DNA of 51,673 nucleotides, from contig SGZE01000004.1 in NCBI GenBank assembly GCA_004214015.1, positions 1-51,673 of the forward strand. Direction: 5' to 3'. Made by a program: the position numbers and the translations under genes. The notes under the pieces are model-generated. The model did no database searches, had not been told where the DNA came from, and saw nothing but the letters and a program-made list of their open reading frames with translations. The first letter of the stretch is position 1. The number at the start of each line of letters is the position of its first letter. Shown one piece after another: positions 1 to 51,673 of this stretch. The stretch is from Flavobacteriales bacterium. Its GTDB lineage: Bacteria; Bacteroidota; Bacteroidia; Flavobacteriales; Flavobacteriaceae.

Positions 1-2
1 AT

Positions 3-494
3 GGAGATCTAAACACATCTATTATTAAAACACACCTTGGAAGAACTATTATGGTACAATGGGATGAAACCAGTCCAAGACCTTATACAAGATTAAATCT
101 AATTCAAGGAACTAAAGGTATACTTGCGGGAGGACCAACTAGAGCAGCTTTTGATGATGGATTTGAGAATTTTACAGCAGATGCTCATCAATGGATAAAG
201 GATGATGGAATTAAAAGGTTATATGAAAAATATGATCATCCTCTTTATAAAAGATTAAATAATAAAACTAAAGATTCAGGTCATGGGGGAATGGATGGAA
301 TTATGATGTATAGAATAGTTGAATGCCTTCAAAACGGAACTCCGTTAGATCAAAATTTATATGAGGGATGTGCTTGGAGTGCATTAATAGAACTTACCTC
401 AAATTCTGTTAATAATAATGGCGAGCCTCAAGAATTTCCTGATTTTACAAGAGGAAACTGGGTTAACACTAAACCTTTTGATATTATCTCTTAA
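3..494 (+). CDS. C-terminal part of GH109-like / Gfo-Idh-MocA family glycosidase-oxidoreductase (5' truncated by window edge)
   Basis: Frame is open from base 3 upstream of the listed ATG (GDLNTSIIKTHLGRTIMVQWDETSPRPYTRLN...); GHGGMDG...YEGCAWSALIELTSNSVNNNG resembles GH109-type proteins. Confidence 0.75.
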   Translation, partial: GDLNTSIIKTHLGRTIMVQWDETSPRPYTRLNLIQGTKGILAGGPTRAAFDDGFENFTADAHQWIKDDGIKRLYEKYDHPLYKRLNNKTKDSGHGGMDGIMMYRIVECLQNGTPLDQNLYEGCAWSALIELTSNSVNNNGEPQEFPDFTRGNWVNTKPFDIIS

Positions 495-1576
495 TGATAG
501 ATAAAATTGTTTCACGAGCTCCTGCTAGAGTCTGTTTATTTGGTGATCATCAAGATTATCTTAGTCTACCAATAATAGCAACAACGATAGATAGAACTAT
601 CGAAGTCAGTGCAATAAGAAATAACTCTAGATATTTTAAGATATTTAAAAAGGATCTAGGAGAGCAGGATGATATAAATATAGATAATGAAATAAATCCA
701 AATGAAACAGACTTCTTAAAGATTGCAATTCGAGTTCTTAGAGATTACAATTGTATTCCTGACAAAGGTTACGACATTATAATATCTAGTAATATTCCAA
801 TTAACTCAGGTCTTTCGAGTTCTTCAGCTCTAATAATAGCTTGGATAAATTTTCTTTTGAATACCTTTTCAACTCATAAAGTAAGTGCAGAGTTACTTGC
901 AGAGATTTCTTATCGAGTAGAAGTTATTGAAATAGGTAATTCAGGTGGAAAGATGGATCAATACACAATCTCATTTGGAAAAACTATTTTTTTAGATACA
1001 TTAAAAGATAAAGTCAACCCATATGATCATGATCTTTGTGATATGATAATTGGAGTTTCAAATCAACAAAAAGATACTGAAGGACTATTAAAAAAATTAA
1101 AAACTAATGCTTTAATTTCAATTGATTTAGTGAAGAAAAAGTTTCCAAAATTTGATATATACAACCCTTTGAGTTATGATTTAGAAAAATTTTTAATAGA
1201 GTTAGATGAAGAGCTTAGACCTTATTTTAGAGCTGCTATCGGTAATTACATGATAACCTTAAATGCTCAAAATGAATTTAATAAGTCATTTTTAAACATT
1301 GAAAAAATTTCGAAATTAATGAGTGAACATCATAGTTTTTTAAAAAATGATTTAAAAATTACCACACCTGAAATTGATCTTATGATTGATATAGCAGATA
1401 AAAATGGATCATTAGCTTCTAAAATTGTTGGTTCTGGAGGAGGTGGATCAATAGTTTGTTTATCTAATAATAAAGAAACTTCAGCTAAAATATTAAATAA
1501 GTTTAATGAAATTGGAGTTAAGGAAGCTTTTATTGCAAAAAGAGGATCTGGTCCTAAAATCATAATAAATGAATAG
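494..1576 (+). CDS. GHMP-family sugar kinase (galactokinase-like)
   Basis: PARVCLFGDHQDYLSLP N-terminal motif, SGLSSSSAL ATP-binding motif, C-terminal GSGGGGSIVCL; start overlaps preceding stop (TAATG). Confidence 0.85.
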   Translation: MIDKIVSRAPARVCLFGDHQDYLSLPIIATTIDRTIEVSAIRNNSRYFKIFKKDLGEQDDINIDNEINPNETDFLKIAIRVLRDYNCIPDKGYDIIISSNIPINSGLSSSSALIIAWINFLLNTFSTHKVSAELLAEISYRVEVIEIGNSGGKMDQYTISFGKTIFLDTLKDKVNPYDHDLCDMIIGVSNQQKDTEGLLKKLKTNALISIDLVKKKFPKFDIYNPLSYDLEKFLIELDEELRPYFRAAIGNYMITLNAQNEFNKSFLNIEKISKLMSEHHSFLKNDLKITTPEIDLMIDIADKNGSLASKIVGSGGGGSIVCLSNNKETSAKILNKFNEIGVKEAFIAKRGSGPKIIINE

Positions 1577-2393
1577 TATTCCATTGATAATAATGGCTGC
1601 AGGAGTTTCATCAAGAATGAAAAAATCTTCTATTACAAAGAATATGACCAAGAAGCAGATCAATCAGTCTAATTCAAGAGTAAAAGGTTATATTCAAGTT
1701 GCTGAGGGTAAGGAGCCCCTTATATTTTATCTTATAAAAAACTCAATAAATGCTGGTGTTAAAGAGTTTTATATCATTGTTTCTAAAAATTCTCAAGAAT
1801 TTCAAGAATATCTCAAATCTTTAGAAAACAGATTAGAGATATCTATAAATTTTGCAATTCAAGACTTTTATGGGAATTCAAAACCATTAGGTACATCAGA
1901 TGCAATTTTCCAGACTATGAATCAGTATGATGAGTTAATCAAAACTAGATTTTTAGTTTGTAATTGTGATAATTTATATTCAGTAAATGCCATTAAAACT
2001 CTATTGGGTGAATCTAATTATAATTCAATGATAGCATATGATTTTGAATATTTAGAATTTTCAAATGAAAGATTGTCTTCTTTTTCATTATTAAATATTG
2101 AAAATAATTTTCTTTCTGAAATCATTGAAAAACCTGATATAGAATTTATTAGAAATCATTCTAAAAAAAAATATGTGAGTATGAATATTTTTTCTTTTAA
2201 AGGAAGTGAAATATATAAGTACCTAAGAGACTGTCCAATAAACACCATAAGAGGAGAGAAAGAAATTGTGACTGCTATTCAAAACATGATATTAGAAAAT
2301 AAAAAATCAGTAATTGCTTTTCCACTTTGCGAACATGTACCTGATTTGACATATAAGGATGATTTAGAAAAAATCAGTAAATTTTTAGATTAA
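1569..2393 (+). CDS. NTP_transferase-family (sugar-phosphate) nucleotidyltransferase-like protein
   Basis: MAAGVSSRMK N-terminus, LVCNCDNLYS acidic motif, overlap with kinase gene. Confidence 0.7.
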   Translation: MNSIPLIIMAAGVSSRMKKSSITKNMTKKQINQSNSRVKGYIQVAEGKEPLIFYLIKNSINAGVKEFYIIVSKNSQEFQEYLKSLENRLEISINFAIQDFYGNSKPLGTSDAIFQTMNQYDELIKTRFLVCNCDNLYSVNAIKTLLGESNYNSMIAYDFEYLEFSNERLSSFSLLNIENNFLSEIIEKPDIEFIRNHSKKKYVSMNIFSFKGSEIYKYLRDCPINTIRGEKEIVTAIQNMILENKKSVIAFPLCEHVPDLTYKDDLEKISKFLD

Positions 2394-2432
2394 AATTAAC
2401 TTTCAAAACTATTCCTAAAATTCTCTTAGTCT

Positions 2433-2440
2433 TATATTTG
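2433..2440 (+). promoter_or_regulatory. Bacteroidota-type -7 element (TATATTTG)
   Basis: Match to TAnnTTTG 18 nt before ATG at 2459. Confidence 0.45.
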
Positions 2441-2458
2441 TTATGTAATATTAAGTTT

Positions 2459-3118
2459 ATGAAAAAATATTTTTTATCATTTTTAGTCTTTTCTTTATCC
2501 TGTGATATTTCTTCATCTAAACCAATAAATAATCCTGATCCAGTATTTTCAGTAGATAATCAAGATTATGAAAATATGAGTAAGGCATATTTTGCATCTG
2601 GCTGTTTTTGGTGTGTCGAAACTATTTATGAAAGTTTAGATGGTGTAAAAGAAGTTTATTCTGGTTATGCAGGTGGTTCAACTATAAATCCTAATTATTA
2701 TCAAGTTATGTCTGGTAAAACTGGCCATGCAGAAGCTATTGAAATTATATATGATAGCAATAAAGTTTCATTTGACACTCTTTTAAAAGTATTCTTCGAC
2801 TCTCACAACCCTACAACTCCGAATAGGCAAGGTCCAGACTATGGTACTCAGTATAGATCAATTGCTTTTTACAATAATGAAGATGAAAAAAATAAAATTA
2901 AAAACTATATTAATTTCCTATCAACAAGTTCAATCTTTGGAAAGAATATCATAACAGAAATAAAAGAAATAGATAAATTTTATTATGCAGAGGAATATCA
3001 TCAAGACTATGAAAAGAAAAACCCTAATAATCCATATGTCCAAAATGTATCAATACCTAGATTTAATAAATTCAAGCAAAAAGCTTCTAACTATATCAAA
3101 GTGAAAGATGATCACTAG
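2459..3118 (+). CDS. msrA: Peptide-methionine (S)-S-oxide reductase MsrA, predicted lipoprotein
   Basis: ASGCFWCVETIYESLDGVKEVYSGYAGG active-site motif; lipobox-like FSLSC; internal ATG 2459 preferred to the track start 2438 because the -7 element overlaps 2438. Confidence 0.9.
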   Translation: MKKYFLSFLVFSLSCDISSSKPINNPDPVFSVDNQDYENMSKAYFASGCFWCVETIYESLDGVKEVYSGYAGGSTINPNYYQVMSGKTGHAEAIEIIYDSNKVSFDTLLKVFFDSHNPTTPNRQGPDYGTQYRSIAFYNNEDEKNKIKNYINFLSTSSIFGKNIITEIKEIDKFYYAEEYHQDYEKKNPNNPYVQNVSIPRFNKFKQKASNYIKVKDDH

Positions 3119-3533
3119 ATTTATTTTTATCTTTTTTATTTTACTTATTTTTTCTTGTTCAAAACAAGCTGACCTTTCAGGTAGAGAATTATGGGAATCA
3201 CTTAATTTATCCTCATATTCAATGACCCAGCAAATATCTTGTTACTGTTTCCCAGAAGAGTTTATTTCTCCTAAGTCTATAATTGTTGAAAACAATCAAA
3301 TTAAATTAATTAATGGATTTAGTCCAGATAAAACAATAGGTTATGAATCATTTTATACAATTGATCAGATTTTTGAATTTATAGATTCAAAACTTGATGA
3401 TGACCCCGAATTTTACGATATTGATTACAGTAGTGATTATGGGTACCCAAACTATCTTTTTTTTGACATGTCAAGTATGATTGCAGATGAAGAAATTAGT
3501 TATCATATAAAAGACTTAAAACCATTAAAATGA
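3108..3533 (+). CDS. DUF6174-like small lipoprotein
   Basis: Lipobox LLIFSCSK; YSMTQQISCYCFPE...I.VENNQI pattern resembles DUF6174; overlaps msrA stop. Confidence 0.55.
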   Translation: MITRFIFIFFILLIFSCSKQADLSGRELWESLNLSSYSMTQQISCYCFPEEFISPKSIIVENNQIKLINGFSPDKTIGYESFYTIDQIFEFIDSKLDDDPEFYDIDYSSDYGYPNYLFFDMSSMIADEEISYHIKDLKPLK

Positions 3534-4069
3534 ATTATAAGGTAAGAATCCAAAAAAATAAAGATTTTCAAATTTTAGAAAATAATATGCCTATTGTAAA
3601 GGGTTCAAAACCTAAGTGGTACTCTAGTGAGATATTATTTTTCCTTAATAATAGAACTTTTCAAATTAAAAAGAAAAGTTTTTGGAAAAGTGTACACGAG
3701 ATAACTGCTAGTGGTAAAAAAGTTGGAGATATATTTATTAGAGGATTCAAAAAACCATTAGGAAATTTTATTCAGATTTATGAAAATAATTCCTTTAAAG
3801 ATGAGTTTTCTATGACTAGTACTTCAAAGAGTATATGGAGCTCAGAGAAAACTTATTCTTTATTTAACAAGGATAATGAAATTTTAAAAATTAATTATTC
3901 ATGGAAAAAACATTCATGGATAAAGTATACTGAGGAGATTTCAGTTGATAGTTTTAATACTCAAGGAGACTCACCCGAGTTAATTGTTTATTCTCTATTT
4001 TTGATGAGGTTAATTCAGCAACAAGAAGCTGCAGCTAACAGTGGAGGAGGTGCTATGATTTATGGTTAG
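3530..4069 (+). CDS. Hypothetical protein, possibly Tubby/LURP-like fold
   Basis: Beta-rich pattern (FQIKKKSFWKSVHEI..GKKVGDIF) and ATGA overlap with preceding gene; family assignment weak. Confidence 0.5.
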   Translation: MNYKVRIQKNKDFQILENNMPIVKGSKPKWYSSEILFFLNNRTFQIKKKSFWKSVHEITASGKKVGDIFIRGFKKPLGNFIQIYENNSFKDEFSMTSTSKSIWSSEKTYSLFNKDNEILKINYSWKKHSWIKYTEEISVDSFNTQGDSPELIVYSLFLMRLIQQQEAAANSGGGAMIYG

Positions 4070-4514
4070 GACTAACGATACATATAGGAAAAAACATATA
4101 ATATCTAACTTAGATAATTTTAAAAAATATAATCTAGGTTATCATACAGTTATTTTAATTTTTCTTTTTTTAGTCTCTTGTTCTAATATTCTATTTAATC
4201 ATGATGATGCTATGTCAATGCTTACAACAAAACAGTTAGTTATTGATAGATTTGGAGAACCTACTGAAATTACAGAGACAAATGATTATGATGAATATTA
4301 TTATGATTTTGGTGTTTTTGAAGAGAGAGTTAACTATTTTGACCCTCAAATATCACTTGTTACAGCTCAACCAAAAGTAAGTAAAATTGAGAATGAATTT
4401 GAACCTCAATTTAGAATTAATGTTTCATCAAAATATATTAAGTTTCATTTAATAGGAGAAAAAGTAATTTATTGGGAGAGTCAAAATGTTAAGTTTCCAG
4501 TCAAAAAAAAATAA
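4062..4514 (+). CDS. Hypothetical lipoprotein
   Basis: Hydrophobic stretch and lipobox FLVSCSN; overlaps preceding gene. Confidence 0.5.
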   Translation: MVRTNDTYRKKHIISNLDNFKKYNLGYHTVILIFLFLVSCSNILFNHDDAMSMLTTKQLVIDRFGEPTEITETNDYDEYYYDFGVFEERVNYFDPQISLVTAQPKVSKIENEFEPQFRINVSSKYIKFHLIGEKVIYWESQNVKFPVKKK

Positions 4515-4610
4515 TTGTTACATTATAGTTTCCATTATTCTTAATTTTCATCTTATTTCTTAATTAAAGTACTCTCGAATTTTTTAATTTTATTAGTAAA
4601 GATATATTTA

Positions 4611-5369
4611 ATGCCAATTCAAAAATTTTCAAAAGAAAAACAAGCTACAGGTAACTTTAATTATGGGGAAATATTAGAGAATAAACCTATTGGCTTTCCT
4701 CAAGATGGGGGTGAATTAAAACCTTACTCAAATCTGTTTTATTGGGCACATGCCTGGGCTCCAGACAAAGATAGTACTATTGGTCTGCACCCTCATAGAG
4801 GGTTTGAAATATGCAGCTTTGTTCTCAGAGGAGAAATTGAACATTATGATACTTTACTTGATAAATGGATTACTTTAAGTGAAGGAGATGTTCAGGTTAT
4901 TAAAGCTGGAAAAGGTATCTCACATTCCGAAAAATTAAAATCTGGTTCAGAAATTTTTCAAATTTGGTTTGATCCTAATATTCAAGAATCTTTATACATT
5001 AATGCTAGTTATAATGATTTTAAGTCTAAAGAATTCCTTTTGGAATCTTATGCTGGAGTTGAAAAAACAACTATTTCTAATGAAATGAATCAGATTGACT
5101 TAGACTCTGATGGGATTCAAATATTTCAATACAGTTTTAAAGATGGAATACATGACCATTCAATAAATGATCTTTTTTATCATTCTATATTTATTTTGTC
5201 AGGAACCTTAAATATAGAAGATCAAGTATTCTCTAAAGGAGATTTTATTATAATTGATAGTGAAAAAAAAATACAGTTATCCGCAAAGAATAACTGTAAA
5301 ATTTTTGAAATAATTTCACCTATTAAACCTCCGTATAAAACATACGCAGAAGTTCATAATGTTAATTAA
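4611..5369 (+). CDS. Pirin family protein
   Basis: GLHPHRGFEICSFVLRGEIEHYDT...GDVQVIKAGKGISHSE pirin cupin motif. Confidence 0.9.
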   Translation: MPIQKFSKEKQATGNFNYGEILENKPIGFPQDGGELKPYSNLFYWAHAWAPDKDSTIGLHPHRGFEICSFVLRGEIEHYDTLLDKWITLSEGDVQVIKAGKGISHSEKLKSGSEIFQIWFDPNIQESLYINASYNDFKSKEFLLESYAGVEKTTISNEMNQIDLDSDGIQIFQYSFKDGIHDHSINDLFYHSIFILSGTLNIEDQVFSKGDFIIIDSEKKIQLSAKNNCKIFEIISPIKPPYKTYAEVHNVN

Positions 5370-5787
5370 CTATTACAAGCTTTAGGTTTCTTTCCTTGAA
5401 CATTTCAAATAGTTCTTCAACAGACTCCTCAGATTGCATTGAAACTCTTATAAAACCTTCACCAAAGCTTAGGTATGCAGATGTGCTGTTGTCTGAATTA
5501 AGAAATACTTGAGGTAATTGACTCCATCTACTTGGACTTCCATCATCATATGTTCTTTCAATGTAAGCATTTATGGATCCATTTTCGTAGACCTCTTGAG
5601 TTATTTGAGATACCTCTATTTCAAAGTTAGCATATTGCATATCTTCTGATATAGTATCTGGCTCTGAAGGAACTTTTAGAGTAATTACTTCGTTAGTTGA
5701 GCCATTTTCAATTACATCAGATGAACCATTAATAGTACAACCGATGATAATTAAGGATAATGATAGTATGTAAAAAAAGTTTTTCAT
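5362..5787 (-). CDS. Hypothetical lipoprotein
   Basis: Signal peptide with lipobox LIIIGCTI; 3' end overlaps the convergent pirin gene by 8 nt. Confidence 0.6.
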   Translation of the reverse strand: MKNFFYILSLSLIIIGCTINGSSDVIENGSTNEVITLKVPSEPDTISEDMQYANFEIEVSQITQEVYENGSINAYIERTYDDGSPSRWSQLPQVFLNSDNSTSAYLSFGEGFIRVSMQSEESVEELFEMFKERNLKLVIVN

Positions 5788-5814
5788 AATAGTTTAAGTT
5801 AGATTTATAAATTA

Positions 5815-5848
5815 AGAAAGCCTGACTCACAAGTGAATCAGGCTTTCT
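5815..5848 (-). terminator. Strong hairpin, probable intrinsic terminator of a minus-strand transcript
   Basis: AGAAAGCCTGA-CTCACAAGTGAA-TCAGGCTTTCT; near-perfect arms, followed on the minus strand by TTAATTT. Confidence 0.6.
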
Positions 5849-6012
5849 AATTCTTTTAACACGATTGGAGTTTTCCAAATAGCAAATAATTTGTTTGCTT
5901 TTTAATGTTTAAAGATTTTACAATTTATATTTAAACTCGCGCTTAAAATTGGAAGTTAATTTTTCTTCCGTTTCTAATTGTTTTATAAAAGTATAAATCT
6001 ATTTTACAAAAA

Positions 6013-6020
6013 CAAATTTA
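6013..6020 (-). promoter_or_regulatory. Candidate -7 element (TAAATTTG on minus strand)
   Basis: Match to TAnnTTTG; no ORF begins shortly downstream; -33 element not clear. Confidence 0.3.
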
Positions 6021-6079
6021 AACTTTAAATTGTTAATAACTTTTAGTAATACATTGATATTCAGTGTATTAAAAAAAAC

Positions 6080-6145
6080 CTAGCAATTACAACATGTACA
6101 ATTACATGATTTTGTGCATTCACAACTCTTACAATTACAATCCAT
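6080..6145 (-). CDS. Cysteine-rich 21-aa peptide, metallothionein-like (MDCNCKSCECTKSCNCTCCNC)
   Basis: ATG (minus, 6145) to TAG (6080), 9 Cys in 21 aa with CxC/CC spacing; below the ORF-track length cutoff. Confidence 0.5.
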   Translation of the reverse strand: MDCNCKSCECTKSCNCTCCNC

Positions 6146-6173
6146 ATTTATAATTTTATTTAAGTTAAAGAAA

Positions 6174-6533
6174 TTAATCGAAAACAACATCCTTATAATA
6201 ATTTTCTAGAGCTTTTTTATATGCAACAACAAACTGATAAAACCTATATTCTTTTAGGTTACCATATCGGTTAAATTCATTATAAGTTTCAAATTGATAT
6301 TTTTTTAATCTTGTATCAAGTATACTTTGAATCTTTTTGACCCTTTTAAAAACTAGTTTTCGAGTTGAATTATTGTGTAAATCAGATTGATATTTATTGA
6401 TTATAATCTTTATTTCCTTGGGAGTTAGTTCCGTATGTTTTTTTGGATTACTCCAATTTAATTTATACTCACTATATAGCCATTTATATTCTTTATACAA
6501 ACCATTTAAGAAACAGGCCAGAAATATATTCAT
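6174..6533 (-). CDS. Hypothetical protein, no recognised family
   Basis: 119-aa ORF, basic/aromatic-rich composition, no antisense competitor; stop lies 28 nt upstream of the Cys-rich ORF. Confidence 0.5.
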   Translation of the reverse strand: MNIFLACFLNGLYKEYKWLYSEYKLNWSNPKKHTELTPKEIKIIINKYQSDLHNNSTRKLVFKRVKKIQSILDTRLKKYQFETYNEFNRYGNLKEYRFYQFVVAYKKALENYYKDVVFD

Positions 6534-6560
6534 TAAGGACTAAATTATAAATTATATACA

Positions 6561-6568
6561 TATTTTTG
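6561..6568 (+). promoter_or_regulatory. -7 element (TATTTTTG) for tRNA
   Basis: Match to TAnnTTTG ending 9 nt before tRNA nucleotide 1. Confidence 0.55.
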
Positions 6569-6577
6569 CATTATCTC

Positions 6578-6650
6578 GGGCAATTAGTTCAACTGAATAG
6601 AACAGAAGATTACGGCTCTTCAGATGGGGGTTTGAGTCCTCCATTGCCCT
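6578..6650 (+). tRNA. tRNA-Arg (anticodon ACG)
   Basis: Full cloverleaf: acceptor GGGCAAT/ATTGCCC, D-stem GTTC/GAAC, anticodon stem GAAGA/TCTTC with loop TTACGGC, T-stem GGGGG/CCTCC with loop TTTGAGT; CCA not encoded. Confidence 0.88.
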
Positions 6651-6663
6651 CAAATATTTTATT

Positions 6664-7602
6664 TTGGACTTTTTAGGAATTTTATTTGGAATAATTTTAC
6701 TCTCACATGGGGGAGATTTGCTGACTAAGTCTTCAGTAGATATCTCTCTGAAATTTTCTGTACCAAAAATTATCATTGGTATGACTATAGTTTCCTTTGC
6801 AACATCTGCTCCTGAATTAATAGTTAGTTTAAATGCTACACTTGATGGATTCTCAAACTTTGCAATAGGTAATGTTTTAGGATCTAATATTGCTAATATT
6901 GGATTAGTTCTTGGAATCATAACAATTATTTATCCAATATCTCTAAAACAAAGATTTTACACTTCTGACTTCCCTTTGCTTTTAATTTCGACTTGTATTT
7001 TTTACTTCATAATATTTACAGGTAATCAAATTTCAAGACCTGAAGGGTTTGTATTGATATTCTCAATCACTGCTATTTTACTCTATCTGTTTATTTATCA
7101 AAAGAAAAGCATATCTGAATTTTCTGATAATTTTGACAGAAGTAAAATATCAATTTCCAAATCATTTCTACATATAATATTTAGTGGGTTTTTATTATGG
7201 TTAGGATCGGAGACATTAATAAAATCAGCTATTTCAGTAGCAACACAATTTGAAATTTCTCAAAGGGTAATTAGCATCACTATGGTTGCTATTGGAACAA
7301 GTATACCAGAACTGGCTGCTTCGGTAGTAGCATCATTAAAAAAACAAAATGACTTATCGATTGGTAATCTAATTGGATCTAATATTTTTAATCTTTTGGT
7401 GGTTATTGGGATTACTTCTTCTATTTCTCCGATGTATGGAATCGAAAATAGTACCATATATAATGATATGTTGTGGGTTGTACTTTTCTCAGTAATTATT
7501 TTACCCCTAGCTTTAGTTGGAAGGAAAAGTGTATTGACAAGAAAAAAAGGGATTATGCTATTAGCTTTATACCTAATATTCATAATCCCTTTGTTAAGTT
7601 AA
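6664..7602 (+). CDS. YrbG-like calcium/sodium antiporter (TTG start)
   Basis: Two alpha-repeat motifs: FATSAPELIVSLNA...GNVLGSNIANIGLVLG and GTSIPELAASVVA...GNLIGSNIFNLLVVIG. Confidence 0.9.
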   Translation: MDFLGILFGIILLSHGGDLLTKSSVDISLKFSVPKIIIGMTIVSFATSAPELIVSLNATLDGFSNFAIGNVLGSNIANIGLVLGIITIIYPISLKQRFYTSDFPLLLISTCIFYFIIFTGNQISRPEGFVLIFSITAILLYLFIYQKKSISEFSDNFDRSKISISKSFLHIIFSGFLLWLGSETLIKSAISVATQFEISQRVISITMVAIGTSIPELAASVVASLKKQNDLSIGNLIGSNIFNLLVVIGITSSISPMYGIENSTIYNDMLWVVLFSVIILPLALVGRKSVLTRKKGIMLLALYLIFIIPLLS

Positions 7603-7608
7603 TCTAAA

Positions 7609-8613
7609 TTAAGCGCTTTTAACTGTTTTAACAATTCTAGCTGCTACTTTATAAGGGTCTGCGTTTGATGCAGGTCTACGATCCTCTAACCAACCTTTCC
7701 ATCCACTTTCTACTGTTCCTATTGGAATTCTAATTGAAGCTCCTCTATCTGAAATTCCAAAACTAAATTCATGAATTGACTGAGTTTCATGTAAACCAGT
7801 TAATCTTTGGTCGTTAAACTCCCCGTATACTTCAATGTGTTCCTTAGTCACAGGTCTGAAAGCTTCACATATTTTTTCATAGGTAGCTTTATCACCACAT
7901 GTTCTTAATGTATTATTTGAAAAGTTTGCATGCATACCAGAACCATTCCAGTCTCCTTTAATTGGTTTTGGATGATACTCTATATAATAACCATAATCCT
8001 CCGTAAGTCTATCTAACAGATATCTTGCTACCCAAACTTGGTCACCAGCATTTTTTGCTCCTTTAGCAAAAATTTGAAACTCCCATTGACCAGATGCAAC
8101 TTCTTGGTTTATCCCCTCAAAATTTAATCCAGCTTCAAGGCACAAATCAGAGTGAATTTCAACTAACTCTCTTCCATGTGTATTTTTACCTCCGACTGAA
8201 CAATAATACATACCTTGAGGACCAGGATAACCTCCCATTGGAAATCCAAGTGGTAATTGAGTCTCTGAGTCCATTATGAAATACTCTTGTTCAAAACCAA
8301 ACCAAAAATCATTATCATCATCGTCAATAGTTGATCTTGAATTTGAAACATGTGAAGTCCCATCAGGATTTAATACTTCAGTCATAACCAAAAAGCCATT
8401 TTCTCTTGTTGGATCAGGATAAATAGACACAGGTTTTAAAATACAATCAGAAGAATTTCCTTCTGCTTGTTGAGTAGAAGAACCGTCGAAACTCCATTCT
8501 GGACAATCTTCGATTTTACCACTAAAATCACTTACAACTTTGGTTTTACTTCTCATATTAGCAGTTGGTGTGTAACCATCAAGCCATATATATTCTAATT
8601 TTGATTTGCTCAT
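7609..8613 (-). CDS. glnA: Glutamine synthetase, GSII (eukaryote-like) type
   Basis: WSFDGSSTQQAEGNSSDCILKPV, GKNTHGRELVEIHSDLCLEAGLNFEGINQEVASGQWEFQ, DRRPASNADPYKVAARI. Confidence 0.95.
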   Translation of the reverse strand: MSKSKLEYIWLDGYTPTANMRSKTKVVSDFSGKIEDCPEWSFDGSSTQQAEGNSSDCILKPVSIYPDPTRENGFLVMTEVLNPDGTSHVSNSRSTIDDDDNDFWFGFEQEYFIMDSETQLPLGFPMGGYPGPQGMYYCSVGGKNTHGRELVEIHSDLCLEAGLNFEGINQEVASGQWEFQIFAKGAKNAGDQVWVARYLLDRLTEDYGYYIEYHPKPIKGDWNGSGMHANFSNNTLRTCGDKATYEKICEAFRPVTKEHIEVYGEFNDQRLTGLHETQSIHEFSFGISDRGASIRIPIGTVESGWKGWLEDRRPASNADPYKVAARIVKTVKSA

Positions 8614-8893
8614 TTTGTTTTTTATTTATTAATTCACTTAAATATAATTTATCTATAAAATATTATTTTATCAGAAAGGTGTTTTTAATTCACTTTTGTT
8701 AATCTGACACTTAAAGCTATTTTAATTGTCAATTTTATATAAAATGAGTTAAATAAATGACAATTTTTCAATGACTTTAAATTTATTATTTAATAATTCT
8801 AAATTAATTTAAAATGAAAATTTTGGCCTTGTTGACAATTGAATTTTATTAAAAACTTATTAAGATTTTTTTTTGATAACTTTACGCTGAAAA

Positions 8894-10060
8894 ATGTCAA
8901 ATAGATATAAACTAAGAGGAGTTTCTTCAGATAAAGAAGATGTTCATGAAGCTATTAAGAATCAAGATAAAGGTTTGTATCCTAAAGCTTTTTGTAAAAT
9001 TCTTCCTGATTTAATTTCAGAATCTAAAGATCATGCATTAGTTATACATTCTGATGGAGCAGGAACTAAGTCCTCCCTAGCATATATTTATTGGAAAGAA
9101 ACAGGCGATTTGTCCGTATGGAAAGGAATTGCTCAAGATTCAATTGTAATGAATCTTGACGATGTTGCATGTATAGGTGCTATTGATAATATTGTTCTCT
9201 CTTCAACAATTGGTAGAAATAAAAACAAAATACCAGGTCAGGTCATCTCTAAAATTATCTCAGGTACTAATGAAATACTTTCTTATTATAGAGACCTAGG
9301 TATTAATATTCATAGTGGAGGTGGAGAGACTGCTGATGTCGGTGATTTAGTTAGAACTATAATTGTAGATTCTTGCCTGACAGTTAGAATTAAAAAAGAT
9401 CAAATAATAGATAATGCTAATATAAAACCTGGAAATGTCATAATCGGACTTTCTTCAACTGGACTTTCTTTATATGACAAAGAATATAATTCAGGTATTG
9501 GAAGTAATGGATTAACATCTGCTAGACATGATGTATTATCAAAATATTTAAAGAATTTGTATCCTGAATCTTTTGACCCTGAGGTTCCAAATGAATTGAC
9601 TTATTGTGGTTCAAAAAAATTGACTGACACACTTGATGGTCTGGATCTTGATATAGGAAGAATGCTTCTTTCTCCTACTAGATCTTATGCACCACTTTTA
9701 AAAATGATTTTTGATAATGTAGGTAGAAATAAAATAAATGGAATAATTCATTGCACTGGCGGTGGACAAACAAAAGTTCTTCATTTTATTGACAACCTTC
9801 ATGTTATAAAAGATAACCTTTTTGAAATTCCTCCAATTTTTAAACTAATTCAGAATGAATCTGGTACAGATTCAAAAGAGATGTACAAAGTATTTAATAT
9901 GGGTCATAGAATGGAAATTTATACTGACTCTGTTAACGCATCTGAAATAATAAAAATATCAGAATCAGTTGGTATTGATGCTAAAATTATAGGCAAAGTA
10001 GTTAAATCAGATTATAAGAAATTAACTATTCAATCAGAATTAGGTAATTTTGAATATTAG
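8894..10060 (+). CDS. purM: Phosphoribosylformylglycinamidine cyclo-ligase (AIR synthase)-like protein
   Basis: HSDGAGTKSSLAY, DSIVMNLDDVACIGA, SGGGETADVGD; AIRS N- and C-domain pattern. Confidence 0.85.
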   Translation: MSNRYKLRGVSSDKEDVHEAIKNQDKGLYPKAFCKILPDLISESKDHALVIHSDGAGTKSSLAYIYWKETGDLSVWKGIAQDSIVMNLDDVACIGAIDNIVLSSTIGRNKNKIPGQVISKIISGTNEILSYYRDLGINIHSGGGETADVGDLVRTIIVDSCLTVRIKKDQIIDNANIKPGNVIIGLSSTGLSLYDKEYNSGIGSNGLTSARHDVLSKYLKNLYPESFDPEVPNELTYCGSKKLTDTLDGLDLDIGRMLLSPTRSYAPLLKMIFDNVGRNKINGIIHCTGGGQTKVLHFIDNLHVIKDNLFEIPPIFKLIQNESGTDSKEMYKVFNMGHRMEIYTDSVNASEIIKISESVGIDAKIIGKVVKSDYKKLTIQSELGNFEY

Positions 10061-10071
10061 ACATTTAAAAT

Positions 10072-11148
10072 ATGCTTTTAGAAAAAATTGAAATAGTTGA
10101 AAAAAGATATGATGAGATATATCAAATGATTAGTAATCCTGATATTATTGCTGATCAAAAGAAATATATTCAATTAAATAAGGAGTTAAAAGAACTTAGT
10201 AAGCTTGTAGAAACAGGTAAACTTTATAAGAATGCTGTAAGTCAAAAATTAGAGGCTGAAGAATATTTAAATTCATCTGATGATGAAGATATGACTGCCA
10301 TGGCTAAGGAACAACTAGATTTATCTAAAGAAGCTATTAATAATCTTGAAGAAGAAATAAAAATTTTATTAATTCCTAAAGATCCGGAAGACTCTAAAAA
10401 TGTTGTTGTTGAAATTAGAGCAGGTACTGGTGGTGATGAGGCTAGTATTTTTGCAGGAGATTTATATAGAATGTATACAAAGTTTGCTCAAGATAGAAAA
10501 TGGAAAATTAGTGTTGTTGATACTAGTGAGGGAAATGATGGTGGATTTAAAGAGGTCATTTTTGAAATATCTGGACAAGATGTTTACGGTGTTCTTAAAT
10601 ATGAATCAGGTGTTCATAGAGTTCAAAGAGTCCCTCAAACAGAGACTCAAGGAAGAGTGCATACTTCTGCAGCAACTGTTATGGTTCTTCCAGAAGCTGA
10701 AGAATTTGATGTTGAGATTAATATGAGCGAGGTTAGAGTTGATTATTTTTGTTCTTCTGGACCTGGAGGTCAATCAGTAAATACTACACTTTCTGCTGTA
10801 AGATTAACCCATGAACCTACAGGTGTCGTTGCTCAATGTCAGGATCAAAAATCTCAACATAAAAATAAAGAAAAAGCGTTAAAGGTATTAAGATCAAGAG
10901 TATATGAAATTGAATTAAACAAAAGGATGGAGGATGATTCTAAAAAAAGAAATGAACTTGTGAAATCGGGTGATAGATCTGCTAAAATTAGAACATATAA
11001 TTACCCACAAGGAAGGGTTACTGATCATAGAATAGGACTTTCATTATATGACTTACCAAAAATATTAGACGGTGATGTATCTAAACTAATTGATGAAATT
11101 CAACTTTATATTAATACTGAAAGACTTAAAGAAGCAGGTGAAGCGTAA
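10072..11148 (+). CDS. prfA: Peptide chain release factor 1
   Basis: [36 protein letters not shown] (GGQ), [17 protein letters not shown]. Confidence 0.97.
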
Positions 11149-11972
11149 TGTTAAATAATAAAATTAATAGTCAAATAAATAAAAAAAAGTCTTTTCTGTG
11201 TATAGGCTTAGATATTGATATTAACAAAATACCAAAATCATTACTTGAATATGATGATCCTATATTTGAATTTGCAAAACAAATCATAGATTCTACAAAT
11301 AAATATGCAATTGCATATAAGCCTAATATTGCTTTCTTTGAGGCTCATGGTGTTGATGGTTTTAGATCTCTTGAAAAGATTTCTAAATATTTAAAAGATA
11401 ACTATCCGGATATATTTACAATAGCAGACGCAAAAAGAGGGGATATAGGAAATACATCTAAAATGTATGCTAGTGCGTTTTTAAAAGATTTAGATTTTGA
11501 TTCAATTACTGTTTCGCCATATATGGGCTCTGATTCAGTTGAACCTTTTCTAACTTTTGATAATAAGTATGTCTTTTTACTTGCTCTAACTTCAAACAAA
11601 GGTTCTGAGGACTTTCAAGAATTATTTCTAGATGATAACTCTCGTAAATTATATGAGAAAGTAATCAATGTTTCAAAGACATGGGCAAATAATGATAGAA
11701 TAATGTATGTAATTGGAGCAAAAAATACAGAGGAAATAAAAAATGTTAGAAAACTTGTACCAGAATCATATTTATTAATTCCAGGTGTGGGAGCTCAAGG
11801 TGGAAATTTGAAAGAAATATGTAAATATGGATTAGATAAAGACTATAAATTAATAGTTAATTCATCTAGGTCGATTATCTATGCTTCAGCAGATGATGAC
11901 TTTGCAGAAAAAGCTGCTTTAGAAGCAAAAAATATACAAAATGAAATGGAGTCTTACATTGATAAACTATAA
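11148..11972 (+). CDS. pyrF: Orotidine 5'-phosphate decarboxylase
   Basis: LCIGLDIDINKIPKSL, KPNIAFFEAHG, IADAKRGDIGNTSKMYA; TAATG overlap with prfA. Confidence 0.95.
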   Translation: MLNNKINSQINKKKSFLCIGLDIDINKIPKSLLEYDDPIFEFAKQIIDSTNKYAIAYKPNIAFFEAHGVDGFRSLEKISKYLKDNYPDIFTIADAKRGDIGNTSKMYASAFLKDLDFDSITVSPYMGSDSVEPFLTFDNKYVFLLALTSNKGSEDFQELFLDDNSRKLYEKVINVSKTWANNDRIMYVIGAKNTEEIKNVRKLVPESYLLIPGVGAQGGNLKEICKYGLDKDYKLIVNSSRSIIYASADDDFAEKAALEAKNIQNEMESYIDKL

Positions 11973-11974
11973 GA

Positions 11975-12760
11975 ATGATTCATTATACTAAGTTTTTATG
12001 TAAAAATAACAATGCAGATTGGATAACATTTGTTCATGGAGCTGGTGGAAGTTCTACTATATGGTATAAGCAAATAAAGTACTTTTCAAAAAATTATAAC
12101 CTCTTGCTTTTAGATCTTAGAGGTCATGGAAAATCTAAGTCACTTTCGTTAAATCCTTTCAAGAAAAAATATACATTTAATTCAATAACAGATGATATCC
12201 TAGAAGTTTTAGATGCTGAAAAAATAAAAAAATCTCATTTTGTTGGAATCTCACTTGGTACAATTTTAATTAGAAATTTTGCTGAAAAAAATTCTAAAAG
12301 AGTTCAAAGTCTTATAATGGGAGGAGCAATTATGAAACTAAATTTAAGATCTAAAATATTAATGTTCCTAGGAAACTCTACAAAGTCTATACTACCTTAT
12401 ATGTGGATATATAAGTTATTAGCGTTTATAATTATGCCAAACAAAAATCATCGAGAATCAAGATCTTTGTTTATAAAAGAAGCAAAAAAATTATATCAGA
12501 AAGAGTTTAAGAAATGGTTTCAGTTAACTTCTGAGCTAGTTCCATTACTAAAGTTTTTTAGACAAATTGAAATTTCAATACCCACGTTTTATATAATGGG
12601 AGATCAAGATTATATGTTTTTACCTTCAGTAAGAGAAGTTGTAAAGTCACACAAAAAATCAATGTTATTTATTATTCCCGATTGTGGACATGTAGTTAAT
12701 GTAGATAAGCCAAAAACTTTTAATTCAAAGATGCTTGAATTTTTAAGTAAAACAAATTAA
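11975..12760 (+). CDS. Alpha/beta hydrolase
   Basis: FVHGAGGSSTIWYKQ, LLLDLRGHGKS, GISLG nucleophile elbow, PDCGHVVNVDKP. Confidence 0.9.
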   Translation: MIHYTKFLCKNNNADWITFVHGAGGSSTIWYKQIKYFSKNYNLLLLDLRGHGKSKSLSLNPFKKKYTFNSITDDILEVLDAEKIKKSHFVGISLGTILIRNFAEKNSKRVQSLIMGGAIMKLNLRSKILMFLGNSTKSILPYMWIYKLLAFIIMPNKNHRESRSLFIKEAKKLYQKEFKKWFQLTSELVPLLKFFRQIEISIPTFYIMGDQDYMFLPSVREVVKSHKKSMLFIIPDCGHVVNVDKPKTFNSKMLEFLSKTN

Positions 12761-14355
12761 TCAATTTTCTTTTCATTTTTTTTAATCCAATTTTTCTTAT
12801 TTCCAGGTTGATATATTTCATAGTTTAATTCATCTTTACTTTCTTTCACCATTCTTCTTACATCTTCTAGTAGAAGTTTTGAATCATAAACTATACCATC
12901 TTTTATAGTATATTTTACTCCACCAACTCTTTCAACCTCATTTTTATCATTTAGTTTTATTGCACCTGTACCATACAATACCTTTAGATTTTCTAATGGG
13001 TTTTCTTCAACAATGAATAAATCTGCCTTTTTACCAATCTCAATTGATCCGATTTCATCATCCATACCTAATGCTTCAGCTCCATTGAGTGTTGCAGCCA
13101 TAATTACTTCTATTGGATGAAATCCAGCCTCCCTTAGAAGCTCTAGTTCTCTTACATATGCAAAACCATATAGTTGAAAAATAAACCCAGAATCAGAGCC
13201 TACTGTTACTCTTCCACCTCTATTTTTGTATTCATTTATAAAATTCATCCAAAGATTAAAGTTTTTCTTCCAGGCTACCTCCTGTTCAGTTCCCCAAAAA
13301 TGCCAGTATGATCCATGAGATATCCTGCTTGGTTGATAAAACTCCCATAAACTAGGCATAGTATATTCTTCATGCCATTCTGCTCTTCTTGCCCTTTGCA
13401 AATCTCTACTTGCTTCATATATATTGAATGTTGGATCTATAGTAAAGTCTAAATCGATTAATTCGTCCATAACATTATTCCAATGTTCAGAATTAGGTTT
13501 TGCTGCTTGCTCCCATAATTTTCCTGCTTCTTCAAACCTATGTTGTTCGTTAGAGTAATTATAATCATAGGGATAATTCTGTACAGTTTTATCGTTAAAA
13601 AGTGCTTCTGGAAGACCATACCAATGTTCCATGGATGTTAATCCAGCTCTAGCAGAATTAAGAACGTTCCACTTTGCAACACTTAATTGCGCATGGTGCA
13701 TGGCTGAACCTAGCCCTAATTTATTATTCTCTTCTAAAGCAGCTATCATAATGTGTGGCTCTGCACCAATAAATTTGATTCCATCTGCTCCCTTTTTTGC
13801 ATTAAAATTTACCCATTCTCTTGCTTGCTGTTGTGTACTAATCTCTTCTTTAAAACCAGATCCAAAACTTGAATAAATTGAAAGTCGTGGAGCAATTATT
13901 TCATTATTTGAACTTTTATTTTTTAAATCCATGCTAAAGTCAATTCCTCTTCCACCTGGCTCTCTAACTGTTGTTACTCCATGAGCTAGCCATAATTTAA
14001 ATACATAATCTGGTTCTGCACCTTGAGAGCTACCGCCTATATGTCCGTGCATGTCAATAAAACCTGGAAGTACATACATTCCGCTAGCATTAATTTCTCT
14101 TCCATCTTTTTTTAATTTAGGACGCCTAGAACTCATTATTTCGACTCCTGGATATCCTACATTTCTAATTGATTTAATTATGTTTTTTTCAATTACAATA
14201 TCTACTGGGCCAACTGGTGGGCTTCCATTACCATTAACAAGTGTAGCACCTCTTATTATAAGTTGATTAAAAGGTCCCTCTGAAAGATTTTTTTCTTGTG
14301 AGTTAACATTAATACTTAGTAATAAGCTTAAAAGTAAATATTGAATATTTTTCAT
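12757..14355 (-). CDS. Secreted amidohydrolase family protein
   Basis: Signal peptide, LPGFIDMHGHIGG, VTVGSDSGF, GSIEIGKKADLFIVEENPL. Confidence 0.9.
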   Translation of the reverse strand: MKNIQYLLLSLLLSINVNSQEKNLSEGPFNQLIIRGATLVNGNGSPPVGPVDIVIEKNIIKSIRNVGYPGVEIMSSRRPKLKKDGREINASGMYVLPGFIDMHGHIGGSSQGAEPDYVFKLWLAHGVTTVREPGGRGIDFSMDLKNKSSNNEIIAPRLSIYSSFGSGFKEEISTQQQAREWVNFNAKKGADGIKFIGAEPHIMIAALEENNKLGLGSAMHHAQLSVAKWNVLNSARAGLTSMEHWYGLPEALFNDKTVQNYPYDYNYSNEQHRFEEAGKLWEQAAKPNSEHWNNVMDELIDLDFTIDPTFNIYEASRDLQRARRAEWHEEYTMPSLWEFYQPSRISHGSYWHFWGTEQEVAWKKNFNLWMNFINEYKNRGGRVTVGSDSGFIFQLYGFAYVRELELLREAGFHPIEVIMAATLNGAEALGMDDEIGSIEIGKKADLFIVEENPLENLKVLYGTGAIKLNDKNEVERVGGVKYTIKDGIVYDSKLLLEDVRRMVKESKDELNYEIYQPGNKKNWIKKNEKKID

Positions 14356-14357
14356 CT

Positions 14358-14732
14358 TTAATAATTTAAAATTTTATTCATTACGCTGAATCCAACGTAA
14401 GCTAAAAGTATACAGAAAGATACGCTAATAAATATATAAAGAATAGAACTGTATAAGTCATTGGATTTTAGCATGTTAATATTTTCAAGTGAAAAAGCTG
14501 AAAAGGTTGTTAGCCCTCCACATATACCTATAACAAGAAAATAATAATAGTCAGATTTTAACATATTGTAGTAAACTAGATAACTTACAATTAAGCCTAT
14601 AAGAAAGCTACCAACAAGGTTAACAGTTAATGTTGAATAAGGAAAAGCATCACTTGGAATTATTTTATTAATTAACAGTCTTACAGCTGATCCTAATCCA
14701 CCTCCAATAAAAACTAATATTAAATCTTTCAT
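14358..14732 (-). CDS. crcB: Fluoride channel FluC/CrcB
   Basis: GGGLGSAVRLLINK, TLTVNLVGSFLIG, GGLTTFSAFSLE. Confidence 0.95.
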   Translation of the reverse strand: MKDLILVFIGGGLGSAVRLLINKIIPSDAFPYSTLTVNLVGSFLIGLIVSYLVYYNMLKSDYYYFLVIGICGGLTTFSAFSLENINMLKSNDLYSSILYIFISVSFCILLAYVGFSVMNKILNY

Positions 14733-14918
14733 CTATCTAAATAAATTACTGTATGTAGCTATAATTGATATAAAAACAATAAATATGATAAGAATCACAT
14801 ATGAATTTTTATAATAAACTTTATGAAGACTGTGATCTCTTAAATAAGAATATGCTATAATTATTGAGAATATAATTATAAATATTATGGCAAAAATAAG
14901 CTGTCCTTTTGTAAACAT
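14733..14918 (-). CDS. Small two-TM hypothetical protein directly upstream of crcB
   Basis: 61-aa ORF with two hydrophobic segments; stop abuts crcB start. Confidence 0.6.
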   Translation of the reverse strand: MFTKGQLIFAIIFIIIFSIIIAYSYLRDHSLHKVYYKNSYVILIIFIVFISIIATYSNLFR

Positions 14919-14960
14919 TAATTAGTTTTATAAAACTTTTCTAATGTAAATTTAATAATT

Positions 14961-15350
14961 ATGATAACTAATGCTATTGATGCAGTAAAGGAATTTAATA
15001 AAGCTTTTAAAATTGAGTATTCTGAGACTCAAGAAGCAAATCTTGATGATTCAACGGTAGAACTTAGATATAGGTTAATGCAAGAGGAAAACGATGAATA
15101 TTTAGAAGCTGCTAAAAACAAGGATTTAGTTGAAATTGCTGACGCTTTAGGCGATAAACTTTACATTCTTTGTGGAACAATTTTAGCTCATGGACTTCAA
15201 CATAAAATTGTAGAAGTTTTTGATGAAATACAAAGGAGCAATATGAGCAAACTAAGTTTAGATGGTAGTCCAGTTATTAGAGAAGATGGTAAAATATTAA
15301 AAGGTCCAAATTATTTTAAGCCAAATATTAAAGACATTCTAGATAAATAG
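14961..15350 (+). CDS. All-alpha NTP pyrophosphohydrolase (MazG/PRA-PH superfamily)
   Basis: LRYRLMQEENDEYLEAAKNKDLVEIADALGDKLYILCGT (EExxE...ExxD motif). Confidence 0.85.
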   Translation: MITNAIDAVKEFNKAFKIEYSETQEANLDDSTVELRYRLMQEENDEYLEAAKNKDLVEIADALGDKLYILCGTILAHGLQHKIVEVFDEIQRSNMSKLSLDGSPVIREDGKILKGPNYFKPNIKDILDK

Positions 15351-15351
15351 A

Positions 15352-16401
15352 TTAGTCTAATATTTTATATCTCCATCCATGTAAATCTTCAGAGACATTC
15401 TGTTGAATATTTATGATAGATTCTTTAAGTCTATCAGCATAATTTTCTTTGATTTCTTCTAGTTCAAATTTGTCCTCTTTATAGCCAAAAGATGATATTT
15501 TAGAAATCACTACAGCTGTTCCACATCCAAATATTTCTTTGAGATTGCCATTTCGATGTTCTGAAATTAACTCATTTATAGTTATATCTCTTTCTTCAAC
15601 ATCAATACCAAGGTCTCTTGCAATTTGAATAACAGTTTTTCTTGATACCCCATCTAGAATAGTATCGCTAGTTTTAGGAGTTATAAGTTTATCTTTAATT
15701 CTAAACATAATACTCATAGTTCCCACTTCTTCAATTTTTTGATGTGTTGATGAGTCTGTCCAAACTATTTGATCAAAACCTTTTGAGACAGCCAATGATA
15801 TTGGGTAAAACGAAGCTCCATAATTACCTGCAGCTTTTGCATAACCTGCACCACCTGGTGCAGCTCTACTAAATTTATCTTCAACATAAACACTCAAAGA
15901 CTTTGAATAATAAGCTCCACCAGGAGAGCAAATTATTAAAAATTTATAATCTAATGAAGGGCTTGCTGCTAGCATTGCAGATGATGAAAAAACAAAAGGT
16001 CTTATGTACATTGAAGAGCCAAGCTCTTTTGGGACCCAATCTTTATCAATTGAAACAAGTTTATTTAGGCCTTCAAAAAAATACTCTTCCGGTAAAACAG
16101 GTATGTGCATTCTGATACAAGATTTTTTTAATCTTTCATAATTATCCTTTGGTCTAAATAACCAAACCTGATCATTTTTATCCTTATATCCTTTCATACC
16201 CTCGAATATAGCTTGCCCATAATGAAAAACATGTGTAGAGGGGTCTAATTTAAGAGGGGAGTAAGGTTTTATTATTGGAGATTCCCATTCACCATTTTTA
16301 AAATTGCATTCAAACATATGATCAGTAAAAATTTCTCCAAATCTTACTGAATTAAAGTCAACATCGTTTATTTTTGTGTTGATAGATTTATTGATTTCCA
16401 T
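15352..16401 (-). CDS. ilvE: Branched-chain-amino-acid aminotransferase
   Basis: FHYGQAIFEGMKGYK, SPGGAYYSKSLSVYVEDKFSRAAPGGAGYAKAAGNYGAS, EVGTMSIMF. Confidence 0.95.
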   Translation of the reverse strand: MEINKSINTKINDVDFNSVRFGEIFTDHMFECNFKNGEWESPIIKPYSPLKLDPSTHVFHYGQAIFEGMKGYKDKNDQVWLFRPKDNYERLKKSCIRMHIPVLPEEYFFEGLNKLVSIDKDWVPKELGSSMYIRPFVFSSSAMLAASPSLDYKFLIICSPGGAYYSKSLSVYVEDKFSRAAPGGAGYAKAAGNYGASFYPISLAVSKGFDQIVWTDSSTHQKIEEVGTMSIMFRIKDKLITPKTSDTILDGVSRKTVIQIARDLGIDVEERDITINELISEHRNGNLKEIFGCGTAVVISKISSFGYKEDKFELEEIKENYADRLKESIINIQQNVSEDLHGWRYKILD

Positions 16402-16430
16402 ATCACACGAAAGATAAAAAAAATAATAAT

Positions 16431-17339
16431 ATGAAACTATTGATTACAGGTGGTTCAGGAACATTAGGTCGTGAAATAACTAAACTAGCAATTGCAAATA
16501 ATCATCAAGTAAATATTCTTACCAGAAACAAAAAATTAGTATCTAATAATATTAATTTAAAATATTACTATTGGAATCCAAATAAAGAAGAAATAGATAG
16601 TGAATGTTTTAATGGTGTCAACTCTGTAATTAATTTGGCAGGATTTAGTGTATTTAAGTTGTGGACAAAAACAAATAAATCTAAAATCTTAAGTAGTAGA
16701 TTGATTTCAACACTTTTTATTTTAAAACAGATAAAAGAAAGAGGAATAAAATTAAATTCTTTTGTAAGTGCATCTGGAATTGCAGCATATCCTGACTCTA
16801 TTTCCAAAACTTCTAGCGAAAAAAACTCAGAATCTATTCCAGATTCTTTTATTAATCAAGTTGTAGTAAAATGGGAATCAAAGGTTTTAGAGTTTGAAAA
16901 ACAGCTTCCAGGTATTTCGTTTTCAATTTTAAGAATTGGTCTTGTGTTATCAAAAGAAGGTGGCGTTTTTTGTATTTCAAAGAAACTTTCTATGATTTAT
17001 GCTTTATCTCCTCTTGGAAGAGGAAATCAGTGGCAATCATGGATTCACATTGATGATGCTTCTTCAATTTTTTTAAAATGCATTAATAATACTTCAAAAG
17101 GTGTTTTTAATTTAGTTGCTCCAAATCCAGTAGTTCAATCTGAGTTATTAAGAAAAATTGCTTTGTATAATAGATCTGCTATTATTCTTCCAAATATCCC
17201 CAAGTTCATAGTTAAATTATTTTTTGGCCAAATGTCTGAGCTTGTTCTTTCTAGTCAAAAAGTCATTTCGAATAATTTGAATGACTATAACTTTAAGTTT
17301 CCAGATATAGATTCAGCAATAAAAAATTTATCAAATTAA
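16431..17339 (+). CDS. TIGR01777/YfcH-type NAD-dependent epimerase
   Basis: MKLLITGGSGTLGREI, SASGIAAYPDS, LRIGLVLSKEGGV, WIHIDDASSIF. Confidence 0.88.
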   Translation: MKLLITGGSGTLGREITKLAIANNHQVNILTRNKKLVSNNINLKYYYWNPNKEEIDSECFNGVNSVINLAGFSVFKLWTKTNKSKILSSRLISTLFILKQIKERGIKLNSFVSASGIAAYPDSISKTSSEKNSESIPDSFINQVVVKWESKVLEFEKQLPGISFSILRIGLVLSKEGGVFCISKKLSMIYALSPLGRGNQWQSWIHIDDASSIFLKCINNTSKGVFNLVAPNPVVQSELLRKIALYNRSAIILPNIPKFIVKLFFGQMSELVLSSQKVISNNLNDYNFKFPDIDSAIKNLSN

Positions 17340-17342
17340 GTA

Positions 17343-17355
17343 TGACATTCTGGCA
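17343..17355 (+). promoter_or_regulatory. Candidate activator site TGACATTCTGGCA
   Basis: TGNCA-N3-TGNCA dyad immediately upstream of the sigma-54 promoter. Confidence 0.4.
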
Positions 17356-17366
17356 TAAAATTAATG

Positions 17367-17382
17367 TGGCAAAAAAATTGCA
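17367..17382 (+). promoter_or_regulatory. Sigma-54 (-24/-12) promoter upstream of grpE
   Basis: TGGCA AAAAAA TTGCA; GG-N10-GC spacing; ATG at 17404. Confidence 0.7.
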
Positions 17383-17403
17383 GTTATTATAAAAAATAAA
17401 CTA

Positions 17404-17904
17404 ATGACCAAAAAGAAATCTGTTAGTAAAAAGTCTACCAAATCATCAACTGTTAAGAAGCCTCAATCTTTAAAAGCTTTAAAAGAGAGTATAAAAGTTG
17501 AACAGGATAAATATGTAAGATTATTTGCGGAATTTGAAAATTATAAAAGAAGAACATCGAAAGAGAGACTTGAATTATATAAAACAGCAGGAAAAGAAGT
17601 TCTTACTAGTATGGTTCCTATTCTAGAAGATTTTAAAAGAGCATTAAGCCAAGAAAATACAGATTCAGATAATGAAGGTTTTAAGTTAATCTACAATAAA
17701 TTTAATGAGACTCTTAAAAGTCAAGGATTAATTGAAGTCGAGGTTAATATAGGTGATGTTTTTAATCCTGATATCCATGAGGCAATTAGTCAGATTCCAG
17801 CAACAGAAAATGACCAAAAAGGTAAAATAATTGATATAATTCAAGGTGGTTATAAACTTGGAGATAATATTATCCTTTTTCCTAAAGTAGTTGTTGCTCA
17901 ATAA
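17404..17904 (+). CDS. grpE: Nucleotide exchange factor GrpE
   Basis: RLFAEFENYKRRTSKERLELYKTAGKEVLTSMVPILEDFKRAL, NPDIHEAI. Confidence 0.95.
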   Translation: MTKKKSVSKKSTKSSTVKKPQSLKALKESIKVEQDKYVRLFAEFENYKRRTSKERLELYKTAGKEVLTSMVPILEDFKRALSQENTDSDNEGFKLIYNKFNETLKSQGLIEVEVNIGDVFNPDIHEAISQIPATENDQKGKIIDIIQGGYKLGDNIILFPKVVVAQ

Positions 17905-17910
17905 ACAGAT

Positions 17911-19029
17911 ATGAAAGAAGATTATTACGAAATATTAGGTGTTACAAAAAATGCTAGTGCACCAGAGATAAAAAAGGCTTACAGAAAAAAGGCAATACAA
18001 TATCATCCAGATAAAAATCCTGGTGATAAAACTGCTGAATCAAACTTTAAAAAAGCTGCTGAGGCATATGAAGTTTTAAGTGATCCAAACAAAAAATCTA
18101 AATATGATCAGTTTGGTCATAGTGCTTTTGATGGAGCAGGCGGTTTTGGTGGAGGAGGTGGAATGAACATGGATGATATATTTAGTCAATTTGGAGATAT
18201 TTTTGGAAGTGCATTTGGATCATCATTTGGAGGCTTTGGTGGAGGAGGAGGTCAAAGAGTTTCTAAAGGTTCTAATCTCAGAATAAGAGTTAAGTTAAAC
18301 TTAGATGAAATTATTAATGGTGTAGAAAAAAAAATTAAAGTTAAACGTAAAACTTTATCTCCTGATTCAAAGTTTTCTACTTGTTCAACATGTAATGGTT
18401 CAGGTCAAGTTTCAAGAATAACAAATACAATTTTAGGCCGAATGCAATCAACATCAGTATGTCCTACATGTAATGGTTCAGGTCAATCTATATTATCTAG
18501 AGCTCCTGGAACAGACTCTAATGGAATGCTAAATTCTGAAGAAACAGTCTCAATTAAAATTCCTGCAGGAGTTGAAGAAGGAATGCAGTTAAAAGTTTCA
18601 GGTAAAGGAAACGATTCAAATAATCCAAGTGGTATTTCAGGAGACCTTCTAGTTCTAATTGAAGAATCTCATGATGATTTATTTACTAGAGATGGAAAGC
18701 ATCTTCACTATGACTTATACATTAGTATTTCAGAGGCTGCCCTTGGAATATCTAAGGATATTCACCTAATTGACGGAAAGGTTAGAATTAAACTTGAATC
18801 TGGAATCCAATCAGGAAAAACACTAAGGTTAAAAAACAAGGGTATTCCCGACCTAAATGGTTATTCAAAGGGTGATTTACTTGTACATGTTAATATTTGG
18901 ACTCCTAAAACTCTAAATAAAAAACAGAAAGATTTTTTCAAAGAAATGTTAGATGATGACAACTTTAAGCCAAATCCTAAGACATCTGATAAGTCCTTTT
19001 TTGAAAAAGTAAGAGACATGTTTGCATAA
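17911..19029 (+). CDS. dnaJ: Chaperone DnaJ with a reduced (two-repeat) zinc-finger region
   Basis: J-domain [11 protein letters not shown] region, two CxxCxGxG motifs, DnaJ C-terminal domain. Confidence 0.95.
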
Positions 19030-19063
19030 ATAATTTTATCTTAGTTTTTCTAATGAAATCAAA

Positions 19064-20230
19064 ATGAGCAAAATCCTTATAATTGAAGATGAGGAACCAA
19101 TTAGAAGAGTTCTTGTCAGAATCTTAAATGAAGAGGATTCAAGTTTTCAAATTCAAGAAGCTTCTGATGGAAAAAAGGGCCTTGACCTTATAAAAAAAGA
19201 ATCTTTTGATTTAGTACTTTGTGATATAAAAATGCCAAAAGTTGATGGTATTGAATTACTTCAAAGAACAAGAAAAACAAACCTGACTCTTCCTTTTATT
19301 ATGTTAACAGGACATGGTAATATTGAAACCGCAGTAGAGTCAATGAAACTAGGCGCTTATGATTTTATATCTAAACCACCAGATCTTAACAGACTAATTA
19401 ATTCTGTAAGAAATGCATTAGAAAAAAAAGAGTTAGTAACTGAAAATAAAATTCTAAGACAAAAGGTTGCTAAAAAATATGAAATTATTGGTAACTCTAG
19501 CTCTATAATGGAGATTCATGCTGTAATTAACAAAGTTGCTCAAACGGAAGCAAGAGTTTTAATAACCGGAGAAAGCGGAACAGGTAAAGAACTCGTAGCA
19601 CATAATATTCACGAAAAAAGTAATAGGAGTAAAGCTCCTTTTATTGAAGTTAATTGTGCTGCCATTCCTTCTGAGCTTATTGAAAGTGAATTATTTGGAC
19701 ACCTTAAAGGATCTTTTACTTCTGCTGTAAAGGATAGACAGGGTAAATTTGAAGCTGCAAATAATGGAACTTTATTTTTAGATGAAATTGGAGATATGAG
19801 TTTAGCGGCTCAGGCAAAAGTTCTTAGAGCTCTCGAAGAAAGTAAAATTCAAAGAGTTGGTAGTCAAAAAGATATTAGTGTAGATGTTAGAGTTGTAGCT
19901 GCTACAAATAAAGACTTAAAGAAGGAGATTGAAAATGGTAATTTTAGAGAGGATTTATATCACAGGCTTGCAGTAATAATGATTGAAGTCCCAGAATTGA
20001 GTAAAAGAAAATCAGATATACCAATACTTATATCACATTTTTCAAAGTTAATATCTAAAGAACAAGGAATCGAAACTAAAGATTTTAATAAAGATTCTAT
20101 AAAATTATTAGAAGATTATAATTGGTCTGGAAATATCAGAGAACTTAGAAATGTTATAGAGAGATTAATAATTCTTGGAGGTAACCCAATTTCTAAGGAG
20201 GACGTTAATCTATTTACTTCAAAAAAATAA
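19064..20230 (+). CDS. Sigma-54-dependent response regulator (REC-AAA+), no C-terminal HTH
   Basis: REC: DLVLCDIKMPKVDG; AAA+: GESGTGKELVAHNIH, GHLKGSFTSAVKDRQGKFE, NGTLFLDEIGDM; ends after WSGNIRELRNVIERL. Confidence 0.93.
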   Translation: MSKILIIEDEEPIRRVLVRILNEEDSSFQIQEASDGKKGLDLIKKESFDLVLCDIKMPKVDGIELLQRTRKTNLTLPFIMLTGHGNIETAVESMKLGAYDFISKPPDLNRLINSVRNALEKKELVTENKILRQKVAKKYEIIGNSSSIMEIHAVINKVAQTEARVLITGESGTGKELVAHNIHEKSNRSKAPFIEVNCAAIPSELIESELFGHLKGSFTSAVKDRQGKFEAANNGTLFLDEIGDMSLAAQAKVLRALEESKIQRVGSQKDISVDVRVVAATNKDLKKEIENGNFREDLYHRLAVIMIEVPELSKRKSDIPILISHFSKLISKEQGIETKDFNKDSIKLLEDYNWSGNIRELRNVIERLIILGGNPISKEDVNLFTSKK

Positions 20231-20233
20231 TTC

Positions 20234-21613
20234 ATGAAATATTTAAGTTATCTATTAATAGTAGCTTTCAGTGTATCATTGCATTCTCAGAATACTAATG
20301 AGAATTCAATTTTTATTGATAAAATTTATGATGAAGCTTTAGCTAATGGTAATTCATATGAATGGCTTGACTATTTATCAAACCAAATAGGAGGAAGACT
20401 ATCAGGCTCTATAAATTATGATAGATCTGTAAAATGGGGTATGGGTGAATTAGAGATGATAAATCTAGATTCAGTTTGGTTACAACCATTAATGATTCCA
20501 AAATGGGTTAGAGGAGCACCAGAATATGCTCACATTGAATCTAGTCCAGGTAATACTATATCTGTTCCAATAGCAGCACTTGGAGGTTCTATTTCAACTC
20601 CTTCAATTGGGATTTCAGCAAATGTAATAGAGGTTAAAAATTTTAAAGAATTAAAAATGATTGGAAAAGATTCAATCAGAGGTAAAATTATTTTTTATAA
20701 TCGTCCAATGGACCCAACTTTAATAAACACTTTTCAGGCATATGGAGGCAGTGTAAATCAAAGAACTCAAGGTGCTGTTGAAGCAGCTAAACTCGGTGCT
20801 GTTGGTGTTATAGTTAGATCTATGACAACATCTTTAGATGATTATCCACACACCGGTTCTATGTATTATGATGGCTTGTCGTTAAATCAAAGAATACCTG
20901 CTGCCGCAATAAGTACTAATGGTGCTGAACTTTTAAGTTCAATGCTTTCTCTAAATCCGAATATAAAATTCTTTTTTAGACAAAATTCAAAAAATTTTCC
21001 AGATGTTTTATCTCATAATGTAATTGCTCAAATTAATGGTTCTGAAAAACCTGATGAAATAATATTAATAGGTGGACATCTTGATTCATGGGATCTAGGA
21101 GATGGAAGTCATGATGATGGAGCAGGTATAGTTCAATCTATGGAAGTATTAAGAATATTAAAAGATTTAAATTATTCACCAAAAAGAACAATTAGAGTAG
21201 TGTTATTTGCAAATGAAGAAAATGGATTAAGAGGGGGGACTAAATATGCTGAAGAAGCTAGATTAAATAATGAAAAACATTTTTTTGCATTAGAATCTGA
21301 TGCTGGTGGTTTTACTCCTAGAGGTTTTAGTTTTGATACATCAGAAAAAGAATTTAAAACAATTAAAAAATTTGAAAATTTATTTATTAAATATGGAATG
21401 GATAATTTTTTCATTGGTGGTAGTGGTGCTGATATAGGTCCATTAAAAAATGGTGAGGTAATATTAGCAGGATTAAGACCTGATACTCAAAGATATTTTG
21501 ACTATCACCATGCAGCTTCAGATACATTTGATAAAATAAATAAACGTGAATTAGAACTTGGTGCAGCAGCAATGACAGCATTAGTTTATCTTCTTGATAA
21601 TTATAAACTTTAA
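20234..21613 (+). CDS. Secreted M28 family Zn-peptidase
   Basis: IGGHLDSWDLGDGSHDDGAG, FANEENGLRGG, signal peptide. Confidence 0.92.
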   Translation: MKYLSYLLIVAFSVSLHSQNTNENSIFIDKIYDEALANGNSYEWLDYLSNQIGGRLSGSINYDRSVKWGMGELEMINLDSVWLQPLMIPKWVRGAPEYAHIESSPGNTISVPIAALGGSISTPSIGISANVIEVKNFKELKMIGKDSIRGKIIFYNRPMDPTLINTFQAYGGSVNQRTQGAVEAAKLGAVGVIVRSMTTSLDDYPHTGSMYYDGLSLNQRIPAAAISTNGAELLSSMLSLNPNIKFFFRQNSKNFPDVLSHNVIAQINGSEKPDEIILIGGHLDSWDLGDGSHDDGAGIVQSMEVLRILKDLNYSPKRTIRVVLFANEENGLRGGTKYAEEARLNNEKHFFALESDAGGFTPRGFSFDTSEKEFKTIKKFENLFIKYGMDNFFIGGSGADIGPLKNGEVILAGLRPDTQRYFDYHHAASDTFDKINKRELELGAAAMTALVYLLDNYKL

Positions 21614-21615
21614 GC

Positions 21616-23007
21616 ATGATCAAAGTACTTAACGATTTCTCTAAGTATACTAGAGAATTTAAGTATAATCTTAAACTAGCATTTCCAGTTATGATCGGTA
21701 TGTTAGGTCATACTTTTGTTCAATTCATCGATAATATTATGGTAGGTCAGTTAGGAACTGCTGAGCTTGCAGCTATTTCTCTTGGAAATAGTTTTGTGTT
21801 TATAGCTATGTCTATTGGAATTGGTTTTTCATCTGCCATTACTCCCCTTGTAGCAGAAGCTGATGGAGCAAAAAAAGAAGATGATGTATCTAGAATTTTT
21901 GAGCATAGTTTTCTGATATGTTTAATACTAGGTATAGTTCTTTTCCTATCAGTATTTCTCAATAGAAATCTTTTATATTCAATGAATCAACCCATTGAAG
22001 TTGTAGAATTAGCTTCTCCATATTTATTTTGGGTTTCAATGTCGTTAATTACAATTGTAACCTTCCAGTCATTTAGACAGTTTGCAGATGGATTATCTTT
22101 CACACGTGCTGCTATGTATTCAACACTTGTAGGTAACGCTATAAATGTAATTTTAAACTTTTTTTTAATATTTGGATTTTGGATTTTTCCAAAACTTGGC
22201 GTTGAAGGTGCTGCAATTGGAACCCTTATTTCAAGGATTTGTATGCTAACTTTTATTATATTTTATCTTAAACTCCATAAAAAACTATCTAAATACATAA
22301 AGAAATTTTTCCCCTCCAAAGTTGAGATTAAACGAGTGAAAAAAATCTTATATCTTGGATTACCATCTGCATTACATAGTCTATTTGAGGTAGCTTTCTT
22401 TGTTTCTGCTGTTTGGATGTCTGGATTCATTGGTAAAAATTCTCAAGCTGCTAATCAAATTGCATTAAATTTATCATCTATGACTTATATGGTTGCTCTT
22501 GGAGTAGGAGTAGCAGCGATGATAAGAGTTGGAAATCAAAGAGGCATGATGAACTTCAAAAAGTTAAGAGAAGTAGCTTTATCAACTCTATTATTAATAA
22601 TTATTATTGATATCTTCTTTTGCTTTATATTTTTAACATTTAATGATTCTTTACCATTACTTTATCTAGATTCTTCAGATCCCTCTGGCTTTAACGATGT
22701 TAGTGAAGTGCTTAAAATAGCATCAAATCTCTTAATTGTAGCTGGTGTGTTTCAGTTATTTGATGGTATTCAGGCTGTGGTTCTTGGTTCCTTAAGGGGA
22801 ATGCAAGATGTTATCAAACCTGCAATAATAATATTTTTTTCTTATGGTATTCTAGGCTTTCCAATTTCTTATACTTTAGGTTTCTATACTTCATTAGGAA
22901 TGGTTGGGATCTGGATTGGGCTACTTTCTGGATTGTTTTTTTCATCATTATTTCTATTTCTTAGATTTAATTATCTTTCAAAGAAAATAATTACATTAAA
23001 TGATTGA
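21616..23007 (+). CDS. MATE family efflux transporter
   Basis: 12-TM hydrophobic profile; FIDNIMVGQLGTAELAAISLGNS. Confidence 0.95.
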   Translation: MIKVLNDFSKYTREFKYNLKLAFPVMIGMLGHTFVQFIDNIMVGQLGTAELAAISLGNSFVFIAMSIGIGFSSAITPLVAEADGAKKEDDVSRIFEHSFLICLILGIVLFLSVFLNRNLLYSMNQPIEVVELASPYLFWVSMSLITIVTFQSFRQFADGLSFTRAAMYSTLVGNAINVILNFFLIFGFWIFPKLGVEGAAIGTLISRICMLTFIIFYLKLHKKLSKYIKKFFPSKVEIKRVKKILYLGLPSALHSLFEVAFFVSAVWMSGFIGKNSQAANQIALNLSSMTYMVALGVGVAAMIRVGNQRGMMNFKKLREVALSTLLLIIIIDIFFCFIFLTFNDSLPLLYLDSSDPSGFNDVSEVLKIASNLLIVAGVFQLFDGIQAVVLGSLRGMQDVIKPAIIIFFSYGILGFPISYTLGFYTSLGMVGIWIGLLSGLFFSSLFLFLRFNYLSKKIITLND

Positions 23008-23593
23008 AGAAATATTAAAACTAGATTCTCAATTGTTTTTATTTCTAAATAATTTAGGATCATCTACGTTTGATGCTTTTTGGATTTTTTTATCTTACAA
23101 AGAGTCAAATATTTTTTTTTACTTATCACTTTTAATATTTTATTTTTATAAAGAATCAAAAACAATAAAATTATCAGAAGTTTTTCACTCTCTTCTCTTT
23201 ATTGCAATTATGATTTTAATTGCTGATCAAACGGCTAATTTGTTTAAAGATTCTTTTCAAAGGTTAAGACCATGTTATAATGAATCTTTGATTGATTCTG
23301 TTAGACTTGTAAAGGAATCATGTGGTGGAAAATATGGATTTTTTTCTGCCCATGCATCAAACTCTTTTTCACTTGCTGTTTTCTTTGGTCTATTATATAA
23401 AAACAGGTTTAGATATATTATTTATATATCACTTTTATATGCCTCTCTAATATCTTATAGTAGGATTTATTTAGGTGTTCACTTCCCGTTAGATATTCTT
23501 TTTGGAGGTGTCTATGGAATAACTATTGGATTAGTTGTTTTTAGAATTTATGAAAATAAATTAGATTTTTTCAAGTTCTTGAATAAATCTTGA
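23000..23593 (+). CDS. PAP2-family phosphatase
   Basis: KDSFQRLRPC, GFFSAHASNSFSLA, SRIYLGVHFPLDIL motifs. Confidence 0.93.
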   Translation: MIEEILKLDSQLFLFLNNLGSSTFDAFWIFLSYKESNIFFYLSLLIFYFYKESKTIKLSEVFHSLLFIAIMILIADQTANLFKDSFQRLRPCYNESLIDSVRLVKESCGGKYGFFSAHASNSFSLAVFFGLLYKNRFRYIIYISLLYASLISYSRIYLGVHFPLDILFGGVYGITIGLVVFRIYENKLDFFKFLNKS

Positions 23594-24676
23594 CCAAGTA
23601 TAATCTGTCTTAGATTTTCTTATGTTAGCTTTATAAGCTTCTAGATTATCATTTTTTAAAGAATTTTTAATAGCTTTTGAAAGATTTTCTGATGTTTTAT
23701 CAAATACTTCGCCACTATTATCTCTCTTGATTATTTCTTTTAAACCTTTTACATTAGAAACAATTAAAGGTGTTTCATAAAAATATGAGACTGGTGTGAT
23801 ACCACTTTGACTTGCTTTAATATATGGTTGGATCACTATATCACAAGCACATATATAATCTCTTATCTTATTTGAATCTAAAAAATTATTTTCAACTATA
23901 ATTTTGTCACCTAAGTCTAGCTCTTTTATAATGTTTAAGTATCTATCTATAGGTTCATAAAATTCTCCTGCAATAATCAATTTTACATTCACATCCTTTA
24001 AATACTTAAAGCTGTCAATTAATACTTCTAAACCCTTATATTTTCTGACTAAACCAATAAAAGAAACATAATTACAATTATCAAGTCCCAAATCTTTTTT
24101 TGCATTTTCTTTATTCTTAATTTCAGGTAAATCAAGGTTGATTGGATGAAATAATGAAACAACTTTCTTTTTGGTACTTTTCTTAAGTTGATCGCCAACA
24201 TTATCCGAGAATGTGATAAAACTATGACAAATTTTAACCATAAGCTTTCTTAATAATCCCTCTAGAGGAATTTTTTCATGATTATCCCAATTATCAATAA
24301 GTCCAATTACTTTAATTTTCTTATTTAGAAATATTCCGATAACAAAATAAGGTATACAAAGAATAGGTGACCAATATCTTAAAATTAAAAACTCAGGATT
24401 TAAATTATTAACTCTTAAAGAAGTTCTTATCCAATTTAAAGGGTTAATGGTATTTATTAAACGTCTAATTACAAAGCTTTGATGATATTTTTCATTACTA
24501 TATTGAGTCTTTCCAGGAAAAATAAGGCTAGGGTATAATAATGAAAAGGTCCAAACCTCTGTGCTTAAATTTTTTTTAATCAGTTCATTACATAATGAGT
24601 GTGTTGAATCAGAGATGCCTCCTCTATATGGGTATGAAGCAGAAAATACAAGGAATTTAACCCTTTTATTAATCAT
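23561..24676 (-). CDS. Glycosyltransferase (GT4-like)
   Basis: PYRGGISDSTHSLCNEL, FIGLVRKYKGLEVLIDSF, CDIVIQPYIKASQSGITPVSY. Confidence 0.88.
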   Translation of the reverse strand: MINKRVKFLVFSASYPYRGGISDSTHSLCNELIKKNLSTEVWTFSLLYPSLIFPGKTQYSNEKYHQSFVIRRLINTINPLNWIRTSLRVNNLNPEFLILRYWSPILCIPYFVIGIFLNKKIKVIGLIDNWDNHEKIPLEGLLRKLMVKICHSFITFSDNVGDQLKKSTKKKVVSLFHPINLDLPEIKNKENAKKDLGLDNCNYVSFIGLVRKYKGLEVLIDSFKYLKDVNVKLIIAGEFYEPIDRYLNIIKELDLGDKIIVENNFLDSNKIRDYICACDIVIQPYIKASQSGITPVSYFYETPLIVSNVKGLKEIIKRDNSGEVFDKTSENLSKAIKNSLKNDNLEAYKANIRKSKTDYTWSRFIQELEKI

Positions 24677-24700
24677 GACATTTTATTGTAAAGCAATGTA

Positions 24701-26152
24701 TTAAAGATCTCCAAATGAGTCTTTTCTTGGAAGATTAGATGAACCCATAAGATATTTATCTATGTGATAAGAAGCTTCTCTTCCTTCAGAAATTGCCCAT
24801 ACTATTAGAGATTGTCCTCTCCTACAATCACCTGCAGTAAAAATATTATTTTTTTTGGTTTGATAGTTAGAATTTGAAGATATATTACCTCTTTTATTTA
24901 AATGAATATTTAGTTTTTTTGGCAAATCATTTTCAGGACCAGTAAAACCTAATGCTAAAATTACAAGATCACAATTCCAGTTTTTCTCAGAATTGGGTAT
25001 TTCAATAAATTGTTTTTTTTCATCATCAAATTTAACATTTACAGTCTGTAGACTTACAATATTATTATCCTTATCTCCAATAAACTTCTTTGTTAAAATA
25101 CTCCATTCCCTTTCTGCTCCTTCCTCGTGAGATGAAGATGATTTTAATGTAAATGGCCAGTAAGGCCAAGGATTTTTTAAATCTCTTTCCCTTGAAGGTT
25201 TTGATGCTAATTCAAAATTTATTACATTTTTTGCGCCATGTCGATTGGATGTTCCTATGCAATCAGATCCTGTGTCACCTCCACCTATAACAATTACATT
25301 TTTTCCCTTTGCATCATATTTACTTAAATGTTTATCCAATTGACCATCTACAAATTTGTTATTATGAGTTAAAAAATCCATTGCCTGAACAATTCCCGAA
25401 AGATTATTCCCAGGTATATCTAATTTTCGCTTAATAGTAGATCCTGTTGACATAAGAACTGCATCATACTCTTTTTCTATTTCTTCAATCTTTAAATCTT
25501 TGCCTACTTCTATATTGCACTTAAATGTTATTCCTTCCTCAATTAAGATATTTATTCTTCTATCAATTATTTTTTTTTCAAGCTTAAAGTCTGGGATTCC
25601 ATATCTGAGCAATCCACCAACCTTGTTATCTCTTTCAAATACAGTTACGCTATGACCAACAGAATTTAGTTGTTGAGCTGCAGCAAGTCCAGTCGGGCCA
25701 GACCCAATAATAGCAATCTTTTTTCCAGTTCTAATATCAGGTATTTTAGGTGATATCCAATTTTCTTTAAACCCTTTTTCAACAATTTGTTTTTCAATTA
25801 ATTCAATAGATACAGGAGGATCTATTATTCCTAACACACATGCAGCTTCACAAGGAGCTGGACAAAGTCTACCAGTGAATTCTGGGAAATTATTTGTTGA
25901 ATGTAAAATATCAAGTGCCTCTTTCCATTTTTTATTATATACTAAATCATTAAAGTCTGGTATTAGATTTCCTAATGGACAACCACTGTGACAAAAAGGA
26001 ACACCACAATCCATACATCTAGCTGCTTGAGAATTTAACACGGATTCTTTAGGATCTATAGTAAACTCCTTATAGTTTTTCAATCTTTTTCTAACAGGAA
26101 TATACTTTTCGTCAATTCTTTTATACTCTTTAAATCCTTTAACTTTTCCCAT
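24701..26152 (-). CDS. gltD: Glutamate synthase small subunit
   Basis: CMDCGVPFCHSGCPLGN, GSGPTGLAAAQQL, VIGGGDTGSDCIGTSNRHGA. Confidence 0.96.
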   Translation of the reverse strand: MGKVKGFKEYKRIDEKYIPVRKRLKNYKEFTIDPKESVLNSQAARCMDCGVPFCHSGCPLGNLIPDFNDLVYNKKWKEALDILHSTNNFPEFTGRLCPAPCEAACVLGIIDPPVSIELIEKQIVEKGFKENWISPKIPDIRTGKKIAIIGSGPTGLAAAQQLNSVGHSVTVFERDNKVGGLLRYGIPDFKLEKKIIDRRINILIEEGITFKCNIEVGKDLKIEEIEKEYDAVLMSTGSTIKRKLDIPGNNLSGIVQAMDFLTHNNKFVDGQLDKHLSKYDAKGKNVIVIGGGDTGSDCIGTSNRHGAKNVINFELASKPSRERDLKNPWPYWPFTLKSSSSHEEGAEREWSILTKKFIGDKDNNIVSLQTVNVKFDDEKKQFIEIPNSEKNWNCDLVILALGFTGPENDLPKKLNIHLNKRGNISSNSNYQTKKNNIFTAGDCRRGQSLIVWAISEGREASYHIDKYLMGSSNLPRKDSFGDL

Positions 26153-26154
26153 AA

Positions 26155-29100
26155 TTATTTAATGAGTTGATTAATTTTCTCTTGAGCAATTTTTTCTAAA
26201 GCAATTTTATATTCTTTAGGCATTACTTTGATAAAATTATATTTTTCTTTTTTCCATTTAGAAAGAAGTGCTTTAGCTAGTTTGCTATTTGTATACGAAA
26301 GATGATTTTCTAACATATGACTTATAATATCTTGATCTTGATCATCGACACTTTCAAGATCTATCATTTCCATGTTAAAATTAGAATTTGAAAATTGTTC
26401 ATTTTTATATATGTAAGAGATTCCACCACTCATACCTGCACCAAAATTTCTACCAATTTTACCAAGAATTAAAACAATTCCTCCTGTCATATATTCGCAT
26501 CCATGATCACCGATGCCCTCAACTACTGCCTTAGCTCCAGAATTTCTTACACAAAATCGTTCACCAGCAATTCCATTTATATATGCCTCACCCTTAGTTG
26601 CTCCATATAGAGCTACATTTCCAGTTATGATATTTAAATTTGATTTAAATGTTGATTTTTTTGGGATTCTTACACTTAGAATACCTCCAGATAAGCTTTT
26701 TCCAAAGTAATCATTTGTATTACCATAAACAGTCATTCTGAGACCTTTCACTGCAAATGCTCCAAAGCTTTGTCCTGCAGATCCTTTGAAGTTTAGTTTT
26801 AATGTTTCCTTTGGTAATCCTTTCTCTCCATATAATTTGGAAATTTCGTTACTTAGAATTGCCCCTACAGATCTATCTGTATTTTTAATTTTGAATTCTA
26901 AAGAAGTTTTAATCTTCCTATTTATTGATAGTTTTGCTTCTTTTAGGATTTTAAAATCTAAAACTTTACTTAGATTATGATTTTGTTTTTCTGTATTTCT
27001 GAGAGTGATGTTCTTGTCAGAATTAGGTTTATATAATATTTTATCAAGATTTATCCCTTTTACTTTATAATCATCAATTCCTTTTTTTGCTTCTAATTTT
27101 TGGCTTTGACCAATCATTTCTTCTACAGTTCTAAATCCTAGATTTGCCATTATTTCTCTTAATTCTTCTGCAACGAAGTACATAAAATTTATTACATGTT
27201 CTGGTTTACCTTTGAAATTCTTTCTAAGTTCTGGATCCTGAGTGGCTATACCAACAGGACATGTATTTAAATGACAAGCTCGCATCATTATACAACCAGA
27301 AGCTACTAATGGCGCTGTTGAAAAACCAAATTCCTCTGCTCCTAACAGACAAGCAATAGCTACATCTCTTCCTGTTTTTAACTGTCCATCACATTCAAGA
27401 ACAACTCTACTTCTTAGGTTATTTAAAACTAATGTTTGTTGAGCTTCAGCAATTCCAAGCTCCCATGGAAGACCTGCATGTCTTAATGATGTTAGAGGTG
27501 ATGCTCCAGTTCCTCCATCATATCCAGAAATCAATATAACATCTGCTTTGGCTTTTGCTACACCAGCAGCTATAGTTCCAACTCCAACTTCTGATACAAG
27601 TTTTACATTTACTCTAGCATCCCTATTTGCATTTTTAAGATCAAATATTAATTGCGCAAGATCTTCTATTGAATAAATATCATGATGTGGTGGGGGAGAT
27701 ATTAATCCAACATAGGGAGTAGAGTTTCTTACTTTAGCTATCAAAGGATTTACTTTTGATCCAGGTAATTGACCTCCTTCACCAGGTTTTGCACCTTGAG
27801 CCATCTTAATTTGAATCTCATCAGCATTGGTTAGATAATATGAACTAACACCAAATCTTCCTGAGGCAACTTGTTTTATTGAGCTATTTCTTGAATCACC
27901 ATTTTCATCTTTTTTAAATCTATTATGGTCTTCTCCTCCTTCACCTGAATTACTTTTACCACCGATTCTATTCATGGCAATTGCAAGATTCTCATGAGCT
28001 TCTTTACTAATTGATCCATAAGACATTGCACCAGTTTTAAACCTTTTAACAATCTCTGTCCATGGTTCAACTTCTTCAATTGGAATAGGGTTATAATCAA
28101 TGAACTTAAGAAGCCCTCTAATTGTCATAAGTTGTTCTTCCTGTTCATTAATTAGTTTAGAATATTCTTTATATGAACTATAATTTTCAGTTTTTACAGA
28201 ATTTTGAAGTTTTGAAATAGTCTTAGGGTTTAGCATATGACTTTCACCATCTCTTCTCCATCTATAATCTCCTCCTGTTTTGATAGATGAAAAATTAGGT
28301 TCTGAATTAAAAGCAAAATGGATTCTCTGGCTAATTTCTTTTTCCAGAACATAAAGCCCAACTCCCTCTATTCTTGTTGGTGTATTTTTAAAATATTTGT
28401 TTATAAAATTTGTTTTAAGACCTAGAGCCTCAAAAATTTGAGAACCACGGTAAGAGTTTAAAGTAGATATACCTATCTTATTCATTACCTTTAAAATACC
28501 TTTTGCTATAGCATCGTTGAAATTTGATATTGAAGATTCTAAGCTAATATCTTTAATATGTCCGATTTCATGATGATAGCTGATAATTTCATTAACCAGA
28601 TAAGGGTTAATTGCACTAGCTCCGTAACCAAATAACATTGAAAAATGATGAGGTTCTCTTGGTTCTGCTGATTCTATTATAATTCCGAATTTAGACCTTT
28701 TCTTTAACTTAATCATAGTTTGATGAACAAATGAACAAGCAAGTAAAATTGGTATAGGAGCCATTTTTTTTGAAACTTTTCTATCACTTAATATTACTAT
28801 ATTAGTTCCTTCATCAATAAGTTTTTCAATTTTCAGTACAATCCCATCAAGGGCTTCCTCTATTCCATTATGTCCTTTTTTTAACTCATACAAACATTCT
28901 ATTGAGCTAGATTTAAACTTTTCATGATTTATATATTTTATTTTATCAAGATCTTCATTAGATATTATTGGATTCTTAATGTTTAGACTTATTGAATGTT
29001 CTTCAATTACATCAAAAATATTATAGTTACTACCTAATGATAGACTAGTATCTGTAACGATTTCCTCTCTGATTCCATCAAGAGGAGGATTTGTTACCTG

Positions 29101-30657
29101 AGCAAACAATTGCTTAAAATAATTATATATTAACTGTGGTTTTTTAGAAAGTACTGCTAGTGGAGTATCAATTCCCATAGATCCAATAGACTCTTTTCCA
29201 CTAATACACATTGGGATTATTATCTTTTTAAAATCTTCTTTTGTATATCCAAATATTTTAAGTCTAGTTTCTAAATTAATTTTTTCATCTGGAGTACGAT
29301 TCCCTGTATATGATATATCACTTAATTGTAAAATATTTTTATCGACCCATTTCCTGTAAGGCCTTTTGGAAACAATATTTTTCTTTATTTCATTATCATT
29401 AATTATTTTTCCTTGGTCCATGTCAACTAAGAAAATCTTACCAGGTTCTAGTCTTCCATGAGACTCAATGTTCTCTGGATCGAGATCAACAACTCCTGTC
29501 TCAGATGACATAATTACATAACCATCTTTTGTTACAGTATATCTAGAAGGTCTTAATCCGTTCCTGTCTAGAAGCGCACCAATATATTTTCCATCAGTAA
29601 ATGGTATTGAAGCTGGGCCGTCCCAAGGCTCCATAATACAGCTATTAAATTTATAAAATGCTCTTTTGTCATTATCCATTGAATTATGTTTTTCCCAAGC
29701 TTCAGGAACCAACATCATCATTACTTCTGGCAAAGATCTTCCTGTCATCAGTAATAATTCTACAACCATATCCATAGAAGCAGAATCTGATTTTCCAGGA
29801 ACAATAATTGGTAAAATCTTAGACATATCCCTTTTAGATATATCTTCTGATTTAAAAAGCTCCTCCCTTGTTTTCATTCTACTAATATTTCCTTTGAATG
29901 TGTTTATTTCACCATTGTGACACATATACCTAAAAGGCTGTGCTAAATCCCATGTTGGGAAAGTATTTGTTGAAAATCTTTGATGAACAAGAGCAAGCTT
30001 TGTAACTAGGTTAGGGTTTTTTAAATCGATGTAAAATCTCTCAATGTCTTCTGGAATTAATAATCCTTTATAAATTATTGTTCTTAAACTTAAACTAGAA
30101 AAATAGAAATATTCTTTTTGGTTTAATTCTGAAGAATATATCGTGTTTTCACTAATTTTTCTAGCAATAAATAGCCTTAAATTAAATTCTTTATCTGTTA
30201 GATTAGTATTAGGTTTAATAAATACTTGTTTTATTTGAGGCTGAGTTTTACTAGCTATAGATCCAACAACTTTAGAATTTACAGGAACATCTCTCCAGCC
30301 TAATATATTAAGGTCTTGTTTTTTAATCTCATCTTCAAATATTTTAATACAGTGATTAGATTGATTTACTTTATTTGGTAGGAAAACCATACCAACCGCA
30401 TATTCGTTTGAGTTAGGAAGAGTAAAGTCACATTCTTTAATAAAAAATTCATGAGGTATTTCTATAAGTATACCAGCTCCATCTCCAGTCCGACCATCAG
30501 AGCTAACTGCACCTCTATGCTCTAAACAAGTTAAAATATTAAGAGCTTGACTGATAATTGTATTGGTCTTTTCACCATTTAGACTACATATAAATCCAGC
30601 ACCACAATTGTCGTGTTCAAATTCTGAGAGATATAATCCTTGGTCTTTTAATTTCAT
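26155..30657 (-). CDS. gltB: Glutamate synthase large subunit
   Basis: HDNCGAGFICSL, HQRFSTNTFPTW, AMSYGSISKEAHENLA, GARP/GXGXG C-terminal repeats. Confidence 0.97.
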   Translation of the reverse strand: MKLKDQGLYLSEFEHDNCGAGFICSLNGEKTNTIISQALNILTCLEHRGAVSSDGRTGDGAGILIEIPHEFFIKECDFTLPNSNEYAVGMVFLPNKVNQSNHCIKIFEDEIKKQDLNILGWRDVPVNSKVVGSIASKTQPQIKQVFIKPNTNLTDKEFNLRLFIARKISENTIYSSELNQKEYFYFSSLSLRTIIYKGLLIPEDIERFYIDLKNPNLVTKLALVHQRFSTNTFPTWDLAQPFRYMCHNGEINTFKGNISRMKTREELFKSEDISKRDMSKILPIIVPGKSDSASMDMVVELLLMTGRSLPEVMMMLVPEAWEKHNSMDNDKRAFYKFNSCIMEPWDGPASIPFTDGKYIGALLDRNGLRPSRYTVTKDGYVIMSSETGVVDLDPENIESHGRLEPGKIFLVDMDQGKIINDNEIKKNIVSKRPYRKWVDKNILQLSDISYTGNRTPDEKINLETRLKIFGYTKEDFKKIIIPMCISGKESIGSMGIDTPLAVLSKKPQLIYNYFKQLFAQVTNPPLDGIREEIVTDTSLSLGSNYNIFDVIEEHSISLNIKNPIISNEDLDKIKYINHEKFKSSSIECLYELKKGHNGIEEALDGIVLKIEKLIDEGTNIVILSDRKVSKKMAPIPILLACSFVHQTMIKLKKRSKFGIIIESAEPREPHHFSMLFGYGASAINPYLVNEIISYHHEIGHIKDISLESSISNFNDAIAKGILKVMNKIGISTLNSYRGSQIFEALGLKTNFINKYFKNTPTRIEGVGLYVLEKEISQRIHFAFNSEPNFSSIKTGGDYRWRRDGESHMLNPKTISKLQNSVKTENYSSYKEYSKLINEQEEQLMTIRGLLKFIDYNPIPIEEVEPWTEIVKRFKTGAMSYGSISKEAHENLAIAMNRIGGKSNSGEGGEDHNRFKKDENGDSRNSSIKQVASGRFGVSSYYLTNADEIQIKMAQGAKPGEGGQLPGSKVNPLIAKVRNSTPYVGLISPPPHHDIYSIEDLAQLIFDLKNANRDARVNVKLVSEVGVGTIAAGVAKAKADVILISGYDGGTGASPLTSLRHAGLPWELGIAEAQQTLVLNNLRSRVVLECDGQLKTGRDVAIACLLGAEEFGFSTAPLVASGCIMMRACHLNTCPVGIATQDPELRKNFKGKPEHVINFMYFVAEELREIMANLGFRTVEEMIGQSQKLEAKKGIDDYKVKGINLDKILYKPNSDKNITLRNTEKQNHNLSKVLDFKILKEAKLSINRKIKTSLEFKIKNTDRSVGAILSNEISKLYGEKGLPKETLKLNFKGSAGQSFGAFAVKGLRMTVYGNTNDYFGKSLSGGILSVRIPKKSTFKSNLNIITGNVALYGATKGEAYINGIAGERFCVRNSGAKAVVEGIGDHGCEYMTGGIVLILGKIGRNFGAGMSGGISYIYKNEQFSNSNFNMEMIDLESVDDQDQDIISHMLENHLSYTNSKLAKALLSKWKKEKYNFIKVMPKEYKIALEKIAQEKINQLIK

Positions 30658-30667
30658 ATCAGAATTA

Positions 30668-30675
30668 CAAAAATA
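30668..30675 (-). promoter_or_regulatory. -7 element (TATTTTTG) for gltB
   Basis: TAnnTTTG match 10 nt upstream of gltB ATG. Confidence 0.45.
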
Positions 30676-30816
30676 TAATTATGAGTTTATCATAATTGAT
30701 TTTATGCTGAAAACAAAATGAGTTATCACTAAAATTATCAATTTGATAAAAAACCTATTCTCAAAATGTAGATTTGATATATAAAGTGAAGATATTTAAG
30801 AATATTATAGCAAGAA

Positions 30817-33800
30817 TTAGCTATTTATTTCCCATTCACCTGATTGAAGAAATTTTTCTGCTTGTTTGAACTTCATAGCCTTAACTTCTCCAGAAGTAGA
30901 ATTTTTTATTTCAACTTTTTCATTCCTTCCAATCTTTGGTATTTCTCGAGTTACAGTCTCAACTTTTTGATTACTTGCTCCAGCACCAACTCTACGGGCT
31001 CGTTCAGCTAATTCGTCACTATTCAAGCTCTCTTGTTTTGTTGTTTGATAATCATTATTTTTTGAGCTTCCAGAAGATGCATCTTTTATATTTCCTTGAT
31101 TATCAGGAAGATTAGATTTGAATAAGAAAGAGAGTAATTCTTTGTTAAGTATATGAATCATTGACTTGAATAATTCATAAGCTTCAAATTTATATATCAA
31201 CAGTGGATCTTTCTGTTCGTGAACAGCTAATTGAACAGATTGTTTTAGATCATCCATTTTTCTTAGATGATTTTTCCATTTTTCATCAATAATTGCAAGA
31301 GATATGTTTTTTTCAAAATCATCAATTAAATTTTCACCATTACTTTCATATGATTTTTTTAAATCAGTTACAATATTTATAACTTTTTTTCCATCGGTAA
31401 ATGGCACTACAATTCTTTTAAAAGAGTTGCCTTTATTCTCATATACATTTTTTATTATTGGAAGAGCGAGTGTTCTATTTAACTCTTTTTTGTTTGTGTA
31501 AAAAGTATTTAATTCCTCATACAAACTTTGAATTAAATCATCTTCACTAGATTCTAGAAACTCATTTTCTGTAATTGGAGATGTCATTGAAAAAGTAGTA
31601 ATTAACTCAAATTCAAAGTTTTTGTAATCGTTAGTTCCTTTATTCTGTATTACAATTTCTTCTATAGTATCAAACATGATATTTGTAATATCAATTTGAA
31701 GTCTATCTCCTTCCAATGCATTTTTTCTAAGTGTGTATATAATATTTCTTTGAGAATTCATTACATCATCATATTCTAATAGTCTTTTTCTAATACCAAA
31801 GTTGTTTTCCTCCACCTTCTTTTGAGCCCTTTCAATTGACTTAGTAACCATAGGATGTTGAATATTTTCTCCATCTTTTAATCCCATTCTATCCATTATA
31901 TTCGAAACTCTATCTTGTCCAAATAATCTCATTAAATTATCTTCAAAAGATACATAGAATTGAGAGCTACCTGGATCACCTTGTCTTCCAGAACGACCTC
32001 TAAGCTGTCTATCAACTCGTCTTGAGTCATGTCTCTCAGTTCCAATTATTGCAAGACCACCAGAGTTGATAACATCTTTACTTAGTTTAATATCGGTTCC
32101 TCTACCAGCCATGTTAGTTGCAATTGTAACTACTCCAGGGTTTCCTGCTTCTGTAACTATATCAGCTTCTTTTTTATGAAGCTTCGCATTAAGAACATTA
32201 TGATTAATATTAGCCCTACTTAACATTTTACTGAGCAACTCAGATATCTCTACAGAAGTAGTTCCTATTAAAACGGGTCTTTTATTATTTCTAAGAGTTA
32301 TTACATCTTCAATTATCGCATTATATTTTTCTCTTTTTGACTTGTAAATCAAATCATCCTCATCTTTTCTGGCAATAGGTTTATTTGTAGGTATTTCAGT
32401 AACATCTAATTTATAAATTTCCCAAAATTCTCCAGCTTCAGTTACTGCAGTCCCTGTCATCCCAGATAATTTTGTGTATAATCTAAAATAATTTTGAAGA
32501 GTTATTGTAGCAAAAGTTTGAGTAGCTGCCTCGATCTTTACATTCTCTTTTGCCTCTATTGCTTGATGAAGTCCATCAGAGTATCTTCTACCATCCATTA
32601 TTCTTCCAGTTTGCTCATCAACTATCATAACTTTATTTTCTACTACTACATATTCAACATCTTTCTCAAATAAAGTAAATGCTTTCAATAATTGATTAAT
32701 ACTGTGAATTCTTTCACTTTTTACATCAAAATCATTAAACAATTCACTTTTTGCCTTAGCCTCTTCCTCGCTTGATAAACCTTTTTCTTCAATAGATTTT
32801 ACTTCTGTGGATATATTAGGCATTATAAAGAAATCTTTATCATCTAAGTCTTGAGATAAAGTTTCAATACCCTTATCAGTAAGTTCAATTTGATTATTCT
32901 TCTCATCGATAGTGAAATAGAGCTCTTCATCAATTTGATGCATCTCCCTATTATTGTCTTGCATATAGAAATTTTCAGTTTTTTGAAGTGTTTGTTTTAC
33001 ACCTTGTTCACTTAAAAATTTAATTAATGCTTTATTTTTTGGTAACCCTCTATATGCCCTAAATAAGAGAAATCCTCCTTGATCGTTATCTGAATCTTTA
33101 ATTAAATTTTTCGCTTCAGATAATATATTAGATAAATATGTTTTTTGAAGAGTAACAAGCCTTTGGATTTTTGGTTTTAGATTATCAAATTCATGACGAT
33201 CACCATCTTTTGTTGGTCCTGAAATTATCAATGGAGTTCTAGCATCATCTATTAGAACTGAATCAACCTCATCTATTATTGCATAATTATGTTTTCTTTG
33301 AACAATATCATCTAATGAGTGAGACATGTTATCTCTTAAATAATCAAAGCCAAATTCATTATTTGTTCCATAGGTTATATCAGCATCATATGCTCTCTTT
33401 CTCTCAGGAGAGTTGGGCTTATGGAAGTCTATACAATCAATTCTAAGACCATGAAACTCAAGAATTGGACCCATCCATGCGCTATCTCTTTTTGCTAAGT
33501 AATCATTAACAGTTACAAGGTGAACACCGTCTCCAGTTAATGCATTTAAATAAATCGGTAATGTAGAAACTAATGTTTTACCTTCTCCTGTTTGCATTTC
33601 ACCAATTCTTCCCTGATGAAGTACAATTCCACCAATTAATTGCACATCATAGTGGATCATATCCCAGACAACATTTTTACCTGCAGCATCCCAATTATTC
33701 TTCCAAATGGATTTATCACTTTTAATATTTACATAAGATTTTTTAGATGCAATTTCTTTGTCAAAATCAGATGTAGTTACCTCAATTTCTTCATTTTCAA

Positions 33801-34170
33801 AAAATCTTTTAGCGGTTTCCTTTACAACGGCAAAAGCTTGTGGTAATAGTTCATTTAATATCTCCGCCTTTTTTGAAATTAGATCATTTTCAAGTGTTTC
33901 AACCTCCTTAAATAATATCTCTTTTTGAGTATTTGACGTTTCGTTTGAAATCTTTTTGTTTAAATCAAGAATTGATTTATTTATATCTGAAGTTTGTTCA
34001 GATATTATTCCTTTAAATTCAATTGTTTTATTTCTAAGCTGATCATTTGAAATTGCAGATAGTTTATCAAATTCAATATTAATATCATCAACTAATGGAG
34101 TAAGTTTTTTAAGATCTTTACCAGATTTATCCCCAAGAAATACCTTCAAAAGGGAGTTAACAATGGACAT
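30817..34170 (-). CDS. secA: Preprotein translocase subunit SecA
   Basis: MQTGEGKTLVSTLPIYLNAL, IDEVDSVLIDDARTPLIISG, ATNMAGRGTDIKL, RRVDRQLRGRSGRQGDPG. Confidence 0.97.
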   Translation of the reverse strand: MSIVNSLLKVFLGDKSGKDLKKLTPLVDDINIEFDKLSAISNDQLRNKTIEFKGIISEQTSDINKSILDLNKKISNETSNTQKEILFKEVETLENDLISKKAEILNELLPQAFAVVKETAKRFFENEEIEVTTSDFDKEIASKKSYVNIKSDKSIWKNNWDAAGKNVVWDMIHYDVQLIGGIVLHQGRIGEMQTGEGKTLVSTLPIYLNALTGDGVHLVTVNDYLAKRDSAWMGPILEFHGLRIDCIDFHKPNSPERKRAYDADITYGTNNEFGFDYLRDNMSHSLDDIVQRKHNYAIIDEVDSVLIDDARTPLIISGPTKDGDRHEFDNLKPKIQRLVTLQKTYLSNILSEAKNLIKDSDNDQGGFLLFRAYRGLPKNKALIKFLSEQGVKQTLQKTENFYMQDNNREMHQIDEELYFTIDEKNNQIELTDKGIETLSQDLDDKDFFIMPNISTEVKSIEEKGLSSEEEAKAKSELFNDFDVKSERIHSINQLLKAFTLFEKDVEYVVVENKVMIVDEQTGRIMDGRRYSDGLHQAIEAKENVKIEAATQTFATITLQNYFRLYTKLSGMTGTAVTEAGEFWEIYKLDVTEIPTNKPIARKDEDDLIYKSKREKYNAIIEDVITLRNNKRPVLIGTTSVEISELLSKMLSRANINHNVLNAKLHKKEADIVTEAGNPGVVTIATNMAGRGTDIKLSKDVINSGGLAIIGTERHDSRRVDRQLRGRSGRQGDPGSSQFYVSFEDNLMRLFGQDRVSNIMDRMGLKDGENIQHPMVTKSIERAQKKVEENNFGIRKRLLEYDDVMNSQRNIIYTLRKNALEGDRLQIDITNIMFDTIEEIVIQNKGTNDYKNFEFELITTFSMTSPITENEFLESSEDDLIQSLYEELNTFYTNKKELNRTLALPIIKNVYENKGNSFKRIVVPFTDGKKVINIVTDLKKSYESNGENLIDDFEKNISLAIIDEKWKNHLRKMDDLKQSVQLAVHEQKDPLLIYKFEAYELFKSMIHILNKELLSFLFKSNLPDNQGNIKDASSGSSKNNDYQTTKQESLNSDELAERARRVGAGASNQKVETVTREIPKIGRNEKVEIKNSTSGEVKAMKFKQAEKFLQSGEWEINS

Positions 34171-34183
34171 ATTATATTTTTTT

Positions 34184-34191
34184 CAAATTTA
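34184..34191 (-). promoter_or_regulatory. -7 element (TAAATTTG) for secA
   Basis: TAnnTTTG match 13 nt upstream of secA ATG. Confidence 0.45.
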
Positions 34192-34226
34192 TTTAAAAAT
34201 TACCAATAAATATTAATCTATTATAA

Positions 34227-34448
34227 TTAATACTCGTCCTCGTTCCAAAGGTAATCATCTTCTGTTGGGAAATCTGGCCAAATCTCTTGAATTGATTCAT
34301 ATACATCTCCTTCATCTTCCAAAGATTGAAGATTTTCAACTACTTCAAGAGGTGCTCCAGTTCTAATTGAGAAGTCAATTAGTTCATCTTTAGATGCCGG
34401 CCAAGGTGCATCACTTAAATAAGATGCTAGTTCTAATGTCCAATACAT
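34227..34448 (-). CDS. DUF2795 family protein
   Basis: MYWTLELASYLSDAPWPASKDELIDFSIRTGAPLEVVENLQ; start moved from 34493 to 34448 because a -7 motif lies between them. Confidence 0.8.
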   Translation of the reverse strand: MYWTLELASYLSDAPWPASKDELIDFSIRTGAPLEVVENLQSLEDEGDVYESIQEIWPDFPTEDDYLWNEDEY

Positions 34449-34463
34449 GAAACTTATTTTCTG

Positions 34464-34471
34464 CAAAAATA
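34464..34471 (-). promoter_or_regulatory. -7 element (TATTTTTG) for the DUF2795 gene
   Basis: TAnnTTTG match 15 nt upstream of ATG 34448. Confidence 0.45.
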
Positions 34472-34500
34472 TATTATAACTCCAAATAACCAAAGAATTT

Positions 34501-36108
34501 CTATTCTTTTACTTTAGAAAATGAAATTAATAGTAATAAAACAGATAATAATATGCTTATTCTAGCTATATAATCTCCATTCTTACTATAAAAGGTTCTT
34601 TTGTCAATAGTGAAAGCTGATCCACTTAAAATTCCTTTTTCATCATAAGGAAGAATATTGTCATATTCACCAAGTTCATTTATAATTGTAGAAACACCAG
34701 AATTTGCACTTCTAATAATATATCTTCTGTTCTCAATGGCTCTTAATCTTGCATAACTTAATAAATGTCTGTGACCTGGAGTATCCCTCCACCAAGCATC
34801 ATTTGTAATAATTGAAATAAAATTAGCTCCTAAATCAACATAATTAGCAACATATTCTCCATCAATTGTTTCATAACAAACAATAGGAATAGTTCTTAGG
34901 TCTTTCTTAGAGTGATTAAATACTTTTCTTTCAGAATCATGTTGTGTACCCATAGAACGAATTGTCCCTCCTAGGTCAATCATTACAGTCCCTATAATAG
35001 GTTCAAGAAAAGACTTAAATGGCATATATTCACTTCCTACTACTAGTTTAGACTTATGATTATACTCAAAACCTTTATTTGCAGAGATATTTATTGACGA
35101 ATTAAAATAGTCAACCCAAATATTGTCTCTAACTAGATCAGCTGACTTTGTAGGTTTTTCTTTCTGATTTTGATACAACTTATAAAATTGTATTCCAGAA
35201 ATTAAATTGGTGTTTTGAAATTGATTTAAATAATTATAAAGACTATCATGAAGTTTTGTATATCCAAAATAATCTACATTTTCGCCATATCCTTCAGAGA
35301 AATATGTCTCTGGAGTAAAGACAAAATCATATTCATTAGCTCTTAATTCTTCATTAGTTAAATCCTTAAAAATTTTAAAATAATCAAGATTATTTTTAGA
35401 AGTCCCATATTTTGATTCCCAAGGGTCAATTTTAGGTTGAGTAATTAAAACTTTAAATTCTTCTCCTTTATTTAAATTTGGTTTAACTAAAAGTGAAATA
35501 AAAATTGGAATACTAATAAGAAGAATTCTTGGAATAATTCTAATGTAAAATCGTCTTTTATCTTTAAAACTTGAGTATTTTCTTAACAAATTAAACAGTA
35601 AAAAGTTTGCGCATAATACCCAAAGACTTCCCCCAAATACTCCAGTGTACTCATACCACTGAATCCAATCAATTCTTTCTGAGAAAACATTTCCTAGGTT
35701 TAACCAAGGCCAAGAAAATTCCCAGTTTAAATGAAATTTTTCAAAGGCTATCCAAAAAGTTATAAGAAAAAGAGATCCAGCTTTATAATCCACTCTTCTT
35801 TTAACTCTACTATACAGCAAAAAGATTATCGAGTAAAAAGAGGAATTTACGACGTTAGCAAAAATTGCTCCTGGAAGTGTAGTATAAACGATCCACCAAG
35901 TAGTTGATATATTCCACGTTAGAAATGCTAAATATGAATAAAAGAATAGTCTTAGATTCTTTTTTCCATAATTATCTTTACTTATAACATCTTCTATATA
36001 CAATAAAGGAATTAGACTAATAAAAATTAGAGGAGTAACTCCATTAACTGGCCATGAACTTCCTAATAAAATCCCACTAATTAAAGAATATACGAGAAGT
36101 CTACTCAT
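34501..36108 (-). CDS. lnt: Apolipoprotein N-acyltransferase
   Basis: WPWLNLGNVFS, FTPETYF, SKLVVGSEYMPF, CYETIDGEYV, ITNDAWW. Confidence 0.93.
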   Translation of the reverse strand: MSRLLVYSLISGILLGSSWPVNGVTPLIFISLIPLLYIEDVISKDNYGKKNLRLFFYSYLAFLTWNISTTWWIVYTTLPGAIFANVVNSSFYSIIFLLYSRVKRRVDYKAGSLFLITFWIAFEKFHLNWEFSWPWLNLGNVFSERIDWIQWYEYTGVFGGSLWVLCANFLLFNLLRKYSSFKDKRRFYIRIIPRILLISIPIFISLLVKPNLNKGEEFKVLITQPKIDPWESKYGTSKNNLDYFKIFKDLTNEELRANEYDFVFTPETYFSEGYGENVDYFGYTKLHDSLYNYLNQFQNTNLISGIQFYKLYQNQKEKPTKSADLVRDNIWVDYFNSSINISANKGFEYNHKSKLVVGSEYMPFKSFLEPIIGTVMIDLGGTIRSMGTQHDSERKVFNHSKKDLRTIPIVCYETIDGEYVANYVDLGANFISIITNDAWWRDTPGHRHLLSYARLRAIENRRYIIRSANSGVSTIINELGEYDNILPYDEKGILSGSAFTIDKRTFYSKNGDYIARISILLSVLLLLISFSKVKE

Positions 36109-36177
36109 ATTTAAAAGTTTAAAAGGTTTTACAATCTAATATTACAATTTTTTTATAAATTGAGAGTCATAACTATT

Positions 36178-36936
36178 ATGATAAAAGCTTTCATACCTAA
36201 TTTTCTTACTCTATTAAATTTAATTTGTGGATGCTTTTCAATTGCATTTGCTTTTCAATTCCAATTTGATGCAGTATTAATTTTGGTTTTGATGGGTGTT
36301 CTTCTTGATTTTCTTGATGGAATGGCTGCCCGATTATTAAACGCAGAATCTAATTTTGGAAAACATTTAGATTCACTTTCGGATATTGTAACTAGCGGAG
36401 TTGTTCCAGGTATTGTGGTTTATCAATTATTTAAATTATCAGGCAATAGAGTTATTGATTATGATTTAAACTTGTATTTAAGTCCGATATTTAACTTAGA
36501 TCTTGTTTTTACTATTTCTCCTATTGCATTTATAGCTTTCTTAATCACTTTAGGCTCGGCTGTTAGGCTAGCTAAATTCAACACTATTGATTATACTGAT
36601 GAGTTTGAAGGTCTTCCTACTCCTGCTAATGCTTTGTTTTTTGTTTCATTACCGATATTGATAGATCACACATATCTAATTGAATCTAAAGAATATTTGC
36701 TTAATAATTATACTCTTATTGCACTTACAATATCTAGTGTGATTCTTATGAATGTTCCTTTTAGACTCTTTTCATTAAGATTATCATTAAGAAAATATGA
36801 TTATAACATTTTTAAGATTTTAACAATAATCTTATCAATTCCTCTAATTCTAATATTTGGACTTGGTGGATTCTCTTTAGTTATAATTTTGTACCTATTT
36901 CTTAACGTAATAAGAAATTTATGGTCCTTAATCTAA
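36178..36936 (+). CDS. pssA: CDP-diacylglycerol--serine O-phosphatidyltransferase
   Basis: FIPNFLTLLNLICGC, DFLDGMAARLLNAESNFGKHLDSLSDIVTSGVVPG; ATG 36178 preferred to TTG 36160. Confidence 0.93.
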   Translation: MIKAFIPNFLTLLNLICGCFSIAFAFQFQFDAVLILVLMGVLLDFLDGMAARLLNAESNFGKHLDSLSDIVTSGVVPGIVVYQLFKLSGNRVIDYDLNLYLSPIFNLDLVFTISPIAFIAFLITLGSAVRLAKFNTIDYTDEFEGLPTPANALFFVSLPILIDHTYLIESKEYLLNNYTLIALTISSVILMNVPFRLFSLRLSLRKYDYNIFKILTIILSIPLILIFGLGGFSLVIILYLFLNVIRNLWSLI

Positions 36937-36939
36937 GAG

Positions 36940-37674
36940 TTAAATATTCTTCTTTTTGAATTCAAAATTCTTTCCAAGGTAAACTTTTCTAACCATTTCG
37001 TCACGCGCTAGTTCTTCTGGAATCCCTTCTTTTAAAATTTTACCTTCAAACATAAGGTATGTTCTGTCTGTAATAGCAAGTGTTTCTTGAACATTGTGAT
37101 CGGTAATAAGTATTCCGATATTTTTCTTTTTTAATACAGAAATTATAGATTGAATATCTTCAACTGCTATGGGGTCTACTCCAGCAAATGGCTCATCTAA
37201 TAATAAAAACTTTGGATCATTAGCTAGTGCCCTTGCTATCTCCGTTCTTCTTCTTTCACCTCCAGAAAGTAAATCACCTCTATTCTTTCGAATTTTAATA
37301 AGACCAAATTCTTCCATCAATTGTTCTGCTTTCTCTTTTTGCTGATTTTTTGTTAAAGTTGAAAATTCTAGAATACCTAAAATGTTATCTTCAACGCTAA
37401 GTTTTCTAAATACAGACTCTTCTTGAGCAAGATATCCAATACCTTTTTGAGCTCTTTGATACATTGGAAAATCTGAAATGACTTCTTGGTCAAGATAAAT
37501 ATTTCCTTCTTCTGGTTTTATTATTCCAACTATCATATAAAAAGATGTTGTTTTACCAGCTCCGTTTGGACCAAGTAATCCTACAATCTCACCCTGATTT
37601 ACCTCAACAGAAATACCGTTTACAACCTTTCTGCCTCGGTATGATTTTGAAATATCTTGAGCTTTTAGTATCAT
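36940..37674 (-). CDS. lptB: LPS export ABC transporter ATP-binding protein
   Basis: [44 protein letters not shown]. Confidence 0.95.
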
Positions 37675-37684
37675 TTAGCAAATA

Positions 37685-38482
37685 TTATGTATTTAATTTT
37701 TTATATCCAATTTTAGAAATTATTATACTTATCTCATATAGAATTAAAATGGGAATACTTACAATAATTTGACTTGCAATATCTGGTGGAGTTATTATGG
37801 CTGATAGACTTAATACAATTACTAATGCAAACTTTCTATTTCTTCTAAGAAAACTAGGTGTTACAAGCCCTACCTTAGTTAAATAGTGAATTATAATTGG
37901 TAATTCAAAGATTAGCCCAGAAGCTAATACTGATGCTCTTAATAAACCAATATAACTATTTAGATCAAAATCATTGAACACCTCTGAACTAATTGTGTAG
38001 TTACCTAGGAAATTAATTGATAATGGTGTAACAATATAATATCCAAACAATACTCCAATAAAGAATAATGTGGATGATATAAAAATAAAGCCTCTAGCTC
38101 CATCTTTTTCTTTTTTATACAATCCTGGACTTATAAATTTCCAGAATTCAAAAATCACATAAGGAAATGCCAAAATAAAACCTGCTAAAATAGATGTCCA
38201 TAAATGTGCTGAAAATTGACCTGAGACAGTTCTACTTTGAACTCTAAATGGAAGTTCCTCAAAGCAAAAAGCATTACCGCCAATAGATTGTGAAATTGAA
38301 CAAAATACTTGATAACTTATAAAATCTCCTTTTTTAGGGCCAAAAATAATTTGATCAAAAATTATATCTTTTGCTAAAAACGCAACTATAGCAATAAGTA
38401 AAACAGATATAGTTGATCTTATTATGTGCCATCTTAACTCCTCAAGATGATCAAGAAAAGACATGTCGTTGGATCTACTCAT
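37685..38482 (-). CDS. tatC: Sec-independent protein translocase TatC
   Basis: MSFLDHLEELRWHIIRS, FWKFISPGLYKKEK, SAIITPPD. Confidence 0.96.
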   Translation of the reverse strand: MSRSNDMSFLDHLEELRWHIIRSTISVLLIAIVAFLAKDIIFDQIIFGPKKGDFISYQVFCSISQSIGGNAFCFEELPFRVQSRTVSGQFSAHLWTSILAGFILAFPYVIFEFWKFISPGLYKKEKDGARGFIFISSTLFFIGVLFGYYIVTPLSINFLGNYTISSEVFNDFDLNSYIGLLRASVLASGLIFELPIIIHYLTKVGLVTPSFLRRNRKFALVIVLSLSAIITPPDIASQIIVSIPILILYEISIIISKIGYKKLNT

Positions 38483-39449
38483 AGCTAATACCTTGTTTGA
38501 TTATGTCTAAAATATGAACTATGCCAATGTATTTATCATTATCATTTAAAATTAAAACCTGACTTATACTATTTTCCTTCATATGCTTTAGAGCATCTAT
38601 AGCTAAAGTGTTTTCATTCATAATTTTAGGACTATGATTCATAAAGTCTTTAGCACAAATATTTTCTATGTTTTGTTTTTTTTCTATTACCCTTCTTATG
38701 TCTCCATCAGTTATTACACCAACGATTCTATCTCCATCCAAAACTGCTGTTGCTCCATACATGTTTGCAGAAATTTCATCAATTATTTTCAGAAATGAAG
38801 AGGAATTTTTAACAATGGGTTTTCTGTTATCATCAATTAAGTTTTTAAGTGTTAGACTAAGCTGTTTTCCTAGACTTCCTGAAGGATGGTATTTACTAAA
38901 ATCATTTGGAGTAAAACCTTTTATTTTTTGAAGTGTCATTGCTATAGCATCTCCAATAGCAAGGTGACAAGTTGAGCTAGTTGTGGGAGCAAGATTATTG
39001 TGACAAGCTTCTCTATCAATTTTTGTATGTATAAACATTTTTGATAAGTTATCGAGGGAAGAATTCTTTATACATGAGATACCAATTAATAATATTTTAT
39101 TTTTATTTAGATGATTAGATAATGAAATAATTTCGTCTGACTCTCCACTTTTTGAAATACAAATAACTACATCTTCTTTTCCTATAACCCCCATATCTCC
39201 ATGAAGTGCATCTCCAAGATGTAAAAAAATCGATTTTGATCCTGTTGAATTTAAAGTAGCAGAAATTTTCATTCCTATGATTGCACTTTTACCTATCCCT
39301 GTAAGAACAATTTTACCTTTACATTCTTTAAGTGTATCTATAATATCACAAAAATTAGAGTCTATTATGTTAGAGAGATCTAAAATAGATTTAGACTCTA
39401 GCTGAAGAGTATCTAGGGCAATATTTTTTATTATCTGTTGATTAGTCAA
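38475..39449 (-). CDS. kdsD: KpsF/GutQ-type arabinose-5-phosphate isomerase with CBS domains
   Basis: GIGKSAIIGMKISATLNSTGSKSIFLHLGDALHGDMG; LAPTTSST; two CBS motifs. Confidence 0.94.
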   Translation of the reverse strand: MTNQQIIKNIALDTLQLESKSILDLSNIIDSNFCDIIDTLKECKGKIVLTGIGKSAIIGMKISATLNSTGSKSIFLHLGDALHGDMGVIGKEDVVICISKSGESDEIISLSNHLNKNKILLIGISCIKNSSLDNLSKMFIHTKIDREACHNNLAPTTSSTCHLAIGDAIAMTLQKIKGFTPNDFSKYHPSGSLGKQLSLTLKNLIDDNRKPIVKNSSSFLKIIDEISANMYGATAVLDGDRIVGVITDGDIRRVIEKKQNIENICAKDFMNHSPKIMNENTLAIDALKHMKENSISQVLILNDNDKYIGIVHILDIIKQGISYE

Positions 39450-39481
39450 AACGGGAATTTTATTTTAAATTGTATATACTG

Positions 39482-39489
39482 CAAATTTA
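39482..39489 (-). promoter_or_regulatory. -7 element (TAAATTTG) for kdsD-tatC-lptB
   Basis: TAnnTTTG match 32 nt upstream of kdsD ATG. Confidence 0.35.
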
Positions 39490-39511
39490 AACAATTTGAA
39501 AAAACCATAAT

Positions 39512-41641
39512 TTGAAAAGTTTAAAAGACAAATTAAAGGAAAACTTTGGTTTTTCATCATTTAAAAATCTTCAAGAGCCAATAATTAAAAATCTTCTTGA
39601 AGGAAACAATTCTTTTGTTATAATGCCAACAGGTGGAGGTAAATCACTCTGTTATCAGTTACCAGCTATAATTTTAGATGGAACAGCAATTGTAATTTCA
39701 CCTTTAATTGCATTAATGAAGAATCAAGTTGATCTTATTAGGTCAAATAATACTGACCCTTCTGTTGCTCATGTTTTAAATTCTACACTTAATAAAGAGC
39801 AAATAGAGAATGTTAAGCAAGATGTCAGCGAGGGAAAAACTAAATTATTATTTGTAGCTCCAGAAACACTATCTAAGAATGATACTATTGAGTTTTTAAA
39901 AAAAATACCCATATCATTTTTAGCTATAGATGAAGCTCATTGTATATCTGAATGGGGACATGATTTTAGACCTGAATATCGAAAAATAAGAGATGTAATT
40001 GATTCTATTGATCCTAAAATTAAAGTAATAGCTTTAACTGCTACAGCAACTCCAAAAGTTCAGGATGATATTATTAAAAATTTAAAAATAACTGATTCAA
40101 AACTCTTTAAATCTTCTTTTAATCGTCCAAATCTATATTACGAAGTGCGTCCTAAAAATGATGAAACTAAAGTAGATTTAATAAAATTCATAAAATCTAA
40201 TCAAGGAGAGTCAGGTATTATTTATTGCCTATCAAGAAAAAATGTAGAAGATTTATCTCAACTACTTAATATGAATGGAGTAAAAAGTTTACCCTATCAT
40301 GCAGGTTTGGACAAAAATGTTAGAGAAGAAAATCAGGATAGATTTTTAAAAGATGATTGTGATGTTATTGTAGCAACAATTGCATTTGGAATGGGGATTG
40401 ATAAACCTGATGTTAGATATGTAGTTCATCATAATGTTCCAAAAAGTATTGAGGGTTATTATCAAGAAACAGGAAGGGCTGGAAGAGATGGTGGTAAAGG
40501 GCATTGCTTAATGTATTATTCTTATCAAGATGTTGAAAAACTAGAAAAGTTACTGTCAAAGAAAAAATCATCGGAGAGAAACATAGGAATTATGTTATTA
40601 AAAGAAGTCTCAAACTTTGCTGAATCATCAATATCTAGAAGAAAATATTTACTTAGTTATTTTGGTGAGAAATATGATCCAACTATCTATAATGATAATG
40701 AAATGGATGACAATTCAAGATATCCAAAAGATAAGATTAATGTGAAGGATCAAATGATAATATTGATTAAAAATCATTTTTCAAATAATAAAAAAGTCTT
40801 TCTAAGAGATGTTGTGAAAAAATTACCATTATCAATTGAAGACAAAATTGACGAAAGATTTTGGAAAACTCTACTAACATATTCTATTGTAGAAGGAATA
40901 CTTGAAAAAGACATCAATGATTTAGGATCAGTAAAGATTTCTAAACTAGGTAAAGAATACATTTCAAATCCTACAGCCTTTTTTATTTCAAGAGATAATG
41001 ATTTTAGTAAATCTCATAAAAGAAAACCAGGACTAGCTAAAGTTTCAATAGTAGATATTGAGCTTATGAAAAAGTTAATTATACTTAGAAAGGATATTGC
41101 TAAAAAGAAATCTCTTCCACCATATGCAATACTTCAAGAGTTTTCTCTTGAGGATATGACTTATAAATATCCAACATCATTAGATGAATTTAAAAACATA
41201 AATGGAGTAGGCGAGGGTAAGGTTGTGAAATTTGGTCATCAATTTATAAAACTTATTAAAGAATATATTGAAGAAAATGATATTGTTAAATCTGATGAGG
41301 TTGTTTTAAGAACCTCAGGATCTAAGTCTTCCAAAAAGCTATCGCTTATTCAAAATGTTGATAAAAAAATTCCTCTAGATGAGATAAGTGAATCAAGGGG
41401 TATTGAATTTAATGTTTTGCTACTAGAATTAGAAAGCATTGTCTTTTCTGGAACTAAGTTAAATATAGATTATTATGTTGACGATATTCTAGATGAAGAT
41501 CAACAAGAAGAATTACATGAGTATTTCCTAGAAAGTGAAAGTGAGGATATATCAATTGCACTTCAAGAATTAGATGGAGAGTATGATGAGGAAGAGCTTA
41601 GAATTTATAGAATCAAATTCCTCAGTGACGTATCTAATTAA
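39512..41641 (+). CDS. recQ: ATP-dependent DNA helicase RecQ (TTG start)
   Basis: MPTGGGKSLCYQLPA, DEAHCISEWGHDFRPEY, YYQETGRAGRDG; HRDC-like C-terminus. Confidence 0.95.
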   Translation: MKSLKDKLKENFGFSSFKNLQEPIIKNLLEGNNSFVIMPTGGGKSLCYQLPAIILDGTAIVISPLIALMKNQVDLIRSNNTDPSVAHVLNSTLNKEQIENVKQDVSEGKTKLLFVAPETLSKNDTIEFLKKIPISFLAIDEAHCISEWGHDFRPEYRKIRDVIDSIDPKIKVIALTATATPKVQDDIIKNLKITDSKLFKSSFNRPNLYYEVRPKNDETKVDLIKFIKSNQGESGIIYCLSRKNVEDLSQLLNMNGVKSLPYHAGLDKNVREENQDRFLKDDCDVIVATIAFGMGIDKPDVRYVVHHNVPKSIEGYYQETGRAGRDGGKGHCLMYYSYQDVEKLEKLLSKKKSSERNIGIMLLKEVSNFAESSISRRKYLLSYFGEKYDPTIYNDNEMDDNSRYPKDKINVKDQMIILIKNHFSNNKKVFLRDVVKKLPLSIEDKIDERFWKTLLTYSIVEGILEKDINDLGSVKISKLGKEYISNPTAFFISRDNDFSKSHKRKPGLAKVSIVDIELMKKLIILRKDIAKKKSLPPYAILQEFSLEDMTYKYPTSLDEFKNINGVGEGKVVKFGHQFIKLIKEYIEENDIVKSDEVVLRTSGSKSSKKLSLIQNVDKKIPLDEISESRGIEFNVLLLELESIVFSGTKLNIDYYVDDILDEDQQEELHEYFLESESEDISIALQELDGEYDEEELRIYRIKFLSDVSN

Positions 41642-44176
41642 CTACATTATATTCGAGTGAAACAACATATTTAAAAGAATTCTATTAGTACCAAACCAAA
41701 AAGCTCTAAAATTTGTATTATCAGTCATTAATAAAATTTTCCCTTTACCACTTCTGATAACCTTAAATGGTGTTGACTTCTTTAATAATGATAAATTTTC
41801 TTCAGAAATGTAGCCACTCATAAGAGGACTAGATGAATAAACTATAGGATTATTAAAGCTCTGCTCGCTTTTGGTCATATAGACATTAGAGTTTCTAAAT
41901 AATGGTAATGAATTAGACTCAATACCGAAGTTAACAGGATGACTTTTATCAATTATTGAATTAAAAATTGCTCCACCTGTTTGTTGAGCTCCAAAGAAGC
42001 TTTGTCTTTCTGAAAAAGTAACATCATCAGCAGTTATTTCATTTGTATGAAAGTCTATTTCAGATAAATTTGATGAAACCCACTTAACAGAATTTCTGTA
42101 TGCAATTAAATTTCCTCCATCCTCTATATAATCATTAATTTGATTTTTATTAATATTTCCACCAGTTGATTGATATTGATAACCTTCACTGTAATCTGGA
42201 AGGATTATATGAGTATATCTACTTAAATCAATATAGCCAAGATCGCTTACATCTAATTTAGTGATGGGTATATTGAACCTGGTATCTAAAAGATGCCATA
42301 TTTCACCGGCATCATAACTTCTAACACCTTCACCTACAATAAGACCAATCTTAGGCTCTTTGACAATTTCAAAGTTATTTGACCCTAAATCAATCCCTTC
42401 AGTTATACCAGTAGATTGAGATTTAATATTTATTCCGGTTCTTGATGAAACATCAACTAATAGATTGTATATTTCATCAGAATTAAGAGATTGATTTTGA
42501 ACAGAAACCATGTAAGTACCATAGTCAAAATTTTCACCATTAATTGCAAATGTTCTAGTCGCTGTTTTGACTCTTAATCCATTTTTTATTAATTCATAAA
42601 CTGCTGCTTGAGCGTAATAGTCATGTGGTTCAAATAAGTATGCATAATCTGATTTATCATCAACGCTTCCAGTTATTCTTTCTAAATTTTGTACTTCTTC
42701 AGATTTTATTCCGAGTCTACCAGGCTTATTAAATCTGTCTGTTTTATCATAGTTTACATTAAAAGCTAATGGAAATGTCCATGCTGATACATCATAAAAT
42801 AAACTGTCATTAAAACTGGTTTGAGTATCAAACATAGCTCTTATCAAAGTTCTTTTTGGTTGATTAAGAGGAACTATATAACTGTTTTCTTTAGAGTATT
42901 TTGTACCGTTTACCTCAACATCATGAGATAGAGTATTAAATTTAATTTTGTGGCTATTTAAAACATCAGCAAGGTGATGTACAGTAGATTTATCTTTCTG
43001 CTTACCAAAAATAATACTTTCATACTTATTAGCAGGATCTATCTGATCATCATAAAAGCCCTTCATATAATTAAGTAATTTTACTCTCATATTTTGAGCA
43101 GCCTTTAAAGTTGAAAAAGCTGCAGTTAGTTGATTTCTAATTGTAAAAGGGAAAGTTAGTATCCCATTAACACTTTCCTGTATGTGTCCTCTTGAACTTC
43201 CTTGTTCAAACAATATTCCAATACTTCCATTAGCATCAGGGTATGTTGAAGCTTTTCCAAAGAAAAAATCATCATAACTTTCTTCAGAATAATAAAGAGA
43301 TCCAATTTTATTTAAAGCATCCTCATGGTAAGTTCCAATCTCCTTTGTAAGAGCTTGATTTAAGTCTGAGATTAAAGGATTCTTTCTTTCTGGAACACCA
43401 GGTTGAAAAAAGAATGATGAATTTGTACCCATCTCATGATGATCAGTAAGAATGTTAGGCATCCATTTTGTAAATGTTTCAATTTTCGCATTAGTTTCTG
43501 GTAATTGATTTGGTAGCATATCTCTATTCAAATCAAACCAATAATGATTTGTTCTTCCTCTAGGCCAGTATTGATTATATTCTCTATCACTAGGATCAGG
43601 ATTTAAGCTTTGATTTTTATTCATATTAGCCCATTGTGAAAATCTTTGAAGACCATCTGGATTGAAACTAGGGTCTAATAAAATTACAGTATTATCAAGA
43701 AGCTCTTTTGTCTCATCAGAGTCACTTGCAAGAAGATGATACATTAATAGTAAGCTAGCATTTGACCCACTAGGTTCATCTCCATGAACAGAAAATCCTT
43801 GATAAACTACAATTGGCATATTAGAAGTATCAATATCAATATTTTTAGAATCTGATAATCTAAGATGTTGTTGTCTAATTTCTTCAAGATTAGAGTGGTT
43901 AGATTCACTCGTAATAATCATTAACCATGATGTTCTATTTTCATATGTCTTACCCCTTTTAACTAATTTAACTCTCTTAGAAGATTTAGAAAGCTCTTGA
44001 ACGTAATGACTTAGTTTGTCATGACTTACATGAAATTCTCCAACTTGATGACCAATCACACTTTCAGGTGTTGGTATTGAAGAATTATATTGACTCATGT
44101 CATTTAAATAGTAATCCATTTGTACTTGAGCATTCAAACAGAATATAGGGGCTAGAATAAAAAATAGTTTTTTCAT
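41642..44176 (-). CDS. Secreted M14 family zinc carboxypeptidase
   Basis: GFSVHGDEPSG, DPSFNPDGLQRF, RTNHYWFDLNRDMLP, DHHEMGTNSSFFF. Confidence 0.9.
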   Translation of the reverse strand: MKKLFFILAPIFCLNAQVQMDYYLNDMSQYNSSIPTPESVIGHQVGEFHVSHDKLSHYVQELSKSSKRVKLVKRGKTYENRTSWLMIITSESNHSNLEEIRQQHLRLSDSKNIDIDTSNMPIVVYQGFSVHGDEPSGSNASLLLMYHLLASDSDETKELLDNTVILLDPSFNPDGLQRFSQWANMNKNQSLNPDPSDREYNQYWPRGRTNHYWFDLNRDMLPNQLPETNAKIETFTKWMPNILTDHHEMGTNSSFFFQPGVPERKNPLISDLNQALTKEIGTYHEDALNKIGSLYYSEESYDDFFFGKASTYPDANGSIGILFEQGSSRGHIQESVNGILTFPFTIRNQLTAAFSTLKAAQNMRVKLLNYMKGFYDDQIDPANKYESIIFGKQKDKSTVHHLADVLNSHKIKFNTLSHDVEVNGTKYSKENSYIVPLNQPKRTLIRAMFDTQTSFNDSLFYDVSAWTFPLAFNVNYDKTDRFNKPGRLGIKSEEVQNLERITGSVDDKSDYAYLFEPHDYYAQAAVYELIKNGLRVKTATRTFAINGENFDYGTYMVSVQNQSLNSDEIYNLLVDVSSRTGINIKSQSTGITEGIDLGSNNFEIVKEPKIGLIVGEGVRSYDAGEIWHLLDTRFNIPITKLDVSDLGYIDLSRYTHIILPDYSEGYQYQSTGGNINKNQINDYIEDGGNLIAYRNSVKWVSSNLSEIDFHTNEITADDVTFSERQSFFGAQQTGGAIFNSIIDKSHPVNFGIESNSLPLFRNSNVYMTKSEQSFNNPIVYSSSPLMSGYISEENLSLLKKSTPFKVIRSGKGKILLMTDNTNFRAFWFGTNRILLNMLFHSNIM

Positions 44177-44195
44177 ATTGGAAATAATTTAATAT

Positions 44196-44615
44196 TTATT
44201 GATCATCATCTTCAAAGTCAACATCTGCAAAGTCTTTTTCTTCTTCAACATTTTCTTCTTTTACAGTTTCTTCTTCTTGTTTTTGAGGTTCTGAACTTTC
44301 TTTCTTTTCTTTCTTTGATTCAAAATCTTTATCGTGTTTTTCACTAATTACTTCAGTTCCCTTGTTTTCTATAATATAGTCACAAGTTTCTTTTAAAGAA
44401 GAATTAAATTCAGCAAAGTCTTCTTTATATAGGTATATTTTATGCTTTTTGTAGTAAAAAGTCCCATCTTCATTAGTAAATTTTTTGCTTTCAGTTATTG
44501 TTAGGTAATAATCTCCAGCTTTTGTTTCTCTTACATCAAAAAAATAAGTTCTTCTTCCTGCTCTTAATGCTTTAGAAAATATTTCTTCAGCATTGTAATC
44601 ATTTTGATTTTCCAT
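44196..44615 (-). CDS. DUF3276 (PUR-alpha-like) protein with charged C-terminal tail
   Basis: IFSKALRAGRRTYFFDVRETKAGDYYLTITESKK; start corrected to 44615 because a -7 motif overlaps the listed 44633 start. Confidence 0.88.
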   Translation of the reverse strand: MENQNDYNAEEIFSKALRAGRRTYFFDVRETKAGDYYLTITESKKFTNEDGTFYYKKHKIYLYKEDFAEFNSSLKETCDYIIENKGTEVISEKHDKDFESKKEKKESSEPQKQEEETVKEENVEEEKDFADVDFEDDDQ

Positions 44616-44630
44616 AATTTGTATTTTAAT

Positions 44631-44638
44631 CAAATATA
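44631..44638 (-). promoter_or_regulatory. -7 element (TATATTTG) for the DUF3276 gene
   Basis: TAnnTTTG match 15 nt upstream of ATG 44615. Confidence 0.5.
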
Positions 44639-44645
44639 ATCAAAT

Positions 44646-46403
44646 CTACTTATTAACCTCGCTGTTTTGTTTTGCGTTGAGCTCTTTATAAAAACCTTCT
44701 TTAGAAATTAATTCATTATGAGTTCCTTTCTGAACTATCTTACCATTTTCTAAAACAATTATCTTATCTGCATGTCTAACACAAGAAACTCTATGACTAA
44801 CAATTAATAATGTTTTATTATTAAAATTATTCTTCAAATTAGTAATGATTCTATCTTCTGTATCAGAATCTAAAGAAGAAAAGCAGTCATCAAATAAATA
44901 TATATCAGAATCTTTTATAAATGATCTTGCTATTGAAAGTCTTTGAACTTGACCTCCTGATAAAGTAACCCCTCTTTCACCTAGAATTGTTTCATATCCT
45001 TTTTCAAATTTCAATATTTCATGGTCTATTTCAGATAAAACTGCAGCCTTTTGCACTTGATCTTTAGTGGCTTTAGGGTTTCCAAACTGAATATTTCTTT
45101 GAATACTTTCTGAAAACAAAAAGTTATTTTGAGGAACATAACTTATGATTTTTCTTAATTCACTCAATTTTAAAGATTTTAGGTTCTTATCTCCAATAAA
45201 AATATCTCCACTAGATGGATCGTAAATTCGACAAATTAAATCTAAAATTGAAGTTTTTCCTGAACCAACTTTTCCTACAATTCCAATAGTTTTTCCTTCT
45301 TCAATTTTTAAATCAAAAGAATTAAAAATTTCAATTCCAGTTTGATCATATTTAAATGATACATTTTTAAAAATAATACTTTTAGAATCTTTCTTAGAAA
45401 TAGTTAAATCTCCATTTTTTAATTTTGTCTTTGAATCAAGAAATTCATTTATCCTTTTTTGAGATGCTTCTGCTTGTTTTACTATTGATGTTACCCAGCC
45501 TACAAGGGTTACTGGCCATGTTAACATATTAACATATATTATAAATTCAGCTATCACCCCAATTTCAATATTACCGTCAATAAATTCTTTACCACCAATA
45601 TATATTACGATTAAATTACTTAATCCAATTAGAAATAAAATAATAGGAAAAAACCAAGCCTGAATTTTTGCAAGACTAAGATTATTTTTAAAACTTTCTA
45701 ATGCATATTTGTCAAATTTGCCAAATATAAGATCTTGTATGTTAAATGATTTTAAAACTGATATTCCACTAAAACTTTCTTGTGAATATGTAGATAAGTC
45801 AGATAAACTCTCTTGAACCTTAGTACTCTTTTTATTAATTAAATCACTTATTTTATATATAAAAATCGATAATATTGGTAGAGGAATTAAACTGTAAATT
45901 GTGAGTTTAGGAGCTACGCTAAACATATATGATATAATTACTATAAATAAAATTATAGCATTAGTACCATACATCAAAACTGGACCATAGTACATTCTAA
46001 CTTTACTAACATCCTCACTAATTCTATTCATAAGGTCACCAGTTCTGTTTTTTTTATAAAAAACTTGATCTAGTGATTGGTAATGAGAAAAAATTTCATT
46101 CTTAACATCAAACTCTATATATCTTGAAACATTTATAATTGTTTGCCTCATTAAAAAAGTAAAAAATCCAGAGATTAAAGATGCTCCAACTATAAATACA
46201 ATGTTCAAAAGAAGAATTTCTTTTAATTCATCTGGAGAAACTGACTCAAGATTTAAATAATTTTCAATTGTAGTCATTGAATCACCAACAAGTCTAGGTG
46301 TTACTAATGAGAAAACTCTGGATACTACTGTAATGACTAGTCCTAGTAAAAGTTTTCCTTTGTATTTAAGTAAGAATTTATTTAGTCTCTTTAATTCTTT
46401 CAT
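44646..46403 (-). CDS. ABC transporter, fused permease/ATPase (MsbA/MdlB-like)
   Basis: GIVGKVGSGKTSILDLI, LSGGQVQRLSIARSFIKDSDIYLFDDCFSSLD. Confidence 0.95.
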   Translation of the reverse strand: MKELKRLNKFLLKYKGKLLLGLVITVVSRVFSLVTPRLVGDSMTTIENYLNLESVSPDELKEILLLNIVFIVGASLISGFFTFLMRQTIINVSRYIEFDVKNEIFSHYQSLDQVFYKKNRTGDLMNRISEDVSKVRMYYGPVLMYGTNAIILFIVIISYMFSVAPKLTIYSLIPLPILSIFIYKISDLINKKSTKVQESLSDLSTYSQESFSGISVLKSFNIQDLIFGKFDKYALESFKNNLSLAKIQAWFFPIILFLIGLSNLIVIYIGGKEFIDGNIEIGVIAEFIIYVNMLTWPVTLVGWVTSIVKQAEASQKRINEFLDSKTKLKNGDLTISKKDSKSIIFKNVSFKYDQTGIEIFNSFDLKIEEGKTIGIVGKVGSGKTSILDLICRIYDPSSGDIFIGDKNLKSLKLSELRKIISYVPQNNFLFSESIQRNIQFGNPKATKDQVQKAAVLSEIDHEILKFEKGYETILGERGVTLSGGQVQRLSIARSFIKDSDIYLFDDCFSSLDSDTEDRIITNLKNNFNNKTLLIVSHRVSCVRHADKIIVLENGKIVQKGTHNELISKEGFYKELNAKQNSEVNK

Positions 46404-46411
46404 AGGGTAAA

Positions 46412-46419
46412 CAAATATA
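46412..46419 (-). promoter_or_regulatory. -7 element (TATATTTG) for ABC transporter
   Basis: TAnnTTTG match 8 nt upstream of ATG. Confidence 0.5.
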
Positions 46420-46464
46420 AACTTTATAACTTCTAATTTATTTTAATTATATGTTATAATTGAC

Positions 46465-46472
46465 TAATTTTG
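46465..46472 (+). promoter_or_regulatory. -7 element (TAATTTTG) for nusB
   Basis: TAnnTTTG match 16 nt upstream of ATG 46489. Confidence 0.5.
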
Positions 46473-46488
46473 GCGAAGTTCTTTACAG

Positions 46489-47388
46489 ATGTTAAACAGA
46501 AGACATATTCGTACTATAGTTATTCAATCAATATATTCAAACTCAGTTGAATTAATAGATCATAGTACACTAAAAACTCATATTACTAAAAGTTCATCAA
46601 CCACACTAGATCTTTTTTATTGTATGATTGATTTCATTAAAGAAATCAATTTATATTTTAATAATATTGAATCAAAAAAATTTTCTTGTTCATTTGTAAG
46701 TCAAAATCCTTATTTCTTTTTTTTCAATAAGCTCAATCAAAAAAATTTTAAACGTAAACAACTAGTCAATTGGGACTTAAACTTAAACTACATAATTGAT
46801 TTGCAATCAGATTTTATTGAACTTAATAAAAAGTATACTGAGTTAAATAAAGATGACAAAGACAGTAAGTTAGAATTTTTTATAGAAAGTTACTCTGATA
46901 TTATCGCTGAATCTGACCTTCTTTATGAATTTTTAGAGGATCAAAATTTAAACTGGATTAATGATTTTCCTTACATAAACTCTTTTATTTTAAAAAATAT
47001 AGAAAAAATTGATTTGCAAAATCCTAAATCTTTCCATTTACCATCCCTTTATGATTATCAAGATGAAATTGAATTTGGTCAAGATCTATTTAACAACATA
47101 CTTTCAAATAACGAAGATTTAAAGAATCACTTGATTGGAAGAACACCTAACTGGGACTCTGAAAGGATTGCTAAGATTGATTATGCAATCTTGATTACTT
47201 CTATAGCTGAGCTTTTGTATTTCCCATCTATTCCTCCAAAAGTTACTATAAATGAGTATATAGAAATTGCTAAAGAATTCTCTTCGCCTAGCTCTGGGAA
47301 ATTTATAAATGGTGTATTGGATAATCTAATAAAAGATTTAACTGACAAAGGTTTAATAGTTAAAACAGGACGAGGACTTATTTCGTAA
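46489..47388 (+). CDS. nusB: Transcription antitermination factor NusB (long N-terminal form)
   Basis: MLNRRHIRTIVIQSIYS; C-terminal NWDSERIAKIDYAILITSIAELLYFPSIPPKVTINEYIEIAKEFSSPSSGKFINGVLD. Confidence 0.93.
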   Translation: MLNRRHIRTIVIQSIYSNSVELIDHSTLKTHITKSSSTTLDLFYCMIDFIKEINLYFNNIESKKFSCSFVSQNPYFFFFNKLNQKNFKRKQLVNWDLNLNYIIDLQSDFIELNKKYTELNKDDKDSKLEFFIESYSDIIAESDLLYEFLEDQNLNWINDFPYINSFILKNIEKIDLQNPKSFHLPSLYDYQDEIEFGQDLFNNILSNNEDLKNHLIGRTPNWDSERIAKIDYAILITSIAELLYFPSIPPKVTINEYIEIAKEFSSPSSGKFINGVLDNLIKDLTDKGLIVKTGRGLIS

Positions 47389-47395
47389 AATTTAG

Positions 47396-47403
47396 TAATT
47401 TTG
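47396..47403 (+). promoter_or_regulatory. -7 element (TAATTTTG) for DUF1573-yajC
   Basis: TAnnTTTG match 13 nt upstream of ATG 47417. Confidence 0.5.
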
Positions 47404-47416
47404 AAAAAAATAAATT

Positions 47417-47863
47417 ATGAAATTCAATAGATATGTTTGTACAGTTATAGCCTTATCTCTTTTTTTATTTGCATGTAATGAAACTGCTGCAAGTAAGATT
47501 AAAGCTGATAATCAGTCAAATTCTCAGGCTCAACCAAGTTATGCTGAAATAACTTTTGATAATATATTCCATGATTTTGGAAATATAAAGGAAGGTGAAA
47601 TCGCCAAAACTATTTTTAAATTTACAAACACTGGAAAAAATGATTTATATATTGTTGATGCAGTTGGGAGTTGTGGTTGTACAGTTCCAAAGTACCCAAA
47701 AAATATTGCTATAAAACCAGGAGGTAATGGAGAAATTGAAGTTAACTTTGATTCTAATGGAAGGCCTAATTTACAGCAAAAAATGATTAAAGTTTCTGCT
47801 AATACTCCAGATGGAGGACAGCTATTAAGAATACAAGCTTTTGTTGAACCTAAAAATAATTAA
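47417..47863 (+). CDS. DUF1573 domain lipoprotein
   Basis: Lipobox LFACNE; ITFDNIFHDFGNIKEGEIAKTIFKFTNTGKNDLYI...GSCGCTVPKYP. Confidence 0.93.
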   Translation: MKFNRYVCTVIALSLFLFACNETAASKIKADNQSNSQAQPSYAEITFDNIFHDFGNIKEGEIAKTIFKFTNTGKNDLYIVDAVGSCGCTVPKYPKNIAIKPGGNGEIEVNFDSNGRPNLQQKMIKVSANTPDGGQLLRIQAFVEPKNN

Positions 47864-47865
47864 TT

Positions 47866-48135
47866 ATGGAATCTCAATTCCCTTATTTTCTATTACTAGC
47901 TCTAGTTTTTATTTTGTTTATTGTTATTCCTTCAATGAGAAGAAGTGGTAAAGAAAAAAAATTCTTAAAAAACTTAAAAAAAGGAGATAGAATTATAACA
48001 AAGTCTGGTGTTCATGCAAGAATTAACGAATTTGATGAAAAAAACACAACATGTGTTATTGATACTATGGCAGGTAAACTAAAAATTGAAAAATCTGCAA
48101 TCTCTTTAGAGCTTTCATCAAATTTAAATACTTAA
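47866..48135 (+). CDS. yajC: Preprotein translocase subunit YajC
   Basis: Single TM then KEKKFLKNLKKGDRIITKSGVHARI. Confidence 0.92.
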   Translation: MESQFPYFLLLALVFILFIVIPSMRRSGKEKKFLKNLKKGDRIITKSGVHARINEFDEKNTTCVIDTMAGKLKIEKSAISLELSSNLNT

Positions 48136-49145
48136 TGTATAGCTTAATAAGAAGAATTCTTTTCCTTTTTGATGCAGAGTTAATTCATGAATTTTCAGTA
48201 AAGGCAATCAAAATCCTTAACTTATTTCCTTTTTCTAAACAGATACTTCGTTACTTTTTTCTTACAAATTCAAAAGTTCTAGAAAGAGACCTATTTGGTT
48301 TAAATTTTAAAAATCCAGTAGGTTTGGCTGCAGGCTTTGATAAAAACGCAGAATGTTACAACGAATTCTCAAATTTTGGTTTTGGTTTTATAGAAATTGG
48401 AACAGTTACACCTTTACCTCAGCCTGGTAATCCAAAAAAAAGAATTTTTAGATTAGTTGAAGATAGATCATTAATTAACAGGCTCGGATTCAACAATAAA
48501 GGTCTAGATGAAATAACTAAGAATCTCAGGAAAAAAAGAGACATTATAATAGGAGCTAATATTGGTAAGAATTTTTTTACTGAGAATAAAGACGGCCATA
48601 AAGATTACTTAAAATGTCTTCAAGGATTACATGATTTTGTTGATTACTTTGCAATCAACATTAGCTCACCTAACACAAAAAACCTAAGACAGTTTCATGA
48701 CAAAAATCTTTTGAGGCCATTATTAGAAAGTTTAATTAACTATAACAATAGTAAATCTTCAAGAAAACCAATGTTGTTGAAAATCTCTCCCGATATAGAA
48801 AGAAAAGAATTGGATGATATTATTTCATTAGTTTCTGAACTAAAAATAGATGGTATTATAGCAACAAATACAACTATTTCAAGAGATAATTTAAAGTCAA
48901 AGCATAAAAATGAAACTGGAGGTTTGAGTGGAGAATTGTTGAAAGATAAGAGTAATGATATAATAAGATATCTTAGAAAAGAATTAGATAATAATTTTCC
49001 TATAATTGGAGTTGGTGGAATTATGAGTGCAGAAGATGCTATAGAAAAATTTAAATGCGGAGCTGATCTTGTTCAGTTATACACTGGTTTTATATATAAA
49101 GGACCCTCATTAATTAAAAAAATCAATAATTTGCTATTAAAATAA
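48135..49145 (+). CDS. pyrD: Dihydroorotate dehydrogenase (quinone), class 2
   Basis: NPVGLAAGFDKNAECYNEFSNFGFGFIEIGTVTPLPQPGNPKKR, ISSPNTKNLR, GVGGIMSAEDA. Confidence 0.96.
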   Translation: MYSLIRRILFLFDAELIHEFSVKAIKILNLFPFSKQILRYFFLTNSKVLERDLFGLNFKNPVGLAAGFDKNAECYNEFSNFGFGFIEIGTVTPLPQPGNPKKRIFRLVEDRSLINRLGFNNKGLDEITKNLRKKRDIIIGANIGKNFFTENKDGHKDYLKCLQGLHDFVDYFAINISSPNTKNLRQFHDKNLLRPLLESLINYNNSKSSRKPMLLKISPDIERKELDDIISLVSELKIDGIIATNTTISRDNLKSKHKNETGGLSGELLKDKSNDIIRYLRKELDNNFPIIGVGGIMSAEDAIEKFKCGADLVQLYTGFIYKGPSLIKKINNLLLK

Positions 49146-49149
49146 AACC

Positions 49150-51264
49150 ATGAATAAATCTTTTTTTGCCCTATCTATAATTTTAATTGTTTCCTGTAAT
49201 ACATCTACAGATATTAATTATCCATTAACTGAAAAAAAAATAATGGTTGATACATATTTTGGAACTGATATAGAGGATCCATATAGGTGGCTTGAAGATG
49301 ATCTTTCGTCAAATACAATGGACTGGGTAGATAGTCAAAATGAAGTAACTTTTGATTATTTAAATTCGATTCCATACAGAGATAAGCTGAAAAATAAATT
49401 AACAACTATTTGGAACTATGAGAAACAAGCCAGCCCATTTTATAGAGGTGATTATATTTATTATTACAAAAATGATGGTCTGCAAAATCAATATGTTGTA
49501 TATAGAAAAAAAATTAATTCAGCTTCGGATGAAGAAGTTTTTCTAGACCCAAATAGCTTCTCAGATGATGGAACTATTTCACTTACAGGACTTTACTTTT
49601 CAAATGACGGAAAATTTCTTTCATATTTAATCTCTGAAGGAGGTAGTGATTGGAGAAAAGCAGTCGTAATGAATACTGAAACAAAAGAAATAATTGGAGA
49701 CACTCTTACAAATATTAAGTTTAGTGGAGTTTCATGGAAGGGTAATGAAGGCTTTTACTATTCTTCATACGATAAACCCAAGGGGAGTGAACTTACAGAT
49801 TATACAGATAGACACAAGCTTTATTATCACCAATTAGAAGAAGAGCAAGAATCTGATAATATAGTTTTTGGTAATTCAGAACTTAAGTATAGATATGTTT
49901 CAGGAAGTGTATCAGACGATAACAATTATTTATTTATCTCTGCTTCAAATTTAACTGATGGAAACAAATTGTTTATGATAGACTTAGTTAATAATCCAAA
50001 AAAAATTCAGACTATAAGTAATGATGAATCAACAGATGATAATATTGTGGACACTGATGGTGATACTTTTTATATTTTCACAAACTATGATGCCCCAAAT
50101 AAAAGATTAGTAAAAACATCTGCAAATAAATTAAATAGAAATAATTGGAAAGATGTAATTCCTGAGAGTAAAAATGTTTTTTCAGTAAGTGCTGGTAGTG
50201 GATATTTTTTTGCAAAATATTTGGTTGATGCAGTTTCAGAGGTTCGTCAATATAAATATAATGGAGATTTAGTTAGAATAATTGATTTGCCTGGACTTGG
50301 AAGTGCTAGTGGATTTTATGGTGAAAAAGATCAAGAAGAATTATATTTTTCATTTTCTAATTATTATACCCCTGGTAGCCTATATTCATTTGACCCAGAT
50401 AATGGAGATTATGATCTATATTGGAAACCTGAAATTGAATTTAACTCATCTGAATATACTTCTAAGCAAGTTTTCTATAAATCAAAAGATGGTACAAGTG
50501 TTCCTATGATGATTACTCATAAGAAAGATCTAGTTTTAAACGGTAAGAACCCAACAATACTATATGGATATGGAGGCTTTAATATATCTAGAACTCCAGG
50601 GTTTAGTGTTCCAAATGCTGTTTGGATGCAATTAGGTGGAATTTATGCAGTGCCAAATATTAGAGGAGGAGGTGAGTATGGAAAAGAATGGCATAACTCT
50701 GGAACAAAGCTAAAAAAACAGAATGTATTTGATGATTTTATTGCTGCAGCTGAGTATCTTATATCATCAGATTATACATCTTCTGAATATTTAGCTTTAA
50801 GAGGTGGGTCTAATGGTGGTTTATTGGTAGGAGCTGTTATGACTCAAAGACCTAATTTAATGAAAGTTGCATTACCTGCAGTTGGTGTTCTAGATATGCT
50901 AAAATACCACAAGTTTACTTCAGGAGCAGGTTGGGCTTTTGATTATGGTACTTCAGAAGAATCTGAAGAGATGTTTAAGTACTTGTTAAATTATTCCCCA
51001 GTTCATAATGTAAAAGAAAACACATCATATCCAGCTACTCTTATTACAACAGGGGATCATGATGACAGGGTTGTACCTGCTCATTCTTTTAAGTTTGCAG
51101 CTCATCTTCAAGATAAACACGTAGGTGAAAATCCAGTTTTAATTAGGATAGAAAAAGATGCTGGTCATGGTTCAGGCACACCTTTATCAAAAACAATTGA
51201 ACAATATTCAGATATTTTTGGATTTACTTTATACAATATGGGAGTCCAAAAAATAAAACTTTAA
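49150..51264 (+). CDS. Prolyl oligopeptidase family serine peptidase, predicted lipoprotein
   Basis: DPYRWLED, RGGGEYGKEWH, LRGGSNGGLL, TGDHDDRVVPAHSFKF; lipobox LIVSCNT. Confidence 0.95.
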   Translation: MNKSFFALSIILIVSCNTSTDINYPLTEKKIMVDTYFGTDIEDPYRWLEDDLSSNTMDWVDSQNEVTFDYLNSIPYRDKLKNKLTTIWNYEKQASPFYRGDYIYYYKNDGLQNQYVVYRKKINSASDEEVFLDPNSFSDDGTISLTGLYFSNDGKFLSYLISEGGSDWRKAVVMNTETKEIIGDTLTNIKFSGVSWKGNEGFYYSSYDKPKGSELTDYTDRHKLYYHQLEEEQESDNIVFGNSELKYRYVSGSVSDDNNYLFISASNLTDGNKLFMIDLVNNPKKIQTISNDESTDDNIVDTDGDTFYIFTNYDAPNKRLVKTSANKLNRNNWKDVIPESKNVFSVSAGSGYFFAKYLVDAVSEVRQYKYNGDLVRIIDLPGLGSASGFYGEKDQEELYFSFSNYYTPGSLYSFDPDNGDYDLYWKPEIEFNSSEYTSKQVFYKSKDGTSVPMMITHKKDLVLNGKNPTILYGYGGFNISRTPGFSVPNAVWMQLGGIYAVPNIRGGGEYGKEWHNSGTKLKKQNVFDDFIAAAEYLISSDYTSSEYLALRGGSNGGLLVGAVMTQRPNLMKVALPAVGVLDMLKYHKFTSGAGWAFDYGTSEESEEMFKYLLNYSPVHNVKENTSYPATLITTGDHDDRVVPAHSFKFAAHLQDKHVGENPVLIRIEKDAGHGSGTPLSKTIEQYSDIFGFTLYNMGVQKIKL

Positions 51265-51673
51265 TCAAAGTAACTAAAGCTTTCATTAGCTTTAATACTC
51301 TTTAGCGTTTCATAAATTAGTTTAATAACATTTTCTACATCTTCTTTTTGAACCATTTCAACAGTAGTGTGCATATATCTTAAAGGAAGAGATATAAGTG
51401 CTGATGGAACACCTCCATTGCTGTAAGCAAATGCATCAGTATCTGTCCCTGTGTATCTAGATGAAGCTGCTCTTTGAAAAGGTATTTTATTTTTCTCTGC
51501 TGTAGTAATAATCTTTTCTCTAAGAATATTTTGAACTGCAGGTGCATAAGAAATAACGGGCCCTTTACCTATTTTAGTATCTCCCTGTTTCTTTGCTTCT
51601 ATCATTGGAGTTGAAGTGTCGTGAGTAACATCAGTAACTATAGCAACATCTGGTTTTAAAGTATTGGTAATCA
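51261..51673 (-). CDS. M42 family aminopeptidase/endoglucanase-like, C-terminal part (5' truncated by window edge)
   Basis: Frame open to window edge (ITNTLKPDVAIVTDVTHDTSTPMIEAKK); KGPVISYA, SSRYTGTDTDAFAYSNGGVPSALISLPLRYMHTTVEMV. Confidence 0.88.
   Translation of the reverse strand, partial: ITNTLKPDVAIVTDVTHDTSTPMIEAKKQGDTKIGKGPVISYAPAVQNILREKIITTAEKNKIPFQRAASSRYTGTDTDAFAYSNGGVPSALISLPLRYMHTTVEMVQKEDVENVIKLIYETLKSIKANESFSYFD

Follow-up and report, generated by a model that had tools for sequence, protein, structure and literature searches.

Bacterial metallothioneins of the SmtA/BmtA/PmtA type carry nine or so cysteines, with an N-terminal CxCxxCxC motif in SmtA, and copper metallothioneins of the Neurospora crassa type comprise about 25 residues with 7 Cys. 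CxC and CC thiolates, mostly small polar spacers and an essential absence of aromatics are the hallmark of peptides that form metal thiolate clusters. Structurally, bacterial metallothioneins contain a zinc-finger-like fold, and in animal metallothioneins the beta-type domains, with nine Cys, hold three divalent ions in an M3Cys9 cluster (PMC10612145). Here, we analyzed a flavobacterial window, that is the whole stretch of 51,673 nucleotides, in which an earlier note had pointed out an uncalled, metallothionein-like micropeptide of 21 residues, for which it knew of no described bacterial equivalent this small. The open-access literature likewise yielded no 21-aa bacterial metallothionein, no phage metallothionein and no paper pairing phage cargo with a metallothionein; an unnamed example in subscription papers or small-ORF catalogues is still possible.

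Inspection of the sequence reproduced the ORF exactly as described, in coordinates, strand, length and its nine Cys among 21 residues, together with the 28-nt spacer separating it from a 119-aa ORF (Table 1). Translation of MDCNCKSCECTKSCNCTCCNC begins, on the minus strand, with the ATG at position 6145, and the stop codon TAG occupies 6082-6080. The 119-aa ORF had no significant match in Pfam, PHROG or NCBIfam and is possibly co-transcribed with the micropeptide, though it is not required. The micropeptide may also have its own promoter, as the leader of some orthologues contains a motif resembling the Bacteroidota -7 element (TAAATTG or TAACTTT type), which is weak support and inference only.

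Table 1. Features at the micropeptide locus and tRNA genes beside its bacterial copies; positions are those of the window unless another contig is named.
Feature	Position	Strand	Basis or remark
Micropeptide gene, 21 codons + TAG, MDCNCKSCECTKSCNCTCCNC, CxCxxCxCxxxCxCxCCxC	6080..6145	-	Sequence, 18 syntenic orthologues, selection pattern, viral homologues
AT-rich 28-nt leader/spacer 5' of the micropeptide ATG	6146..6173	-	By-eye reading of the alignment
119-aa ORF, function unknown, directly upstream of the micropeptide	6174..6533	-	Present at 12/18 genus loci
Structured non-coding stretch (predicted), ending in a strong hairpin	about 5998-5809	-	After AAAGTTATTAACAATTT
tRNA-Arg beside the micropeptide, MED-G11	6578-6651		
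tRNA-Val beside the micropeptide, G474	L400 about 5304-5379		
Apparent 3' end of a tRNA before the tuf/secE/nusG region, G028	L401 about 1-110		

Conservation was assessed in 25 genomes of the genus, MED-G11 type marine Flavobacteriaceae including the window's own genome (806 kb, 61% complete), by searching with a nine-Cys DNA pattern that left all other positions free and allowed up to three mismatches. True matches were found in 18 genomes, all at zero mismatches. In every one of these orthologues, the ORF has 21 codons, the nine Cys keep the same spacing and the stop comes directly after the ninth; 17 have an ATG two codons ahead of the first Cys, with ATA in the remaining one. The latter (genome G003, L023 about 4021-4023) keeps the rest of the peptide intact, and its ATA is possibly a non-canonical start or a sequencing error. 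Over codons 1-21, the 18 peptides are all different (ATA counted), and their alignment contains zero indels within the coding sequence, while gaps are plentiful immediately before and after it. The comparison of synonymous with nonsynonymous change that the earlier note had proposed showed the cysteines to be unchanged: across the 18 loci, the mean pairwise difference in Cys codons was 0.000 at positions 1 and 2 and 0.36 at position 3, against 0.32 and 0.50, respectively, in the non-Cys codons of the micropeptide, and TGT and TGC are mixed at all nine Cys sites (114:48). With the first two positions of the Cys codons invariant, the third positions free and no indels, the alignment shows that the frame is translated and that purifying selection maintains its 21 codons and the nine cysteines at their fixed spacing. 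Spacer residues are nearly all small, polar or charged, and there are no aromatics apart from Tyr2 in one species. According to the earlier note, a frameshift, a stop or the loss of Cys in close relatives would have refuted the gene; none of these occurred in the 18 syntenic homologues, the sole blemish being the one ATA. Its suggestion of a real gene missed by ORF calling thus holds, with the ORF conserved in 18/25 genomes, and by these comparative data the micropeptide is a real, conserved and uncatalogued gene.

Wherever the locus is sufficiently assembled, the micropeptide adjoins a Na/Ca exchanger gene with a tRNA-Arg, and on its other side lies a convergent pirin gene, which is the next protein gene at about half of the genus loci. 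A downstream lipoprotein is likewise present at only about half, and the 119-aa ORF is not universal either, so the micropeptide is independent of both. The seven genomes without micropeptide also lack the exchanger gene of this locus, the chromosome stretch being unassembled, and pirin turned up in just two of the seven, in both cases at the end of a contig. Consequently, no genome with an assembled locus is without the gene; that some of the seven have truly lost it remains possible. Contigs also break close to the micropeptide itself, 56-160 nt from the contig end in G018, G005 and G028, and pirin lies 454 nt from the end of contig C17 in G016. Such breaks may reflect strain variation or repeats. 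In G006 (L025), the tRNA-Arg is on the micropeptide's strand and not, as in the other loci checked, on the opposite one, indicating a local inversion.

The region just 3' of the micropeptide is conserved as well. In the 16 genus loci whose sequence extends far enough, a AAAGTTATTAACAATTT element follows the gene (window about 5809-6043, minus strand), accompanied in most of them by a TAnnTTTG-like motif. The structured stretch measures about 190 nt; in a second group, which has an extra domain, it reaches 326 nt. Two-sided changes occur at 19 of the 47 pairs predicted for the short form, and the consensus energy is -73 compared with -14 for column shuffles. No Rfam model matched above threshold. 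On the strength of this folding model, the stretch is likely an unannotated structured RNA gene.

Beyond the genus, carriers were rare among the bacterial genomes scanned. Within the family (400 genomes, 237 genera), the micropeptide was confined to this genus and genus g5 (G028, G474); a further listed match, in G430, was rejected as a TGT repeat, and the start-to-stop pattern read backwards as a control had no match in the same 400 genomes. A scan of 297 genomes of the phylum returned no carrier except the window's own genome. Among the matches listed in a scan of public genome contigs, most were poly-TGY repeats, and filtering left the MED-G11 genomes plus L146 and L163. Both copies in genus g5 have a stop codon overlapping the next start (TAAATG; L400 about 5250, L401 217-220), and each is coupled in this manner to a different small downstream ORF. 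Taken together, three bacterial contexts of the micropeptide were seen. All three sites adjoin tRNA genes, which differ in identity or place (Table 1), and by analogy this hints at insertion near tRNAs, as phages or islands do.

Pooled nine-Cys pattern searches identified the micropeptide in at least 168 IMG/VR contigs, representing at least 107 distinct core peptides with the consensus MKCNCKxCxCGTSCxCxCCxC. Because the standard pattern itself fixes the cysteines, we ran further searches in which some of them were left free. With Cys18, 19 and 21 unconstrained, all three were retained in 75/75 distinct viral peptides; with Cys3, 5 and 8 unconstrained, 51 of 52 retained them. Allowing alternative spacings in phages recovered only near-canonical variants (Cys16-to-His, short tails) and unrelated Cys-rich frames. 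One such variant (L425) has His, another metal ligand, in place of Cys16, one phage (L194) encodes a 36-aa extended form with an extra CxCxxCxC unit, and on two contigs (L187, L361) the micropeptide is in frame with the upstream phage ORF. Outside the cysteines, the viral peptides show strong preferences only for Gly11 and Ser13; position 7 is often Val or Ile, and no aromatics are among the common residues of any column.

The viral copies meet the expectation for phage cargo, namely a location between phage genes on contigs with hallmark genes. Gene clusters shared by the carrier contigs match terminase, portal protein, DNA primase, exonuclease, thymidylate kinase and dehydrogenase, and at least four contexts were distinguished: before the dehydrogenase cluster, between clusters 8 and 9, before a primase-exonuclease block, and after cluster 24. 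In view of these and the three bacterial contexts, the micropeptide does not depend on particular neighbours. The micropeptide sits in tight gene strings of T4-like phages, with the upstream ORF ending within -11 to +43 nt of the assumed ATG in 60 of 72 viral contigs, and the nearest downstream genes vary. Often found 3' of it, after a gap of a little more than 100 nt, is the dehydrogenase (phrog_12409; L249 and 27 other viral contigs, cluster 0), distant relatives of which are annotated in Campylobacter phages. Among the nucleotide relatives is Flavobacterium phage immuto, at 65-70% across terminase or primase blocks. This phage possesses a T4-like Gp20 and has the same primase-exonuclease block without the micropeptide. 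The carrier phages are T4-like where they could be typed, which does not cover every contig. Their hosts are probably Bacteroidota, an inference drawn from the relatedness to immuto and from a phage-like contig (L163) with one micropeptide copy that had been assigned to a Flavobacteriaceae MAG. When five deposited phage records were scanned directly with the pattern, no micropeptide came to light; a match with three mismatches in immuto was rejected as not being of this peptide type. A tblastn search of the 21-aa peptide against named phages also gave no match, a null result that the low-complexity filter renders uninformative. The identical architecture of phage and host copies suggests horizontal exchange in a direction that remains unresolved, and common descent rests on this architecture alone because the copies are too short for a tree.

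Known families did not account for the peptide. None of the 18 genus orthologues matched any Pfam family up to E=10, no NCBIfam or PDB match was found for the micropeptide, and the consensus phage peptide hit no PHROG family. The PF02069 profile was positive in the Synechococcus elongatus control and in 0/25 of the genus genomes, most of which are incomplete.

In composition, the micropeptide passes the test for a metallothionein, with 9/21 Cys, CxC and CC motifs and almost no aromatics, and the criterion that the cysteines be under purifying selection is met, too. We therefore have good, if not complete, confidence that it is a genuine 21-residue micro-metallothionein for soft metals (Zn/Cu/Cd), with metal binding, expression and a benefit to phages all being inferred. 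The metallothionein-like character proposed in the earlier note thereby gains support from Cys conservation in 18 orthologues, while its metal-binding role is still an inference. Without a dedicated search, no metal transporter or metal regulator was noticed next to the gene. Nine thiolates could enclose roughly three divalent ions, Zn or Cd, in an M3Cys9 cluster as in the beta domain of animal metallothioneins, or else some six Cu(I). For the bacterium, such a peptide would serve to buffer or detoxify soft metals (Zn, Cu, Cd); phages would carry it as a very small cargo gene for buffering or capturing metal while they infect, and it might shield their replication enzymes or salvage metal from host proteins that have been degraded.

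We also lean, with more reserve, towards a broader reading in which these peptides form a new mobile micro-metallothionein family that many T4-like phages of marine Bacteroidota have as cargo and that has become fixed in some hosts. They would perhaps be the smallest gene-encoded metallothioneins, lytic phages would gain a peptide that buffers or captures metal, and viral infection would be linked to trace-metal handling in the ocean. Neither PHROGs nor the literature searched contains a phage metallothionein family, and usual gene-calling thresholds exclude genes of 21 codons, with the result that a widespread class would consistently escape notice. Should the peptide bind metal, it would represent a minimal natural metallothionein accessible by peptide synthesis (MDCNCKSCECTKSCNCTCCNC, MKCNCKVCNCGTSCDCTCCNC) and suggest that phages manipulate or protect against Zn or Cu in infection. 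Its very simple DNA signature lends itself to metagenome and metatranscriptome searches.

Several other explanations were weighed against the same data. That the ORF arose by chance from a local DNA repeat is conceivable from the window itself, in which CAATTACA occurs three times in frame, at 6084, 6099 and 6132 as recorded in the earlier note, with offsets of 15, 33 and 48, each divisible by 3. In the alignment, however, this repeat stems from repeated TGT-AAT-TGT codons in the window's species and is not conserved in relatives, and it was set aside as the origin of the ORF for that reason. Moreover, 40 first-order Markov replicas of the window (GC 29.2%) yielded 0/78,710 short ORFs with more than 6 Cys, which argues against chance, and the ORF is kept, with synonymous Cys-codon change, in 18 species and in the viral contigs. 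The likelihood left to an accidental ORF is practically nil, and we regard it as refuted by conservation. A Cys-sensing leader peptide, in which ribosome speed over Cys codons controls a downstream operon, would be in keeping with a very short, Cys-rich ORF, with an AT-rich leader and with the overlapping TAAATG of genus g5, and poly-Cys leader ORFs have been described in mycobacteria. But an attenuator should have a constant co-directional gene downstream, and neither the genus loci nor the phages meet this expectation: where the convergent pirin comes next there is no co-directional protein gene, and in phages the downstream genes are varied. Codon counting, furthermore, needs neither exact Cys spacing nor the absence of indels. 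As many copies lack a co-directional downstream gene and the spacing is exact, we consider attenuation very unlikely.

Two further explanations accept a translated product and assign it another task. High thiol content would suit a redox buffer, since nine free Cys could scavenge oxidants, or the precursor of a modified peptide (RiPP); the latter, however, would be expected to show a leader sequence and adjacent modification enzymes, whereas the peptide begins one to three residues before the first Cys and no modification enzyme was recognized among the neighbours examined. We rate this pair of functions as exceedingly improbable. Instead of buffering metal, the peptide might fold compactly around it and work through a partner, for instance as a small regulator or as a phage factor for host takeover. 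Its place in tight T4-like gene strings fits such a role, and a review describes many small phage proteins whose targets lie in the host machinery (PMC11323111). Against it, the non-Cys positions drift in phages and bacteria, leaving little conserved surface apart from the viral Gly11 and Ser13, and the gene is also retained in bacterial chromosomes; we thus deem a partner-directed function unlikely.

As a micro-metallothionein, the peptide can be placed relative to several described systems. With SmtA, BmtA and PmtA (PF02069, Metallothio_Pro) it shares a Cys number of nine or so, with SmtA also the N-terminal CxCxxCxC motif, and it probably has soft-metal thiolate chemistry in common with them, but these proteins have about 50 or more residues (the Pfam model spans 51 positions). 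With 21 residues in total, and without that length or the zinc-finger-like segment, it does not meet the requirements for PF02069 membership and is, judging from its primary structure, metallothionein-like by composition and not a member of this family. Like the cargo genes and small ORFs of T4-like phages, for example those in the corresponding slot of Immutovirus, it is a small ORF between core genes that occupies one and the same slot in some relatives and is absent from it in others, and it differs from them in that its consensus belongs to no PHROG family. Fungal copper metallothioneins resemble it in being very short and having CxC repeats, but they are eukaryotic, have another spacing and fewer Cys, and no homology has been shown. 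From the beta domain of animal metallothioneins, finally, the micropeptide differs in its Cys spacing and in lacking a second domain, and no sequence relationship has been shown; nevertheless, both have nine Cys, CxC motifs and no aromatics.
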